Source: Gemella sp. zg-570 (lineage in GTDB: Bacteria > Bacillota > Bacilli > Staphylococcales > Gemellaceae). Taken from it: DNA of 64,000 bases. Below the pieces are notes generated by a model that saw only the letters and a program-made list of their open reading frames with translations, ran no database searches and was not told the origin of the DNA. A program made the position numbers and the translations under genes. The stretch covers positions 1,449,501-1,513,500 of the forward strand of contig NZ_CP076443.1 of the NCBI RefSeq assembly GCF_018866345.1, in the 5' to 3' direction. This document shows, one piece after another, positions 1-64,000 of this stretch (within the stretch, counting starts at the first letter, position 1; each line of letters begins with the position of its first letter).

Positions 1-347
1 GTTGTAGTAGTTTTACCGTGAGCACCCGTGATTGCGATAGATTTTATTTTATCTGCTATTTTTCCTAAAAACTCACTATATGTGTAGGTTGTTAGTCCTA
101 ATTCTTTTGCCCTGACATATTCTATATGTTCTTCATTAAAGGCATTTCCTAAAATTATGGTAAGTCCTTCTTCAATATTTTTTTCAGAATAGGCTAATAT
201 TTTTATATTTCTATCTTCTAGTTTTTTTTGTGTAAAAAAATAGGTTTCAATATCTGAGCCTTGAACGTAATATCCCATATCATGTAATATTTGTGCCAAG
301 GGACTCATACCAGAACCCTTTATTCCTATTAAATGAAATTTTTCCAT
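1..347 (-). CDS. murC: UDP-N-acetylmuramate--L-alanine ligase, N-terminal part (cut by window edge)
   Basis: This is the cytoplasmic Mur ligase that adds L-Ala to UDP-MurNAc in peptidoglycan precursor synthesis. The visible 115 residues start [18 protein letters not shown], which is the Rossmann N-domain glycine-rich loop of MurC. They run to the ATP-binding P-loop GAHGKTTT at the window edge, so the central and C-terminal ligase domains lie outside. The start is fixed by a strong GGAGGAG ribosome site just upstream (351-357). The gene reads out of the window on the minus strand and its downstream context cannot be seen. Confidence 0.93.
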
Positions 348-432
348 ATTCTCCTCCTAATTAAAGTAACTTTTATACAAGCAAATTAATTCTACCCTAT
401 ATTAGAATTTTTTTCAAGAGTTAGGCAAATAT

Positions 433-1152
433 CTAATTTGCTAAGAGTTTAGAAAATACATTATTGATTCTATTCGTCTTGTAGCCCTTGTAGTCATAAG
501 TATAATTTTCATCTGATAGGTGCCACTTTTTTTCTATAAAAAAAGTTTGCAAGCCTAATTTTTGAGCTGGAACAATATCATGATAAAAAGAATCACCAAC
601 CATGAGTGTATGTTCCGCCCTTAAATTATGATTTTCAATTATTTGTAAAAAAGCCTGACTATTTGGTTTATTTAGCATTGTTTCAGAAGAGATATAAATA
701 CCATCAAAAATATCTAAAATTTTCATTTTTTCTAATTTTAATCTCTGCTCTCTTGCTATGCCATTAGTAAGAAGAAAAATTTTGTATTTTGATTTTAATT
801 TAGTTAGGTTGCTAGTTAAAATTTTATCTTCTCTAATATCTGCCAAGATAAATTCAAACATTTTTTCATAATATTTTTGGGCATCTTCTTCTGTAAAATT
901 AAGACCTAGCTCTTTCATAGTTGCCATAATTCTTAAAAATCGTAAGTGTCTTAATCTAGTTTTACCTTGAGAAATATCGGATAATATATTTTCATTGTAT
1001 TTTTTAAATATTGCAAAAAATTTTTCGTAACTTGCATATGGGGATAAGTTTAGATAATTATACATATCTCTATTTGCTCTTAACCAGGATTTACTAAAGT
1101 CATACAGGGTGTTGTCCAAATCAAAAATTACAGCCTTAATATTTTCTTTCAT
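433..1152 (-). CDS. HAD-superfamily hydrolase, YjjG-like (noncanonical nucleotidase type)
   Basis: This is a 239-residue cytoplasmic phosphatase of HAD subfamily IA. Motif I is FDLDNTLYDF (nucleophile Asp), motif II is LLTNGI, the conserved Lys lies in LNKPNSQAF, and motif IV is MVGDSFYHDI. The layout matches YjjG/YfnB-type 5'-nucleotidases that hydrolyse noncanonical pyrimidine nucleotides, but the substrate cannot be read from sequence. I chose ATG at 1152 over an in-frame GTG at 1158, because the GGAGG site is too close to the GTG. It follows the lipid kinase gene with almost no gap, so the two are probably co-transcribed. Confidence 0.85.
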   Translation of the reverse strand: MKENIKAVIFDLDNTLYDFSKSWLRANRDMYNYLNLSPYASYEKFFAIFKKYNENILSDISQGKTRLRHLRFLRIMATMKELGLNFTEEDAQKYYEKMFEFILADIREDKILTSNLTKLKSKYKIFLLTNGIAREQRLKLEKMKILDIFDGIYISSETMLNKPNSQAFLQIIENHNLRAEHTLMVGDSFYHDIVPAQKLGLQTFFIEKKWHLSDENYTYDYKGYKTNRINNVFSKLLAN

Positions 1153-1157
1153 AAGCA

Positions 1158-2102
1158 CTATTCCTCCACTAAATAAAATGGATAGGTTGCTAGCTTGATA
1201 TTAAATTTAGTATCCTTTATTTTATCTGTTTCTCCGTCTGCCTGCAAATAATTTTCACCAGACACATTTATAGTGAATTCCTTGCCGATAATTTTGGTGA
1301 ATTTTGGAGTTTTTTCAAAATGTTTTCCAGTTTTTAAAACGTGGGGTAGTAGTCTTAAAATATCCTTAGCAGAAATATCTTTTGCCAAAGCCAGATAAAT
1401 CAAACCACTATTTTTATGGGCGTCAGGAATTATTTTTATTCCACCACCAAAATATTGATTTTTCATAAATGACGCAAATAAAATATTTTTGTGTTTATAA
1501 ACTTCTTTATTATCAACAGAAATTTCAGCATCAAAAACACTTCTATTTCTAAAAGCAGCAAGTATCTTAGAAATATAAATCATTTTTCCCATTTTTGCCC
1601 TATTAAGAATATTTTTCTTTTTATCTTGGTTGGTTAGATGTGAAATTAGGGCATCAAAACCTATACCCATACCATTCATAGCTACATAGGCAAGCCCCCG
1701 TTCATTACTTACTTCTATAAATTCAAGATTTTCTAAATCAACTTTAAAAATATTATCAATAAATTTTTCTGCATCGGCTGTAAGTTTTAAGGATCTAGCA
1801 AAATCATTACCAGTTCCAGATGGAAAATATGATATAGGTATTTTTTCTTTAAGACTATGAAGACCATACATAGCCTCATTAAGAGTACCATCTCCACCGA
1901 CAACAACTATTCTATGATTTTCTTTATATTTATTTTTCAAGGCAATTTCTTGTATTAATATTTTAGTATGTTTTGGATATTTTGTTGTATAAACTTTAAA
2001 ATCTATATTTCTTTGATTGCAGGTAGCTTGCAGTCTTGCAACTGAACTTTTCCCATGCTCACCACCTGCATTTAAATATACAAGTATAGATATACTATTC
2101 AT
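1158..2102 (-). CDS. Diacylglycerol/lipid kinase, DagK/YegS/BmrU family
   Basis: This 314-residue protein belongs to the NAD-kinase-like lipid kinase family that phosphorylates diacylglycerol or related lipids at the membrane inner face. The nucleotide-binding motif GGDGTLNEAMYG lies at about residues 68-79, followed by FPSGTGNDFARSL, both diagnostic. The C-terminal half carries a QADGE motif typical of the catalytic-domain end. Length is normal for DgkB/BmrU proteins. ATG 2102 is preceded by an AAAGGAT ribosome site. The downstream HAD gene follows within a few bases. Confidence 0.9.
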   Translation of the reverse strand: MNSISILVYLNAGGEHGKSSVARLQATCNQRNIDFKVYTTKYPKHTKILIQEIALKNKYKENHRIVVVGGDGTLNEAMYGLHSLKEKIPISYFPSGTGNDFARSLKLTADAEKFIDNIFKVDLENLEFIEVSNERGLAYVAMNGMGIGFDALISHLTNQDKKKNILNRAKMGKMIYISKILAAFRNRSVFDAEISVDNKEVYKHKNILFASFMKNQYFGGGIKIIPDAHKNSGLIYLALAKDISAKDILRLLPHVLKTGKHFEKTPKFTKIIGKEFTINVSGENYLQADGETDKIKDTKFNIKLATYPFYLVEE

Positions 2103-2559
2103 TATTATATCCTTTCAGAAATTAATTATATATATTTTAACATAGAAAAGTATTTTTTAACAATTTAATTGTGTTCTTCCGTATTATAGAATTTTTGTAT
2201 TAATTACTTTTTAAAATTTGATTTTTATAAAATTAATTTTTGCTTGTTCTTGATAAAAAATTTTTAGTTTAATTTATAAAAAATAAAAAATTTAGTTTGA
2301 ATTTTTTATCCAGCTAAATTTTATTATTATCTTACAAAAAAATTGTTTACTTTTACAAAATTAATTTATAAATTTTATTCTTTAAATTATTTTAAATATT
2401 ATTTTCTAAAAATAAAAATATCTAGTATAAATTTTTATTCATACTAGATATATTAATTAACTTGCTAGAAATTTTATTTTATGTTGTCATTGACATAACT
2501 AGGTATTATTTTAACAAAAAAATTAAAATATTTTTCATCAGTGCTATTAAAAAGAAAAA
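2103..2559. other. Intergenic, no gene seen
   Basis: About 460 bases of very AT-rich sequence lie between yabE and the lipid kinase gene. The only structure I see is a perfect 11-bp hairpin at 2418-2451, listed separately. No reading frame with a ribosome site and start longer than about 10 codons is visible. Confidence 0.6.
2418..2451 (-). terminator. Second hairpin terminator downstream of yabE
   Basis: A perfect 11-bp inverted repeat (ATATCTAGTAT / ATACTAGATAT) with a 12-base loop is followed by a T-rich tract when read on the minus strand. It lies about 110 bases beyond the yabE terminator, so it may back that up or end a short independent transcript. Confidence 0.6.
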
Positions 2560-2590
2560 AAGTTATACAAGCAATTTACTTGTATAACTT
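2560..2590 (-). terminator. Terminator of tatD-yabE
   Basis: A perfect 12-bp stem (AAGTTATACAAG / CTTGTATAACTT) with a 7-base loop is followed by T-rich sequence on the minus strand. The stem begins inside the yabE stop codon. Confidence 0.85.
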
Positions 2591-3587
2591 ATCTCATTCC
2601 CCATGCTTTTAAGCCTTGAGCCTTGTATGCACGCACTGCTGCATTGATTTGATCTTCAACAGTAGCGGTTGACCCCCAGCCAGGCATTGTTTGGAACAGA
2701 CCAGACGCTCCTGAACGATTGCGGGCTGATGGATCTCCATTTGATTCTCTTGCTATAATATATTCCCAAGTTGCTGCTGGAACTCCAGTTTTTGCCGCCA
2801 TTTGTTGAGCTGCATATTCTCCAGTTGCTCCAGCCCTATTTCCATTTGATAAAACTCTACCGCTATAAGAAGTTTTTTGAACAGGCAGTGCTGAACTAGA
2901 ATTGTTAGAAATATTTTGTGTAGATGATAATAAACCAACTTGGACAACTTCTTCTATTGCTTCTGTAATTATATTTTCTGAAACTATATCGTCAAAAACT
3001 ACAAGTCCATTTTCTTTTACTACTTCTCTTATTATTTCTTTTTTTCCATTTTTACCTTGAGTTACTACTTTTCTTTCACCTGCTTTTAGTGTAGATTTCT
3101 TTTCTTCTTTCCTAGTATAAGGTATTTCTTCTATTGAAGTAGTTTTTTCTTTTTCTATTCTTGTAATAGTTATGGTATCGACAGCTTTTACGTCAGATGA
3201 TTTTTCTGGACTTACTATGTCATACTGACCCAAGCTAATATTTAATTCTTTTAAAATATCCTCTACTTTTGTATAAGTAGTTTTTCTGACTTCTGTTTTG
3301 TCTGCATCCTGTATAAGAATATCTTTAGCCTTAAATATTTTTATAACGTCATTGTTACTAACTTTTGAATCTAAAGATGGTTCTACCCTGTCAGTAGGAT
3401 TTAGTTTTATTCCTTGACTTTCTAGTATTTCCCTAACAGTTCCTTTTTTAACTTTAACCTCAATTACCGAATCATCTGCATGTATGGCTAAAGCAACTTT
3501 TCTATAGTCATCATTAGTTATATAAGCTCCAGAGAATAATACAGTAATAACAGAAATAGAAGCTATTACTTTTTTAAATTTTGACAT
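2589..3587 (-). CDS. yabE: YabE-like secreted cell-wall protein: DUF348 repeats, G5 domain, lytic transglycosylase-like C-terminus
   Basis: This is a 332-residue exported protein with an N-terminal hydrophobic signal segment (about residues 8-25). Two DUF348-type repeats follow (about 40-85 and 93-145; ILESQGIKL and ILKELNISL mark them), then a G5-like segment (about 148-215) and a Ser-rich linker. The C-terminal domain [13 protein letters not shown]...[13 protein letters not shown] resembles the goose-lysozyme/Rpf-like transglycosylase fold, with a catalytic-type Glu in ARESNG. It probably remodels peptidoglycan outside the membrane. It follows tatD directly, the yabD-yabE order known from Bacillus subtilis. 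The C-terminal domain differs from the 3D domain of B. subtilis YabE. Confidence 0.85.
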
Positions 3588-3589
3588 TG

Positions 3590-4372
3590 TTACCTCTCTT
3601 TATTTTTTATTTTAAATAAATTACAAGCATTATTATAGGTTAGGCTTGCCAACTTTTCGTAAGACATTTCTCGCAAGTCAGCAATTTCTTGTGCAACATA
3701 TTTAACGTAAGAAGATTCATTTCTTTTCCCCCTGTATGGACTTGGTGTTAAATAGGGGCAATCTGTTTCTAGTAATAACCTATCTGATGGACACAATCTT
3801 GCTATTTCTTTCGGAGTTTTTGCATTTTTATATGTTACCGGACCAGCCAAAGATATATGGAAATTTTCTTTTAATGCTATCTTCATACTTTCAACAGAAC
3901 CAGAGAAACAATGCATTATTCCTCCGACTTCTTTAGCATTTTCTTCTTGTAATATTTTTAATGTGTCTGCCATGGCATCTCGACAATGAATTACTATTGG
4001 TTTTTTAACTTCTTTTGCTAATTTTATCTGTTTTCTAAATACTTCTTTTTGAATTTCTTTGGGACTTTTATCCCAGTAATAATCCAAACCTATTTCACCA
4101 ATAGCTATTACTTTTTTATGATTTAAGGCTAAATCTTTTATCATATTGTATTTTTCTTCTGTAAAGTCTATGGCTTCTACTGGATGCCAACCCACAGTCA
4201 AATACATTTCATCATAAAGTTCAGCAATTTCTAAGGCACGTTTTATACTCTTATCGTCAAAACCGACAATATTTATCAGTTTAACTCCAGCCTCTCTTGC
4301 CCTATTAACTGTTTTTTCTAAATCATTTTTAAAAGCATCATCATTAAGATGAGCATGTGTATCAAATAACAT
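3590..4372 (-). CDS. tatD: TatD-family metal-dependent hydrolase (DNase)
   Basis: This 260-residue cytoplasmic protein is a metal-dependent TIM-barrel nuclease of the TatD/YabD family. Metal ligands appear in FDTHAHLND (His-x-His), [23 protein letters not shown] and [10 protein letters not shown] place the start at ATG 4372 (MLFDTHAH), because GTGAGGAG is then an ideal ribosome site; the GTG at 4387 would lie within that site. It is followed by yabE after two bases, forming the conserved tatD-yabE pair. Confidence 0.93.
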
Positions 4373-4475
4373 AAGCTTACTCCTCACCTATTACATTGTA
4401 ACAAATAAAAATTACAATTAAATATAATGATTATTACTTTTATGTTACAAATTCTTTACAAAAATCAATTTCAAT

Positions 4476-4514
4476 AAAAAATCTAGTCGATTAAAATATC
4501 AAACTAGATTTTTT
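4476..4514 (-). terminator. Terminator downstream of dprA
   Basis: An 8-bp stem AAATCTAG/CTAGATTT has a 17-base loop. A-rich and T-rich flanks lie on both sides, so it could act for both strands; it sits just after the dprA stop. Confidence 0.7.
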
Positions 4515-4548
4515 ATTTCTATTAAGTTATAACTTTTAATATACTTGC

Positions 4549-5448
4549 TTAAAGATTAAATTCATCTTTTATATCCTTCAACTTATTTAGCATAATTGCT
4601 CCGCTTCTAATATGTTCATTCAAGGCTAAGCTCATCTTATCTCCAAATCTACCAGGCAGACAAAATACTGCATTACCTATATCAAGAGCAAAATCTATTG
4701 TCCTAGAAGTTCCACTTTTTATACCCGCTTCTGTAACTATTAAACCACAACCTAAGGCTGCAACTATTCTGTTACGTTCTAAAAATCTGTATTTTCTAAT
4801 TTTGGCAGTAGGAAAATATTCCGATATAATCAAATGTTTTATTCTCATTATTTCATACAATTTATTATTACTTTCAGGGTAAATTGTATTATGACCGTGA
4901 GCTATTACCCCTATTGTATAGCCCCTGCTTCTTATGGTTTTTGTATGGGCTATGCTATCTACTCCACTTGCAAGACCACTTGCCACAACAAAATTATTAT
5001 CAACCAAAAAAGGCACAATCACATCAAGGGCATTCTCAGAATATTTTGTATTATTTCTTGTCCCCACTATGGAAATTTTTCTTTTGAACAGGAGCAAGTC
5101 TTTATTGCCCCTATAAAAAATTACAAAAGGAAAATCATATAATCTAAATAATTCTTTCGGATAGTATTCACTGTCATAAAAAATATATTCAGTTCCGTAA
5201 AAATTAAAATATTTTTCATAGTTAAAGCTTAAATTATACTGAAATTTATCATAAGCCTCTTCACAAGACTTGCCAAAATAAGATGTAAAAGTTTTTAAGT
5301 CTAGGCTAGCCATATCTTCAATTTTTTTTACATTTTTTAGTGCCTTGTGTATCCTTAATGTTGTTATATTTTCAATGGCTATTAGTGATAAGATTATCTT
5401 TTTTTCTTCATCTGTTAATTTCTTTTGCAAGATTTCTTCCCTATCCAT
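4549..5448 (-). CDS. dprA: DNA-processing protein DprA (Smf)
   Basis: This 299-residue protein has the DprA Rossmann-like fold. It binds incoming single-stranded DNA and loads RecA during natural transformation. Visible signatures are VGTRNNTKYS (about 130), ASGLASGVDSIAH, the GHNTIYPESN segment, the RNRIVAAL region, and EAGIKSGTSRTIDFAL with CLPGRFGD. The first and fourth blocks normally read GSR and (I)VEA, so small deviations are present. The ribosome site GGAGGGGAAAAAT precedes ATG 5448. It lies immediately downstream of coiA, so two competence genes sit together here. Confidence 0.93.
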   Translation of the reverse strand: MDREEILQKKLTDEEKKIILSLIAIENITTLRIHKALKNVKKIEDMASLDLKTFTSYFGKSCEEAYDKFQYNLSFNYEKYFNFYGTEYIFYDSEYYPKELFRLYDFPFVIFYRGNKDLLLFKRKISIVGTRNNTKYSENALDVIVPFLVDNNFVVASGLASGVDSIAHTKTIRSRGYTIGVIAHGHNTIYPESNNKLYEIMRIKHLIISEYFPTAKIRKYRFLERNRIVAALGCGLIVTEAGIKSGTSRTIDFALDIGNAVFCLPGRFGDKMSLALNEHIRSGAIMLNKLKDIKDEFNL

Positions 5449-5468
5449 ATTTTTCCCCTCCTCTTAAA

Positions 5469-6503
5469 TTAATTTTGTAATTTTGTGTAATACCAGTCTA
5501 TTATTTTTTTTAGTATCCTTAATTTTTCATAATCATTAATATATATAGTATCAATAAAAGTAATATAGTTTAGCATGTATTTTAAAATTTCTTGATATGA
5601 TTTTCCCTGCTTATAAAGTTTAAACATTTGTCCCTGCCACATGATTAAGGGGCTTCTTAATAATAGTTGCTCGTTTAGATTAAGACCAATAATTTTTGGT
5701 ATCTTATTAAGGGCAATTCTTTGATTGTAGAATAAACTTAAAAGTTTGTTTTTTACAGTTTTATCAAATTTTAATTGCCTATAAACATAATTTTCTATAT
5801 CGGTCGGATAAAATTTTGTTGTTAAATTTTTGCTAGAAAAAGTAAAATTTAGGGGCAAATCAAAATTAGATAATTTACAACTACTAATTTTACAAATCGC
5901 ATTATGTTTTTTTAAACTGCTAGCCCAAAGTTGATAGAATAAAATTTCATCCCTATTCCTATCAAAACCATAGAAAAAAATAGCCCCCTTGTGATAGTTT
6001 AAAAAATTATCTACAAAAGGTGAATACTTTATATACACTATATCATTATTTCTTTTAATCTCTTTAACAAATTTATTAACATCTATTAGCCAAATTAATT
6101 TTATTCCTGCATCTAAATATCCCCTTGTCCTATCTGCCAATAAAGTATAGGGTATGATAGAACGCTGGTATTCAAGAGCAATATTTTTATCGGCTAAATA
6201 AAGATCTGCAATCTGTAAACTATCATTTGTTTTAAAAATATATTCAACTTGGACATTTTTATATTTATTTTTAAAGTGTTGATATAACTTTTTCTTTACC
6301 TCTAAATGTTCCTTACTCTCTTTTTTATAATTTTCAAAACTACACTCACTATTTTTTACATGAGCAAAATGTGATTGGATTTTGCTTCCCTTTTTAAAAA
6401 TAACTTCACTCTTGCACAGGGGACAATAATACTTATCCCTTCTATTTATCTCCTCATCTATTGCATTACAAATTTTATTATTTTTATCATATACAATATA
6501 CAT
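5469..6503 (-). CDS. coiA: Competence protein CoiA-like
   Basis: This 344-residue protein resembles CoiA, a nuclease-like protein needed for recombination of transforming DNA. The N-terminus has a zinc-ribbon-like YYCPLCKSEVIFKKG followed by SHFAHVKNSEC, both characteristic. The nuclease core reads EYIFKTNDSLQIADLYLADKNIALEYQRS, with acidic Asp and Glu-x-Gln in a PD-(D/E)xK arrangement. The C-terminal half is low in conservation. It precedes dprA by 20 bases, so a competence mini-operon is likely. Whether it is under competence control cannot be read from the sequence. Confidence 0.85.
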   Translation of the reverse strand: MYIVYDKNNKICNAIDEEINRRDKYYCPLCKSEVIFKKGSKIQSHFAHVKNSECSFENYKKESKEHLEVKKKLYQHFKNKYKNVQVEYIFKTNDSLQIADLYLADKNIALEYQRSIIPYTLLADRTRGYLDAGIKLIWLIDVNKFVKEIKRNNDIVYIKYSPFVDNFLNYHKGAIFFYGFDRNRDEILFYQLWASSLKKHNAICKISSCKLSNFDLPLNFTFSSKNLTTKFYPTDIENYVYRQLKFDKTVKNKLLSLFYNQRIALNKIPKIIGLNLNEQLLLRSPLIMWQGQMFKLYKQGKSYQEILKYMLNYITFIDTIYINDYEKLRILKKIIDWYYTKLQN

Positions 6504-6526
6504 ACCTACTCACTTCCTTATAAAAC

Positions 6527-6860
6527 TTATCCTTTCTTAACCTTGGCGACAATCATCTCTAATTCAATACTTATATTTTTTAATTTTTCGATATCTTCAG
6601 CCCTTATTTCCTTAGAAAATGTTATATGATTATAAAAAGTAGCATTAAATATTATTTCCCTAGGCTTAAATAGTTCTTCGCTATACTTAGTAGGTTTATA
6701 ATTAGCTATTAGATGCATATAAGCCTTTGTTGAAAAACCCTAACTGTGCTTGTTTATAAAAACTAAACTTTTTTCCTTTATATATGAGTTAGCCTTACAC
6801 TTATGACAAGAATAAATTAATTGACTATTAAATTTTTTACTACATTTTCTATTTTTATCT
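6527..6860 (-). pseudogene. Remnant of an unidentified protein, frameshifted
   Basis: A 63-codon frame (6527-6718) starts MHLIANYKPTKYSEE and has no recognised domain. A second minus-strand frame immediately upstream (about 6702-6855) encodes a segment with SCHKCKANSYIKGKK and FFNKGLYAS, but has no start codon and stops inside the first frame. Joining the two at about 6710 would give one continuous protein of over 100 residues with a CxxC motif. I read it as a decayed gene. The 63-codon frame could also be a real small protein, since AAAGG lies 5 bases before its ATG. Confidence 0.4.
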
Positions 6861-6866
6861 TAAATT

Positions 6867-7325
6867 TTATTTTCTTTCCCTAAGCTCTTTAAAAAATTTT
6901 TTTACAATATAACTACATTCTTCTTCCATGACACCGCCAATTATCTTAGCCCTATGATTAAAAAGATTACTTTCTACCAAGTTTATTATACTACCACAAC
7001 AACCATTTTTGGGGTCTTTTGTGCCGTAAATAACATTTTCTACCCTAGCTTGAATTATAGCTCCACTACACATAACGCAGGGTTCAACAGTAGAATATAA
7101 AAAACTATTATCAAGTCGCCAAAATCCTATTTTCTTACAAGCCTCATTTATCACCAAAATTTCTGCATGATTTAGGGCTTGCTGGCTTGTTTCTCTGGTA
7201 TTGTGTGCCTTAGCAATAATTTTATTATCGACAACTAAGACAGCACCAATAGGAACTTCTCCTTTCTGGTAGGCAAGTCTAGCTTCTTCTAAAGCAATGC
7301 TCATAAAGTAATCATGATTTGTCAT
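6867..7325 (-). CDS. tadA: tRNA-specific adenosine deaminase TadA
   Basis: This 152-residue zinc deaminase converts adenosine 34 to inosine in the tRNA-Arg(ACG) wobble position. The catalytic motif LNHAEILVI (His-Ala-Glu) lies near residue 53, and the zinc ligands are in VEPCVMCSGAI near residue 83. Length and motif spacing are normal for bacterial TadA. AAGGAT precedes ATG 7325. It is a single gene whose promoter region is not obvious. Confidence 0.95.
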   Translation of the reverse strand: MTNHDYFMSIALEEARLAYQKGEVPIGAVLVVDNKIIAKAHNTRETSQQALNHAEILVINEACKKIGFWRLDNSFLYSTVEPCVMCSGAIIQARVENVIYGTKDPKNGCCGSIINLVESNLFNHRAKIIGGVMEEECSYIVKKFFKELRERK

Positions 7326-7531
7326 TTACACTTATCCTTACTATACTTTTAATTAAATTGTATCAAAATAAAAAAAAGTTATCAAGCTAAGATCCAAGGC
7401 TTCTTTTAAAATTTTAGAATATAATTTCAAGCTAAAATAATTATTAAATTTTAAAAATACTTTAAATATAAAATTAGAATTATAAGCTAGAATATTATAT
7501 AATTAGATAAAATAAATTTTAGAGGTAGCTA

Positions 7532-8530
7532 ATGATTGAAAAATTTTATTTAGGAACTTATACCAAAAGAATTAGTCAAGGAATTTATTCTATAAAACTT
7601 GATAAAGTAAATAAAAAATTATTTGATTTGAAACTAGAATATTCAGTAAATAATCCTACATATTTAGTAACTAGCAAAGAAAATATTTTTACCGTTTCTA
7701 CTAAAGAATCTTTAGGAGGACTTACATATTTTAAAAATGGTAAAAAAATAGCCGATCATCATTCAGAAAATTCTGGACCTTGCTACATAGCCTATGATGA
7801 AAAAAATAATTTTTTACTAACAGCTAATTACCATACAGCTAGTCTTATCTTGTATGAAATTAATAAGGACAAAATAATTTTACTTGATAAAATAATTCAT
7901 GAAGGCAAAAGTTCATTAGGTTCTCAAGAAAAATCCCACATACATTACAGCAATTTTAGTTCTGATAAAAAATTTATTGTAGCTTGCGATTTGGGAACTG
8001 ACAGCCTAATAACATATAAAATAGAAAATAAAAAATTACTTAAGGTCGCAACCTACAAGGCAACAGAAAAAAGCGGGGCTAGACACCTAGTATTTCATCC
8101 TCAAAAAGATATAGCCTACTTGATATGTGAACTAAATGCCAGCATAGAAATATTAAATTTTGATAAAGTTAATGGAAGTTTTACTAAAAAGGATGGTATC
8201 TCCCTAGTAGAAAATGATGAAAAAAAATGGGCAGCAGCTATACGCATTACTAAGGACGGAAAAAAATTATATGCTAGCAACCGAGGAAAAGATGTTTTAC
8301 TAGCATTTAAAATTGAAGATGATGGCTTATTAAATCATATTCAAACTGTTGATACCTTGGGTAGTGTGGCTAGAGATTTTAATTTATCTTCAGATGATAA
8401 ATTTTTACTTGTAGGACATCAAGAATCTGATAATCTAACCTTATTTGAAAGAAATGAAGACGGCAGACTTAAGTGTATTGAAAAAAATATTTTTGCTCCA
8501 GAAGTTGTTAATATAGTAAATAAAAACTGA
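7532..8530 (+). CDS. Lactonase family protein (YbhE-type beta-propeller, 6-phosphogluconolactonase-like)
   Basis: This 332-residue protein is made of repeated beta-strand blades of the seven-bladed propeller family that includes YbhE/Pgl. Conserved signatures are YLGTYTKRISQGIY at the start, HIHYSNFSSDKKFIVACDLGTD in the middle (His, Asp), GARHLVFHPQKDIAYLI and YASNRGKDVLLAF. The family hydrolyses 6-phosphogluconolactone in the pentose phosphate pathway, but members with other substrates exist. AGAGGT precedes ATG 7532. The gene is monocistronic, ending in a strong hairpin at 8522-8561. Confidence 0.85.
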   Translation: MIEKFYLGTYTKRISQGIYSIKLDKVNKKLFDLKLEYSVNNPTYLVTSKENIFTVSTKESLGGLTYFKNGKKIADHHSENSGPCYIAYDEKNNFLLTANYHTASLILYEINKDKIILLDKIIHEGKSSLGSQEKSHIHYSNFSSDKKFIVACDLGTDSLITYKIENKKLLKVATYKATEKSGARHLVFHPQKDIAYLICELNASIEILNFDKVNGSFTKKDGISLVENDEKKWAAAIRITKDGKKLYASNRGKDVLLAFKIEDDGLLNHIQTVDTLGSVARDFNLSSDDKFLLVGHQESDNLTLFERNEDGRLKCIEKNIFAPEVVNIVNKN

Positions 8531-8561
8531 TGAGTGGATTTAAATCCATTAACCAGTTTTT
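8522..8561 (+). terminator. Terminator of the lactonase gene
   Basis: AAAACTG/CAGTTTT encloses an inner TGGATTTAAATCCA palindrome and is followed by a T-run. The stop codon of the lactonase gene lies in the first arm. Confidence 0.8.
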
Positions 8562-8690
8562 TAATTTTCATTTTGTAATTTTACTATTGATCTGTGGTCA
8601 TATACTACTGAATTTTTAGGAACGTCTTTTTTACAACAAGATTAGTAGATATTTTACTATTTTCTCCAATAGTTATATTACCTAATTAGT
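8561..8690 (-). pseudogene. cysE: C-terminal fragment of serine acetyltransferase
   Basis: Minus-strand translation, allowing one frameshift, gives NITIGENSKISTNLVVKKDVPKNSVVYDH and ends at TAA 8561-8563. The hexapeptide-repeat pattern followed by KDVPxNSVV is the C-terminal signature of CysE-type serine O-acetyltransferases. The rest of the gene is missing, and the fragment abuts the end of the broken cysK. No start exists, so it cannot be functional. Confidence 0.65.
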
Positions 8691-9360
8691 TAATATATTT
8701 TAAATCCTCAAATTCATACATTGAGAAATATTTTTCTGCTCCGTCTGGTAAAATTAGCTATTGTTTTTTCTGGGTACTTAGCGTCTGCACGCTTAGCTCC
8801 TAATATTACGACTCCTGATGAAATACCTAGACCAATGCCTCTTGTCAGCATAAAGTTTTTAGCTTCTTCAATAGCTTATTCACTTGTTCTTGTTAAAATT
8901 TCATCATTAATTCTCTGTTGAAATTACCAGGAACAAAACCTCTGCCTATACCTTGAATTCTGTGTACTCCAGCTTCACCTTTAGAAATTGCTGGTGATTC
9001 TGCTGGCTCAAGTGCTACTGCTAATAAATCTTTTTTAGATTCTTTTAGAAACTTAGTTACCCCTGTAAATGTTCCACCAGTACCAACTCCAGCAACAAAA
9101 ATATCAACATTAGGTACTTGTTCTAAAATTTCTTTTGCAGTTGTTTTATAGTGATAATTTGGATTTGCAGGATTATCAAATTGACTTAAAATAATTGCAT
9201 TTTCGTATTTTTCTGTTAGTTCTTTTGCTTTTTCAATAGAAGCCTTAATACCTAATTTTTTGGAGTTAGAATTAATTTAGTTCAATAGAGCTTAATAAGT
9301 GTACGACCTTCAAGACTCATAGATTCTGTAATTACTAATATAGCCTTATATCCTAAAAAA
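8686..9360 (-). pseudogene. cysK: Cysteine synthase, broken
   Basis: Three-frame reading of the minus strand reconstructs CysK: GYKAILVITESMSLEGRTL, DIFVAGVGTGGTFTGVTKFL (the PLP phosphate-binding Gly-rich loop), RIQGIGRGFVPGNF, GLGISSGVVILGAKRA and PDGAEKYFSMYEFED. The N-terminal third with the PLP lysine is absent. There are in-frame stops (one is GAA-TAA-GCT at 8876-8878), a GGA-to-TGA-like change and at least four single-base slips. Together with the cysE fragment this is a dead O-acetylserine cysteine-synthesis locus. Confidence 0.9.
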
Positions 9361-9487
9361 GATTTTCTTTAGAGCTAAAATTTTCATCAAGTAAAAATTC
9401 AAAATCATCTGAATTTATACCAAAATTTTCCTTATTTAAATCAAAAATAAGTTTCTCTATATAGTCTAAATCTGTTTGTTTATTCAT
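9353..9487 (-). other. 44-codon frame fused upstream of the cysK remnant, unidentified
   Basis: ATG 9487 opens a frame MNKQTDLDYIEKLIFDLNK that runs 44 codons to a stop and does not look like CysK. It may be the 5' end of another gene (possibly the missing cysE) joined to cysK by deletion. No clear ribosome site is present; the flank is a TATATA run. Confidence 0.35.
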
Positions 9488-9612
9488 TATATATATATAT
9501 TTTAGGATAATTTATTATTTTATTATCACTACTTTTATTTGATTTTTTGTATAGTATATTTAAAAAATTTTTTATATTATTAATAATATTTCTCATGTTT
9601 TTTATTTATATT

Positions 9613-9948
9613 CTATATCTTCTTAACAAATTCTGATTTTAATTTCATAGCTCCAAAACCATCAATTTTACAGTCTATATCGTGGTCGCCCTCCACTAAA
9701 CGAATGTTTTTTACTCGTGTTCCTTGTTTTAAAACTGATGAGGCTCCCTTTACTTTCAAATCTTTTATTACTGTTACTGTATCTCCGTTTTGCAAGATAT
9801 TTCCCTTAGAATCTCTATAAACTTTTTCTTCGTCTTCTTTTATATCATTTGCAGTCCATTCATAAGTACACATAGGACAGACAAATAAAGCCCCATCCTC
9901 ATAAGTATATTCTGATTTACATTCTGGACAATTTGGTAAAATTGTCAT
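9613..9948 (-). CDS. PhnA/YjdM-family zinc-ribbon protein
   Basis: This 111-residue protein begins with a zinc ribbon (NCPECKSEY and [10 protein letters not shown], two CxxC pairs within residues 8-30). The PhnA domain follows, with the conserved [14 protein letters not shown] segment and the ending [20 protein letters not shown]. The family was named after alkylphosphonate genes, but its role is not established. A strong AGGAGG precedes ATG 9948. It is transcribed alone, between the cysK remnant and a long upstream gap. Confidence 0.9.
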
Positions 9949-10396
9949 AATAACCTCCTATTAATTTTATAAAATTATTTTAACATAAATATTTATATTT
10001 TAGCATATATAACATTTTTACTTGTTAAATTTTTTCTTTTCCTTTGAGCATATTTAAAGTTTTGCTGAAATAAATTAGTTATTAGTAAAAATATATAAAC
10101 AAAAACAAAAAAGACTTAAAATTATTTTAAATTTATGATTTTTGAATTTATACTTTTGAACAATTTTTTTACTTTATTAAAATACAAATTAAATTTACAT
10201 ATTTCTCTATTTATAAACTATTTTTTACCTTGCTAAAGTTTTTAAAAATCTCAAGATGTAATATCTTGTCTAAGAAATTTTAATTGCAAAAAATTATTTT
10301 ATTACAAATCCCTATTTACTAAATAATAGTAGCTTTCTTTATTTGCTTATTTTAAATATATGTGATAAGATAAGAAAAATTTAAAAGGAGGTAGCC
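9949..10396. other. Intergenic between divergent yjdM and HAD genes
   Basis: No gene is visible. The stretch holds a 55-bp sequence (10042-10096) that recurs inverted at 27199-27253. Otherwise it is AT-rich and unstructured. Confidence 0.6.
10042..10096 (-). repeat. Dispersed 55-bp repeat, copy A
   Basis: The reverse complement begins ATATATTTTTACTAATAACT and ends AATATGCTCAAAG. It matches 27199-27253 at all but about two positions. Copies lie in intergenic DNA about 17 kb apart in opposite orientation. Confidence 0.7.
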
Positions 10397-11128
10397 ATGG
10401 CAAAGAAAATAGCAGCTTTTTTTGATATAGATGGAACTCTTTATCGTGATTCCTTGATGACAGAACACTTTAAAAAATTAATTAAATATGAAATATTGGA
10501 CAATAAAATTTGGGTAAACGACATTCGCCACTTGTATCAGGCTTGGGACAATAGGGAAGATGACTACGACGGTTATTTGTTTGAACTATCTAATAAATAT
10601 GTTCAGGCAATAACTGGCCTTGAAAAAAGCACCTTAGATTTTGTTGCCGAGCAGGTGATAAAATTAAAGGCTGATAGGGTTTATAAGTATACAAGAAATA
10701 TTATTAAAAAACACAAAGAACAAGGGCATTTAGTATTTTTCATCTCGGGTAGTCCAGACTTTTTGGTCGAAAAAATGGGAGAAAAACACGAAGTTTTTTT
10801 AAGCGTTGGTAGCGGCTATATTATAAAAGACAATATCTTTACTGGTAAGGTAATTCCTATGTGGGATTCGCAGAGTAAAAATAATATGATTGATGAACTT
10901 ATAGCGACCTATGAAATAGACTTAGAAAATTCCTACGCTTATGGCGATACTAACGGAGATTATGAAATGCTTAGCCGGGTTGGAAATCCTGTGGCAATAA
11001 ATCCGAGTAGCGAACTCTTAACAAATATTAAAAATAATAAAAATCTTTCCCAAAAAATTGATATTATAATAGAAAGAAAAGATGTTATCTACTCACTAAA
11101 AGATACTGTCAAAACACTAGAAATATAA
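10397..11128 (+). CDS. HAD-IB family phosphatase (SerB/CicA-like)
   Basis: This 243-residue hydrolase has motif I FFDIDGTLYRDS, motif II FFISGSPDFLVEKM and motif IV AYGDTNGDYEML. The DxDGTL plus SGSP combination and the helical cap mark HAD subfamily IB, related to phosphoserine phosphatase and CicA-type lipid phosphatases. The substrate is unknown. AAGGAGGT precedes ATG 10397. It stands alone, divergent from yjdM. No terminator is obvious directly after the stop. Confidence 0.88.
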   Translation: MAKKIAAFFDIDGTLYRDSLMTEHFKKLIKYEILDNKIWVNDIRHLYQAWDNREDDYDGYLFELSNKYVQAITGLEKSTLDFVAEQVIKLKADRVYKYTRNIIKKHKEQGHLVFFISGSPDFLVEKMGEKHEVFLSVGSGYIIKDNIFTGKVIPMWDSQSKNNMIDELIATYEIDLENSYAYGDTNGDYEMLSRVGNPVAINPSSELLTNIKNNKNLSQKIDIIIERKDVIYSLKDTVKTLEI

Positions 11129-11588
11129 AATTTTTCTGCTTTCATTAAATTTTAATATCAAATATAAAATTATATTCAAATAAAAATAAAAATTATTTTT
11201 CTATTTTTTCAGTTAATATTCTGAAAAAGTTAGTTGAAAATTGAAATACTATCTGCTAGAAAAAATAATTAGAAATTATTCTAGCTTTAGTGAAATAGTA
11301 TTTAAAACTTTTAAAATATCGATTAGTTTAATTTATTGTTAATTAAATACTAGAAGAGAATAAATTAATTTACTTCTAGCTTGTAAAAGAAAATAAACAA
11401 AGTCTATAAGTAAAAATTCATACTAAAATCTTAATAAAAGATTTTAAATAAAATTTAATTGTGCTAAAAATAAACATAGAAAGTGTTTAATTATCAAAGT
11501 ATAGTTTATTTACCTACTAAATTGGTTTGCATCTAGTATCGCAATATTTTCTGCAATTTAGCACTAATAAATATAATCTTGCTAAAAT
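11129..11588. other. Intergenic, no gene seen
   Basis: About 460 bases of AT-rich sequence follow the HAD gene. No frame with a start and ribosome site is visible and I found no recognisable element in it. Confidence 0.55.
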
Positions 11589-11619
11589 AAAAAGATGACT
11601 TGTTAGTCATCTTTTTTGT
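11589..11619. terminator. Bidirectional terminator
   Basis: A perfect stem GATGACT/AGTCATC with a 4-base TTGT loop is flanked by an A-run and a T-run, so it can serve both the HAD gene (+) and the broken ABC gene (-). It resembles the GACGAC-type terminators of the secreted-protein cassettes. Confidence 0.8.
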
Positions 11620-11629
11620 TAAGAAAATT

Positions 11630-12350
11630 TTATATATTTTCCACTGTGTATAATTTTTTAAAGTGAGGTTTTTGATTAAGTAAATATTCAAAAGAACCAC
11701 ACTCTATTATTTTGCCATCTTTTAAAACTAATATTTCTAATATTTTCTTAGACTTTCTGCCATTATTTTATGAGTTATAGAGGTAAGGGTTAAGTTTTCA
11801 TACTCTAATAAGTAGTTCTCAATATTTAAAGCATTATTATTATCTAAACTAGGAAACATTTCATCCGCTAATATTGGCTGGCAAGCTCTTATAAGAAGCC
11901 TTGCTCTTGATATTCTTTGTTTTTACCCTAAAGAAAGATTACTTCCATTTTCTTTTATAAAATTTTCATTATCGATTTCGGCAATAAAATGATACAGTCC
12001 TAGTATTTTCATTAATTTAATTATTTCTTCTTTGGAATACTTATTATTATGTAGACTTATATTATTAAATATACTTTACTTAAAACAAAAACGTTTTGGT
12101 CTATGCAGGAAAATTTATTAATTAATTTCATATCATCTATTAAGTTTATATCTATCCCATTAATTTTTACACTATCATCATTAGAAATATTAATTCTTAA
12201 TAATAATTTTAAGAGCGTTGACTTGCCAGAACCTAACAAAGCAAGAAATGCGTATTTTTCCCTTTTTCAAAAGTATAACTGATATTATCTAAAATAATAT
12301 TATCCCATCGACCTAGTATAAACAACAACATATTTTCTTTTTCCCTGACA
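11630..12350 (-). pseudogene. ABC exporter ATPase domain, broken
   Basis: Minus-strand reading in three frames reconstructs a nucleotide-binding domain: NIILDNISYTFEKGK, a Walker A GSGKSTLLKLLLR, a Q-loop-like DQNVFVL, the signature NLSLG-stop-KQRISRARLL, a Walker B ILADEM and the H-loop ITHK. The glutamine after LSLG is TAA (11923-11925), a CAA-to-TAA type change. Several frameshifts and the loss of the membrane domain confirm decay. It looks like the C-terminal half of an exporter-type ABC protein. Confidence 0.88.
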
Positions 12351-12495
12351 TCTTTTTAAAAGAATGCTCTGTACTTGCAGAATGATTATATTCACATAAA
12401 GAATCTGACTAATTGTGGTGGTTGCCACTTGATGAACAAGCAGTTAAAAATATTGCTGACAATACTATCATCGAAAGAATTTTATGTAATTTCAT
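12351..12495 (-). pseudogene. Truncated lipoprotein fused to the ABC remnant
   Basis: ATG 12495, with ribosome site TAGGAGAT, opens MKLHKILSMIVLSAIFLTAC, a lipoprotein signal peptide with an LTAC lipobox. SSSGNHHN follows, then TAG at 12409-12411 (CAG-to-TAG type) and a His-containing remnant. The frame then runs into the ABC ATPase relic. A deletion has probably joined the two genes. The original lipoprotein cannot be identified; the His-rich start recalls metal-binding lipoproteins. Confidence 0.6.
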
Positions 12496-12762
12496 TTATC
12501 TTATCTCCTAAAATTTACTATATAATTACAATCTCTTACTTTCATTAAACATAATAAATTTCTCTTTTCAATAAACCCTTACCAAAGGAATTTAGATAAA
12601 TATAAATTTAAATTATAAAAATGTTTTTTCTAGTTGAAAGTTTTATTTGAAAAATATTTAACCAATCAAAAATTTAAAAACAAAAATATTATTTTTAAAA
12701 TAAAATTTAACTAGCAATAAATTATTTTTTAAAATTTCTTCATAAGAAAAGAATTTATTTAG

Positions 12763-12791
12763 AAAAAAGACGACTATTTGTCGTCTTTTTT
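12763..12791 (-). terminator. Cassette terminator (GACGAC type)
   Basis: The stem AAAAAAGACGAC/GTCGTCTTTTTT has a 5-base loop. The last codons and TAG stop of the lipoprotein gene lie inside this hairpin. Near-identical hairpins close the plus-strand cassettes at 43346 and 45468. Confidence 0.88.
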
Positions 12792-13829
12792 AATCATCAC
12801 ATTTGCTTTTTCTACATTAAATTTAGATAAATCATATATTTGTTCAGCAAAAGTTTCTTTGTTATATTTATATATTGTTTTTTCAAATAAAAAGTAAAAA
12901 TTATTTTTATCTTGAGCAAAATATGGACTGTTTCCATCTCCAGGTTTTTCATTTGGGAAGTTTATGATGGTTTTTTTGCCACTTCTTTTATTGTATATGG
13001 TGAAAACATGGCTGGGAACATATAAATTGTAATGTTCTATTATTAAATTTTTTTCATCTTGATGCATATATAAGGGGTAGTTATAGTCTAAAGTTATAAA
13101 TTCTTGCTTATTATTTTTTAAATTTAATTTTAGTATTTTATTACTACCTCTCGGCTCTCTACTTTCTGTTAAGCCGGCAGAATTTTGACTAAGATAGATA
13201 TAATTATCATCCATAACCATTCTCATATAAGCACCATTTTCATAATTCAAATCTATTTCTTCCTGCACTTCAAAATCCATATTTAGTTTTAATAATATAT
13301 TTTTATTTTGTTTCTCTACTACATTACCTATTAACAAGTAGATAATATCATCTTTTACTATGATGTCATTAGTAACATTGATACCACTTCTTTTTATTTC
13401 TTTTTTTCTCAATTCTTTAAAGGACATATCGTATTCATAAATGTTAAATCTATCCGTAAAAACATCTGTTGCATAGATTTTATCCTTGTAGTGAGTAAAT
13501 GTATAGGGTTCGCTACTATCATTTTTTAAGTTAATATCTAAAGTATCCTTATCTATATTTGCCAAAAGAGCATGCTTTCCTATAACTGTAGTTTTTATAA
13601 GCAGGTTTTTATCCAAATCTATATAATCATAATTTAAGAACCCATACTTACCAGACCTCTCTTTAGTGTCTACTAAATTTAATTCATTATTTTTTTCTTC
13701 AAATAGAAGTATTTTGTTTTTATCGACAATCCCTATATCATATTGATATTTTTTTTCATTATTTTTAAAATTGGAACATCCCGTTAGAATTAATACAAGT
13801 GTTATTATTAAATAAAATATTTTTTTCAT
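12774..13829 (-). CDS. Lipoprotein of unknown function, last gene of secreted-protein cassette
   Basis: This 351-residue protein has a clear lipoprotein signal peptide (MKKIFYLIITLVLILTGCSN, lipobox LTGC), so it is probably anchored outside the membrane. The rest has recurring short beta-rich units with Tyr and Asp (YIDLDKNLLIK, IYATDVFTDRFNIYEYD, IYLLIGN, YIYLSQNSAG, NFYFLFEKTIYKYNK), which suggests a beta-propeller, but I recognise no family. AGGAGG precedes ATG 13829. It lies 141 bases after the small membrane protein gene and ends inside the cassette terminator. A vestigial copy of its 5' end (14960-15030) follows the neighbouring cassette, so it belongs to the repeating unit. Confidence 0.75.
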   Translation of the reverse strand: MKKIFYLIITLVLILTGCSNFKNNEKKYQYDIGIVDKNKILLFEEKNNELNLVDTKERSGKYGFLNYDYIDLDKNLLIKTTVIGKHALLANIDKDTLDINLKNDSSEPYTFTHYKDKIYATDVFTDRFNIYEYDMSFKELRKKEIKRSGINVTNDIIVKDDIIYLLIGNVVEKQNKNILLKLNMDFEVQEEIDLNYENGAYMRMVMDDNYIYLSQNSAGLTESREPRGSNKILKLNLKNNKQEFITLDYNYPLYMHQDEKNLIIEHYNLYVPSHVFTIYNKRSGKKTIINFPNEKPGDGNSPYFAQDKNNFYFLFEKTIYKYNKETFAEQIYDLSKFNVEKANVMIKKDDK

Positions 13830-13970
13830 AAATCTAACCTCCTTTATGAATAATAAAATAATTATACAATACAGGTATAATAAAAATAATAATAATAATA
13901 TTAAAAAATATTGTATTCTCTACTGTCTACTTATTTTTAAATATTTTAGTAATTTTTTATTTTTTATTTT

Positions 13971-14147
13971 TTATTTTTTATTTTTTATAATTAAAAACCT
14001 ACCTATAAGCATAAATATAAGTAATACTGTCCAAGAAATAATTAACGTAATTATAGAAACTCCATATTTATTTTTTAATATTATTGAAGATATACTGGTA
14101 AGAATAAGAAACATTACTATATCATATTTATTTATTATTTTGTTCAC
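13971..14147 (-). CDS. Small two-helix membrane protein, putative immunity partner
   Basis: This 58-residue protein starts at a GTG that overlaps the TGA stop of the secreted-protein gene by 3 bases, so the two are translationally coupled. It reads VNKIINKYDIVMFLILTSI and has two hydrophobic stretches (about 11-23 and 31-54) ending in basic IIKNKK. No family is recognised. In the sister cassettes the same slot is filled by unrelated small membrane proteins. By analogy with bacteriocin operons, an immunity role is inferred. Its 3' end is an A/T tandem repeat (about 13950-13990). Confidence 0.6.
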   Translation of the reverse strand: MNKIINKYDIVMFLILTSISSIILKNKYGVSIITLIISWTVLLIFMLIGRFLIIKNKK

Positions 14148-14755
14148 ATCAAATAACCTCTAATCTTATTTTGTTTAAACTCATTATACTTGTGTGTATT
14201 TGATAATATATATATATCTATTCCTTTTCCTTGCCAATATGCCTGTTGAACTACTTTTTCTAAGTAATTATATCCCCCATAAGTAGCAGCTATTGAAATT
14301 GCTGAAAGTCCCCAACCTACACCAGGAATCAACCCAAATGCAATAGAAGATAAAGTTTCAGCTAGCTTTCCATAACGTAATCCTTTCTCGTACATATGTT
14401 TTACACCCCAGTAATTGATATACCCAATTTTAGTTTCTGGATAATATGCACTCCTTAAATAAGGATTTATTTTTATTTCTGGTTTTAGTATCATTTCAAT
14501 TAAATTATATTCTTCTTGAGATATTAAGTTTTTATTTAATCTTATCTGTGCATTATAAAGTTCTCTTTCTATGTCTATTTCAGAGAAGTTAATTTCTATT
14601 TCAAAAGAGTTATTTTCGTTATTAATTGTATTCTCATTAAAAGTCTTATCTTTAGCCTTAGCTACATTATCATAACCGCTAACTAAAGTAGAAATTGGGC
14701 TAACTAATAAACTAGCCGAAATTACGGCACTTGCTATTTTTATTTTTGTATTCAT
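14144..14755 (-). CDS. Secreted protein with shared cassette signal peptide, putative bacteriocin-like effector (203 aa)
   Basis: The Sec-type signal peptide KIKIASAVISASLLVSPIST and the VAKA cleavage site (about residue 34) are nearly identical to those of the gene at 15429. A charged middle (35-95) is followed by PYLRSAYYPE and then a Gly-rich hydrophobic domain (SSIAFGLIPGVGWGLSAISI, about 136-155). No family is recognised; the plan of signal, variable propeptide and hydrophobic C-domain recalls SdpC. The ribosome site AGTAGGAA is weaker than the GGAGGGAA of its sister copy. Its promoter and palindrome lie at 14793-14848. It overlaps the downstream small membrane gene. Confidence 0.7.
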   Translation of the reverse strand: MNTKIKIASAVISASLLVSPISTLVSGYDNVAKAKDKTFNENTINNENNSFEIEINFSEIDIERELYNAQIRLNKNLISQEEYNLIEMILKPEIKINPYLRSAYYPETKIGYINYWGVKHMYEKGLRYGKLAETLSSIAFGLIPGVGWGLSAISIAATYGGYNYLEKVVQQAYWQGKGIDIYILSNTHKYNEFKQNKIRGYLM

Positions 14756-14792
14756 AATATTTTCCTACTTTTATGAATATATTAATTGTTTT

Positions 14793-14848
14793 AAAGTATA
14801 TACTTTTATTCACACCCCAATTATAATAAATAGAAAAGAAAAAAACAA
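14793..14848 (-). promoter_or_regulatory. Cassette promoter with downstream palindrome
   Basis: The -35 is TTGTTT (14843-14848) and the -10 is TATAAT (14820-14825), with a 17-bp spacer. A perfect 14-bp palindrome AAAGTATATACTTT (14793-14806) falls just after the predicted transcription start and could be an operator. The same arrangement recurs at 16304-16359. Confidence 0.75.
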
Positions 14849-14851
14849 GAC

Positions 14852-14880
14852 TTGTATTTCTCCAAAATATTTGATATAAT
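14852..14880 (+). promoter_or_regulatory. Divergent plus-strand promoter
   Basis: TTGTAT (14852-14857), a 17-bp spacer and TATAAT (14875-14880) point away from the cassette. Its -35 nearly abuts the minus-strand -35, and an ACAAGACTTGT inverted repeat spans both. No gene lies downstream on the plus strand. Confidence 0.55.
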
Positions 14881-14959
14881 TAGTGAATTAGGGTTTTAAA
14901 AATTTTAGAGTTTTAATAAAATATTCATACAAAATTTAATATATGTACAATACTGTGAG

Positions 14960-15030
14960 TGAAGTAGTGTCTGCAATATTTTTTAATTATTCATCCCATT
15001 ATAATTAATTAAATAAGATATTTTTTTCAT
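14960..15030 (-). pseudogene. 5' remnant of cassette lipoprotein gene
   Basis: From ATG 15030, with the same AAGGAGATTAGATTT leader as the gene at 13829, the sequence matches the first codons of that lipoprotein (MKKI-YLI, then GGGATG) with a deletion and an early stop. It marks the end of the second cassette, where the third gene was lost. Confidence 0.7.
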
Positions 15031-15099
15031 AAATCTAATCTCCTTTATGAATAAACATAATTATAATTTTATAAAATATTAAGAAACTAGGTTTGTTTA

Positions 15100-15426
15100 T
15101 TAATATTTTCTATTTTGTTTATATGTAATTAATATTAGTGTTAATATAATTATTCCATTAATTAATAATATTATTAATAGAAATCTTTCAAATATTTTAT
15201 CACTAAAAATATATCCAATATTCATTAATTGATATACGTATGAAGTTATAAGAAATATAGTTGACATTACTATTACTAATAATATCAAAATTAATATTAT
15301 TTTATAAGTCTTTTCAATATTAGACTTTTCTTTATTTTTTTTGTACAAAAGATATGCTCCTATTAATGTTATAGTGGAAAATGAAGTAGTTACAGAGTTT
15401 AATAATAATGATATCTTATTTTCCAT
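15100..15426 (-). CDS. Small membrane protein, putative immunity partner (108 aa)
   Basis: From ATG 15426 (MENKISLLLNSVTT) it has three to four hydrophobic segments (about 8-28, 43-65, 82-104) with basic ends KKNKEK and KQNRKY. The start lies 2 bases after the stop of the secreted-protein gene; an in-frame ATG at 15438 would overlap it. The C-terminal half (KIILILILL...SYVYQLMNIGY...FLLIILLINGIIIL) resembles the remnant frame at 43158-43364. No known family is recognised. The immunity role is inferred from position. Confidence 0.6.
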   Translation of the reverse strand: MENKISLLLNSVTTSFSTITLIGAYLLYKKNKEKSNIEKTYKIILILILLVIVMSTIFLITSYVYQLMNIGYIFSDKIFERFLLIILLINGIIILTLILITYKQNRKY

Positions 15427-15428
15427 TT

Positions 15429-16265
15429 TTACACCCAATACCCATTTTCATCAAAATCATACCATGTCCCAGCTATATACAAACCTTGACCAGCAACAGC
15501 CCCATAGTCGCCTGGTAAATGATATAACCATTTACCATTATATTCTCGCCAACCAGAATATTGAATTAATTTTCCTCCATCTTCAAATTCATACCATTTA
15601 TCGTTTATTTTTAACCATGGACTATTTTCAAATCTGGGATTATACATTAATGAAGCGTAAACATCAGATCTTAAGAAAAAACTAAATTTTATATCATAGA
15701 AAAAATACCATCCATCATAATAATCATCCCAATGCCAACCGCTCTTGAAATTTCCATTTTCTTTATAAAACCACATAGTTTTATAATCTTTAGATATACT
15801 AATCCAACCATTTTGAACAGACTCTGCTCTTGAAACTTCATCTATATCAGGTTTATAATAAGTTTTATATATATCATTCGATATCCCTACGACAGTCGCT
15901 AATCCAGCAACTATTGTTATAACTACAAGTAATGGGAATGCTCTATCTTGAGGTAATTTTTCTATATCTTTTTTTGCTAAATTTAAATATTTTTCTTTTT
16001 CATCTTTACTTAAATGTTCTTTACCTTTTAAAATAACGCTATAAATTTTTTTATTATCCACTACATATTCTGTAATAAAATAGTCATTTTTATTAACAAC
16101 TACATATTGTTCATTTTTATTTAAATATAGCATTTTTCCTATATTTAAATTTGAATAATTATTAGCCTTAGCCACATTATCATAATGATTAATTAATACT
16201 GAAATGGGAGAAACTAATAAACTAGCCGAAATTACAGCACTTGCTATTTTTATTTTTTTATTCAT
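15429..16265 (-). CDS. Secreted protein with shared cassette signal peptide and Trp/Gly-rich wall-binding-like C-terminus (278 aa)
   Basis: The signal peptide KIKIASAVISASLLVSPISV with a VAKA cleavage site matches the neighbouring cassette. Residues 36-95 are charged, and a short hydrophobic stretch follows (LLVVITIVAGLATVVGIS, about 111-128). The C-terminal 130 residues have repeated Trp/Tyr/Gly units (SGWHWDDYYDGWYFF, NGKWLYHLPGDYG, AGTWYDFDENGYWV) like choline-binding or glucan-binding repeats. An LRSD motif occurs at the domain boundary. It has a strong GGAGGGAA ribosome site and the promoter at 16304-16359. It may be a surface-retained member of the family. Confidence 0.7.
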   Translation of the reverse strand: MNKKIKIASAVISASLLVSPISVLINHYDNVAKANNYSNLNIGKMLYLNKNEQYVVVNKNDYFITEYVVDNKKIYSVILKGKEHLSKDEKEKYLNLAKKDIEKLPQDRAFPLLVVITIVAGLATVVGISNDIYKTYYKPDIDEVSRAESVQNGWISISKDYKTMWFYKENGNFKSGWHWDDYYDGWYFFYDIKFSFFLRSDVYASLMYNPRFENSPWLKINDKWYEFEDGGKLIQYSGWREYNGKWLYHLPGDYGAVAGQGLYIAGTWYDFDENGYWV

Positions 16266-16303
16266 AATATTTCCCTCCTTTTATAAATATTATTAATTGT
16301 TTT

Positions 16304-16359
16304 AAAGTATATACTTTTATCTACATCCCGATTATAATAAATAAAAAAGAAAAAAACAA
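16304..16359 (-). promoter_or_regulatory. Cassette promoter with downstream palindrome, second copy
   Basis: TTGTTT (16354-16359), a 17-bp spacer and TATAAT (16331-16336) form the core promoter. The 14-bp palindrome AAAGTATATACTTT lies at 16304-16317. This duplicates the layout at 14793-14848 almost base for base. Confidence 0.75.
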
Positions 16360-16362
16360 GAC

Positions 16363-16509
16363 TTGTATTTCTTCAAAATATTTGATATAATAAATAAATT
16401 AGAGCTTTCAAAAATTTATAGTTTTAATAAAATAGCATAAAAAATTTAAAATAAATTATCCACACAAATTTCAAAATAAAAAACTAAGTAAAAAATTACT
16501 TAGCTTTTT
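16363..16509 (+). ncRNA. Candidate short transcript from divergent promoter
   Basis: TTGTAT (16363-16368), a 17-bp spacer and TATAAT (16386-16391) head an untranslated stretch of about 110 bases. It ends in the hairpin CTAAGTAA/TTACTTAG plus T-run at 16480-16509. No reading frame is visible. This is only a prediction; the hairpin may instead serve the minus-strand DUF1307 relic. Confidence 0.3.
16480..16509. terminator. Bidirectional terminator
   Basis: The 8-bp stem CTAAGTAA/TTACTTAG has a 4-base loop with an A-run before and a T-run after, usable on either strand. Confidence 0.7.
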
Positions 16510-16555
16510 TGTTTATCTATTTTTTCTCTAAATATCCTTCTTTTTATAATAATTC

Positions 16556-17020
16556 TTAACTCTTAGCTAAAATTATATTTTTAGTATTTCCGTCAATAAT
16601 TAGTCCTTGTATTGATTTAGCTACATCTATTTTTGCATAGTCTACTTCTAAATTTTCTATGATTACATCATCAAGATATTCTATTTTATGAGTTATTCCA
16701 GAAATTCCCTTATATTGTTCTGCTAGAGGATTTATTCTAGCTTACATATCTTATTTTAAAAGATCTGCTTGCTTATAATTAATTGTATTCCTAGCAGTTT
16801 GTTTTAGAAGCCTATATCCTTGATGAACATAAACTAATTCTGAAATTACTAATTCATCTTGCTTACTAAAGGTTTTTATTTGAAAATTATCTTCCTGCTT
16901 ATTACTTGTTGAAGTTGAATTATTTTCTTGTTTAGTGTCTGTTGAAGTTGAAGTAGAACTGCAACCTACAGGTGTAACTGATAATATAAGCGTAAATAAA
17001 ATTTATAATAATTTTTTCGT
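16556..17020 (-). pseudogene. DUF1307 (YehR-like) lipoprotein, broken
   Basis: Minus-strand translation gives a lipoprotein signal ending VTPVGCSS, a Ser/Thr-rich linker, then DELVISELVYVHQGYRLLKQ, AEQYKGISGITHKIEYLDD and VAKSIQGLIID, the DUF1307/YehR pattern. The start codon is ACG (17018-17020) where ATG is expected after GGAGAAAAGTA. TAA occurs at codon 6 and twice more (16751-16753 and 16742-16744), the last two fitting CAA-to-TAA. It is therefore dead. Confidence 0.82.
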
Positions 17021-17090
17021 TACTTTTCTCCTAATTTTTAAATTTAAATTCTATATTATACAATATTTTTTTAAAAAATAAAATCTGTTT

Positions 17091-18257
17091 TTATTCTCCC
17101 CAAACTTCTGCAACTATTTCTTGGATAAGTTTAATTTTTTTCCATTGGTCTTCTTCAGTTAAAATATTTCCTTCTTCAGTAGAAGCAAAACCGCATTGTG
17201 TGCTTAAATATAAGTTTTCAAGTGGAACGTATTTGGCTGCTTCTTTTATTCTTGCTATTACTTCTTCTTTATTTTCTAATGTAGCAGATTTAGATGTTAA
17301 AAGTCCTAATACAACTTTTTTACCTGGTGTAACTTTTGCTAAAGGTTCAAATCCACCAGCTCTATCTGTATCAAATTCTAGGTAATAAGCATTTACATTT
17401 TCTTTAGCAAATAGTGTGTCTGCTACCTTGTCATAGGAACCTTGACAGAACCAAGAAGAATGGAAGTTACCACGACAGACGTGTGTATTTACTACCAAGT
17501 CTTCTGGCAAGCCTTCTAAAACTCCATTATTTAATTTTATAAAATCAGCGGATAAATCTTTTCTAACTTCCTCTATACTTTGACAATTAGCGTTTGCTAC
17601 TTTTCCCAGCAAGTTATCATCTGACAAAGCTCCCCAAGTACAATCATCAAATTGTAAATTACGGCAACCAGCTTCATATAAATCAAATATAACCGTCTTA
17701 TATGCTTTTATAATATCTCTGAAAAGTTCTTCTTTATCTGGATAAACATTAAAAGTATTTGCTGTATTTTCTGCATCTCTTATAAGTTCTCTAAAAAATT
17801 GTGCAGGTGCTGGAATAGTTTGACGTGGTGTTGCGTCTTTACCAACTTCATCTCTAACAAATTTAAAATGATTTATAAAGGGGTGATTTTCTCCAGAAAT
17901 TTTTCCTGTCAAGCCAGCTGAATCTGGTTTTGTTGTTTCATCATGAAATTGATAACCTATTTTAGCTTGCGTGTGTTCTACTCCATTTAATCCCCAAAAG
18001 AAATCTAGGTGCCAATAAGCACGACGAAATTCTCCGTCTGTAATTCCTTTTAGTCCTACTTCTTTTTGTTTGGCTATCAATTCTTTAATTGCCTTGTTTT
18101 CTACTTGTGTTAATTCTTCTCTTGTGATTAAATTTTGAGAAAATTTTTCTCTAGCTTCTACCAATTCTTTTGGTCTTAAATAGGAACCAACATGGTCAGC
18201 TCTAAATGGTGCGTTATGTCCGCTACAATTACAATTACATTTTTTTATTTCTGTCAT
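17091..18257 (-). CDS. MetE C-domain-like methyltransferase, YxjG/YxjH family
   Basis: This 388-residue protein resembles the C-terminal catalytic half of cobalamin-independent methionine synthase. Members act on homocysteine or related thiols. Visible features are FRADHVGSYLRP near the start, ITDGEFRRAYWHLDFFWGL, RNLQFDDCTWG, VVNTHVCRGNFHSSWFCQGSYD (zinc-ligand type His-x-Cys) and LYLSTQCGFAST near the end, carrying the last zinc-type Cys. The N-terminal CNCNCSGH is an unusual Cys cluster. It is the second gene of an operon with the cyclase, controlled by a T-box with an AUG (Met) specifier, which supports a methionine role. AAGGAG precedes the start. Confidence 0.88.
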   Translation of the reverse strand: MTEIKKCNCNCSGHNAPFRADHVGSYLRPKELVEAREKFSQNLITREELTQVENKAIKELIAKQKEVGLKGITDGEFRRAYWHLDFFWGLNGVEHTQAKIGYQFHDETTKPDSAGLTGKISGENHPFINHFKFVRDEVGKDATPRQTIPAPAQFFRELIRDAENTANTFNVYPDKEELFRDIIKAYKTVIFDLYEAGCRNLQFDDCTWGALSDDNLLGKVANANCQSIEEVRKDLSADFIKLNNGVLEGLPEDLVVNTHVCRGNFHSSWFCQGSYDKVADTLFAKENVNAYYLEFDTDRAGGFEPLAKVTPGKKVVLGLLTSKSATLENKEEVIARIKEAAKYVPLENLYLSTQCGFASTEEGNILTEEDQWKKIKLIQEIVAEVWGE

Positions 18258-18305
18258 TTTTAAAATCTCCTTAAATAATAATTTTTTAATAATATTTTTT
18301 ATATT

Positions 18306-19049
18306 TTATTCTTCTTCAGGTAATATTGCTATTACTCTGACGGGTGAACCTGTTGCTTCTTTCCAGTTAGGATATGCAATAGATATTAAGGCACCCACTG
18401 CTGGCAACTTGTCCAAATTATTTAATACTTCTACTTGGTAAATATTTTGTTCTAGTAGGTAATATTCTTCATATAAAAATCCTTTTTTAGCTACTGTCAA
18501 ACCTGCGTCAGTATCCAAAGTTTCATGGCCAACAGCCTTGACCTGTCTTTCATGAATTAAAAATTCCAAGGCTTCTCTTGACCAGCCAGGTGTGCGTTGC
18601 ACGCCTTTGTCATCTAAATTTCTTATCTTGTCTTGACTAGGCCAGCGTTTTGACCAATCACTTCTAAAGGCTACAAACGATCCTGGCAAAATTTTTCCGT
18701 ACTCTAACTCGAAATCTAAAATATCTTGTTTTCTTATTTCATAATCATTATTTTCAGCAACTTCTTTTGACTTATCAATTACATATAGGGGTAACAATAA
18801 ATCTTTTAAAGCTATTTCATCTAAATATCTTCCACCTTTGACAAAGTGAATAGGAGCATCTATGTGCGTACCGTACTGCCCAACCACAGAAAATTTTTGC
18901 ACGTGAAAGCCATCTTCTAAAGTGAACAAGTCTACTTTTTCCAAAACGGGTAGAGCTGGAAAGTGTGGGGAATTTTCATCTATTTGATGAGAAAGATTAA
19001 CCCACTTTCTTGATTTTAAAATTTTGTATATATTAAGTAAATCTGCCAT
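18306..19049 (-). CDS. Cyclase family protein (KynB/isatin hydrolase-like)
   Basis: This 247-residue metal-dependent hydrolase of the cyclase/arylformamidase family carries the metal-binding motif GQYGTHIDAPIHFVKGG (HxGTHxDxPxHF type) and a later GHETLDTDAG. KynB hydrolyses formylkynurenine, but no kynurenine genes are visible here, so the substrate is open. It is the first gene after a methionine T-box and precedes the MetE-like gene by 48 bases, which suggests a link to sulfur amino acid metabolism. AAGGAG precedes ATG 19049. Confidence 0.85.
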   Translation of the reverse strand: MADLLNIYKILKSRKWVNLSHQIDENSPHFPALPVLEKVDLFTLEDGFHVQKFSVVGQYGTHIDAPIHFVKGGRYLDEIALKDLLLPLYVIDKSKEVAENNDYEIRKQDILDFELEYGKILPGSFVAFRSDWSKRWPSQDKIRNLDDKGVQRTPGWSREALEFLIHERQVKAVGHETLDTDAGLTVAKKGFLYEEYYLLEQNIYQVEVLNNLDKLPAVGALISIAYPNWKEATGSPVRVIAILPEEE

Positions 19050-19087
19050 TACAATTCTCCTTTATTATTATTTATAAAATAAACGCC

Positions 19088-19385
19088 CAAGAAAAAGTAG
19101 AATTAAAAAACACCCTCAAACAAGAATAAACTTGTTCAAGGGCGTTATTAATATACGCGGTACCACCTTGATTTGATTAAAAAATCATCTCACTAAAGTA
19201 CGTACTAAAATAGTATTATACTCCGAAGCTATATCGGGCTTGCCCGTAGCAGTCTAAAATATTCGACCACTAACACTCAAAGACCATTTTCAAAGTTTTA
19301 TCTTTATCTTCTTGCACCAAACGAAGACTCTCTGGAAAATCTGCCACTTTTACTTTTCTTATCAACGTGTTATTTTATGTTAGGG
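19088..19385 (-). promoter_or_regulatory. T-box riboswitch, AUG (tRNA-Met) specifier
   Basis: On the minus strand, the T-box sequence TGGTACCGCG (19156-19165) precedes a terminator hairpin ACGCCCTTGAACAAG/CTTGTTTGAGGGTGTT with T-run (19105-19147). Upstream, stem I shows AGAGAG...GGTGCAAG and then the specifier region TTTGAAAATGGTCTTTGAG, in which ATG (19285-19287) occupies the specifier position. Uncharged tRNA-Met should therefore allow read-through into the cyclase and MetE-like genes. Confidence 0.88.
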
Positions 19386-19551
19386 AGAGTATAACAAAAT
19401 TTAAAAATTTCGTCAATAGTTTTTTTAAAAATTTTTCTGAAAATTAAAATTAAAATACATATTATTTATATTAATTACTAAAATTTTATAAATTAATGCT
19501 TGTAATTAATTAATAAAATAAAAATTTTCTTTTAATTAATAGCTAGCAAAA

Positions 19552-21789
19552 TTATTTTTTTATATCATACTTAACTTGTTTTTTTAGGGTTAGCAAATGC
19601 AAAGTTACTACAAAAATAAATGTAATAAGTAATAAAATAATATCTTTAAGAGTAAGGCTAACAAAAGATTTTTCTAAAATAAAAATATTGGCACAAACAC
19701 CCAAGACCCCACCTAAAATTAAAAGATATAATAATAATTTTTTATGGCTATTAAGGGGTAAACTTACCCTGTAAACCATAAGTAGTCCATTAAGTAGGGC
19801 TAATATAAAGGCTATACTTGAATTAATTTGAAAAATATTGACCAGCAAGACTGCTCCAACAAGAATGCTCCCAGCCAAACTTGCATTAGTCAAAACTTCT
19901 TTCATAAAATTATTTTTAACTATTTGCTTATTTTCTTCAAAGGTTAAAAAGAATGAGGGTATTCCTATAGTTAGTGCAGAAATAACTGTAAATTGAATAG
20001 GAATAAAAGGAAATTTCATTGCAAATATTACCGACAATATGGCAAAAGAAATTGAAAAAAATGTTTTTGTTAAAAATAGGGCTGCCACCTTTTGAATGTT
20101 ATTTATTACCCTACGTCCCTCCATAAGAATATTATAAAAAACTCCAAAATCATCAGTTAGTAAAACTATATTAGCCACACTTTTTACTGCACTTGTCGCT
20201 TCTTTCATACCAAAACTAATATCAGCTTTTTTTAGTGCCAAAACATCATTAACACCATCGCCGCTCATGGCAACCGTCTTACCATTTTTTTGTAAAATCT
20301 CAACCATTTTTTCTTTTTGATTAGGACTAACCCTACCAAAAATTTGATTATTTAAAACTACACTTTCAAAATCTTCATCACTGACTTTAGTCATATCTAC
20401 TGCCAGAGCATTTTTATTAAAACCAGCTTTTTTGGCAACACCCAAAACTGCCTTGTGGTTGTCGCCGCTAATTATTTTTATGTCTACACCCTGACTGTTA
20501 AAATAATCAAAAGTTTGTTTTGTATTTTCCTTAATTTCATCAGATAAAACTACATTGCCAATTAACTCTGTATCTTTAGGCTTATCTATAAAGTCTTTAC
20601 TAAATGCTAAAGTTAAAATTCTATAACCATTATTTTTATATTCTTCAAAATTACTTGCTAATTTTTCTTTTATATCCAAAAATTCAAAAGCTCCAAAAAA
20701 ATATGTTCCTTCATCTTTTACTTGAATGTAAGAAAATTTATCCCTACTAGAAAATGCTCCTTTTTTAATTACATGCCATTTTTTTTCTAGTCTCAGATAT
20801 TTTTTTAAGGCTCTTGATGTTGCATTCTCATCATCAAAATAGGCTAGATAGCTAGATAATTTTTCTTTTGCTAATTCATCTATTGCTACAACATTCATAT
20901 TTCCTGTCGTGATTGTTCCTGTTTTGTCAAAACATAAAACATCTATACGAGCCAGAGTTTCTGTACAATATAATTCTTGTACCAAAACTTTCTTTTTTGT
21001 CAGCTTGTAGGCAGACACAGCCAAGGAAACACTAACTAAAAGAACTAGTCCTTCTGGTATCATACCTACCAAGGCACCTGCACTATTTAAAACTATATCT
21101 ACATAGTCTAAACCAATAAACTTACCTCTTAGATACAGTATAATAGCAACTGGAACTAATAAAAAAGAAATATATTTCAAAATTGTATTCAAGTAATCTC
21201 TTAACTTAGACGGATATTTTTTAAACTTTTTACTGTCCTGAGCCAACTTATTAATATAACTATCCTCTCCTACTGCCGTAACTTTCATCAAGCCACTACC
21301 ACTGACAATATTACTTCCACTCAAAAGCTTATCATTAACTTTTTTATAAATATTATCACTTTCACCAGTAAGTAAAGATTCATCTACTTCTATTTCTCCA
21401 GCAATCAAAACTCCATCACAAGGAATTTGGTCGCCAAGATTTAAGTTTAGATATTCTCCCAAAACAATTTCGTATATATCTATTTCTTGAACCTTGTTAT
21501 CTCTATTAACCTTGTACTTTGCCCTGCTTATCAGACTAAGTTTTTCTAAGGCGTTTTTCGATTTTACTTCTTGATAAATTCCTATAACAGTATTAATTAC
21601 TATAACAAGAACAAAAAGTAAATTTTCAAATCTTAAAGTTGTTGCTACAAAAAATGCTAAAACTAAAATCATACCATTAAAAAAGGTAAAGACATTTGAA
21701 AAAATAATTTCTTTGGTAGTCTTGTAGGGTTTTACCACATCAATATTTTTTTTAGCTTGTTTTACTTCTTCATTCGTTAAAAATCTCAA
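19552..21789 (-). CDS. Cation-translocating P-type ATPase (CtpE-like)
   Basis: This 745-residue membrane pump has the phosphorylation motif CFDKTGTITTGNM (Asp about 288), an actuator-domain LLTGESDNIYK, a hinge MSGDGVNDVLALKKADISFGM and IISGDNHKA. About eight to ten membrane helices surround these, with MIPEGLVLL as the M4 signature. The short form without heavy-metal CPx motifs resembles the CtpE-type calcium or divalent-cation pumps. The start is TTG 21789 (MRFLTNEE), preceded by GGGGTGAG. It is monocistronic and no metal-responsive site is obvious upstream. Confidence 0.88.
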   Translation of the reverse strand: MRFLTNEEVKQAKKNIDVVKPYKTTKEIIFSNVFTFFNGMILVLAFFVATTLRFENLLFVLVIVINTVIGIYQEVKSKNALEKLSLISRAKYKVNRDNKVQEIDIYEIVLGEYLNLNLGDQIPCDGVLIAGEIEVDESLLTGESDNIYKKVNDKLLSGSNIVSGSGLMKVTAVGEDSYINKLAQDSKKFKKYPSKLRDYLNTILKYISFLLVPVAIILYLRGKFIGLDYVDIVLNSAGALVGMIPEGLVLLVSVSLAVSAYKLTKKKVLVQELYCTETLARIDVLCFDKTGTITTGNMNVVAIDELAKEKLSSYLAYFDDENATSRALKKYLRLEKKWHVIKKGAFSSRDKFSYIQVKDEGTYFFGAFEFLDIKEKLASNFEEYKNNGYRILTLAFSKDFIDKPKDTELIGNVVLSDEIKENTKQTFDYFNSQGVDIKIISGDNHKAVLGVAKKAGFNKNALAVDMTKVSDEDFESVVLNNQIFGRVSPNQKEKMVEILQKNGKTVAMSGDGVNDVLALKKADISFGMKEATSAVKSVANIVLLTDDFGVFYNILMEGRRVINNIQKVAALFLTKTFFSISFAILSVIFAMKFPFIPIQFTVISALTIGIPSFFLTFEENKQIVKNNFMKEVLTNASLAGSILVGAVLLVNIFQINSSIAFILALLNGLLMVYRVSLPLNSHKKLLLYLLILGGVLGVCANIFILEKSFVSLTLKDIILLLITFIFVVTLHLLTLKKQVKYDIKK

Positions 21790-22177
21790 AAACTCACCCC
21801 AAATTAAATTTTTTATTTCATATAATCAATATAAAATATTATACCTAATTATAACAAAAAATTAACAACAAAAAAACTTTGCTAATTCCAAACAAAAAAG
21901 AGCGATTTTAGTATCACTCTTTTTTAATTTTCTTCGATATTGTAAATATAATACTTAGATTTTTCTTTTTTGCCGCCAGAATAATTTTTATTATTTAGTC
22001 TTAGGGTAATAATTTGTTTGAATTATTTATAGGCTAGCTTATTTACTAAACATATTCTACAACTTTTAATAATTTTCTAATAATCTCTTGACAGCATATA
22101 GCCTTATCCTAAAATATAAGTTAAAACTAGGTTAATAATAATTATTAAAATACTGTTCTGAATTTTATAAAATTTTT
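21790..22177 (-). other. Intergenic with terminator and a C-terminal gene fragment
   Basis: A hairpin lies at 21894-21926. Between about 21926 and 22040 a minus-strand frame without a start reads ITLRLNNKNYSGGKKEKSK and ends NIEEN. It looks like the tail of a lost protein that I cannot identify. The rest is AT-rich and empty. Confidence 0.4.
21894..21926 (-). terminator. Hairpin terminator
   Basis: AAAAAAGAGCGAT pairs with ATCACTCTTTTTT (one mismatch) around a 6-base loop, with T-runs on both strands. It sits at the end of the lost gene fragment at about 21926-22040. Confidence 0.7.
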
Positions 22178-22360
22178 TTAATATTTCATTATATGATAAA
22201 TTGTTGTTACCATTCCTAATATAATTCCACTGATTATAATAATATTTGCAAGCATATCATCACCAAATATTTCTATGTTATTTTTTTTAAAATTGCTGAA
22301 AATAATAAACAGTAAAAGCAAAATAATTATAACAAGTAAAATTATAATAATATTCATCAT
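22178..22360 (-). CDS. Small hydrophobic membrane protein, 60 aa
   Basis: It starts MMNIIIILLVIIILLLLFII and has two predicted membrane helices (about 3-22 and 38-57) joined by a short charged linker SNFKKNNIEIFGDD. AAGGAAG precedes the ATG by 7-8 bases, which supports translation. No family is recognised and nothing nearby suggests a role. Confidence 0.5.
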   Translation of the reverse strand: MMNIIIILLVIIILLLLFIIFSNFKKNNIEIFGDDMLANIIIISGIILGMVTTIYHIMKY

Positions 22361-22667
22361 CTAAAATCTTCCTTTCTACATAATATAATAACAAAATAAA
22401 ATTAAAAAATCAATAATAAAATAAATATTTTAAATTAAAAGTAAACTATAAAAAAAGCTAATATTTTTAAAATATTAAATATATGCTCAAAATTTTCCTA
22501 GTAAAGTTGCGGTGTAAGTTAAATTATATTAAAATTAATAATGTACTTTTGACAATTTATTTTGTAATAGTTTTTCGAATATTAAAAAAATATTATCGTA
22601 AATCTTATATATCTTCTAAATAATTAAAATAATTTTTAACTTATCACAATAAAAATTTTAAAATACT
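22361..22667. other. Intergenic, no gene seen
   Basis: Very AT-rich, with no start and ribosome-site combination visible on either strand. It ends at the Fur-like box of the flavodoxin relic. Confidence 0.5.
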
Positions 22668-22711
22668 TGATAATGTTTATCATTTACCCGACAAAAAATT
22701 TATGCTATAAT
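22668..22711 (+). promoter_or_regulatory. Promoter with Fur-type box
   Basis: TGATAATGTTTATCA (22668-22682) matches the 7-1-7 Fur inverted repeat TGATAATnATTATCA with one mismatch. It overlaps the predicted -35 of a promoter whose -10 TATAAT is at 22706-22711. It precedes the flavodoxin relic, so iron control of that gene is inferred. Confidence 0.6.
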
Positions 22712-22745
22712 TTATTTAATAAGTAGGTCGAGGGAGAGTATAGCA

Positions 22746-23279
22746 ATGAAAATTCTACTAGCATATTCATCAAAAACTAAAAATACAAAAAAAGTTGCTC
22801 TAGCCATGTATTAAAGTATAAAAGATAGGTATGAAGTAGATATTTATGACATTAGAAAAGTTAAAAAAACATTGACTGACTATGATTTATATATTTTGGG
22901 TTGCTGGGTCGACAAGGCTACAGTCAATAAAAATATGCAAAAATTTATTGCAGAACAAAAAATTGAGAAGAAAAAAGTTGCCCTCTTTATGACTTGCGGT
23001 CTGCCAAATTACCACTATCACGCAAAAGATTCCATAGACAACTATTTAAAATATATGCAAGAAAAAGATAATGAAATTTTAACAACTTTTATCTGTCAAG
23101 GAAAAATAGACCCCAAAATATTAATAGTTTTCAAATTTTTAACATGGCGAGAACCGAATTTTATTCATAAGATAGACCAACCTATGCTCTAATGGCTATA
23201 GGATTCTAAAGCTCACCCTGACAAAAATGATTTAGCCAATGCTAGTAGCTGGATTAAAAATTTACTTAGTGATAATTAA
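22746..23279 (+). pseudogene. Flavodoxin-family protein, broken by nonsense codons
   Basis: A 177-codon frame encodes MKILLAYSSKTKNTKKVALA (FMN phosphate-binding loop S-S-K-T-K-N-T), then YDLYILGCWVDKATVNK and KKVALFMTCGLPN, typical of the short flavodoxin family. It is interrupted in frame by TAA (22812-22814), TAA (23190-23192) and TAG (23199-23201). The last two fit CAA and CAG codons before DSKAHPDK. There are no frameshifts, so decay is recent. Its last codons are the first unit of the 22-bp repeat array. Confidence 0.88.
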
Positions 23280-23475
23280 AATATCATTCGCCGATAATTA
23301 AAATCTCATTTGTCGATAATTAAAATCTCATTTGTCGATAATTAAAATATCATTCGCTGATAATTAAAAAATCATTCGCTGATAATTAAAAAATCATTCG
23401 CTGATAATTAAAATATTATTCGCTGATAATTAAAATATTATTCGCTGATAACTAAAAATCTCATTTGCCGATAAT
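23271..23475 (+). repeat. 22-bp tandem repeat array, nine units
   Basis: The units read GATAATTAAAATATCATTCG plus CT or CC, with variants ATCTCATTTGTC and AAATCATTCGCT. The units start at 23271, 23293, 23315, 23337, 23359, 23381, 23403, 23425 and 23447, with a partial tenth. Adjacent identical pairs (2-3, 5-6, 7-8) suggest stepwise duplication. The period is not a multiple of three, so it is not coding. Each unit resembles the Fur-box region at 22668. Confidence 0.95.
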
Positions 23476-23515
23476 AAAAAAGACTATGATTAAAAATAAT
23501 CATAGTCTTAATTTT
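23476..23515 (-). terminator. Terminator of the metallothionein-like gene
   Basis: A perfect 11-bp stem GACTATGATTA/TAATCATAGTC has a 5-base loop, with a T-run on the minus strand. Confidence 0.9.
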
Positions 23516-23597
23516 ATGCCGCCTTCTGGCAACCACAGTCGCATTTTTCTTGGCAAGTACAACCTACTTTTTCACAACCACATTTACATTTTTCCAT
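23514..23597 (-). CDS. Metallothionein-like cysteine-rich peptide, 27 aa
   Basis: Translation gives 27 residues of which eight are Cys, starting MEKCKCGCEKVGCTC and ending CDCGCQKAA. The CxCxC and CxC clusters are the hallmark of metal-thiolate peptides binding Zn, Cu or Cd. It is short for a metallothionein, but all features of a real gene are present: GGAGGAAG 6 bases before ATG 23597, a consensus promoter TTGACA-17-TATAAT at 23639-23667, and a perfect terminator after the stop. A Zur-like half-site ATTACGA (23644-23650) abuts the -10. I recognise no exact family. Confidence 0.8.
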   Translation of the reverse strand: MEKCKCGCEKVGCTCQEKCDCGCQKAA

Positions 23598-23638
23598 ATT
23601 TTCTTCCTCCTACTAATTATTATTTTTATTGGATCTTT

Positions 23639-23697
23639 ATTATATTACGATTTATATTTTCTGTCAATACTTTTTCCTTTTAAAGAAATCATTACGA
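23639..23697 (-). promoter_or_regulatory. Metallothionein promoter with Zur-like half-sites
   Basis: TTGACA (revcomp 23662-23667), a 17-bp spacer and TATAAT (23639-23644) form a consensus promoter. ATTACGA lies at 23644-23650 in the spacer and again at 23691-23697, within AAATCATTACGATTT, and a TCGTAAT half-site is at 23736-23742. These match halves of the Zur consensus TCGTAATnATTACGA. Confidence 0.6.
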
Positions 23698-23798
23698 TTT
23701 ACTTTTTAAAACCCTTATTCCAAAAATTTTACAAATCGTAATAAAAAAGTTTTAAGTAAAATATAAAATTATATATTACAACTAAATCGGAATGGCTA

Positions 23799-24782
23799 TT
23801 ATTCTATTTTAGAAAGTAAGTATCTAATAAATTTACTAATATCTACATCTTGACCAATAGTCCCGACCAAATTCAAAACACCACTAGAACCTATAAACAT
23901 ACTAGCAAAATATTCTAAAGATAAGTCGCCATTACTAGCCACTTGCAACATACTTTTTGTTTCTAGCTTGCTCGGCAAAGAATAATTTTCTGCCAAAGCA
24001 GAAATTTCATATTCCTTGCCCTCAATAATATTACAGATAAGTTGCTGCGAATTTGTAATCATTGCCTTTAAGGAATGCTTGCCTGCATTTTTTAAAATAT
24101 AATTTTTACAGCAATATACCGTTTCATCTTTTAAAACTGCCATAATACGATTTAAAATATCATCTTGAGAAGAAAAATGTAAAATCTCTCCTGAAAAATC
24201 AGCAATTTTACTTTCTATTGCAAGTTTATTTTTCTTGTATCGCCTCAATCTTTTTAGATATAAATTTTTATTTTCCGGGCTAACGTCCATAAAAAGTTCG
24301 ACACCATTTTCTATATAAAGTGGAGCAGAATTATAGATGACACTTCTTTTTACGTTAAATTCAACTGCCACCCTTTGAACAATATTGCCACCAAGTGAAT
24401 GCCCAGTTAAAATAATATTATCCCCATACCTGTCCCTAACTTTTTTATAAAAATTAATACAAGCTCGGTAGTGTCTACCCTGACCCAGTGCAATACTGTA
24501 AAGGTCAGTTTCAAAATCTTTTTGAAAATCTGTATAGGGATTAGTACCGGTATAGGCTAAAATATAATTATTTCTTTTTCTATCTTCAAAAAAACTTCCG
24601 CTACTTCCTGTTTTGCTGTCATAAAAACTGCTAATATATTCTAATTCTTTTGGAAAAAATCCAAGTTTTTTTTGTAGGTCTAAAAAATTTACTATCACTT
24701 TTTTATTACTATTCACAAGTCGCATAGCTTCTACTTGATAAGTTATTTTTGCTGCATGAATAGTCGGTTCTAAAATTGTCAT
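23799..24782 (-). CDS. Lipase-like alpha/beta hydrolase (lipase class 3 / Mbeg1-like)
   Basis: This 327-residue protein has the nucleophile elbow LTGHSLGGNIVQ (Ser about 126) with an upstream YILAYTGTNPYTDFQKDFETD segment typical of class 3 lipase-like proteins. A catalytic Asp in SSQDDILNRI and a His in AGKHSLKAM are plausible. No signal peptide is evident, so it is probably cytoplasmic. Similar streptococcal proteins have no established substrate. AGAGGT precedes ATG 24782. It is monocistronic. Confidence 0.8.
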   Translation of the reverse strand: MTILEPTIHAAKITYQVEAMRLVNSNKKVIVNFLDLQKKLGFFPKELEYISSFYDSKTGSSGSFFEDRKRNNYILAYTGTNPYTDFQKDFETDLYSIALGQGRHYRACINFYKKVRDRYGDNIILTGHSLGGNIVQRVAVEFNVKRSVIYNSAPLYIENGVELFMDVSPENKNLYLKRLRRYKKNKLAIESKIADFSGEILHFSSQDDILNRIMAVLKDETVYCCKNYILKNAGKHSLKAMITNSQQLICNIIEGKEYEISALAENYSLPSKLETKSMLQVASNGDLSLEYFASMFIGSSGVLNLVGTIGQDVDISKFIRYLLSKIE

Positions 24783-24868
24783 AATAACTACCTCTTTACT
24801 ATATAATTTCTTAAATATAACATAAAAAGTTTAATCTTAACAGTATAAGACTAAACTTTTTAAAATTA

Positions 24869-26083
24869 TTATTTATTACGAACAACTTTCCAGAAACTAA
24901 GTTTTTTACCGTATCTTAAAGTTGCATTGCGATAAACTTTTATACAAATAAGAGCTATTAAAAATGTTGTTGCTAAAAGTATAGCATAAGATGCAAACAA
25001 CTCAATCATGCTAACTTCTGCTAAAGCATAGCGGGTTACCATAGAAAAATAAGATGTTAGGGGGATGTATGATAATATCTCAACAAATTTTCCATTGCCA
25101 GCGTCATTCATAGTGAAAAGATTTAAAAAGAAAGCAAAGATAAAAATCATAGTAGGAAATATCATTACAGTATTAACTTCCTCGATACGACTTACTAAAG
25201 ATGCAAATGCTGAGAATAAAAACATAAACATAACTAGACCTGTTAAGGAGAATAAAACCCATACCCAAATTAAACTATAATCTAGGTTACTAACAAGTAT
25301 TTTCGTAGCTTCTGAATAATTTGGTAAATTTAATTTCAAACCAGCTAATAAGGAAACACACATTAATAATATTTGGGTTACAGCTATACAAGAAAATGCT
25401 AGCACCTTACCAACTATTAATATTGTCGGTTTAACAGTTACTACCAATAATTCCATAGCACGATTAGTTTTTTCACGTGCTACATTACTAGCCATTACAC
25501 TTCCAAACATAAGTATCATAAAATACAGAGCAAATGATAAAAAATAAATAATGCTGACATTAACAAATTTATTTTCTTCATCACCTTTTGCACTAATTGC
25601 AGTTACTTTTGCTTTAGGAATATTTTTTTCTACCTCTGCGACCTTATAAAAATCTAAACCATTTTTTTGATAAGCGTACTGTCTAACAAAATTATCAAAG
25701 AGCCTATTAAACTCTGTATTGCCAAGAGTAAGACTATTAGACTTAGATAAATATTCATAATTATCATTAGATAAAATTATAGCTTCATCTATTTTTTCAT
25801 CTTTAATATCTTGTTCAAGCTGACTTCTGTTAGAATATTCCTTTGCGTCTTTTAAATAAGTTTTATCAATAGCTACATCTTTTACAATATAGGCACTACG
25901 CTGAAAATTACTATTATCTTCACCAGAAAATAATTTTTTTACAAAACTATCTCCATTAATTATAGCAGGAATAAAAGTTATTCCAAAAGCTATAACAAAA
26001 TAAATAACAAATACTACTATGGTAGATTTTCTCTTGAAATAATTTTTAAATTCAAAATTAAATACTGTTAATAGTTTACTCAT
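24869..26083 (-). CDS. ABC transporter permease, NatB-like (ABC-2 type)
   Basis: This is a 404-residue membrane protein with one N-terminal helix (about 20-37), a large extracellular domain (about 40-170) and five to six C-terminal helices. That is the ABC-2 exporter layout of NatB, which extrudes sodium in Bacillus. VAREKTNRAMELLVVTVKP is the conserved cytoplasmic motif after the second helix. Start ATG 26083 is preferred over GTG 26086. The gene overlaps the end of the ATPase gene by 8 bases. The substrate is unknown. Confidence 0.87.
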   Translation of the reverse strand: MSKLLTVFNFEFKNYFKRKSTIVVFVIYFVIAFGITFIPAIINGDSFVKKLFSGEDNSNFQRSAYIVKDVAIDKTYLKDAKEYSNRSQLEQDIKDEKIDEAIILSNDNYEYLSKSNSLTLGNTEFNRLFDNFVRQYAYQKNGLDFYKVAEVEKNIPKAKVTAISAKGDEENKFVNVSIIYFLSFALYFMILMFGSVMASNVAREKTNRAMELLVVTVKPTILIVGKVLAFSCIAVTQILLMCVSLLAGLKLNLPNYSEATKILVSNLDYSLIWVWVLFSLTGLVMFMFLFSAFASLVSRIEEVNTVMIFPTMIFIFAFFLNLFTMNDAGNGKFVEILSYIPLTSYFSMVTRYALAEVSMIELFASYAILLATTFLIALICIKVYRNATLRYGKKLSFWKVVRNK

Positions 26084-26987
26084 CACTGCCTCCTACTCTT
26101 TCTACAAAAATTTGCTCCAAACTAGGCTTAAACAAGCTAAACTCTTCAATATTAAATCCTAAATCACCTATATAAATTAGCAATTCTTTCTTAGCCTCTG
26201 CTGATTTAAAATCCAATAAAACCATATCTTTTTCTAAACTACACTCAACATCGATAGCAGTAGAACAGATAGCTTCTAATAGTTGCTCTCTAGTTAATTC
26301 TCTAACACTAAGTAGCATTTTACCATTTCCCAAATCTTTTTTTATATTTTCAAGATTTCCAGATAAAATCACTTCACCTTTTTCTAAAATATTAATATCT
26401 TCACAGAAATTTTCAACAACTGGCATTTGATGAGAAGAAAAAATAACCAGCTTATCACGGGCTAAAAAATCATTAATAATTTCTTTTAACTTTCCGACAT
26501 TGACAGGGTCAAGACCACTAAAAGGCTCATCTAAAACTAAAATATCTGGGTCGTCAATCACACACTGAATAATTTGAATTTTTTGAGCATTACCCTTAGA
26601 CAAAGTTTTTAATTGTTTTTTATTATCCTCTAATTCAAAAAAATCTAGCCAGCGTTTCGCCTCTTTTTTTGCAGTCTTTTTATCCATACCCTTCAGCATG
26701 GCAAAATAAACTAGCTGCTCAACCAGACCAACACCATCATACATACCACGTTCCTCTGGCAAATAACCAATTTTTAATTTTTTTCTATCTATAGGCTTGC
26801 CGTCTAACAAAATTTCTCCCTTATCAGCCCTAAAAATATCTAACAAAAGTCTGAAACTCGTTGTCTTACCACTACCATTTCGTCCCAAATATCCGTTAGC
26901 TATACCGCTCTTAGCTGTAAAATTTACACCCTTTAAAACCTGCGTATCTCCAAAACTTTTATGAACATTACGAAATTCTAATATCAT
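26076..26987 (-). CDS. ABC transporter ATP-binding protein, NatA-like
   Basis: This 303-residue ATPase has Walker A GYLGRNGSGKTTSFRLL, Q-loop GYLPEERGMYDG, signature LSKGNAQKIQ, Walker B ILVLDEPFSGLDP and H-loop SSHQMP. The EERG Q-loop and C-terminal extension match the NatA/YhaQ exporter subgroup. It partners the overlapping permease gene. AAAGGAT precedes ATG 26987. Confidence 0.92.
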   Translation of the reverse strand: MILEFRNVHKSFGDTQVLKGVNFTAKSGIANGYLGRNGSGKTTSFRLLLDIFRADKGEILLDGKPIDRKKLKIGYLPEERGMYDGVGLVEQLVYFAMLKGMDKKTAKKEAKRWLDFFELEDNKKQLKTLSKGNAQKIQIIQCVIDDPDILVLDEPFSGLDPVNVGKLKEIINDFLARDKLVIFSSHQMPVVENFCEDINILEKGEVILSGNLENIKKDLGNGKMLLSVRELTREQLLEAICSTAIDVECSLEKDMVLLDFKSAEAKKELLIYIGDLGFNIEEFSLFKPSLEQIFVERVGGSDE

Positions 26988-27621
26988 TTTAAATAAATCC
27001 TTTCCTAATTTTTGAAAATCATATCAAGCTCTTATTTTATGAAAAACTAAAATATAATTTTCTGTTATCACTATTATAGCATATATATTACATTATTTTT
27101 TGAAATTGTTTATATCATTTACAAAGAATTTCTTAATCACTTAAAATTTTGAATTTATAATGTTTAATATTTAAAGATTTTATTTTTTATTTTTGGTTAT
27201 ATATTTTTACTAATAACTAATTTATTTCAGCAAAATTTTAAATATGCTAAAAGTAAAAAACTAATTCTAAAAATAAAAAAATATACCCTAAAATTCAGGA
27301 AAGTTTTTCATTTTTAACTTTTTCCTCTATAATGTTTTGTCTTCGTTCAAATTCTCCTTCTTACATACCTGCCAATAAATTATAATTTTTTTATAATTAA
27401 TAAATAAGCTGAATGCAAGAAAAGTATAGCGACAGTTCCAAGAATTATTAAATTTTCATACTTAGTATTAACAAGTATAAATATTAATACACCTAGTATA
27501 AAATTTATGAATAAAACTATAATTATATAAGTTTTTCTTTTTATATTTTTCTCCTTTTTCTTTAATAGACTTTATCTCAAATAATTTAAAACCTACTAGA
27601 AAATTAATTTATTCTCTTTAT
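26988..27621. other. Intergenic with dispersed repeat and a degraded small membrane gene
   Basis: It holds repeat copy B (27199-27253). From about 27555 down to 27390 the minus strand encodes KRKTYIIIVLFINFILGVLI and further hydrophobic sequence (about 55 codons, two helices) behind an AAAGGAG site. The codon at the expected start is ATA, so it is probably a relic. A further frame down to about 27300 reads EGEFERRQNIIEEKVKNEKL and may be its continuation. Confidence 0.45.
27199..27253 (+). repeat. Dispersed 55-bp repeat, copy B
   Basis: This is a near-identical inverted counterpart of 10042-10096 (about two mismatches). It lies between the ABC operon and radC, outside any gene. Confidence 0.7.
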
Positions 27622-28398
27622 TTATGTATAACTTTCCACCAAATTATATTGTTTTAATATTCTTTCTAATATTTCACTGCTTAAATTCTCTAATGAAATT
27701 TTTTCTTTGGCTAAGATATTAAGCACCTTTATCAAGCTGCAATATCCTTTTTTGGCAATAATTATATGGTCTAAGCAACTTATTCCCAATATTTCACCAA
27801 CTTCTATTAAATTATATGTGGTTTTAATGTCTTCTCTGGATGGGCTGGCATCTCCAGACGGGTGATTATGTAGGCAAATTATACTGGCAGCACTATTTCT
27901 TACAGAATTTTTAAATATTTCTCTTGGGTGTATCAAAGAAGATGATAAACTTCCCTTAAAAACTTCACGTTCTTCAAGAATTTTCCCCTTGGTATTAAGG
28001 TCGACAGCAATAAAAACTTCTTGTTTTAAAGTTGATAGTTTATGTCGAAAATAATTTGCTACTACTTGTGGATTGTCGCAGGCTACTTCTTCTGATATGT
28101 CTTCTGTAAAAATTCTCTTGGCAAATTCTAAACCTGCTAAAATATTTATAGCCTTGACTTGACCTATCCCCTTATGTTTTTGCAATTCATTAAAGGTTGC
28201 ATAGCGTAAATTATTTATGCCACCAATATCCTTTAATATTTTTTCTGCCAATTCTATAACGTTTAATTTTTGCGTACCTGTTCTAAGTAATATGGCTAAT
28301 AATTCTTTATCAGAAAGATTACTAGCTCCGTATTTTTTTAATTTTTCTCTCGGTCTATCTTCACAATCTAAATCTTTAATTTTTATATTATTTACCAT
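27622..28398 (-). CDS. radC: RadC/JAB-domain protein
   Basis: This 258-residue protein has an N-terminal helix-hairpin-helix part (KHKGIGQVKAINI, about 78-90) and a C-terminal JAMM metalloprotease-like domain. In that domain ICLHNHPSGDASPSREDI gives the His-x-His...Asp metal ligands. The RadC name is historical; its function remains uncertain, and in streptococci it is competence-induced. Start ATG 28398 has GGAGAAG upstream; a longer frame to 28443 lacks a ribosome site. It overlaps the prepilin peptidase stop by 7 bases, so both are likely in one competence-linked unit. Confidence 0.92.
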   Translation of the reverse strand: MVNNIKIKDLDCEDRPREKLKKYGASNLSDKELLAILLRTGTQKLNVIELAEKILKDIGGINNLRYATFNELQKHKGIGQVKAINILAGLEFAKRIFTEDISEEVACDNPQVVANYFRHKLSTLKQEVFIAVDLNTKGKILEEREVFKGSLSSSLIHPREIFKNSVRNSAASIICLHNHPSGDASPSREDIKTTYNLIEVGEILGISCLDHIIIAKKGYCSLIKVLNILAKEKISLENLSSEILERILKQYNLVESYT

Positions 28399-29108
28399 AA
28401 CAAAACTTCTCCATTTATTAAAACTATAATATAGGCTAGACATATATAGGGTGCTAAGGGGATTTTTGTTTTTCTATCAATCTTTTTGACAAGGATTAAG
28501 TATATACTAAAAAAGCCAGCTAAAATAAATGTATATAAAAATAGATACAGCCCGTCAAAAAAATTCAAAGTGAGGCACAAAATAGAAAATAATTTAATAT
28601 CTCCATAACCTATACCACTTTTTAAAATAAAATAAATTATATGATACATTATTACTAGCAAGATACTATATTTCAAATTACTAAAATTATTTTTTGAAAA
28701 TATATTAGCTATGTTAGTAACTAATAAAATAACTTGTAATTTTTCATCTATTTCAAATTTTTTTATATCTTCTATTGCAATAAAAATTAATAACATTACT
28801 GTAAAATAATCAAAAAAATTTAAGAACAAAACTTTGTCTACTGTCGCCAGATATATTATTGAAATAACAAGGGCAAATACTTCATAAAGAAATACATCTG
28901 TTGGTATTTTATAGTTGCAATATCTGCATTTTCCCCTTAAAAATATGTAGCTAAGTACTGGTACTAGGTCGATAAAATTTAATTTTTTATTACAGTTACA
29001 GCACTGGCTTCTGCGATAAAAAAATTCTTTATTTAACTTGCTATCGACAAGACATTTTATAAAACTTGATAATAGTAAAAATAATATTGCTAAAAAATAA
29101 ACTATCAT
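28392..29108 (-). CDS. comC: Type IV prepilin leader peptidase
   Basis: This 238-residue integral membrane aspartyl protease processes and methylates ComG-type pseudopilins for DNA uptake. The N-terminal cytoplasmic loop carries CCNCNKKLNFIDLVPVLSYI and GKCRYCNYKI, the two CxxC pairs of PilD-type enzymes. Catalytic Asps are in FIAIEDIKKFEID and in GIGYGDIKLFS (GxGD). About seven helices are present. The start is ATG 29108, behind GGAG. It is the third competence-type gene in the window after dprA and coiA. Its stop overlaps the radC start. Confidence 0.92.
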   Translation of the reverse strand: MIVYFLAILFLLLSSFIKCLVDSKLNKEFFYRRSQCCNCNKKLNFIDLVPVLSYIFLRGKCRYCNYKIPTDVFLYEVFALVISIIYLATVDKVLFLNFFDYFTVMLLIFIAIEDIKKFEIDEKLQVILLVTNIANIFSKNNFSNLKYSILLVIMYHIIYFILKSGIGYGDIKLFSILCLTLNFFDGLYLFLYTFILAGFFSIYLILVKKIDRKTKIPLAPYICLAYIIVLINGEVLLW

Positions 29109-29164
29109 AAAATATTCTCCATTCAATAGTATTTTATTATAAATATAGATAGAATACAAGTTCA

Positions 29165-29195
29165 AAAAAAGAGACTATAATATGGTCTCTAAAAA
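29165..29195. terminator. Terminator between the membrane-protein gene and comC
   Basis: The stem AGAGAC/GTCTCT has a 9-base loop, flanked by an A-run and a short T/A tract. Confidence 0.6.
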
Positions 29196-29198
29196 TTC

Positions 29199-29300
29199 TT
29201 ATTTTATATTTTTTATTTTTTGTAAAATTAGTAGGCTAGCTAAGCCTAGAATACCTAATAGGGAAGAATTTGTTTTAGCAAGTTCTATCACATCAAGTTT
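29199..29300 (-). pseudogene. Possible remnant of a cell-wall sorting signal
   Basis: A start-less minus-strand frame reads LAKTNSSLLGILGLASLLIL and ends QKIKNIK-stop. The order is a degenerate LPxTG-like pentapeptide, a hydrophobic stretch and a basic tail, as in sortase substrates. It lies directly behind the membrane-protein gene in another frame and overlaps its last codons. This is a weak call. Confidence 0.3.
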
Positions 29301-29730
29301 GCCGACTTCTAAGTAGTAATTTTAGGCCTACATAAAAATAAATTATAGTGGAAATAAACAATATTCCTAAGGTAAATATGGTAATGAGTATTGTGTATAT
29401 GAGTAAAACATAGCCAAAGATATAACGACTTTTACTTTTAAATTGTAAAAATATTATAAACACAAGTAGTAATATAAATACTCCTATGTATAAATAGGAT
29501 AATTTACCCATAATTTCTACTATGTAATTCAAGTCTTTAGTAGAAACATTTGCACTATCCATTGTCATTTTAGTTTGTTCTCTTAGTTGAGCAACTAATT
29601 TTGCTCTTAAATAATCTGTTGAAGCATATTCTCTAAAAGAACCTACCCAGACAGCTATTAAAAATATGTAAATAGCAAAAATTAAGTTAGCTATTAGCAA
29701 TAAAAATTTATCAATTTTTTCTAATTTCAT
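29293..29730 (-). CDS. Membrane protein of unknown function, 145 aa
   Basis: It has one N-terminal helix (about 9-28), a loop with charged residues (REYASTDYLRAKLVAQLREQ) and two or three further helices (about 73-94, 100-135). I recognise no family. AAGGTAG precedes ATG 29730. It starts 2 bases after the Fur-family regulator gene and is certainly co-transcribed with it, so its level probably follows that operon. Confidence 0.7.
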   Translation of the reverse strand: MKLEKIDKFLLLIANLIFAIYIFLIAVWVGSFREYASTDYLRAKLVAQLREQTKMTMDSANVSTKDLNYIVEIMGKLSYLYIGVFILLLVFIIFLQFKSKSRYIFGYVLLIYTILITIFTLGILFISTIIYFYVGLKLLLRSRQT

Positions 29731-29731
29731 A

Positions 29732-30178
29732 CTAGCTACCTTGTTCTTCTCTACACTTACTACAAGTTCCGTAAATTGCTATGGTGTTGTCTTGAGTTGC
29801 AAAACCATATTCTTTGTCTACATAGGCTATGAGTTTATTGAATATAGGATTTTGAACTGTTTGAACGCCATGGCAACAAGTACAAATTAAATGGTGGTGC
29901 ATACCTGGTGTTACTTTTTGGCGAAGATGATATTTTGCAATACCATTGCCGAATGTTATTTTTTCTAAGATATTTAAGTCGTAAAATATATCTAAAGTTC
30001 TATATACTGTTGCTAAACCGATATCTGGATTAACTTCTTTTAAGATAAAATATAATTCTTCAGCACTAAGATGTTCTTTGCTATTTTCTACAAGAACTTT
30101 TACTATAACTTCTCTTTGTGGTGTTAGTTTATAGGTTGATTCTTGTAAAGTCTTTATTATATCTTTATAGATAGTCAT
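29732..30178 (-). CDS. Fur-family metal-responsive regulator
   Basis: This 148-residue repressor has an N-terminal winged helix (LTPQREVIVKVLVENSKEHL and IGLATVYRTLDIFYDL) and a C-terminal metal domain. The latter contains GMHHHLICTCCHGV and a final CSKCREE, the two CxxC pairs of a structural zinc site. Fur, Zur and PerR cannot be separated from this alone. The Zur-like boxes upstream of the zinc operon and metallothionein gene and the Fur-like box at 22668 are candidate targets in the same window. It overlaps the Nudix gene stop by 4 bases. Confidence 0.93.
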   Translation of the reverse strand: MTIYKDIIKTLQESTYKLTPQREVIVKVLVENSKEHLSAEELYFILKEVNPDIGLATVYRTLDIFYDLNILEKITFGNGIAKYHLRQKVTPGMHHHLICTCCHGVQTVQNPIFNKLIAYVDKEYGFATQDNTIAIYGTCSKCREEQGS

Positions 30179-30735
30179 TTAACACAACCCCTTATATTTT
30201 TTAACCATTGTAAAGCTATGATTGTTTTACTGTCAGTAATGGTATTATTATCTAATAAAGTAAAAATTTCATCTAGTTTATATTTTTTTACATTTAAAAA
30301 TTCATCTTCATCTAGGGCAAGATTGCCCAATTTATCATCTGTTAGGTTGTCTACAAAATAAATTGTAATTAGTTCTGAACTATAACCAACAGCAACATGT
30401 GTATCACATATTTTTTTTATTTCTTCTTTGGCTACTTGATAACCAGTTTCTTCTTTTAGTTCACGCAAGGCAGTTTCTAATCTATCTTCTCCTAGGTCTA
30501 CCTTGCCAGCTGGTATTTCTAAGGTAACTATTTCAGCAGCCTTTCTATATTGCTCTACCATAAGAACTTCTTCTTTGTCGGTAACAGCGAGAATTGCAAC
30601 TGCTCCGTTATGGCGTAAAATTTCCCTCTTAGATAGACTTCCATCTGGCAATTTGACATCGTGGACTTCAACATTTAATACTTTTCCATTATAAATAGTT
30701 GTTTTATTTATTGTTTTTTCTTCTAAATTAGTCAT
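30175..30735 (-). CDS. Nudix hydrolase, ADP-ribose pyrophosphatase type
   Basis: This 186-residue cytoplasmic enzyme has a complete Nudix box within GKVDLGEDRLETALRELKEE plus TGY (GX5EX7REUXEEXGU), preceded by VTLEIPA, the usual ADP-ribose pyrophosphatase signature. It splits ADP-ribose to AMP and ribose 5-phosphate. It belongs to a minus-strand run from cvfB to the Fur-family gene. AGAGGTG precedes ATG 30735. Confidence 0.9.
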   Translation of the reverse strand: MTNLEEKTINKTTIYNGKVLNVEVHDVKLPDGSLSKREILRHNGAVAILAVTDKEEVLMVEQYRKAAEIVTLEIPAGKVDLGEDRLETALRELKEETGYQVAKEEIKKICDTHVAVGYSSELITIYFVDNLTDDKLGNLALDEDEFLNVKKYKLDEIFTLLDNNTITDSKTIIALQWLKNIRGCVK

Positions 30736-30756
30736 ACTTACACCTCTTTATAAATT

Positions 30757-31674
30757 TTATAAGTCGTATTCGTCTAAATCATTAGCGATGAATATTTGTT
30801 TTTCTTTTAGACTTTCTTGAATATTTATTATATCTTTTTTGTCATAGCGTGAGCTGATATGTGTCAAATATATTTTATCAAATTCTATATAATTTAAAAA
30901 GTTATATATATTAATAATATTTAAGTGCTTATGTTTTTTTGCTAAATCTAATTCTTCTGCTTTCAAATATGTACACTCAGAAATTATTATATCACTTCCC
31001 TGTATAAAGTTTATTAGTTCTGGAAAATATACCGTATCAGGAATAAGTGTAATTGTTTTTCCTTTTTTGTCCTCTTCTAAAAAATCTGCTGACTTGTATA
31101 TTTGATTATTAAATTCAAATTCTTCATTTTCTTTTATAGTTTTATAAATGCTACCTGGCATTATACCACATTCTTTTAATTTATCTACTTTTAAACTTCC
31201 CTTTTGATTTTTAAATTTTATTTTGAAACCGTAACTTTGAACGGTATGAACAAGAGGAAAAATTTCTACTTGAACTCTGTCATCTTGATAGATACGTTCT
31301 TCATTTTGGTATTCAATAAAGGTAATATTGTAATTTAATTTTGAATTACTTATCTTCATATTAAAATTGACAAAATCTTCTATTCCTTTGGGACCAAAAA
31401 TAGTTAAATCGCTCTTGTCATTATTTAATAAAAAACTACGAGAAGATAGGAAACCTATCAAGCCAAATATGTGGTCGCCATGTAGATGACTGATAAATAT
31501 TTTTTTTATTTTTGATGGTTTTATGCTTGTGTCCATTATTTTATGCTGGCTTGCTTCGCCACAATCTATCAGCCAACATTCTTTAAGTTCCTGCATAAAG
31601 TTAAAAACCATACTCTGTGTATTACGATATTTAGACGGAACACCTGCTCCCGTTCCTAAAAAGTGTATTTTCAT
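30757..31674 (-). CDS. rnz: Ribonuclease Z
   Basis: This 305-residue metallo-beta-lactamase-fold tRNA 3' endonuclease starts MKIHFLGTGAGVPSKYRNTQS. The zinc motif is FISHLHGDHIFGL, with further ligands in PLVHTVQSYGF, IISECTYL and LTHISSRY. The length is normal for the short bacterial form. It matures tRNA 3' ends; the tRNA-Leu in this window lacks an encoded CCA, which suits processing by RNase Z. It is co-directional with the cupin gene 12 bases upstream. Confidence 0.95.
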   Translation of the reverse strand: MKIHFLGTGAGVPSKYRNTQSMVFNFMQELKECWLIDCGEASQHKIMDTSIKPSKIKKIFISHLHGDHIFGLIGFLSSRSFLLNNDKSDLTIFGPKGIEDFVNFNMKISNSKLNYNITFIEYQNEERIYQDDRVQVEIFPLVHTVQSYGFKIKFKNQKGSLKVDKLKECGIMPGSIYKTIKENEEFEFNNQIYKSADFLEEDKKGKTITLIPDTVYFPELINFIQGSDIIISECTYLKAEELDLAKKHKHLNIINIYNFLNYIEFDKIYLTHISSRYDKKDIINIQESLKEKQIFIANDLDEYDL

Positions 31675-31686
31675 ATAGAACCTATC

Positions 31687-31968
31687 TTATATTTTAAAGA
31701 TAACTACTTGAGCGTCATCTATACAAGTTATAATGTGCATAGTATCTTTTGGAATTTCTAGCATTTCAAATTCATTTAAAATTTCTACACTGTCTTCTTT
31801 GGCAACAGATATTTTCCCACTAACATTAAAAATCAAAATATTTCTATTGTTACTGTAATTGTCTGTTTGATTTCCTTTTTTTAAGTTCATGTGAACTACT
31901 TGGTATTTTTCATGGTCTAATACAATACCACCTAATAATATATTTTTATCTAATTTTGTTTTTTTCAT
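31687..31968 (-). CDS. Small cupin-like protein, 93 aa
   Basis: It is predicted to form a single cupin barrel: VVHMNLKKGNQTDNYSNNRN, ILIFNVSGKISVAKEDS, MLEIPKDTMHIITCIDDAQV. The usual metal-binding His cluster is incomplete (only HMNL and MHII His are visible), so a non-metal role is possible. AAGGG precedes ATG 31968. It sits between cvfB (2-base gap) and rnz. Confidence 0.65.
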   Translation of the reverse strand: MKKTKLDKNILLGGIVLDHEKYQVVHMNLKKGNQTDNYSNNRNILIFNVSGKISVAKEDSVEILNEFEMLEIPKDTMHIITCIDDAQVVIFKI

Positions 31969-31970
31969 TT

Positions 31971-32849
31971 TTATATACCCTTTCTTTTGTATAATCCGTC
32001 TTCTTCTATTGTTATTTTTTTATTTTTAAATAATCTGCCCACAGCCTTTTTAAAACTTCCCTTGCTCATGGCAAATATTGCTTTTATTTCTTCTGGAGAA
32101 CTTTTATCGATAAATTCACAGTAGCCATTATTATTTTCGATATAGTCTAGTATGGCTTGGCTGTCTGCGTCAATTCTTTCATAGGCTCGTGGTAGAAATG
32201 ACCCGTTTAATTCGCCATTATCTTTAACTCCAATAATTCTTACAGAAACAAGTTGACCCAAGCGTGGCTCTGTTTTTCTTTCCGATTCGTGAACAAAAAT
32301 TTTGTAGCCGTATTTTGATAAAAGAAATGTTCCTACCTTCATTAAACGGTAAGGATATGCCTCAATTTCTTTGTTAAATAATTCTTTGGGAGCTTTTGTA
32401 TATAAACTTTCTACTATCGTTTCTGTTGCTAAACGTGCAAAAAGTTGACCGCTGTAATCTCGACGTAAAGTTATAAATAATTCATCACTTTCTTTTGGCC
32501 AAACAGATTTTAATTTTGGTAAATCTTCTGCCAGTAATTGTATCTCTCTTGAAAATCCTATATCCAAACCTACATAATCATCAGCAACTTTTACTACCTT
32601 ACTAAATCCGTATTCTCCATAAATTACATCTGGTATATTAGGAGTTCCAAATAATTTGCCACTGCGTGATGGGTAGATAAACATTGAATATTCTTCTCCC
32701 ACCTCATACCCATCTAAACTTTCAAGGTCTGACTCGTTACAATTAACCTCTCTTCCGTCTTCAGTTTTAAAAACTAATGATGATGATTTTTTTTCTACTA
32801 ATTCTAAAAAATGAATTTCTCCTGTTATAAATTTATTTTCTTTTTCCAT
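31971..32849 (-). CDS. cvfB: CvfB/YitL-like S1 RNA-binding protein
   Basis: This 292-residue protein is built of three S1-like OB-folds and a C-terminal winged helix (ILDYIENNNGYCEFID, AIFAMSKGSFKKAVGRLFK). The order and the KVGTFLLSKYGYKIFVHESE segment match CvfB, an RNA-binding virulence regulator first described in Staphylococcus. It probably acts on RNA in the cytoplasm. AGAGGTAG precedes ATG 32849. It is the first gene of a run through cupin, rnz, Nudix and the Fur-family gene. Confidence 0.9.
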   Translation of the reverse strand: MEKENKFITGEIHFLELVEKKSSSLVFKTEDGREVNCNESDLESLDGYEVGEEYSMFIYPSRSGKLFGTPNIPDVIYGEYGFSKVVKVADDYVGLDIGFSREIQLLAEDLPKLKSVWPKESDELFITLRRDYSGQLFARLATETIVESLYTKAPKELFNKEIEAYPYRLMKVGTFLLSKYGYKIFVHESERKTEPRLGQLVSVRIIGVKDNGELNGSFLPRAYERIDADSQAILDYIENNNGYCEFIDKSSPEEIKAIFAMSKGSFKKAVGRLFKNKKITIEEDGLYKRKGI

Positions 32850-32889
32850 ACTACCTCTTACTTAATTTTATATTTTATATCAAAAAAAT

Positions 32890-32915
32890 AAGGGCTGATA
32901 ACAAAATCAACCCTT
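32890..32915 (-). terminator. Terminator of spx
   Basis: AAGGGCTGAT pairs with ATCAACCCTT (one G-T pair) around a 6-base loop, placed between spx and cvfB. Confidence 0.75.
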
Positions 32916-32951
32916 GTAAATTTTAATTATTAGCTGGTAAAATTAGCCTGC

Positions 32952-33350
32952 TTAATAACCATATTTTTTTATCTCTTTTAATTGATTCTCTCTAACTTCT
33001 TTGGGTAAAAATCTTCTTATTTCATCCACATTATATCCAACCTGTAACCTTTTATCGTCAACGAGAATAGGTCTTCTCAACATACCAGGATTTTCCTGAA
33101 TAATTTTATATAGAGAATTCATAGATAATGTATCTATATCAATATTTAATTTTTGAAATGTTTTTGACCTTACTGAAATAATATCTTCTGTTCCCTGCTC
33201 CGTAATTGACAAAATATTTTGGATTTCTTCTATTGTCAAGGGTTCAGAAAAAATATTTCTCTCTTCAAATTCTATATTATGTTCTACTAGCCACGCTTTT
33301 GCTTTTCTACAAGAAGTACAACTAGGAGATGTAAATAAAGTAACTACCAC
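32952..33350 (-). CDS. spx: Spx/MgsR family transcriptional regulator
   Basis: This 132-residue ArsC-fold protein has the redox CxxC switch [15 protein letters not shown] at residues 10-13. [17 protein letters not shown] is conserved for binding the RNA polymerase alpha C-terminal domain. Spx redirects transcription during disulfide stress. Start GTG 33350 is preceded by GGGAG. It is monocistronic with its own terminator. In this window other thiol-redox genes (ccdA, tlpA-like) are broken. Confidence 0.93.
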
Positions 33351-33645
33351 CAGAACTCACACTCCCTTATAAAAATAACTTCTATTTCCATAATCATCTT
33401 ATTTTATAATTATACTATACTAATATGTCATTTGCAATATAACAAAAAAAATTTATGAAAAATTTTTTTGTTTTTTTATTCTATTAGGAGGCTAGTTTCA
33501 TTTTAAAACTTTCTTTTTTTATTTTTATGCTGTTAATTTAACCTTAGCCTATACCTTGCCATCTTAATTTATTAACTTTAATTTTTTACTAAAATCATCA
33601 TTGATTTTTATTATAGTTTGTGATATTATATTAGAATAATATTTT

Positions 33646-33727
33646 GCCAGTATGGCGGAATTGGCAGACGCACTGGACTCAAAATCCAGCGAGGCAACTC
33701 GTGTCGGTTCGACCCCGACTACTGGTA
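33646..33727 (+). tRNA. tRNA-Leu (anticodon CAA)
   Basis: The acceptor GCCAGTA pairs with TACTGGT, the D-loop has GGAATTGGCAG, the anticodon arm is CTGGA-CTCAAAA-TCCAG, a long class II variable arm (GAGGCAACTC) follows, and the T-arm is GTCGG-TTCGACC-CCGAC. The anticodon CAA reads UUG. The discriminator is A and no CCA is encoded. Confidence 0.95.
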
Positions 33728-33733
33728 TCGCAC

Positions 33734-33758
33734 GACAACCTTTTAGGTTGTCTTTTTT
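33734..33758 (+). terminator. Terminator of tRNA-Leu
   Basis: The perfect 7-bp stem GACAACC/GGTTGTC with 5-base loop is followed by a T-run. Confidence 0.9.
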
Positions 33759-33865
33759 ATTTTATTGTTTAATTCATAAGCGTAAATTTTTTTTATTTTT
33801 TCTTGATGATATTTTTATTTAATTTTTTAAAAAATATTTTTCAAAAAATAAAATTTATAAAAAAT

Positions 33866-33898
33866 AAAAAACACCAAGGTATTTTCGTTGGTGTTTTT
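33866..33898 (-). terminator. Terminator of rpsF-ssb-rpsR
   Basis: AACACCAA pairs with TTGGTGTT around a 10-base loop, just after the rpsR stop, with T-rich sequence on the minus strand. Confidence 0.8.
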
Positions 33899-33905
33899 AA
33901 AATTA

Positions 33906-34154
33906 TTATTTTTCATCAACTACATAAGGTAGTAGAGCCATGTGACGTGCTCTTTTTATAGCTGTAGTTAACATTCTTTGATACTTAGCAGAAGTACCAG
34001 TTACACGACGTGGTAAAATTTTTCCACGTTCTGATATGAATTTTTTAAGTAATTCTGTATCTTTATAGTCGATTGTTTCTACGTTGTTTTTAGTAAAGTA
34101 ACATACTTTTTTACGACGACGCATATTGTTACGACGATTGTTAAATTGTGCCAT
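33906..34154 (-). CDS. rpsR: 30S ribosomal protein S18
   Basis: This 82-residue basic protein contains [40 protein letters not shown] and [14 protein letters not shown], the S18 core. S18 dimerises with S6 on the 30S platform. It is the last gene of the conserved rpsF-ssb-rpsR operon and is preceded by an AGGAGGG site. Confidence 0.97.
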
Positions 34155-34172
34155 TGAAATTGCCCTCCTATA

Positions 34173-34718
34173 TTAATCTTCTTTAAAAGGATTTACTACA
34201 TCCTGCATAAAGTCATCATCAAGATTGCTTGGGAAATCTTCTCCAAAATCTGTAAATGATGAATTATCGTTCATAAAATCATACATTGATGTATTATTGT
34301 TATTATTCGTATTTCCACTGAAGCTAGAAAAATTATTTTGCGGTTGTTGATTAAAGCTCATAGATCCAAAACCATTATCTTGCATTCTATTTGTATTAGA
34401 TTTTGATTCTAGGTATTGAATATTATCAGCAACTACTTCAGTAACGTATACCATATTACCATCTTTTCCTTGATAATTTCTTGTTTGTATTCTACCAATA
34501 ACACCTATTAAGCTCCCTTTTGCTAAAAAACGAGCCATATTTTCTGCCTGTTTTCTAAAAACAACACAGCTAACAAAATCTGCATTCCTTTGACCATTTT
34601 GGTCGGCGAATGTTCTATTTACTGCTAAAGTGAAATAAATCATTGGAATATTAGAACTAGAATATCTAAGTTCTGGATCTTTTGTTAATCTTCCTACTAA
34701 TACTACATTATTAATCAA
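34173..34718 (-). CDS. ssb: Single-stranded DNA-binding protein
   Basis: This 181-residue protein has the OB-fold start [20 protein letters not shown] and [20 protein letters not shown], a Gln/Asn/Ser-rich linker (about 110-160) and the acidic tail VVNPFKED, which is unusual in ending ED rather than DDLPF. It coats single-stranded DNA in replication and recombination. It lies between rpsF and rpsR as in most Bacilli. Confidence 0.96.
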
Positions 34719-34733
34719 GATAGTTTACCTCTT

Positions 34734-35021
34734 TTATTTTTCTACTCTTACTACGATGTGGCGAATAATATCGGAATTGATTTTTGCTAAACGGTCAAAT
34801 TCTTTTGTAGAAGAATCACTTTCTGAACTTAATTCTACTAAGTAGTAGTAAGCATCAAAGAAGTCTTCGATTTCATAAGCTAATTGCTTTTTACCTAAAT
34901 CTTTAACTTCAGCAATTTCTGCACCTTCTGAAAGAATATTTACAAATCTATCAACCAAAGCTTTTTTAGACTCTTCATCAATACGTGGTTGAACAGCAAA
35001 CATTACTTCATATTTTCTCAT
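34734..35021 (-). CDS. rpsF: 30S ribosomal protein S6
   Basis: This 95-residue protein contains [42 protein letters not shown] and IVVRVEK, the complete S6 fold. It is the first gene of the rpsF-ssb-rpsR operon. A strong AAGGAGG lies before ATG 35021, and a structured leader and promoter lie upstream. Confidence 0.97.
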
Positions 35022-35035
35022 TGTATTTTACCTCC

Positions 35036-35127
35036 TTGTGGTCTTTGCGACTCCCTTCTAAAAAGAGAGTAAGGAGTAATTAAAATTACTCGACGTTTAT
35101 TATATCAATTATTTTAGATAAATGCAA
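35036..35127 (-). promoter_or_regulatory. rpsF promoter and structured leader
   Basis: The -35 is TTGCAT (35122-35127) and the -10 is TATAAT (35099-35104), spacer 17. The leader has a GAGTAAT/ATTACTC hairpin (35073-35092) and an ACTCTC/GGGAGT stem (35050-35071). Firmicutes rpsF leaders can bind the S6:S18 complex for autoregulation; whether this one carries that motif is unverified. Confidence 0.65.
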
Positions 35128-35455
35128 TAAAATAATAAATGTTTCTAAAATATCTTGTAAATATTTTTTACTAAATTTATTATTTTAATTTAATAAGAAA
35201 AAATAATTTTTATTTAACTAGAAAAATTTTTGTAAAAATTTACAAATCTTAAATAAAAATAAATTTAAAATTTTTCTAATTTAAATTAAAAAATTACAAA
35301 ATTAAATATTTAAAAAATAAAATACTAATTCATTTAAAATATTTTTCAAATTAAATTTTTAAATACCATAAAAATTATTTTTAAATTTATCATTTTAATA
35401 TTAAGTAGCAACAGCTAAATTAATTACTTAGAAATTATTATTTAAAATTAAAAAT
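35128..35455. other. Intergenic between gdhA and rpsF, no gene seen
   Basis: Almost pure A/T sequence with many short AAATTT-type stretches; no frame or clear element. Confidence 0.6.
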
Positions 35456-35488
35456 AAAAACAATACTCATTTTCTAAGTATTGTTTTT
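35456..35488 (-). terminator. Terminator of gdhA
   Basis: The 9-bp stem AACAATACT/AGTATTGTT with an 8-base loop lies directly after the gdhA stop on the minus strand. Confidence 0.85.
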
Positions 35489-35493
35489 TGTTA

Positions 35494-37183
<1,690 letters not shown>

Positions 37184-37323
37184 TTAAAACAATAATGGCA
37201 CACATAAAACGGCTATTGCTCCTAAGGTAAAAACAAGTAAAACAAATATTAATTCCTTATTAATTTGGTATTTTTGGTTTGATTTTTTATCTTCAGTAGT
37301 TTTTTTAAAAAATTTTTTTTCAT
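37184..37323 (-). pseudogene. Small one-helix membrane protein, frameshifted in a poly-A run
   Basis: ATG 37323 (ribosome site AAGGAG) starts in a run of eight A and then six T and seven A. The frame from ATG stops after about 24 codons. Shifting by one base after the run gives EDKKSNQKYQINKELIFVLL and further hydrophobic residues to a stop at 37184. One base more or less would restore a protein of about 46 residues with one membrane helix. It is either a slip mutation or a sequencing error. Confidence 0.5.
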
Positions 37324-37552
37324 AACACTCTCCTTATTGTTAAAATAATTTTCTTTCTTTAATTATAGCAGAGAAATTTTAAAAATTATATTTTAAACTG
37401 GAATATTTGCGATTAACTATTTTATGAATTTTAAAAATTAATTTTTTTTAAATTTCTTTACTTATAAATTTTTTTATTTTGAAATTTTGTTTTACTCATA
37501 AAAATTTTTATTTTAAATTTTTTCTTGCATTTTATATTTTTTTGAATTAAAA

Positions 37553-37567
37553 TAGTAATCATTACGA
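37553..37567 (+). promoter_or_regulatory. Zur-like operator of the zinc operon
   Basis: TAGTAATCATTACGA matches the Zur consensus TCGTAATnATTACGA at 14 of 15 positions. It lies 27 bases before the adcA-like start, and TTGAAT (37542-37547) just upstream may be the -35. Confidence 0.75.
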
Positions 37568-37593
37568 TTTATATTTTTAAAAGGGGTATTTAT

Positions 37594-38526
37594 ATGAAAA
37601 AAAAATTAAATATTTTTATGGGTATTTTACTTAGCGTCAGTCTTTTACTGGTTGGCTGCTCTAAAAATACCAGCACAAGTCAACCAAGTTCTGATAAAAA
37701 AATTATTTATACGAGCTTTTTTCCCGTTTATGATTTAACGAAACAAATTGTTGGGGATAAGATGGAAATAAAAAATATTATCAAGGGTAATCAAGAACCT
37801 CACGATTTTGAACTGCAAACAAAGGATATGAAAGAAATATCAAAAGCAGATTTAATTATTTTTAATGGGGCTAACATGGAAAATTTTATTGATGACTTGA
37901 AAATGGCTAGCAAGCAAGATGATAAATTTTTAGACTTATCACAGGGATTGACACTTTTAGAAAGTGGTAGCCTTGAAGAAAATTCAAAAAATGAACATCT
38001 TAGTATTAATCCGCACACTTGGTTAAGTGTTAAAAATGCTTTAATCGAACTTGATACAATTTATAAAAAAGTTGCATCTATTGACCCAGCAAATGAAGCT
38101 TACTACAAAAAAAATTTAGAAGTAGCAAGTAAAAATTTCAAACAACTAGATGAAAAATTTGAAAAAGAATTAGCAAAAGTTAAGAATAAAGAAAAATATT
38201 TTGTAGTTTCGCACGCAGCTTTTAATTATTTGGCAAATGATTACGGCTTAAAACAGGTAGCTATAACTGGTATATCGCCTGAAGATGAACCATCTGCTAA
38301 ACAATTAAAAACAATAGCCGATTTTGTAGAAAAACATAATATAAAAACTATTTTCTTTGAGGGTAAAACAACGCCAAAAGTAGCCCAAACCCTAGCAAAA
38401 AATACTAATACAAAAACTTCAACTCTCTACACTATGGAAAATCTGACAGATGATGAAGTTAAACTGGGTTATATAAAGTTAATGGAAATGAATTTAGAAG
38501 CCTTGGTGAGTTCTTTTGATGAATAG
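37594..38526 (+). CDS. adcA: Zinc ABC transporter substrate-binding lipoprotein
   Basis: This 310-residue lipoprotein of cluster A-I (ZnuA/AdcA type) has a signal ending LLLVGCSKN. Candidate metal ligands are His in QEPHDFELQ, His in INPHTWLSV, His in VVSHAAFNYLA and an acidic residue near FFEGKTT. The short linker between ligands lacks the long His-rich loop of many ZnuA proteins. It heads an operon of ATPase, permease and a histidine-triad lipoprotein under a Zur-like box, so zinc uptake is the likely role; manganese is less likely. Confidence 0.9.
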   Translation: MKKKLNIFMGILLSVSLLLVGCSKNTSTSQPSSDKKIIYTSFFPVYDLTKQIVGDKMEIKNIIKGNQEPHDFELQTKDMKEISKADLIIFNGANMENFIDDLKMASKQDDKFLDLSQGLTLLESGSLEENSKNEHLSINPHTWLSVKNALIELDTIYKKVASIDPANEAYYKKNLEVASKNFKQLDEKFEKELAKVKNKEKYFVVSHAAFNYLANDYGLKQVAITGISPEDEPSAKQLKTIADFVEKHNIKTIFFEGKTTPKVAQTLAKNTNTKTSTLYTMENLTDDEVKLGYIKLMEMNLEALVSSFDE

Positions 38527-39202
38527 AGTTATAGAAATAAAAAATTTAGATTTTACTTATGACAAGGAAAGTAAAAATTATATTTTTGAAAATCTGAATT
38601 TAGAAATATACAAAAATGAATTTGTTGCCCTTGTCGGAGAAAATGGTGTCGGCAAGTCTACCCTCTTAAAACTTATTTTAAATAACTTAAAAGCTACAAG
38701 TGGCGGGATAAAAATTTTTGAAAATGATGTAGAAGAAAAAAAACATTATCAAGAAATTTCCTATATTTCCCAAAATTCAGTAGCGAATTATCGCCACTTA
38801 CCTACTACTGTGGAAGAAGTCATCAAGCAACATTTAAAATTTTTGAAAAAAAAGCAGAATGTTGAAGACTATTTAAGGATAGTTGACCTTGAAAAAAAAG
38901 CAAAAAAATCTCTTGGTCAACTTTCTGGTGGCGAGTTGCAGAGGGTGGCAATATTATTAGCCTTAATTAAGGAAGCAAAATTAATTATCTTAGATGAACC
39001 AACATCAAATATTGATAAAAAATTTTCTAAGGAACTCTTTGCCCTCTTAAAAAATTTGGCAAGAGAAGATAAAACGATACTTATAGTAACCCACGATATT
39101 GAAGAAATAGTTAATTATGTTGACTACATCTTACAAATAAAAAATTGTCAGTGTCAAAGATTAGAAAAAATAAAATTTAAAGAGAGTTTGGGGAGATGTT
39201 AA
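38519..39202 (+). CDS. adcC: Zinc ABC transporter ATP-binding protein
   Basis: This 227-residue ATPase has Walker A VGENGVGKSTLLKL, signature LGQLSGGELQRVAIL, Walker B LIILDEPTSNID and H-loop VTHDIEE. It starts at ATG 38519, overlapping the adcA stop by 8 bases, and ends within the adcB start (TAATG). It powers import by the adjacent permease. Confidence 0.93.
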   Translation: MNRVIEIKNLDFTYDKESKNYIFENLNLEIYKNEFVALVGENGVGKSTLLKLILNNLKATSGGIKIFENDVEEKKHYQEISYISQNSVANYRHLPTTVEEVIKQHLKFLKKKQNVEDYLRIVDLEKKAKKSLGQLSGGELQRVAILLALIKEAKLIILDEPTSNIDKKFSKELFALLKNLAREDKTILIVTHDIEEIVNYVDYILQIKNCQCQRLEKIKFKESLGRC

Positions 39203-39993
39203 TGGAAATATTTTATTATGATTTTATGCGTAGAGCCTTCCTTGTTGGTGGCTTGTTAGCTATTATTCTTCCCTGTGTTGGTATGCCGATTTTATTAAAA
39301 AGATTGTCAGCCATGGGTGATACCCTCGCCCACTCATCTCTTGCTGGTGTTGCCATAGGACTTTGTTTGGGTATTAATCCCTTGCTCGGTTCCATTATAG
39401 CCTGTATTGTTGCGGGGCTAAGTATAGAATTTATTAGAAATAAATTAAAATCCTATCAAGAAATATCAACCGTCATAATTTTAGCAACTTCTATCGGTTT
39501 GGCAGGAATTTTTACCAGCTTTACCAATAATTCTAACTCGATAAGTTCCTACCTTTTTGGTTCTATTGTAACAATAAGTGATAGTGAATTTTATATAGTT
39601 ATAGTTATTTCTTTACTTGTCTTGCTAACTTATAAATTTATTTATACAAAATTATATTTAATAATTTTTGATGTCAGCAATGCAAAAATTTTAGGTATCA
39701 ATGTGAAATTTATAAATTTTATAGTAACGGTTCTGAGTGCCGCAGCAATTTCTGTATCTGCAAAAACTATCGGCTCTTTAATAGTATCATCACTGCTTAT
39801 TATTCCGACAATCTGTGCTATGCAAATTGCAAAAACTTATAAAAACACCTTGATATTGTCAATAATTTTATCAATGACCTTTGTATATTTAGGATTATTT
39901 ATTTCCTATTTTTACAACTTAAAACCTGGTTCAGTGATTGTATTATTGTCAGTTATCTGCTTGATAGTAATTATTTTAATAAAAAAGAAATAA
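39202..39993 (+). CDS. adcB: Zinc ABC transporter permease
   Basis: This 263-residue ABC-3 family membrane protein has about eight helices. It includes LPCVGMPILLKRLSAMGDTL and AHSSLAGVAIG, the conserved cytoplasmic coupling region, and TIGSLIVSSLLIIPTICAMQ near the C-terminus. I start at ATG 39202, spaced 7 bases after GGGGAG, rather than ATG 39196. It shares one base with the adcC stop. Confidence 0.92.
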   Translation: MEIFYYDFMRRAFLVGGLLAIILPCVGMPILLKRLSAMGDTLAHSSLAGVAIGLCLGINPLLGSIIACIVAGLSIEFIRNKLKSYQEISTVIILATSIGLAGIFTSFTNNSNSISSYLFGSIVTISDSEFYIVIVISLLVLLTYKFIYTKLYLIIFDVSNAKILGINVKFINFIVTVLSAAAISVSAKTIGSLIVSSLLIIPTICAMQIAKTYKNTLILSIILSMTFVYLGLFISYFYNLKPGSVIVLLSVICLIVIILIKKK

Positions 39994-40004
39994 AGGAGTA
40001 AAAT

Positions 40005-41843
40005 ATGAAAAATAAAAAACAATTTTTAGTAGTTAATATGGTTTTAGTATCTACCTTGTTATTATCTGCTTGTGGTAATAATAAAAAAAATGAAGATGAA
40101 GTAAAAAATAATAAGACTGATTATGTAGAAAAAAATAAAAAGTATGTAAAAGATAATACTACTGAAGTATTAATAGACAGTCCTAATGTTAAAAAAGAAG
40201 ATATTACAAAAATAATTAAGCACGGCGACCACTGGCACATTTTTACTAAAGATGGTAAGGAGCATATAACTTATACTGACCCAACTAAGACTAACGATAA
40301 TAATTTTTCTTTGGTTAGTGTCGTGTCATTAAATCAATTAAAAGGTTTGAATATTGCTTCTATAAAAGTACATGGCGACCACTGGCACGTTTATACGAGT
40401 GATGGGCGAGAATTTTTAACATACGAAAATCCAAGTTCCCTATTTTCTAATTTGGCTATTGAAGAATATGTTGGTTCGCACTCTCCAGTTGCAAATCCTA
40501 CAACAAGTTATGTGAGTAATCCAATCATAAATGAAGAAAATAAAGAAAATAAAGATGAAGTAATAAAAATATTAGTACATGGCGACCACTACCATATTTA
40601 TACAGCTAGCGGCAAAGAATTTGTTAGTTACTCTGACCCTAGACACCTGTATCCTAATGCTGAATTTGGTGTCTATGCAGGAAGCCATGAAAATCATAAC
40701 AAGCCAGCTGAAAATTCAAATTCTGAAAGTAATAATAATTCTGCTTCTGTAAATAATAGTAATTCAAATTCAGTAAGTGAAAATAATTCTGCTTCTGTAA
40801 ATAATAGTAATTCAAGTTCGGTAAATGAAAATAATTCTAGTTCTGCTGGTTCAGAAAATAATAATTCAGCCAATAACAACAATTCAAATTCTGTAAATAA
40901 TATACCTGAAGAAGATGAACACTCTGGACTTATCAGCGTCTTGTCAGCCGATGAAATAAAAGCCTTAAAAAACATTACAAAAATTTTAAAACATAATGAC
41001 CATTATCATATCTACACAGCTGATAAGAAAGAATACATAACTTATGCTGACCCATCAGATATTTTTTCTGGTATAGGAGATTATGCAGACAAGGATAAAG
41101 AAAATAATAATGTTTCCGATAAACCAACAGAAAATATTTCTTGGCCAAGTGGCATAACAAAAATAGTTGACCATAGCGACCACTGGCACCTATATGCAGG
41201 CAGTAAAGAAGTTGCTGTTGTTAAAACAAATCCAAAAGAACATTATCCCGACGCTGAATACATATTAGAAGATGATGACGACTTAGATGATGTACATTTA
41301 AACGAAAATGAAATTATCAGATATGAAGATGTTGAAGAAAGATTAGTAGAATCTGTAATTCCTTATCTGTCTACCAACCTAAAAGCCATGACTAATTTTG
41401 GTAATTTAGAAAATCCTACTTCAGCAGTTTTTGGTTCTAACGGTGCTACAGAAAATATATTCTACTGGTTGCATGGCGACCACTATCATGCTGAAAGTCT
41501 AATAGACCTAATTAAAAAAGTTAAAGAGGGAACTTTTGGTAATAATTCAGCAGAAGATGTAATTGCGACTATGAAATATATAGTAAATCACCCAGACAAT
41601 AAAGAAGAATATTTGCGTGTTAAAATAAAACTTGATGTGAAAAAAATTCAAAGATTTTTAATGAAAGCATATAATCTTGATGCAAGTGATGTCTTTAGAC
41701 TTGGAAATTCATTTGATGTCTATAAAAATGGCCAAACAAAAACTTTTAATATCTCAGAATTTACAGAAGAGAATAATGAAATTAAGTATATTAATGGTGA
41801 ACTGCCACAATTTAAAAAAGCAAGTGAAACTTCTAATGACTAA
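40005..41843 (+). CDS. Histidine-triad (Pht-like) surface lipoprotein
   Basis: This 612-residue protein has a lipoprotein signal (LLLSACGNN). Six HxxHxH-type zinc triads follow: HGDHWHIF, HGDHWHVY, HGDHYHIY, HNDHYHIY, HSDHWHLY and HGDHYHAE. Most lie before a Tyr/Asp-Pro segment like those of streptococcal Pht proteins. A low-complexity Ser/Asn linker (about residues 240-300, 40720-40905) splits the triads. The acidic stretch EDDDDLDDVHL and a helical C-terminal domain follow. In streptococci Pht proteins scavenge zinc for AdcA-type importers; here the gene is 11 bases behind adcB in the same Zur-boxed operon. No sortase motif is seen. Confidence 0.9.
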   Translation: MKNKKQFLVVNMVLVSTLLLSACGNNKKNEDEVKNNKTDYVEKNKKYVKDNTTEVLIDSPNVKKEDITKIIKHGDHWHIFTKDGKEHITYTDPTKTNDNNFSLVSVVSLNQLKGLNIASIKVHGDHWHVYTSDGREFLTYENPSSLFSNLAIEEYVGSHSPVANPTTSYVSNPIINEENKENKDEVIKILVHGDHYHIYTASGKEFVSYSDPRHLYPNAEFGVYAGSHENHNKPAENSNSESNNNSASVNNSNSNSVSENNSASVNNSNSSSVNENNSSSAGSENNNSANNNNSNSVNNIPEEDEHSGLISVLSADEIKALKNITKILKHNDHYHIYTADKKEYITYADPSDIFSGIGDYADKDKENNNVSDKPTENISWPSGITKIVDHSDHWHLYAGSKEVAVVKTNPKEHYPDAEYILEDDDDLDDVHLNENEIIRYEDVEERLVESVIPYLSTNLKAMTNFGNLENPTSAVFGSNGATENIFYWLHGDHYHAESLIDLIKKVKEGTFGNNSAEDVIATMKYIVNHPDNKEEYLRVKIKLDVKKIQRFLMKAYNLDASDVFRLGNSFDVYKNGQTKTFNISEFTEENNEIKYINGELPQFKKASETSND

Positions 41844-41889
41844 TTTTTAAAATATAGTATCTGACAAAATAAATTTTAGGTTTATTATA

Positions 41890-41929
41890 ATTCTCTATAA
41901 GTATTTCAATATTTATAGAGAATTTTTTT
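41890..41929 (+). terminator. Terminator of the zinc operon
   Basis: TTCTCTATAA pairs with TTTATAGAGAA around an 11-base loop and is followed by a T-run. Confidence 0.88.
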
Positions 41930-41966
41930 GTAAAAAATATATTGATAAAAAATTAAAAAATGTTAG

Positions 41967-41994
41967 GACAGATTTTTTTATAAAAAATTCTGTC
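41967..41994 (+). terminator. Second hairpin after the zinc operon
   Basis: GACAGA...TCTGTC encloses T-run/A-run complementarity, giving a near-continuous 28-base fold. No T-run follows, so its role is unclear. Confidence 0.45.
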
Positions 41995-42090
41995 AATAAA
42001 TTATAGTAAAAAATATTTTAAAAAAATTTTTACTCCTAACTAAATATTTTTTGCAAAATAGTTTATTAAAAATAAAAAATGACAACATAG

Positions 42091-42120
42091 AAAAAGACGA
42101 AAATATTTAGTCGTCTTTTT
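42091..42120 (+). terminator. Orphan cassette-type terminator
   Basis: AAAAAGACGA...TCGTCTTTTT is the imperfect counterpart of the cassette terminators at 12763, 43346 and 45468. No cassette gene precedes it. Confidence 0.65.
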
Positions 42121-42248
42121 CTAATTCTCAAACTCAAATTTTAATATCAAACAGAAAAAATAATTTTATTATTTTTTAGAAATAATTTCTTTATTTTGCA
42201 AGCGTAACCCTCCTAATTATACCATGTATTTTTTAAAAAAGATAGACC

Positions 42249-42277
42249 TTGTTTTCTTATATTCTTAATGATATAAT
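42249..42277 (+). promoter_or_regulatory. Promoter of the plus-strand cassette cluster
   Basis: TTGTTT (42249-42254), a 17-bp spacer and TATAAT (42272-42277) share the CTTGTTT-type -35 of the minus-strand cassettes. It lies 70 bases before the start codon. Confidence 0.7.
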
Positions 42278-42346
42278 AAAAGTGTAAATAGAAGTGATCA
42301 CAATATTTCAAAATTAAAATTTTATCACCAAAGGAGGATAATTAAA

Positions 42347-42886
42347 ATGAGTAGAAAATTAAAATTTGCTAGTTCAGTGTTAGCATCTAGCTTAATTATC
42401 ACACCAATCTCTGCTTTAGTTAGTAATTATGATAATGTGGCTAAGGCTAATGAACTTAAAACATTAAATAATTATGAACCCACTGAAAAAGAAATAAATG
42501 AATTTGCTAAAGAATTAGAATTTTTCTTTACAAAAGTAGTGTGTTACCAAAATGGTAAATACTTCATAAACAAGGAAGAAGCTAAAAAGATAAAAGGAAT
42601 TTCAGATGATGTTATAATAGAATTAGAGAAAAAAGCAAATGAAATAAATAATAATTCTTTTGTTAGTTTTAGAAGTTGGTACATATGCATGAAAGATAGA
42701 ATTATGGATGAAATAGGCAAAGTCGTTCAGCTAGGAACTTTAGGAGCGAGCATTTTAGAAAGACAAGCATGGACAGAATTAGCTGAATTTATACTAAAAA
42801 GGGTTTCAAAACAAGCCGCCAAAAGAAGTCCTTGGGTGCTAGCAGGAATTTTCGCTTGGCATTCTTTAAGGTGTGTAGGACATTAA
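42347..42886 (+). CDS. Secreted protein with shared cassette signal peptide, putative effector (179 aa)
   Basis: The signal peptide RKLKFASSVLASSLIITPIS, with NYDNVAKA cleavage at about 35, matches the other family members. A charged middle (about 40-105) follows, then SFRSWYICMKDRIMDEIGKV and an amphipathic, basic C-terminal domain ending SLRCVGH. Two Cys (about 115 and 176) could bond across that domain. No known family is recognised; the plan resembles SdpC-type toxins. AAAGGAGG precedes ATG 42347. The membrane-protein gene follows 1 base after the stop. Confidence 0.7.
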   Translation: MSRKLKFASSVLASSLIITPISALVSNYDNVAKANELKTLNNYEPTEKEINEFAKELEFFFTKVVCYQNGKYFINKEEAKKIKGISDDVIIELEKKANEINNNSFVSFRSWYICMKDRIMDEIGKVVQLGTLGASILERQAWTELAEFILKRVSKQAAKRSPWVLAGIFAWHSLRCVGH

Positions 42887-42887
42887 A

Positions 42888-43157
42888 ATGATTAAATGGT
42901 TTAAAAAATTAAATGGTTATTATAAATGGCATATATACTTTACAACTTTCACAATAATATATGCTATAATTTATAAAATAATGTACGATAGATATGATTT
43001 TTTCGTAATTAGTCTATACATGATAATTTTAACAACATATATAATAAAAAATGGTAAGAAGTATAAAAATAATAAAATATCAGATACCCATTCAAGTCAG
43101 ATAGCAAATAAAGAAAAAGAGCAAAATAGTTCCACTATTCTAAACAAAAAAATATAA
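42888..43157 (+). CDS. Small membrane protein, putative immunity partner (89 aa)
   Basis: MIKWFKKLNGYYKWHIYFTT starts a protein with two hydrophobic segments (about 15-32 and 37-52) and a long charged tail (KNGKKYKNNKISDTHSS). It begins 1 base after the secreted-protein stop, so it is probably coupled to it. Its TAA (43155-43157) is followed in the same frame by the remnant at 43158-43364. Immunity function is inferred from position only. Confidence 0.6.
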   Translation: MIKWFKKLNGYYKWHIYFTTFTIIYAIIYKIMYDRYDFFVISLYMIILTTYIIKNGKKYKNNKISDTHSSQIANKEKEQNSSTILNKKI

Positions 43158-43364
43158 CAAATAATATTAAAAATAACATTATTTATTACATTATTATTAC
43201 CAATAATAACTATAATTTTATACGTTTATCAAATAAATGACATTCAAGTTCCTTATAGATACGGACTATATGATATATTTCTGTTATTAGTTCTGTTAAT
43301 TAATATGCTTATTATAAAAATACTAGTAGTAACTATATACAAAATAGAAAAAGACGACAAATAG
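43158..43364 (+). pseudogene. Remnant of a second cassette membrane protein
   Basis: Directly after a TAA, and in the same frame, 68 codons read QIILKITLFITLLLPIITII, YVYQINDIQVPYRYG and LLLVLLINMLIIKI, ending EKDDK-stop. This resembles the C-terminal half of the membrane protein at 15100-15426. There is no start codon. The stop TAG lies inside the terminator hairpin, exactly as in the lipoprotein gene at 12774. It is either a truncated gene or the second half of a gene split by one stop. Confidence 0.6.
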
Positions 43365-43376
43365 TCGTCTTTTTTT
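43346..43376 (+). terminator. Cassette terminator (GACGAC type)
   Basis: AAAAAGACGAC/GTCGTCTTTTT with a 5-base loop, near-identical in stem and loop to 12763-12791 read on the minus strand. Confidence 0.88.
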
Positions 43377-43594
43377 AAATTCTAAAATTAAAATTTTAAT
43401 ATTAAACAAAAAATAATTTTATTTGTAAAAATTTTAAATATTATAAATATATAAACTAAAAATTTTTTAATTAATACAGTTTAATTTTAAAGTTGTATTA
43501 TATAATTTTAATTTAGTATTTCAGTTATTTAATTTTTATAATATAATATTATTTTTTCTGTATTATTTATATTTTTATCTTAATTAAACAGATG
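43365..43594. other. AT-rich spacer between cassettes, no gene seen
   Basis: This stretch follows the cassette terminator. No frame or repeat is evident until the promoter region at 43595. Confidence 0.5.
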
Positions 43595-43667
43595 GCTGTT
43601 TTTCATGAATATAGCGGTGTTTTTCAGTCTTTTTTTCCTTGTTTTATAATGTTTTATATGCTATGAT
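43595..43667 (+). promoter_or_regulatory. Cassette promoter with 21-bp-spaced direct repeats
   Basis: The direct repeats GCTGTTTTTCA (43595-43605) and GGTGTTTTTCA (43616-43626) are 21 bp apart start to start. A promoter TTGTTT (43639-43644), spacer 17, TATGAT (43662-43667) follows. Two direct repeats two helical turns apart upstream of a weak promoter are typical of LytTR-type response-regulator sites. The regulator is not in the window. Confidence 0.55.
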
Positions 43668-43690
43668 TAAGGTGTAATATATATCTTAGT

Positions 43691-43829
43691 AAAAAATAAT
43701 TTTAAAATATATTTTCTTGCAAATAAATATATTAAATAAAAAAATAAAGGAGGCAATAAAAATGAGAAAACACAAAAAATTTTTATCGGCAATCTTAGCT
43801 TCAAGTCTATTAGTTACACCTATTTCACA
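43691..43829 (+). repeat. Direct repeat of leader plus signal-peptide DNA, copy 1
   Basis: The leader (AAATAATTTTAAAATATAT...TTGCAAATAAATATATT) and the signal-peptide codons are almost identical to 44590-44724. This shows a recent cassette duplication with divergence beginning right after the signal peptide. Confidence 0.85.
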
Positions 43830-44361
43830 CTTAATTCATCAAAACAATAATATATCAAAAGCCTATGTTAATATAGCAAATAATACAGAAGAAAATCTTT
43901 TAAATAAAGATTTAAAATATATTAAACTATTAGATAAAATGCCAATGAATGTAGCAGAAGGAACAATTGAAGAAGGCATAAAATGGTTAAATGAAAACAA
44001 AGGGAAGGACTTTGGATTTGGTGAATTTATAGCGACAGGAGATTCTATTAAATTTCAAAGTTATTACAGAAGTTGGTCTTGCGTCTATGGTATAGGTACT
44101 GCAGTAGTAAACTTGTTGCCTTGGTCTAAAATATTAAAACTAAAACAAGGAGCAAAAGCACTAGGGGGCTTGCAAACGGTAGCTTCTAATATATACAATA
44201 GATATAAATATTTAATAAACAATTATAGAAGTTATAAAAATAATAAATGGGGTGCAATGAAATTGGCCGTTACAGAAACTGCTAATTCTATGCCTGGCGA
44301 GGCGAAAGCAGCTTTTATGGAATTTTTTGGTTTGGGAGGACTGAATGATTGCTTTGACTAA
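43762..44361 (+). CDS. Secreted protein with shared cassette signal peptide, putative effector (199 aa)
   Basis: From ATG 43762 (RBS AAAGGAGG) it starts MRKHKKFLSAILASSLLVTP, and the cleavage region ends ISKA. A charged middle (about 30-95) is followed by FQSYYRSWSCVYGIGTAVVN, a hydrophobic/Gly region, a basic Tyr/Asn-rich stretch, and an end at GLGGLNDCFD. Two Cys bracket the C-terminal domain. No family is recognised. A longer frame to 43717 exists but would include the ribosome site. The small membrane gene overlaps its end by 17 bases. Confidence 0.7.
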   Translation: MRKHKKFLSAILASSLLVTPISHLIHQNNNISKAYVNIANNTEENLLNKDLKYIKLLDKMPMNVAEGTIEEGIKWLNENKGKDFGFGEFIATGDSIKFQSYYRSWSCVYGIGTAVVNLLPWSKILKLKQGAKALGGLQTVASNIYNRYKYLINNYRSYKNNKWGAMKLAVTETANSMPGEAKAAFMEFFGLGGLNDCFD

Positions 44362-44536
44362 AAAATTAATTTTCTATATCTTTATTTTATTGAATATAGT
44401 ATTTATAATAAATAATTTTTTTATAGGTATTATACTTATTAAAAAAATATCATATAATTTCTATATTATACTATGTACAATTCTTATAATAAATAAATTA
44501 AAAAATATTATAAAAGCATACAAAAACAATGACTAA
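44345..44536 (+). CDS. Small membrane protein, putative immunity partner (63 aa)
   Basis: It starts inside the secreted-protein gene in another frame and reads MIALTKKLIFYIFILLNIVF, with two hydrophobic segments (about 8-32 and 36-50) and a basic tail KNIIKAYKNND. It is unrelated in sequence to the partners of the other cassettes. TTGGGAGGA lies before the start as a ribosome site. Its role is inferred from position. Confidence 0.6.
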   Translation: MIALTKKLIFYIFILLNIVFIINNFFIGIILIKKISYNFYIILCTILIINKLKNIIKAYKNND

Positions 44537-44589
44537 GTAACTTTTATTTTTTATTTGAAATTAAAATTTTTTATACTAACCATCATATA

Positions 44590-44724
44590 AAAATAATTTT
44601 AAAATATATTTAGTTGCAAATAAATATATTAAATAAAAAAACAAAGGGGGAAATAAAAATGAGGGGACACAAAAAATTTTTATCGGCAATCTTAGCTTCA
44701 AGTCTATTAGTTACACCTATTTCT
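44590..44724 (+). repeat. Direct repeat of leader plus signal-peptide DNA, copy 2
   Basis: This is the counterpart of 43691-43829. The ribosome site is AAAGGGGG instead of AAAGGAGG. No separate promoter is evident, so this cassette is probably read from the upstream one. Confidence 0.85.
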
Positions 44725-45195
44725 GCTTTAGTTAATAATTATAATAATGTGGCTAAGGCTGAAAAGAATGAAATTCTCTTTAATGAGAAAGTAATTGAAG
44801 AAGGTGAAATAATAAAGGATTATATTAGTTTTAATAAAAAAAATAATATATATGTTTTTTCATTTTATTATGATAAATCTTTAGATATTAGATTGAATAA
44901 TATAAGAAGTAATATAACATCTAAAGATATAAATGAATATATATCAAAATTAAACGATAGATTGATTAAAGAAAATGGAGAAGGACTAATAAATGATTCC
45001 ATTAAAGAAATACAATATTATTCCAAGTTAAATGGCGATAGCCTATTTAGAAGTGCATGTGGAAATGTATTTGCTTGGGTAGGACTAGCACATTCTACAT
45101 TTTACGGTCTTTTAATAGGAGGCCCTGTAGGAGCTGGATTATCTGCATTTACAGGTTTAGCATATGCAATAGGTAGTACTGTAGCATGTCCTTAA
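44659..45195 (+). CDS. Secreted protein with shared cassette signal peptide, putative effector (178 aa)
   Basis: The signal peptide (RGHKKFLSAILASSLLVTPI, cleavage NVAKA) is nearly the same as in the preceding cassette. The middle is charged (about 36-132). After SLFRSACGNVFAWVGLAHST comes a strongly hydrophobic Gly-rich domain (LLIGGPVGAGLSAFTGLAYA) ending VACP-stop, so two Cys frame a 43-residue segment. This is the clearest bacteriocin-like C-terminus of the family; similar size and plan are known for the SdpC toxin domain. The membrane-protein gene overlaps the stop by 10 bases. Confidence 0.72.
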   Translation: MRGHKKFLSAILASSLLVTPISALVNNYNNVAKAEKNEILFNEKVIEEGEIIKDYISFNKKNNIYVFSFYYDKSLDIRLNNIRSNITSKDINEYISKLNDRLIKENGEGLINDSIKEIQYYSKLNGDSLFRSACGNVFAWVGLAHSTFYGLLIGGPVGAGLSAFTGLAYAIGSTVACP

Positions 45196-45437
45196 AAGAA
45201 ATTATAATCTACAAATATAATGGTACTTTAATCAGTCTTTTTTGCTTAATGATTAATATACACAATCATATAGACAATATAAAAAATTATATATTAATAT
45301 CATCTTTAATAATTATGACAACATTTATTTATGAAAAAATAACATATAATAAATATAGTCACATTCCCATGTATAAATTACCATTAATATTCGTATACAT
45401 ATTTTATATTTATATTTATTTATATTTATTGAAGTAA
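45186..45437 (+). CDS. Small membrane protein, putative immunity partner (83 aa)
   Basis: MSLKEIIIYKYNGTLISLFC opens a protein with three hydrophobic stretches (about 14-24, 35-47, 65-82). The start lies within the last codons of the secreted-protein gene, which implies coupled translation. No family is recognised. The cassette terminator follows at 45468. Confidence 0.6.
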   Translation: MSLKEIIIYKYNGTLISLFCLMINIHNHIDNIKNYILISSLIIMTTFIYEKITYNKYSHIPMYKLPLIFVYIFYIYIYLYLLK

Positions 45438-45467
45438 AATGTTGATGTATAGGTATATAATTTTAAA

Positions 45468-45499
45468 CAAAAAAGACGACTAAAAAGTCGTCTTTTTTT
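45468..45499 (+). terminator. Cassette terminator (GACGAC type)
   Basis: AAAAAGACGACT/AGTCGTCTTTTT with a short AAAA loop closes the cluster. Confidence 0.88.
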
Positions 45500-45604
45500 A
45501 TATAAATTAACTTAAAAATTTTTTTGAAAATTATAAATTTGTAATAAAAAAATCATTATGTTAAAATTGTTACACTATTAAATTTGATTAAGGAGTTTTA
45601 TATT

Positions 45605-46756
45605 ATGAATAATTTTGTCTTTCAAAATCCAACAAAAATTATTTTCGGAAAAAATCAAATAAGTAATCTAGCTAGCGAAATTGCTAACTACGGAAAAAAC
45701 GTGCTACTTGTTTATGGTGGTGGAAGTATTAAACGTAATGGTATCTACGATAAAATTTTTAAGCAATTAGCCGATTTTAATATTGTAGAACTTTACGGAG
45801 TGGAACCAAACCCTCGTGTGACTACAGCCCAAAAAGGCGCTGATTTGATAAAAGAAAATAATATTAATTTTGTTCTTGCCGTAGGTGGTGGTTCTGTTAT
45901 CGACTGCACAAAACTTATAGTTGCAGCGGCTCATTATGAAGGTGACGCTTGGGATATAGTAACAAGAAAACATATTCCTACAAAAGCTACTCCTTTTGGA
46001 ACGATATTAACACTTGCAGCAACAGCATCAGAAATGAATGCAGGTAGCGTTATAACAAATTTAGAAACACAGCAAAAGGTTGGCTGGGCTTCGCCACTTG
46101 TTTTTCCTAAATTTTCTATTTTAGACCCAACTTACACTTTCACACTACCAAAAAACCAAACTGTGAATGGTATAGTTGATATGATGAGCCATATCTGTGA
46201 ACAATACTTTAACGAAGCTGACAATAGCGACTTGCACGATGCTATGATGGAGGGAGTTTTAAAACAAATTATTCACTACGGACCTAAATGCTTAGAAAAT
46301 CCCCAAGATTATGAAGCCCGTTCTGTTATCATGATGGCAGGTACCATAGCACTTAACGGTCAATTACGTTGGGGCTTTGACGGCGATTGGGCTAGCCACG
46401 GTTTAGAACACGCAGTTAGTGCCGTTTTTGACATAGCACATGCAGAGGGCTTATCTATTCTAATGCCTAACTGGATGAAATATGTTATGCCAAACCACAC
46501 TGCCAAATTCAAAAAATTTGCTGTCAATGTATTCGATGTAAATACTGAAGGTAAAACAGACCAAGAAATAGCCCTAGAAGGTATTAATAAATTACAAAAC
46601 TTCTGGCAAGAAATCGGAGCACCTACAAAATTAACAGAAAAAAATATTCAAAAAGAAGATATACCTAGTATAGTAAATGCAATAGCTAGACCAGTAGGAA
46701 CAATGCAGCCCCTATCAAAAGAAGGTGTCTACAAAATTTATGAAATGAGTTTATAA
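45605..46756 (+). CDS. Iron-containing alcohol dehydrogenase (butanol dehydrogenase, YqhD/BdhA type)
   Basis: This 383-residue family III dehydrogenase carries the GGGSIKRNGIYD and AVGGGSVIDCTKLI nucleotide-binding loops. Metal ligands lie in NGIVDMMSHICEQYF, HGLEHAVSAVFDIAHAEGLS (two His) and the preceding Asp. It probably reduces aldehydes with NADPH in fermentation. Start ATG 45605 follows AAGGAG; the longer frame from 45584 begins at the ribosome site. It is monocistronic with a terminator at 46861. Confidence 0.92.
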   Translation: MNNFVFQNPTKIIFGKNQISNLASEIANYGKNVLLVYGGGSIKRNGIYDKIFKQLADFNIVELYGVEPNPRVTTAQKGADLIKENNINFVLAVGGGSVIDCTKLIVAAAHYEGDAWDIVTRKHIPTKATPFGTILTLAATASEMNAGSVITNLETQQKVGWASPLVFPKFSILDPTYTFTLPKNQTVNGIVDMMSHICEQYFNEADNSDLHDAMMEGVLKQIIHYGPKCLENPQDYEARSVIMMAGTIALNGQLRWGFDGDWASHGLEHAVSAVFDIAHAEGLSILMPNWMKYVMPNHTAKFKKFAVNVFDVNTEGKTDQEIALEGINKLQNFWQEIGAPTKLTEKNIQKEDIPSIVNAIARPVGTMQPLSKEGVYKIYEMSL

Positions 46757-46860
46757 GATATAAATAATAAAATTTTTAAGAAATTATAATTACTTATTAC
46801 ATTTATTAAAAAAGTAAATAACACTTAAAAATTATAAAAAATTTTCAGCTTATCTAATTA

Positions 46861-46888
46861 AAAAAGAAGACTCGCAGGTCTTCTTTTA
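46861..46888 (+). terminator. Terminator of the alcohol dehydrogenase gene
   Basis: AAAAGAAGAC/GTCTTCTTTT with a 6-base loop and following T-rich tract. Confidence 0.88.
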
Positions 46889-46965
46889 TTTTATAATATT
46901 TTTAAAATTTTCTTGCACGTCTAAAAAATTAATAATTAGCATTTCTAACTATTACTTTATTTTAC

Positions 46966-47333
46966 TTAATCATGTATATAACCGCTAAATGTTACTAGAT
47001 ATTTATGATCATTTATTTGCACCACTGAATATATTTTTAAGTTTCCTCCAATCAAAGTATCGTATTCTTCAGACTATTCAGAATAATAGTAGTTCCAAGG
47101 GTGTAGAACTTAAAGATGAATAATATACTTGTATTCTTTTAGCTTTTTGATGTAGAATTTCACCTCCATTAATAGTTGATACATAAACTTATTTCAGTAA
47201 CAGTTACTGGAGCTGGTTCTTTTAAATTAAAAGCATTTTTCCCGCCTACGCTAGCCTCTTGAGTAACAGGTATTAATAAAGTTATTGCAGAAAACATGCT
47301 AGCCAAAAACTCATATTTTAATATCTTAATCAT
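46966..47333 (-). pseudogene. Decayed small secreted protein
   Basis: ATG 47333 opens MIKILKYEFLASMFSAITLL, a signal-peptide-like start that loosely resembles the cassette signal. Codons follow in shifting frames: KRIQVYYSSLSSTP, EEYDTLIGGNLKIYSVV and DHKYLVTFSGYIHD-stop. At least two frameshifts and stops are present. It may be a relic of a secreted bacteriocin-like protein. No ribosome site is evident. Confidence 0.5.
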
Positions 47334-47455
47334 GAGAAACCCTTACTTTTATTAATTATTTAGTATTATGTACATATACTAGCCAAAAGATAGCACAAAA
47401 AATTTTCAATAAAATATTAATATTTTAATTCAATAATAATTTTATATAATATAAA

Positions 47456-47698
47456 AAAACGACTATTTATTATCTTTTTTCCTATATTTTAATATTATAA
47501 GTACATTAAATTTATTGCATGAATTGTCCAAATAGCTAAATTTTCATTAATCTTATATACAAAATAACTAATAACTAAAATATTTAGTATTCTAATTATT
47601 ACCTTAATTATTATACTTCTTTTCTTAACATTATGTATTAGATCCACACCTATTACTACTTAATACTAGTGCGGTTGCTCCTATTTTGATTTTTCTAT
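47456..47698 (-). pseudogene. Relic of a secreted-protein/membrane-protein cassette
   Basis: Minus-strand frames read RKIKIGATALVLSSN (47631-47698, matching the cassette signal KIKIASAVISASLL) and then a start-less hydrophobic stretch RILNILVISYFVYKINENLA (about 47495-47630) like a cassette membrane protein. A decayed AACGACTATTTATTATC terminator lies at 47456-47482. The effector domain itself is gone. Confidence 0.65.
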
Positions 47699-47770
47699 GT
47701 ATTTGCTACTACATAAAATAAATAAAAATTTTTTATTTACGTTCAAATAGTATAAAAAAAAACATAAAAA

Positions 47771-47806
47771 ACAAGTCTTTTATTTGCTAAAAATATATGG
47801 TATAAT
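47771..47806. promoter_or_regulatory. Decayed copy of the divergent cassette promoter region
   Basis: AAAACAAGTCTTTTATTTGC and the following TATAAT (47801-47806) match the divergent promoter blocks at 14843-14880 and 16354-16391, with the plus-strand -35 changed to TTTTAT. It confirms that a cassette once started here. Confidence 0.6.
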
Positions 47807-47811
47807 GATGT

Positions 47812-48284
47812 AGTTGAGGCTTCCAAAGATAATATTTAAATTTAAATTATTAGGTAAGTTTTATTATTTATTTTAATAATTCTAGCCTTGCTAATAGCAA
47901 AAAATATTAATAAAAATTACCTCTTCCCATATCAATTTTCAAATTCTTAATCCTATAAAAAATTATAGCTATTTTTAAAATTTATTATAAAATTTTTATA
48001 TCTTCTCCCCTAAAAATCTTCACCCATTTACAGACCTAAAACCTATATTAAAATATATTATCTGCTTGAAAATTTCTTATATAATTCAATATTTACTTAA
48101 TCTAGTTTAAAATTTAGCATCTTTTAATTTTTTCTCCACATTTTAAAATTTCAATCTTTACCCTTTTAAAGCTACCCTTTCCTAATCAAAACAGCAAATA
48201 GTATTTATAACTTTACTAAGTTAAATATATTTTATATAATTAATCTTTAAAAAATTATTAAATTTATATTGAAGTGAGGGTTAT
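47812..48284. other. Intergenic, no gene seen
   Basis: About 470 bases of AT-rich sequence precede the DUF998 gene. There is no convincing frame, hairpin or repeat. Confidence 0.5.
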
Positions 48285-48959
48285 ATGAATAAATTATTTT
48301 CTAAAAAGACAGGGGCTATTCTTTTTTTATTAAATGCCGCTGTCTATTTAACAACAGAATTTATCGCAGCTATCGGCACAGGCTACCCCCTAAAAGATGT
48401 TTACCTTTATAACTTTATCAGTTCACTAGGTGTCTATCCAAATGATTTTGTAAAAGATATTCCGCAAGGTTTTTCTCCTTTAGCCTGGGTTATGAATTTC
48501 GGTTTTATATTTACTGGACTAGTTTTCTTTCTTGCTTATTACTTGCTAATATTCCAAATAGTAAAAAAAGATAATAAAGCCTTTAGCTATATTTTACTGC
48601 TGATTTCTATAACTTTCATGTCAGGTAGTATCCTAGTCGGACTTTTCCAAGGTGGTGTTCCTTCAGAAGATGGCTTACACGGCTTAGGGGCAAGATTATC
48701 ATTTTTAGCAGGTAATTCAACTTTAATTCTAAGTGGACTTGCCATAAGAGATAAAGACCTAAAAAAATATAAAATCATTAGCCTAGTTCTTGGAATTTTT
48801 GGAATTTGTTCAGCCTTTGGTATGCAAAATGCTATAAATAATCATAATCAACTACTCATGGTTGTATTTGAACGCCTAACAGTTTATCCTATCACCCTTT
48901 GGCAGATTATTACGGGGCTAATTTTTTTAAGAAAATATAAAAATACTAACAATAAATAG
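48285..48959 (+). CDS. DUF998 family membrane protein
   Basis: This 224-residue protein has about six membrane helices. It contains NFISSLGVYP near residue 44, the ILVGLFQGGVPSEDGLHGLG segment and the GARLSFLAGNSTLILSGLA motif, which match DUF998. No function is established for the family. GAAGTGAGGG precedes ATG 48285. It stands alone and converges on divIC. Confidence 0.8.
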   Translation: MNKLFSKKTGAILFLLNAAVYLTTEFIAAIGTGYPLKDVYLYNFISSLGVYPNDFVKDIPQGFSPLAWVMNFGFIFTGLVFFLAYYLLIFQIVKKDNKAFSYILLLISITFMSGSILVGLFQGGVPSEDGLHGLGARLSFLAGNSTLILSGLAIRDKDLKKYKIISLVLGIFGICSAFGMQNAINNHNQLLMVVFERLTVYPITLWQIITGLIFLRKYKNTNNK

Positions 48960-48979
48960 GTTATTATTAGTATTTTCCT

Positions 48980-49486
48980 TTATTCATCACTCTTTTTTTC
49001 TTTTTCTGATTTTTTATCATTTTTCTTTTCATCAGGTTTTTTAATAATACTTTCGTTAATTTGCTTTGATTTGTCTATATTGGCTAATTTCTCATCTAAA
49101 TTGTCAAACATAATAGACTTGCTGGCATTTTTAAGATAATTTTCCCCTATTGGCAAATTAAAAATAATTTCTCCGTCATAGCTAAGGGCATATTCTTGAC
49201 GGACAAAGTCTGTAATAAAGTAGGGGTCTTTTAGCTTATTAATTATAACCTCATTTACCTTATTTTCTGTTTGCAACTGGCTGATTTGATTTTCCTGATT
49301 TTGTAGAGTTTCTTCCAGCCTTCTTTTCTCCTTAGAGTAGAAATAGGTTCTAACCAATGTTAATGTTAATAAGACTAGGCACACAGATAAAATTATATAG
49401 GCTCTTCTTTTTCTGTATTTCATTTTTGCCTTAATAACATCTCGTCTAAAGTTTTTATCATCTTTTCTTATTTTTTCTTTAGACAT
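48980..49486 (-). CDS. divIC: Septum formation initiator DivIC/FtsB family
   Basis: This 168-residue bitopic protein has a basic N-terminal tail (KAKMKYRKRRA), one membrane helix (about 31-49), a coiled coil (KEKRRLEETLQNQENQISQL) and the conserved KDPYFITDFVRQEYALSYDG block. It works with FtsL and DivIB at the division septum. The Lys/Glu-rich tail (EKKNDKKSEKEKK) is longer than usual. It follows rqcP, as in Bacillus. Confidence 0.92.
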   Translation of the reverse strand: MSKEKIRKDDKNFRRDVIKAKMKYRKRRAYIILSVCLVLLTLTLVRTYFYSKEKRRLEETLQNQENQISQLQTENKVNEVIINKLKDPYFITDFVRQEYALSYDGEIIFNLPIGENYLKNASKSIMFDNLDEKLANIDKSKQINESIIKKPDEKKNDKKSEKEKKSDE

Positions 49487-49499
49487 TGATTATCCCCCC

Positions 49500-49760
49500 T
49501 TATTCTAATCTTTCTTTTTCTGAAATTAATTTAAACATTTTTACTGCATCTTCTTTTTTGACGCTGTCTTTTATTTCTAAAACTTCATATTCCACTTCTT
49601 TTTTGGCAAAGTAAATCCTAATTTTATCTCCTACTTTTAACGAAGTAGATGCTTTAGCAACTTTCCCATTTACCCAGATATATCCTTTTTGGCATATTTC
49701 GTTGGCAATGGTTCTTCTTTTTATTATGCGTGAAACTTTTAAAAATTTATCCAATCTCAT
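49500..49760 (-). CDS. rqcP: S4-domain protein RqcP (YabO)
   Basis: This 86-residue protein has an S4 RNA-binding domain, [20 protein letters not shown] and [20 protein letters not shown]. RqcP works with RqcH to add alanine tails to stalled nascent chains on the 50S subunit. Length and neighbours (yabN, divIC) match the B. subtilis locus. ACGGAGG precedes ATG 49760. Confidence 0.93.
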
Positions 49761-49863
49761 AAAATAAACCTCCGTTTATTCGTATAATTATTATTACACA
49801 TAAATATAAGTTTAGCAATTATAATTTATAAAAAGTTAAAATTTATAACTAATTTTAAAATTT

Positions 49864-50440
49864 TTAGCTGACTTCATTACTATAATTTATGGCTCTTGCT
49901 ATTTTCGGTTTAGCTTCTTTAGAGGCAATAGAAAATTTTTCTAGTATTTTCTCAAAGTCAATTTTCCCCTGTTCATAGTCTGCAACTTCAAATTCTAATT
50001 CATAGTCTACTAGCTCTTTTAAAAAATATGTTTTATCCATCACCAAAAGCCCCTCTGGGATTTCTTTTTCCTTGCGAATAGTTTTTATCTGCTGAATTAA
50101 GACTAAATCCTCGTCTACATTAAAGGCTAATAATTTTTCCTTTATCAGCCTTGGCAAACTGGCAACTTTCAAACTTGCTACAAGTTCCTTATTTTCCCAT
50201 ACTTCATTAATTTCTATATTAGATCTAGCTCCTTTTATTTTTAAGGTTATCTCACTTTTATTATTAGTATGACGAATACGCAGGGCTGCATTATTATTTT
50301 TTAGGCTTTGCCTGCTATCTTCATAGTAGTAATTACTATTCTTAATAGTCCCTAACTTATCTAAATTATAGTATTTGTAAATAGCCTCATATTCTTTTTT
50401 ATTCAACATATTTTTAAATTCTATTTCTATTTCCGGCATA

Positions 50441-50448
<8 letters not shown>
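49864..50448 (-). CDS. CYTH-domain protein (YjbK-like)
   Basis: This 194-residue protein has the CYTH fold: an EIEIEFKNML start (E-x-E-x-K type), YYEDSRQSLKNNNAALRIRH, SEITLKIKGA and LVDYELEFEVADY. The tunnel of charged residues binds phosphate chains and metal, and family members include triphosphatases and inorganic polyphosphate-binding proteins. The ATG at 50448 follows AAAGGAAG; a second ATG 9 bases on is also possible. It overlaps the mnmM stop by 8 bases. Confidence 0.85.
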
Positions 50449-51901
<1,453 letters not shown>

Positions 51902-52036
51902 ACAATACTCCTTATGACTTATTAGTAGTATTATACTATAAATAACTTTTTAATAACATAATTTAAATTTATAATTTATTTTGTTATTGTATTTAGGGAA
52001 ATTTAGTTGCTTTTATTTTTTATTGTTAGGTAAAAT

Positions 52037-52068
52037 AAAAAATCTTGTAACTAAGTTACAAGATTTTT
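52037..52068 (-). terminator. Terminator of the LysM hydrolase gene
   Basis: AAAATCTTGTAAC/GTTACAAGATTTT is a perfect 13-bp stem with a 3-base loop. Confidence 0.92.
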
Positions 52069-52076
52069 GTTTATTA

Positions 52077-52967
52077 TTAAGCTACGCGAACAAATACTCT
52101 TCCACTGCCACCATAAGCACTGCTTTCAACTGTTTGATTCCAGTTATAACCACCGTGAATAGCACGACCGTTACCCGCATATACAGCAATGTGAGGCACT
52201 CCGTATCCACCGTCAGCATAGTAAATTAAGTCTCCTGGTTGAGCTTCTTCTGCTGAAACTACACTTCCTAAACTTAAGTAGCCAGCTGGCCAATCGTGGA
52301 AATTAATTCCTACACTTCTTAATGAGTTAGTAACCAACATTGTACAGTCTTGGTAGACACCAACTTGGGCTCTAGCCGCTGCTAAGATAGCTGCTCCCTT
52401 CCCACTTACATTTGCTACTGGGCTAACCACAGGTGCTGGAGTTTCTACCACAGGTGCTGGGGGGGCTACAACTTCTTCTGCCGGTGCTACCACTGGAGTT
52501 GGTGCAATTACTGGTTCAACTGCTACAGCTTCTTCAGAACTAGCTTGAGCAACTTCTTCTGTTACTAACAATTCTTTACTTACATTAAGTGAACGACCCA
52601 CTAAAACAAAGTTTGGATTTGCAATTTTATTATTTTTTGCTAAAACGTCTACTGAAACTCCGAATTTAAGAGAGATTTTGTATAATGAATCTCCTGGAAG
52701 AACAGTATAAAATCCATTTTCTTCTGCTTGTGCTACTTGAGCAGATACAGTATTATATGTAAGTTGATCCCCTGGGTGGATTAAACTACTTGTTAAATTG
52801 TTATCTCTCATAAGTTGTTCAACTGTTGTCCCATTGTTACGTGCTATATCCCAAAGAGTATCTCCTGATTTTACTGTGTAAGTATCAGCATCAGCTATTG
52901 TAGAAAGTCCTAGTGTTATAGTTGATATAAGTGCCGTTCCTGCTACAAATTTTTGTAATCTTCCCAT
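52077..52967 (-). CDS. Secreted LysM peptidoglycan hydrolase with NlpC/P60-like domain
   Basis: This 296-residue exported protein has a signal peptide (about 1-28) and two LysM domains (YTVKSGDTLWDIARNNGTTV and YTVLPGDSLYKISLKFGVSV). A Pro/Val/Ala-rich linker follows (about 160-200), then an NlpC/P60-like domain with catalytic Cys in VGVYQDCTMLVTNSL and His in YGVPHIAVYAG. It should cleave stem peptides at the cell surface. Start ATG 52967 has AAAGGAG upstream. It is monocistronic with a strong terminator. Confidence 0.9.
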   Translation of the reverse strand: MGRLQKFVAGTALISTITLGLSTIADADTYTVKSGDTLWDIARNNGTTVEQLMRDNNLTSSLIHPGDQLTYNTVSAQVAQAEENGFYTVLPGDSLYKISLKFGVSVDVLAKNNKIANPNFVLVGRSLNVSKELLVTEEVAQASSEEAVAVEPVIAPTPVVAPAEEVVAPPAPVVETPAPVVSPVANVSGKGAAILAAARAQVGVYQDCTMLVTNSLRSVGINFHDWPAGYLSLGSVVSAEEAQPGDLIYYADGGYGVPHIAVYAGNGRAIHGGYNWNQTVESSAYGGSGRVFVRVA

Positions 52968-53309
52968 TAAATTTTCTCCTTTAATCATTAATTTCTTTTT
53001 TATAAATTAATATCCCTTATCTTATTTTTTAAAATACAAAAGTTAAAAATAATTTATATCCTTAACTACAATATAAATTCTAATATACTTTTTTTATTAA
53101 TGCAATAGCTGTAACACCTTTGTAATAAAAGTGATATTCCTCTGAAATAGTATTGCAAAAACAAATTTAAGAAAGCTTGATATAGCAAGTATTCTTTAAA
53201 TATATTACAAAAAATATATAAAATTTATTTCTTTATTTTAATCATCTTTTATAGTGTTATTTTTATAGGGGATTGTTATTATATATTTAAGCAAAGGAGA
53301 TTAGAGAAT
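52968..53309. other. Intergenic upstream of the LysM gene and ccdA relic
   Basis: This AT-rich divergent promoter region shows no gene. The ccdA relic start (TTG 53310) is preceded by AAAGGAGATT. Confidence 0.5.
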
Positions 53310-54009
53310 TTGCAAAATATAAAATTACTAGCTCTTTTTATTGATATTTACTTTCATTTTTCGCTATGCATTATACCTATTATCCCCATATATAAGTATG
53401 CTTTCAGTAAGGGAGGAGAATTAGATGCTCGGGGTAATATTACTTTCAATAGAAAGAAAGCTATAATTAATTCACTTTTCTTTATTATGGTTATAGCTAT
53501 AACATTTTTTATTATAGATTTTGCTACTTGCTTTATCAGTAGCTTTTTTAAACATACAAATTAAAATTATTCAAATTATTAGTTGTATTCTAATTATCAG
53601 TATGGGCTTAATCCAAATAGGACTTATCAATTTTAATTTCTTTAAGCAAGAATTTTCTCTAAAGAAAAGAAAATTTCAAAAAATAAATCCCCTAGTTGCT
53701 ATTATTATGGGTTTTACATTTAGCTTTTCTTGGACAAGCTGCATTGGATCAATACTTGCCAGCGTCTTTTTGTATGCGAGTAGCCACACAGGACTAATGG
53801 GCATGATAATGATTTTAGTACATTCACTGGGTTTTATTCCACCATTTTTAATTGTGACAATCTTTACAACAAAAATACTGAATATATTAAAAAAGAAAAC
53901 AAATATTTTAAAATACGCAGTTACTATTTCTGGAATAATCTTAATTCTTATAGGTATTTCTATTTTAACTGGTTATTTCCAAAATATAGTAATTAGATAT
54001 TTTATTTAA
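53310..54009 (+). pseudogene. ccdA: CcdA-like thiol-redox membrane protein, one frameshift
   Basis: The first frame (TTG 53310 to 53564) encodes helices including SLCIIPIIPIYKYAFSKGG, the CcdA Pro/Cys hairpin. The second (from about 53530) continues LLALSVAFLNIQIK, MGFTFSFSWTSCIGSILASV (second CcdA Cys motif) and further helices to TAA 54009. The break is at a TTTT run near 53520; one T fewer would restore about 232 residues. CcdA passes electrons across the membrane to extracellular thioredoxin-like proteins, and the next gene is one of those. Confidence 0.82.
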
Positions 54010-54020
54010 GGAGCTTTAAA

Positions 54021-54594
54021 ATGAAAAAATTATACCAATTCTATTGACTTTATCCTTAATAACTACGGCTTGCTCTAAGGAAGAAAAAATACAGCGACAC
54101 AAGAGCCTAGCCAAAAAACTGAAACTACTAAAAGTCAAACGACAGGCAAAAAAGAAGTCTTTAATTTTACAGCAAGAGATATTGACGGCAACGAGGTAAA
54201 ACTTAGTGATTTTAAGGGCAAAAAAGTTTATATTAATATGTGGGCGTCTTGGTGCGGATCGTGTATCAAAGAAATTCCAGAACTAGAGGAAGTCTATCAA
54301 AAATTAAAAAATAAAGATGATGTGGTGTTATTGTCAATGACTTCGCCAAGCGATGCAGAATTTAAAAATGTCAATGCACAAGACAATAAAAAAGATGTTA
54401 TTTTAGACAGGGTAAAAAGTTTGGGTATTAGCTACCCAGTTTTATTCGACTACAACGGCAGATTTATTATAAACTACGCTATCCGTTCATTTCCAACTCA
54501 TATTTTTATAAATTCTGACGGAACTATTAATTATCAATTCCCCGGTTCTATCAATAAAGAAATATTAGAAAAAAATATTAATGAATTAACATAA
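54021..54594 (+). pseudogene. TlpA/ResA-like thioredoxin lipoprotein, two poly-A frameshifts
   Basis: ATG 54021 (RBS AAGGAG) begins MKK, then loses frame in AAAAAA; one extra A gives IPILLTLSLITTACSKEE, a lipoprotein signal. A second slip in the next A-run is repaired by one extra A to give NTATQEPSQKTETT. The intact remainder reads VYINMWASWCGSCIKEIPEL (thioredoxin CxxC) and SFPTHIFINSDG (cis-Pro loop). The two lesions are both single-base losses in A-runs. It forms a pair with the ccdA relic. Confidence 0.82.
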
Positions 54595-54596
54595 AT

Positions 54597-54697
54597 AAAA
54601 ACTAGCTACTATCTTGTAACTAGCCTTTATTTTATATTTTTTCTAAGTAAAATCTAAAAAATTATTTTGCTACTAGCTTATAGCCTAAGTGAATTTT
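54597..54697 (+). repeat. 100-bp direct repeat, copy 1 (includes terminator)
   Basis: It starts AAAACTAGCTACTATCTTGT and ends CTAAGTGAATTTT. The CTAGCTAC/GTAACTAG hairpin followed by T-rich sequence ends the tlpA relic. Copy 2 is 317 bp downstream with only a few differences. Confidence 0.85.
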
Positions 54698-54913
54698 AAA
54701 TTTACGCTAATATCCCTAACATAAAATTTAAAAAGCTAGGATAAAATCTTACATTATATAGTTGCTATCAAAATATAAATTTAAAATAGTATATTCAAAA
54801 ATAAATGCCATAAAATTTTTTCTAAATTTCTAAATTTTACTTCTTGCTATTAAATTAATTTCTACTAAATTCATCTCAATATTTAAGTTAAATATTAGGG
54901 TCTTTGATAGCAA

Positions 54914-55012
54914 AAAACTAGCTACTATCTTGTAACTAGCCTTTATTTATAATTTTTCTAAGTAAAATCTAAAAAATTATTTTGCTACTGGCTTATATCT
55001 AAGTGAATTTTT
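54914..55012 (+). repeat. 100-bp direct repeat, copy 2 (includes terminator)
   Basis: It repeats copy 1 from AAAACTAGCTACTATCTTGT to AAGTGAATTTT with a few substitutions and small deletions. No gene precedes this second terminator, so an intervening gene may have been lost or the segment duplicated. Confidence 0.85.
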
Positions 55013-55068
55013 TAAGATAACTACTTATTTAAACCTAAACTTATTAATACAGAAAATAAAATTTTACT

Positions 55069-55803
55069 TTAAATTATATAGTCTTTTAAAAATTCTTGTG
55101 TTCTCTTGTTTTTTGGCTTACTGAAAATAATGTCTGCCCTATTTTCTTCTACTATAATTCCATTTTCCATAAAATAAACCCTGTCGCAAATATCTCGGAT
55201 AAATGATAATTCATGGGAAACTATTATCATGGTAACTAGGTATTTTTCTTTTAAATCTATCATTAGTTTCATTATTTCTTTACTACTTTCCGGGTCTAAG
55301 GCACTTGTTGCTTCGTCAAATAAAATTAGCTTGCTTTCCATTGCCAAAGTTCTTGCTATAGCAACCCTTTGTTTTTGTCCTCCGGATAATTGACCTATGC
55401 TACGGTCAAAATAATTAGCCAAGCCGACTTGTTCCAAGGCTTTTTTTGCTTTTTGTAGGGCTGTTTCCTTGCTTATTTTTTTTACTAATACCAAAGTTTT
55501 ATAAACATTTTCCAAGACATTCCAGTGATTGAATAGGTTAAAGTGTTGAAACACCATACCTATTTCACTACTCAAGGGGCTTTTTGCTTTAAAGGCCTGC
55601 TCGCTACTTATGATTTCATTTTTGTATGTAATAAGACCCCCATCTATACCCGACAAGCCAGCTACTGAACGTAGTAAACTAGACTTGCCACTCCCACTTT
55701 TTCCGATTAAGCCGACTATTTCTCCTTCTGATATTTCAAGGGATATATTGTTTAAAATTTTATTATCGTTAAGAACTTTACTAACATTTTCTAACTTTAA
55801 CAT
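55069..55803 (-). CDS. glnQ: Polar amino acid ABC transporter ATP-binding protein
   Basis: This 244-residue ATPase has Walker A GLIGKSGSGKSSLLRSV, Q-loop GMVFQHFNLFNHW, signature GQLSGGQKQRVAIARTL, Walker B LILFDEATSALDP and H-loop VSHELSF. FQHFNLFxH is typical of glutamine/polar amino acid importers. AGGAGG precedes ATG 55803. It is 8 bases behind the fused binding-protein/permease gene. Confidence 0.93.
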   Translation of the reverse strand: MLKLENVSKVLNDNKILNNISLEISEGEIVGLIGKSGSGKSSLLRSVAGLSGIDGGLITYKNEIISSEQAFKAKSPLSSEIGMVFQHFNLFNHWNVLENVYKTLVLVKKISKETALQKAKKALEQVGLANYFDRSIGQLSGGQKQRVAIARTLAMESKLILFDEATSALDPESSKEIMKLMIDLKEKYLVTMIIVSHELSFIRDICDRVYFMENGIIVEENRADIIFSKPKNKRTQEFLKDYII

Positions 55804-55811
55804 GGGGCCTC

Positions 55812-57215
55812 CTAATTTTTTATTGCATATTTTTTCTCTAGTCTATTAAATACAAAAACAATAACTGCATTTAGGGCTAGGTAGATAATAAAGGCATAGA
55901 TGTAGGGCGTAATGCTGGCTGTCCTGTTGGCAATTTGTTTTGTAATCAGTAGTATTTCTGTAATGGCAAGAACATTTATTAAAGATGTATCCTTAACCAA
56001 GGCAATAGCCTCGTTGGCAATACTAGGCAGGGTTATTCTGATAGCTTGGGGTATAATAATATAAACAGCCCTTTGCCAAGTAGTATAGCCTAAAATATAA
56101 CTAGCTTCATACTGACCATTGTCTATACTTTCGATACCACCACGCAAAATTTCCAGTATGTAGGCTAGATAATTTAGGGAAAAAGTAATAATCGCACAAG
56201 TAATTGCACCCACATTTATTTTCAACATGGGAAAGACGCCATAATAGAAGAAAAATAATTGTAACATCAAAGGGCTACCCCTAAAAATCCAAGTATAGAC
56301 AGAAATAATTTTATTGATGAGTTGATTTTTTCTAAGGTAGATACTCGATAAAACTATGGCTAAAGGAAAGGAAATAAATACCGTAACAAAGTAAACATAA
56401 GCCGTATTATACATACCGTCTAAAATCGTAAAAAAAGTTGCAGTTTCTTTTTCTTGTGTATTAGGGTCTGCCCCTAACCACTTTTCTTCTAAAGAGGATA
56501 TGGTCCCGTCTGCTTTAGCTTCCCTTAAAAATTTATTGATCTCTTCAATCAAGCCTAAATTTCCTTTTTTAGCTGCAACAGAAAAATCTGCACTTTCAAC
56601 AATATTTTTCGACACATAGATATTAATATTTTCTTTTTTTGAAATGTATCTGGCTACTATTTCGTCAATCAAAACTCCATCAACAGAAGAATTTTTTAAG
56701 TTTAACATGGCTTGGTTGTAGTCGGGATAAGATTTTATTTCTTTAAATAAGTCTTTTTTTTCAGTAGCCACTTTTTCAGAACTACTATTTACCTGTACAG
56801 CAATATTTTTACCCCTTAAACTTTCTAAACTCTCATATTTTTTATCTTGCAAGGATACTAAAACTAAATTATCATCAAGATACTTGTCAGATAATTCCAT
56901 AGCCTTAGCTCTTTCTGGTGTATGGGTTAGCCCATTCCAAACTAAGTCAATATTACCACTATCAAGGTCAATTTCTTTCGTATCCCAATTTATTGCCTTA
57001 AATTCAATATCCTTGCCTGTCCTTTTGGCAAATTCTTTTGCAAGGTCAATATCAAAACCAACAAATTCCCCCTTTTCATCTACAAAACCAATGGGTGCAA
57101 AAGTCGGATCCAATCCAACTACAATTTTTTCTTTAGCAAAAGCACTGACAAAAAAAATATTTGCTACTAAAATAAATGATAAAATAAAAATACATATTTT
57201 TCTTACATAAATCAT
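55812..57215 (-). CDS. Fused amino acid-binding protein and permease
   Basis: This 467-residue protein combines an N-terminal signal segment (about 5-27), a solute-binding domain of SBP family 3 (KIVVGLDPTFAPIGFVDEKG, VGFDIDLAKEFAKR, VLIDEIVARYISK; about 30-250) and a C-terminal ABC permease. The permease part has about five helices and the motif GGIESIDNGQYEASYILGYT. Such fusions are common in streptococci and relatives for glutamine/glutamate uptake. It pairs with the adjacent glnQ. AGGAGG-like TGGAGGTAG precedes ATG 57215. Confidence 0.92.
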   Translation of the reverse strand: MIYVRKICIFILSFILVANIFFVSAFAKEKIVVGLDPTFAPIGFVDEKGEFVGFDIDLAKEFAKRTGKDIEFKAINWDTKEIDLDSGNIDLVWNGLTHTPERAKAMELSDKYLDDNLVLVSLQDKKYESLESLRGKNIAVQVNSSSEKVATEKKDLFKEIKSYPDYNQAMLNLKNSSVDGVLIDEIVARYISKKENINIYVSKNIVESADFSVAAKKGNLGLIEEINKFLREAKADGTISSLEEKWLGADPNTQEKETATFFTILDGMYNTAYVYFVTVFISFPLAIVLSSIYLRKNQLINKIISVYTWIFRGSPLMLQLFFFYYGVFPMLKINVGAITCAIITFSLNYLAYILEILRGGIESIDNGQYEASYILGYTTWQRAVYIIIPQAIRITLPSIANEAIALVKDTSLINVLAITEILLITKQIANRTASITPYIYAFIIYLALNAVIVFVFNRLEKKYAIKN

Positions 57216-57370
57216 GAGCTACCTCCAGCTAAATTTTCTAACAATTTTAAATATATTCCTAATATTCTACTACAATTTTATAAGTTACTCAATAGCAATT
57301 ATCTAGAAATTTAGCCAGTCAGATTGAATTTTAAGTATTTTTGTATAATTAAAAGTGTAAAACAAAGGAG

Positions 57371-57544
57371 TTAAGTAGTTATTCAAAAATTTTTAAAGAA
57401 ATAATTCTACCCAATAACTTGAAAATAAAAAATAATGAAGCTATCGAACAAAAATTAAATTTAAAAAATTTAGAAGATTTAAAACTACCTCCTAAACTAG
57501 TGAAAGAAATTATTAAAAATATCGGTTGGTTCAATATAAAATAG
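57371..57544 (+). pseudogene. Small plus-strand frame lacking a start codon
   Basis: Behind AAAGGAG (57364-57370) and a TATAAT at about 57341, a continuous frame reads SSYSKIFKEIILPNNLKIKN and ends KEIIKNIGWFNIK-stop (57542-57544). No ATG, GTG or TTG lies at the expected distance, so the start was probably lost. About 60 residues; no family is recognised. The frame, ribosome site, promoter and terminator together suggest a once-real gene. Confidence 0.4.
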
Positions 57545-57575
57545 GCTAGAGAATTTTAATATTCTCTAGCTTATT
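57543..57575. terminator. Bidirectional terminator at the end of the purine operon
   Basis: GCTAGAGAAT/ATTCTCTAGC with a short TTTA loop lies between purN (-) and the small plus-strand frame. Confidence 0.85.
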
Positions 57576-58143
57576 TATTTAGTAATTCATTAATAACTTT
57601 TGGATATAAATTATGTTCAATCTTATGGATTTTTTTTGCTAAACTTTCATAGTTATCATTATCTTCAACAGCTACTACTTCTTGTGCAATTATTTTTCCT
57701 GTATCCATACCCCTATCAACCCAGTGAATAGAAACACCTGTGTACTTAACACCATAATCAAGTGCCATTTGGATAGCGTCTTTACCCTTAAAGGCAGGAA
57801 GTATTGACGGATGAATATTTATTATTTTTCCTTCATAGGAATTTAAAATTGTTTCTCCGATAAGTCGCATATATCCAGCTAAAACTATAAAATCAATATT
57901 TTTTTCTATTAAAAGTTTTAAAATTTCCTTTTCGTAGGATGCCTTGTCAGAAAAATTTTTCTGTGTTAATACGGCTTTTTCTATATTATATTTCTCGGCT
58001 CTTTTAAGTACATATGCATCTGCCTTATCACTTAACAATAAATCTATAGCCATATTTTTTATGTTACCAGCCTGCCATTCTTTGACGATAGCTTCAAAAT
58101 TACTTCCATTCCCTGAAGAAAAAATTGCCACCCTAGATACCAT
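57571..58143 (-). CDS. purN: Phosphoribosylglycinamide formyltransferase
   Basis: This 190-residue enzyme transfers formyl from 10-formyl-THF to GAR, step 3 of purine synthesis. It contains VAIFSSGNGSNFEAIV, LAGYMRLIG, IINIHPSILPAFKGKDAI (catalytic Asn and His), GVSIHWVDRGMDTGKIIAQE (catalytic Asp). AAGGAG precedes ATG 58143, which overlaps the purM end by 11 bases. It is the last gene of the operon in this window. Confidence 0.96.
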   Translation of the reverse strand: MVSRVAIFSSGNGSNFEAIVKEWQAGNIKNMAIDLLLSDKADAYVLKRAEKYNIEKAVLTQKNFSDKASYEKEILKLLIEKNIDFIVLAGYMRLIGETILNSYEGKIINIHPSILPAFKGKDAIQMALDYGVKYTGVSIHWVDRGMDTGKIIAQEVVAVEDNDNYESLAKKIHKIEHNLYPKVINELLNK

Positions 58144-59161
58144 TTATTTCTACTCCTTGTTTTTCTACCACATGACCTAATTTATAAGCTACTTCCCCTT
58201 GCTCTTTGGCAATAGATAAAACCTTATCCACATCTTTATCAGCAACTATAACTATAAAACCAATACCCATATTAAATATATTATAGGCTTCTGCCCTGTC
58301 AATATTTCCTTTGTCAATAACAAAATCTATTATTTCTGGAACTTTTACTTGAGTAACATCAATTTTTGCTCCGTACTGACCTAAACATCTAGGTATATTT
58401 TCATGAAATCCTCCACCAGTGATATGTGCCATACCTGTCAACTTAACCTGCTCTTTGATTGCCTTTATTAATTTAACGTAAATTTTTGTGGGTTCTAGTA
58501 ATAAATTTCCTAATTTTTCACTCAAGCCATAAGTTTGATTAATATCAAAATTATTTTCTTTGAAAAGCACACTACGCACCAAAGAATAACCGTTAGAGTG
58601 GAAACCAGAAGATGCAAAGCCTATAATAGCTTGACCAGCTTTTACATTATCAGTGTCTATCAAATCTTCTTTATTACAGGCTCCTACTGCAAAACCAGCA
58701 ATATCATAATCTTCAATAGAATACATGTCAGGCATTTCTGCAGTTTCTCCACCTATTAAAGCCGCTTCTGACAGAACACAAGCATCAGCTACACCCTTTA
58801 CTATCTCTTCTATTTTTTCTGGAAAATTTTTACCACAAGCAATATAGTCTAAAAAGAACAAGGGATCTGCTCCTTGGGCTATAATATCATTTACGCACAT
58901 GGCAACTGCATCTTGCCCAATCGTGTCATGCTTGTCTGCCATAAAGGCTAACATCAATTTTGTTCCTACTCCGTCTGTGCCAGAAACTAAAACTGGCGAA
59001 GTATAGCCATATTTTGTTAAATCAAAAACTCCTCCAAAAGAGCCGAAAAAGTCTACTGCCCCCTTATTTTTTGTTCTTTCTATATGTTTTTTTATTCTTT
59101 CGACAGAATTATAACCAGCTGTTAGACTAACTCCAGAATTTGCATATCGTTCACTTGCCAT
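58133..59161 (-). CDS. purM: Phosphoribosylformylglycinamidine cyclo-ligase
   Basis: This 342-residue ATP-dependent AIR synthetase (step 5) has GGVFDLTKYGYTSPVLVSGT, DGVGTKLMLAF, IGQDAVAMCVNDIIAQGADP, LIGGETAEMPDMY and AHITGGGFHENIPR. The motifs and length are complete. It lies between purF and purN; a 119-base gap separates it from purF. Confidence 0.96.
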   Translation of the reverse strand: MASERYANSGVSLTAGYNSVERIKKHIERTKNKGAVDFFGSFGGVFDLTKYGYTSPVLVSGTDGVGTKLMLAFMADKHDTIGQDAVAMCVNDIIAQGADPLFFLDYIACGKNFPEKIEEIVKGVADACVLSEAALIGGETAEMPDMYSIEDYDIAGFAVGACNKEDLIDTDNVKAGQAIIGFASSGFHSNGYSLVRSVLFKENNFDINQTYGLSEKLGNLLLEPTKIYVKLIKAIKEQVKLTGMAHITGGGFHENIPRCLGQYGAKIDVTQVKVPEIIDFVIDKGNIDRAEAYNIFNMGIGFIVIVADKDVDKVLSIAKEQGEVAYKLGHVVEKQGVEINGI

Positions 59162-59280
59162 TTATTTTCTCCTTAATAAAAATGTATTTGTCAACATTTT
59201 AAATAACTTCTTAAAATATGAACACAACAAAACTTTAACTTACTGCCAATAAAAATATTTTTATTGCTATAAAAGTCAAT

Positions 59281-60750
59281 TTATTTTGCTAGGTCATCAA
59301 AATATCTTTTATGACTAGCCAAATATTCGTTTTGTATCGGTGTTAAATTATTCAAATATTCTTCTTCGTAGTCGTAAAGCCCAGCTGAATAATCTCCATT
59401 GAAACATTCCATACAAAGTCCCTTGTAAGCTGCATCATAATTTATTCCTATCCCCTCTATCAAACCATCTTCACTTAGAAAGGCTAGAGAGTCTGCTTGA
59501 ATGTAATCTCTAATTTCTTCTAGTGTTTTGTTAGCTGCTATTAATTCTTGTGTCGTTGATATATCTATTCCGTAAAAACTAGGGAATATCAAACGGGGTG
59601 AGGCGATACGAACATGAACTTCTCTTGCTCCAGCCTCCCTAAGTAATTTCACTATCCTAGCAGAAGTTGTCCCTCTTACTATGGAATCATCAACTATAAC
59701 GACACTTTTATTTGCAACAACTCCTTTTACGGCAGAAAGTTTCATACGAACACCCTGTTCACGTAATTCTTGAGTAGGCTGAATAAATGTACGAGCCACA
59801 TATTGATTTTTTATAAGACCCATTTCATAAGGCAAGCCGCTTGCTTCAGCATAACCACTTGCTGCTGATAAGGAAGAATTGGGAACACCTATTACTATGT
59901 CTGCATTGGGACTTGGAGCTTCTTTTGCCAAAATTTTACCTGTATTTTTACGAGCTGTATGAACATTTATTCCAGCTATATCAGAATCAGGTCTTGCAAA
60001 ATAAACAAATTCCATAGCAGCTATCGAAACGGTAGTATTGTCTGTATATTTTTCTATTTTATAACCGTCTTTATTTATTATTACCAATTCACCAGCACCT
60101 ATATTACAAATAAAGTCTGCACCCACCGTATCAATAGCACAAGTTTCACTAGCTAGGACATAGGCTCCTGATTTTGTTTTACCTAATACTAGGGGTCTTA
60201 ACTCGTTAGGGTCTACCACTCCATACAGAGTGTCTTTTTCTAATATTAGATAGGTAAAGCCTCCTTTTACCTTCTGCAAACTCTCTTTTAATTGCTCCTT
60301 AAAGGTAGACTTTTTACTTCTTCTTATTAGGTGGATAAGAACTTCCGTATCGGAAGATGAATGAAAAATTGCCCCTTCTTTTTCCAAGTCCTTACGCAAA
60401 CTTTTGGCATTTATTAAGTTGCCGTTGTGGCAAATACCTATACTCATATCAAAAAAATGAAATAAAAAAGGTTGAATATTTTGAATGCTGTTGCTACCTG
60501 AAGTTGAATATCTAACATGACCAATAGCTATATTTCCAGCTAAGGAATGTAATTTTTCTTTGTCAGCAAAAACTTCTGACAGTAAACCTAAATCTCTGTG
60601 TCCCCTTAATTTTTCTCCATCACTAACTACTATACCAGCCCCTTCTTGCCCCCTGTGTTGTAAACTATGCAATCCGAAATAACTGATGTTACTGGCATTA
60701 TTATGATTATATACACCAAAAACGCCACATTCTTCATTTAACTGTTTCAT
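59281..60750 (-). CDS. purF: Amidophosphoribosyltransferase
   Basis: This 489-residue enzyme makes phosphoribosylamine from PRPP and glutamine, the first committed step of purine synthesis. I start at ATG 60750 ([16 protein letters not shown]), because AAGGAG lies just upstream and the short propeptide before the catalytic Cys is as in the family. The glutaminase domain has RGQEGAGIV and [10 protein letters not shown]. The PRPP loop is [14 protein letters not shown]. The C-terminal [17 protein letters not shown] supplies Cys residues as in iron-sulfur-type PurF, but whether a cluster binds is uncertain. Confidence 0.96.
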
Positions 60751-60760
60751 ATAAATCTCC

Positions 60761-61483
60761 TTACTTATCAAGTAATTTTTCTAATCTTGATAAAACTTCT
60801 TCATAGGCTTCTTCCACATTGCCTAAATCTTGACGAAATCTATCCTTATCAAACTTTTCTAGTGTTTCCTTTTCCCAAAGACGTACAGAATCTGGACTTA
60901 TTTCATCAGCAAGAAGAATTTTTCCACTAGCATTTTTTCCAAATTCTATTTTAAAATCTACCAGAATAAATCCTATTTTAGCAAACAATTCTTGCAGTAA
61001 ATTATTTATTAACAAGGCCTTTTCTTTTATTACTTTTAATTCTTCTTTTGATGCTAGTTCTAAGGCTAGAGCATGGGCAGAATTAATTAGGGGGTCGCCT
61101 AATTCGTCATTTTTATAAGACATTTCAAATATGGCTTCTTGAAAAATTTTCCCTTCTTTTACACCTAGTCTTTTTGTTAAACTGCCTGTTGCCCTGTTAC
61201 GAACTATTACTTCCAGCGGAAATATATCTACTTTTTCACACAGTTGCTCACGCTCGTTTAAAGTTTCTAGCCAGTGAGTAGCTATACCGTTTGATATTAA
61301 ATATTTATATATCAAGGTAGATATTTTATTATTATAAATTCCCTTAGCATTTATAACATCTTTTTTCAAACCATTAAATGCTGTAGCATCATCCTTATAT
61401 TTCATTATTATTTTATTTTTATCATCTGTTGAATAAATTTCTTTCGCTTTACCCTTATATAGTAATATTCCTCTTACAACCAT
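60761..61483 (-). CDS. purC: SAICAR synthase
   Basis: This 240-residue phosphoribosylaminoimidazole-succinocarboxamide synthase (step 8) has [60 protein letters not shown] and [10 protein letters not shown]. It is complete and normal in length. AAGAGGAAATT precedes ATG 61483. It lies 10 bases before purF, following purL by 165 bases. Confidence 0.96.
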
Positions 61484-61648
61484 AATTTCCTCTTCTTTAA
61501 TTTTTATTTAAAATATTTTTTAATTTATATTTTTATTGAAGCTAACTAGAATTAATTTTCAATAAAATATTTTTTCTCTTTTCACTTAGCTAATATTTTT
61601 ACTTCTATATTTATACCAACTAACAGAACCTCTTTGTTTGTTAGTAAG

Positions 61649-64000
61649 TTAGTCTGTAAAATATTTAACTCCTGAACCAAAAATATCTTGGAACTTGTCT
61701 CCCTTAATATTTTTATAAAGGTCTTTTGTATATCTTTCAGAATGCCCCATTTTCCCTAAAATTTTTCCATCTCTACTTGTAATAGCCTCTATGGCAAAAG
61801 TTGAACCGTTTGGATTGAAATTAGGATGCATTGTTGGCTTGCCGTCAAAGTCCACATATTGCAGGGCTATTTGAGAATTTTCTATCAATATTTTCAAACT
61901 ATCATCTGCAACTTTAAAAGAACCCTCTCCATGTGATACGGCTATATTATGAATACTTCCTATTTCCATATTAGACAACCAAGGTGAATGGTTGGCCACA
62001 ACTTTTGTTGCTACAATTTTTGAAATGTGATGATTTACATCATTTCTAAATAGGGTTGGGCTAGTTTCTATAACATTATCGAACTGACCGTAAGGTAAAA
62101 GTCCAGACTTGACAAGGGCTTGGAATCCGTTGCAGATACCTATTATTAACCCATCTCGCAATAGTAAATTTTCTATGGCTTGTCTGATTTTTTGATTTTG
62201 TAAAAATACGGCTATGTACTTACCTGAACCGTCCGGCTCATCTCCAGCTGAAAAACCACCAGCCAAAGCAAGTATTTGAGCTGAATTTATAGCTTTTTCT
62301 AAGCCTAAGATTGACTCTCTAAACATTTCTGGATTTAATGTTCCTAGTGGTAATATTTCCACTTCTGCACCAGCACGCACAAATGAATTTTCTATGTCGT
62401 ACTCACAGTTTGTTCCGTAAAATACAGGTATTACCACTTTGGGTTTTGCCTTACCTAAACAAATATTACTAGAAGTAACTATTTCTTTTTTTGGTTGAAG
62501 CAAGTCTTTTAAAGCATATTCTTTATAATTTTTTTCATGCTTGTATGTAGTTGGATAAACTTTTTCCAAAGGTTTTTGCCAAGTTGAAATAATTTCGTCA
62601 ATATCTATTTTCTCCTCAGCTATTTGAATATATCCCGACCTAGTTTTTCCGACAAAGATAAATTCTTTATTTTCTAAGGCTTTACTACTTTCAACTACAA
62701 AAGTTCCGTAAGATAGGCTATTTAATTTTGCTAATATCTCTTCATTTTCTACTTCAAGACCTATCTTATTACCCAGGGACATACTTGCAAAAGTTTCTAG
62801 TAGTCCCTTATCTTTGACAGATGAAATAGCTAGTAAGTCGCCACTTTCACGCAAGCTTTCTAATATATCAAAATTATTTTTTAATTGCTTGTAGTTGGGT
62901 GTAAAATCTTCTTTGGGATTATGCTCCAATACATAGACATAAGAATTAAGATTTTTAAATTCTGGAGATAGGACACCTTGAACCTTACCTGTTGTCAAGG
63001 CAAAAGATATAAAAGTTGGCGGAACAGTTATATTTTCAAAAGTTCCAGACATGGAGTCCTTGCCACCGATAGCAGCTAGGCCAAATTCATTTTGTGCTTC
63101 AATAGCTCCGAGTAAGGCTGAAAAAGGTGCTCCCCATTTTTCTTCAACCTTGCCCAGTCTTTCAAAATATTCTTGAAAACTAAATTTTATTTTACGCCAA
63201 TTACCACCTGTTGCTACTATACGAGCAAGAGATTCTACCACTGCATAACTTGCTCCGTGAAATTGCGACCACTCTGCCAAGTAGGGATTAAAACCATGGG
63301 ATAATAAGGTTATAGTATCTGTATCTCCCTTTTGAACAGATACTTTTTGAACAGAACATTCAGCTTGAGTTAGTTGATATTTACCTCCGTATGGCATTAA
63401 AACTGTTGTTCGTCCAATGCTGGCATCAAACATTTCTACAAGCCCCTGTTGACTAGCAACATTTAAGTCTTGCATAACATTCAGTAATTCTTCCTTGTAG
63501 TTTATAACTTTTTCTTTTACAAAAGGATTTGGCAGACTTGGTTTTTTTAATAAAACATTTGTTTTTACGGTCGCTCCATTAGTATCTAAAAAGCTACGTT
63601 CTAAATCGACAAAAACTTTATTTCCATATGTCATATAAAGTCTTTTTTCTTCTGTTACATCTGCGACATGGGTTACTTCAATATTTTCTTCATAGCAATA
63701 AGCCTTAAATTTCTCTACATCCTTAGCTTCAATAACAACAGCAATACGTTCTTGAGATTCTGACAAGGCTATTTCCATACCTGTCAAGCCTTGGTATTTT
63801 AAAGGAACCTTGTCCAAATATATATGAACTCCGTCAGCCAATTCTCCAACAGCTACCGACAAACCACCAGCACCAAAATCATTAGATTTTTTAATTAATT
63901 TTGTTACCTCTTTATTTCTAAATAGGCGTTGTAGTTTACGTTCTTCTGGAGCATTTCCCTTTTGTACTTCAGATGCAGCAACTTCTACCGATTTTTTATT
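61649..64000 (-). CDS. purL: Phosphoribosylformylglycinamidine synthase, long form, N-terminus cut by window end
   Basis: This step-4 enzyme is the single-chain form in which synthetase and glutaminase are fused, as in streptococci and relatives. The frame is open from the window end (NKKSVEVAASEVQKGNAPEE, DFGAGGLSVAVGELADG) through GAIEAQNEFGLAAIGGKDSM to a C-terminal class I glutaminase. The glutaminase has FSAGDEPDGSGKYIAVFL and GICNGFQALVKSGL, giving the catalytic Cys. At least 783 residues are visible; about 450 lie outside. It leads the purL-C-F-M-N order on the minus strand. Confidence 0.96.
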   Translation of the reverse strand, partial: NKKSVEVAASEVQKGNAPEERKLQRLFRNKEVTKLIKKSNDFGAGGLSVAVGELADGVHIYLDKVPLKYQGLTGMEIALSESQERIAVVIEAKDVEKFKAYCYEENIEVTHVADVTEEKRLYMTYGNKVFVDLERSFLDTNGATVKTNVLLKKPSLPNPFVKEKVINYKEELLNVMQDLNVASQQGLVEMFDASIGRTTVLMPYGGKYQLTQAECSVQKVSVQKGDTDTITLLSHGFNPYLAEWSQFHGASYAVVESLARIVATGGNWRKIKFSFQEYFERLGKVEEKWGAPFSALLGAIEAQNEFGLAAIGGKDSMSGTFENITVPPTFISFALTTGKVQGVLSPEFKNLNSYVYVLEHNPKEDFTPNYKQLKNNFDILESLRESGDLLAISSVKDKGLLETFASMSLGNKIGLEVENEEILAKLNSLSYGTFVVESSKALENKEFIFVGKTRSGYIQIAEEKIDIDEIISTWQKPLEKVYPTTYKHEKNYKEYALKDLLQPKKEIVTSSNICLGKAKPKVVIPVFYGTNCEYDIENSFVRAGAEVEILPLGTLNPEMFRESILGLEKAINSAQILALAGGFSAGDEPDGSGKYIAVFLQNQKIRQAIENLLLRDGLIIGICNGFQALVKSGLLPYGQFDNVIETSPTLFRNDVNHHISKIVATKVVANHSPWLSNMEIGSIHNIAVSHGEGSFKVADDSLKILIENSQIALQYVDFDGKPTMHPNFNPNGSTFAIEAITSRDGKILGKMGHSERYTKDLYKNIKGDKFQDIFGSGVKYFTD

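What the first reader, a model, noticed from the sequence alone, without database searches (positions are those of the whole stretch)
12763..16440. Tandem three-gene cassettes: secreted protein, small membrane protein, lipoprotein
Two minus-strand units share a promoter block, a signal peptide and the 5' end of a lipoprotein gene (intact at 13829, vestigial at 15030), while the effector and membrane-protein sequences differ. The unit boundaries are visible as duplicated DNA (13818-13860 versus 15016-15060; 14755-14900 versus 16265-16400). Established knowledge: secreted toxins are often followed by membrane immunity genes. Inference: this is a polymorphic antagonism locus.
Basis: partly seen in the sequence, partly recalled or inferred. 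Interest (0 to 1): 0.8.

Follow-up and report, generated by a model that had tools for sequence, protein, structure and literature searches.

The report
Modular bacteriocin and immunity gene cassettes
This bacterium, a relative of Gemella, carries about twenty small gene units that share one promoter and one export signal but encode different secreted proteins, each followed by its own small membrane protein; they look like an exchangeable arsenal of antibacterial proteins with matching immunity genes.

Summary
Two minus-strand units share a 293-nt block (87% identical) covering promoter, ribosome-binding site and signal peptide. It stops at the signal-peptide end; toxin bodies and membrane partners beyond it are unrelated. 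A 47-nt repeat (96%) marks the lipoprotein start and a 15-codon remnant of it.

The locus is a small part of a genome-wide set. The signal peptide occurs 18 times in the 1.56-Mb genome, plus toxin-less remnants. Many units end in one GACGAC-loop-GTCGTC terminator (16 in the genome, 14 at these loci). Each secreted protein is followed by a small membrane ORF.

One member in this window (42347-42886) is an EntV/streptococcin A-M57-type bacteriocin relative. Toxin C-termini and partners co-vary across Gemellaceae (0-1 of 5000 permutations). A congener has the same lipoprotein beside a different toxin/partner pair; G. haemolysans has the second unit's toxin without the lipoprotein. Ten units have lost their toxin; eight keep an intact partner.

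Best reading: modular Sec-exported bacteriocin/immunity cassettes that reassort through shared ends. The lipoprotein is an accessory, possibly a second immunity factor. Killing and protection are untested, and the finding's two toxins match no known family.

The parts
16266..16454 (-). Unit 1 upstream module: conserved block with promoter (TTGTTT 16359-16354, 17-nt spacer, TATAAT 16336-16331) and RBS
   Evidence: 87% identical to the unit 2 block over 293 nt; the block recurs upstream of most copies in the genome. The promoter hexamers were read from the sequence; the simple promoter scan did not list them.
15429..16265 (-). Unit 1 secreted protein (278 aa): signal peptide (about residues 1-35), a hydrophobic stretch, C-terminal W/Y/G-rich repeats like cell-wall-binding repeats
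   Evidence: signal peptide shared with 17 other copies; weak repeat similarity to LytA choline-binding and related repeats, E 0.02-0.09; no family match
15100..15426 (-). Unit 1 membrane partner (108 aa), putative immunity protein
14983..15054 (-). Remnant of a lipoprotein 5' end (RBS and 15-codon ORF)
   Evidence: 47 nt, 96% identical to 13807-13853; sequence
14756..14943 (-). Unit 2 upstream module: promoter (TTGTTT 14848-14843, 17 nt, TATAAT 14825-14820) and RBS
14144..14755 (-). Unit 2 secreted protein (203 aa), bacteriocin-like; signal peptide, pro-region, hydrophobic Gly-rich C-terminal region
   Evidence: 47% identical relative in G. haemolysans; no curated family
13971..14147 (-). Unit 2 membrane partner (58 aa), putative immunity protein; start overlaps the toxin stop by 4 nt
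   Evidence: weak similarity to the partner of the G. haemolysans toxin, Z 3.9-4.5
12774..13829 (-). Lipoprotein (351 aa) ending ...KKDDK with its stop codon inside the cassette terminator; accessory or second immunity candidate
   Evidence: lipobox-type N-terminus (weak LPAM_1 match, 18.3 bits against a cut-off of 20); 59% relative beside a different toxin in G004
12763..12793 (-). Shared cassette terminator AAAAAAGACGACAAATAGTCGTCTTTTTT
   Evidence: 16 in the genome, 14 at these loci, reversed control 0
42347..42886 (+). Further unit in the window: EntV/streptococcin A-M57-like bacteriocin (179 aa); its 5' module starts about 42111
   Evidence: NF058576 E 7e-24, 84.6 bits, below the 130 cut-off; EntV structure 7roa E 1e-4; module position
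42888..43157 (+). Membrane partner of the EntV-like protein (89 aa)
43350..43372 (+). Shared terminator after the EntV-like unit
   Evidence: genome 1492851-1492871
43762..44361 (+). Further secreted bacteriocin-like protein (199 aa)
44345..44536 (+). Its membrane partner (63 aa), overlapping the toxin 3' end
44659..45195 (+). Further secreted bacteriocin-like protein (178 aa) with a Cys-flanked, very hydrophobic C-terminus
45186..45437 (+). Its membrane partner (83 aa)
45472..45495 (+). Shared terminator
   Evidence: genome 1494973-1494994

Best explanation
The locus holds two units of a genome-wide family of modular bacteriocin/immunity cassettes. Each unit has a shared 5' module (a sigma-A-type promoter, RBS and Sec signal peptide), sometimes a shared pro-region, then a variable C-terminal antibacterial domain. 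A small membrane protein follows, usually overlapping the toxin's end or within a few nt of it, and often a shared terminator whose loop contains the last gene's stop codon. The secreted protein would be exported by Sec, lose its signal peptide (and probably the pro-region), and act on the envelope of closely related competitors; the membrane partner would protect the producer. The common 5' module, terminator and tandem arrangement give homologous stretches through which bodies and partners can be exchanged, gained or lost, leaving toxin-less units that keep immunity. In unit 2 a lipoprotein has joined the unit and may be a second immunity layer. Shown by sequence: modules, breakpoints, co-variation of toxin with partner, loss of toxins with partners kept, and homology of one member to known bacteriocins. 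Inferred: secretion, killing, immunity, target, and recombination as the exchange mechanism.
For: 1) There are 18 copies of the signal peptide in one genome. Median identity is 60% for the signal peptide, 21% for the C-terminal 80 residues and 31% for partners; shuffled sequences give 20% and 29% for the last two. 2) DNA identity stops at the signal-peptide end (base 104-107 of the ORF) in several pairs: U1/U2 87%, 133983/137145 93%, 125782/132746 95%, 95041/1210894 90%. In 132746/135892/137145 and 93898/135044 it continues through a pro-region to about base 375-430. 3) Toxin C-terminal 60, 80 or 100 residues and partner similarity co-vary: 0, 0 and 1 of 5000 permutations reach the observed correlation. 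4) A partner ORF follows every one of the 17 toxin reading frames tabulated in this genome. 5) Ten units have a broken or deleted toxin, eight of which keep an intact partner ORF; no unit has an intact toxin with a broken partner. 6) window:42347-42886 is related to EntV and to the protein on pDN571 (27% over 96%), which also has an overlapping 59-aa hydrophobic ORF. 7) In G004 and G. haemolysans the same parts occur in other combinations.
Against: There is no experiment. Only one member matches a known bacteriocin family clearly, and below that model's curated cut-off; neither toxin of the finding matches any family. Partner similarities across species are weak in absolute terms (25-30% identity) and one pair with similar toxins shows none (150173/G003b, Z about 0). 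Toxin-first decay is close to what ORF length alone predicts (0.73^8 = 0.08, lengths). No maturation protease or receptor was identified. No same-species strains could be compared.
Confidence: 0.82

Rival explanations
1. The secreted proteins are bacteriocins, but the small membrane proteins are export, maturation or second killing components rather than immunity proteins.
For: Some known secreted toxins need membrane helper proteins, and small hydrophobic proteins could themselves depolarise membranes (general knowledge). Overlapping ORFs would suit co-production.
Against: A common helper should be conserved, as the signal peptide is; instead the partner is as variable as the toxin and co-varies with its C-terminus, not with the shared leader or pro-region. 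Partners survive where the toxin is broken or wholly deleted, in one case placed directly behind the promoter and RBS.
Confidence: 0.12
2. A lineage-specific family of secreted surface proteins (colonisation or antigenic variation) with incidental small membrane ORFs, not used in antagonism.
For: Most bodies match no toxin family. Unit 1 has C-terminal repeats resembling cell-wall-binding repeats.
Against: One member is an EntV/streptococcin A-M57 relative. Many C-termini are short, Gly-rich and hydrophobic like bacteriocins. Toxin/partner co-variation and partner retention have no reason under this view.
Confidence: 0.07
3. Ordinary duplication and divergence without exchange: the 5' module is conserved only because the promoter and signal peptide are constrained.
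For: Signal peptides and promoters are under constraint (general knowledge).
Against: Non-coding DNA is about as conserved as the signal-peptide coding part within the block, while the bodies directly after it show no detectable homology. Breakpoints fall at one of two places (signal-peptide end or pro-region end) in different pairs.
Confidence: 0.08
4. The lipoprotein is an unrelated passenger, not part of the antagonism unit.
For: Relatives occur without toxins in two genomes of the family (G007, G008). Only 2 of the genomes examined link it to a cassette.
Against: It ends in the cassette terminator here and in G004 sits under a copy of the cassette promoter and between cassette remnants. 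In G002 another lipoprotein directly overlaps a toxin of this family in the place of the membrane partner.
Confidence: 0.45

Closest known systems
EntV / enterococcin V583 / streptococcin A-M57 family (NCBIfam NF058576), Sec-dependent bacteriocins
   Same: Prepropeptide of about 170-200 aa with a Sec signal peptide, pro-region and C-terminal active domain (EntV: 170 aa, C-terminal 68 active; PMC6606811). One member of this family (window 42347-42886) is a sequence relative. pDN571 has an overlapping 59-aa hydrophobic ORF behind its gene.
   Different: The known examples looked at here are single genes or pairs (pDN571, EntV). Here about 20 units share one 5' module and carry mostly unrelated C-terminal domains. 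The two toxins of the finding are not EntV relatives.
Dysgalacticin (DysA) with immunity factor DysI
   Same: Sec-exported bacteriocin of about 190 aa next to a gene for a membrane-associated immunity protein; disturbs membrane potential and glucose uptake (PMC8308785).
   Different: Single plasmid-borne pair; sequence relation to units 1 and 2 was not tested directly.
Polymorphic toxin systems (Zhang et al. 2012, PMC3482391), including Neisseria MafB
   Same: Conserved export part, variable C-terminal toxin, toxin gene then immunity gene, and silent or toxin-less extra units.
   Different: Here the constant part is only a promoter plus signal peptide (sometimes a pro-region) and the proteins are small. 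No nuclease, deaminase or other enzymatic toxin domain and no filament-type domain was found.
S. aureus esaG / Streptococcus tipC immunity arrays (PMC9484751)
   Same: Tandem immunity genes evolving by recombination through conserved blocks; strings of immunity genes beyond the toxins carried.
   Different: Those are immunity-only paralogues for type VII toxins; here whole toxin-partner units are involved and partners share no conserved block.

Membership tests
EntV / streptococcin A-M57 bacteriocin family (for the two units of the finding) | Sequence match to NF058576 or to EntV | tested here: not met
   No match for 14144-14755 or 15429-16265; only window 42347-42886 matches
EntV / streptococcin A-M57 bacteriocin family (for window 42347-42886) | Sequence match along the whole precursor | tested here: inconclusive
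   E 7e-24 over residues 12-176 but 84.6 bits against a cut-off of 130; 27% identity to the pDN571 protein over 96%
EntV / streptococcin A-M57 bacteriocin family (for window 42347-42886) | Sec signal peptide and two cysteines bracketing the C-terminal part | tested here: met
   Signal peptide; both EntV cysteines align with cysteines of this protein
Sec-dependent bacteriocin with adjacent immunity gene (kind) | N-terminal Sec-type signal peptide | tested here: met
   Charged n-region, hydrophobic core, mostly AKA-type end in the intact copies; read by eye, no signal-peptide predictor was available
Sec-dependent bacteriocin with adjacent immunity gene (kind) | Adjacent small membrane protein specific to the toxin | tested here: met
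   Partner next to every tabulated toxin; co-variation 0-1 of 5000 permutations
Sec-dependent bacteriocin with adjacent immunity gene (kind) | Antibacterial activity and protection by the partner | not testable with these tools
   Needs an assay
Polymorphic toxin system | Constant N-terminal export part with exchangeable C-terminal domains | tested here: met
   Identity blocks end at the signal-peptide end or pro-region end
Polymorphic toxin system | Recognised toxin domain (nuclease, deaminase, pore-former and similar) | tested here: not met
   No toxin domain in Pfam or NCBIfam for the two units
Polymorphic toxin system | Exchange between strains of one species | not tested
   Only one genome per species is held

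The most novel reading that the evidence does not exclude
A 1.56-Mb Gemellaceae genome runs a dedicated reassorting bacteriocin arsenal. One exported leader and one promoter are combined with about a dozen unrelated antibacterial domains, several of them new families, and inactive units are kept as a reserve of immunity genes, with change of the start codon to ATT (four units) as a recurrent way to silence or throttle the toxin while keeping the partner.
Probability: 0.4. Interest if true: 0.75.

Novelty: new variant of a known kind. Interest (0 to 1): 0.6.

Why it matters
About twenty bacteriocin units is a lot for a 1.56-Mb genome. The shared leader gives a simple handle for finding new antibacterial protein families and their immunity partners in Gemella-type bacteria. 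The toxin-dead, partner-kept units offer a natural data set on how immunity outlives attack. The partner-as-immunity idea becomes directly testable, pair by pair.

Tried and rejected
Structure prediction of both toxins gave low confidence (mean pLDDT 38.6 and 44.0), so no fold search was run. Plasmid protein searches found nothing for units 1 and 2 or for the 93898 and 125782 types, and one weak Priestia relative of the 1172628 type. The genome-contig scan with the unit 2 toxin returned only G. haemolysans, apparently the same record as G011. Weak Pfam and NCBIfam hits of partners (MASE1, DedA and similar) were treated as composition effects of hydrophobic proteins. Two members match PHROG families of unknown function; not pursued. 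Full-body toxin similarity correlated with partners less well (r 0.21, 6 of 5000) than the C-terminal part, because the shared pro-region is not partner-specific. Synteny: congeners G003 and G005 have the neighbouring methionine-synthase-like and cyclase genes with no cassette next to them, so the insertion site is not shared with them. The literature search found no report of such cassettes in Gemella, within an open-access library only.
Full report
Observation. The window lies at 1449501-1513500 of a single 1.56-Mb contig. The two minus-strand units are as described: secreted protein 15429-16265 plus membrane protein 15100-15426, and secreted protein 14144-14755 plus membrane protein 13971-14147 plus lipoprotein 12774-13829. 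The shared block is one 293-nt match at 87% identity (E 4e-100). It runs from about 190 nt upstream of the start codon to the end of the signal peptide. It holds a TTGTTT-17-TATAAT promoter in both units. Past the signal peptide there is no similarity between the secreted proteins (Z -0.2) or the partners (Z 1.2). The lipoprotein 5' end is repeated as 47 nt at 96%.

Genome-wide set. Searching the genome with the 36-residue signal peptide gave 18 clear places: 94-95 kb, 125-138 kb, 150 kb, 1172 kb, 1211 kb, 1334-1336 kb, the finding, and a second group in this window at 42.3-45.4 kb. Reading these regions shows a repeated plan: conserved upstream block, signal peptide, variable body giving proteins of 156-278 aa, then a small hydrophobic ORF that overlaps the toxin stop or starts within about 25 nt of it. 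A perfect AAGACGAC-loop-GTCGTCTT palindrome occurs 16 times in the genome, with 0 for the reversed control. Fourteen are at these loci, and another, at 194.9 kb, ends an orphan small membrane ORF. In several units, and in the lipoprotein of the finding, the last protein ends ...KDDK because the stop codon lies inside the terminator loop.

Modularity. Pairwise DNA comparison places breakpoints at one of two places. Several pairs (U1/U2; 133983/137145; 125782/132746; 95041/1210894) are 87-95% identical up to base 104-107 of the ORF and then unrelated. Others (132746/135892/137145; 93898/135044) remain 82-95% identical through a pro-region, then differ in the C-terminus and partner. Divergence alone does not readily produce unrelated bodies behind nearly identical non-coding DNA, so exchange by recombination is the natural inference. 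No exchange event was observed directly.

Pairing. Twenty-five toxin/partner pairs from six genomes in two genera of the family (G000-G004 and G011) were compared. Similarity of toxin C-termini correlates with similarity of partners: 0, 0 and 1 of 5000 label permutations reach the observed value for the last 60, 80 and 100 residues. With whole bodies, which include the shared pro-region, the signal is weaker (6 of 5000). Related pairs across species include 125782/G004, 1172628/G003a and unit 2/G. haemolysans. One counter-example is 150173/G003b, with similar toxins and no detectable partner similarity. This is what toxin-specific immunity would give, and it argues against a common helper function.

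Decay. Ten units have a damaged toxin gene: start codon changed to ATT (126.9, 132.7, 135.9, 1210.9 kb; the first also lacks the signal peptide), frameshift (95.0 kb), lost RBS and start (135.0 kb), early stop with body deleted (1334.6 kb), large internal losses (127.7 kb), or complete deletion of the toxin so that the partner follows the promoter directly (1211.5 kb and about 1212 kb). In eight the partner ORF is intact. At 127.7 kb it seems to be split by a stop and at about 1212 kb it is frameshifted. No unit has an intact toxin and a broken partner. Because toxins are longer, chance alone would give eight of eight about 8% of the time (0.73^8, lengths), so this is supporting rather than decisive.

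Related species. The congener G004 carries a toxin of the 125782 type with its partner. Then comes a second copy of the promoter block, a lipoprotein 59% identical to the one here, a signal-peptide remnant, a small membrane ORF and a GACGAC terminator. G. haemolysans (G011, L088) has a 47% relative of the unit 2 toxin with its own partner and no lipoprotein. The lipoprotein has relatives without toxins in G007 and G008, so it is an accessory. In G002 an unrelated lipoprotein overlaps a toxin in the position of the partner, which keeps a lipoprotein immunity role plausible.

Known relatives. window:42347-42886 matches EntV family bacteriocins (NF058576, E 7e-24, below cut-off), the EntV structure 7roa (E 1e-4) and the 179-aa protein of S. 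pyogenes plasmid pDN571 (27% over 96%). That pDN571 encodes streptococcin A-M57 is from general knowledge; PMC8308785 says streptococcin A-M57 is plasmid-encoded and class III. EntV is predicted to be exported by Sec and is trimmed to its C-terminal 68 residues (PMC6606811). Dysgalacticin has a Sec leader and an adjacent membrane-associated immunity factor (PMC8308785). Units 1 and 2 match no family; unit 1 ends in repeats weakly like choline/cell-wall-binding repeats, which may target the protein to a cell wall.

Mechanism and limits. Most likely the proteins are exported by Sec, trimmed, and act at the envelope of related bacteria, with the partner blocking the action in the producer. Export, trimming, killing, target and protection are all inferred. 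Modules, breakpoints, co-variation and decay are shown by sequence.

Verdict. The finding is real and larger than reported. It is a new variant of a known kind: Sec-dependent bacteriocin/immunity pairs organised as a polymorphic, genome-wide cassette family.

Noticed in passing
window 42111-45495: Three more units of the same family on the plus strand, including the EntV-like one; the first and third are followed by the shared terminator.
   Followed up: yes
genome 126.9, 132.7, 135.9 and 1210.9 kb (L010, L013): Four units have ATT where the start codon should be, with RBS kept. ATT can initiate weakly in bacteria, so these may be silenced or merely throttled; why the same change recurs is unexplained (gene conversion could explain the three in one cluster).
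   Followed up: partly
window 16540-17040 (minus strand): Decayed lipoprotein gene (lipobox-like sequence with in-frame stops) just upstream of unit 1.
   Followed up: no
window 12040-12530 (minus strand): Fragments of an ABC transporter ATPase gene and a short lipoprotein-like start, apparently a pseudogene remnant next to the unit 2 terminator.
   Followed up: no
L016:2935-3138 (genome 194934-195137): Orphan small membrane ORF ending in the shared terminator, with no toxin beside it; resembles by eye the partner of the G001 toxin.
   Followed up: partly
L049:889-2092 (G002): A toxin of this family whose overlapping partner is a 184-aa lipoprotein instead of a small membrane protein.
   Followed up: partly
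L087:2129-2145 (genome 1520128): One copy of the terminator palindrome with no recognised cassette around it.
   Followed up: no
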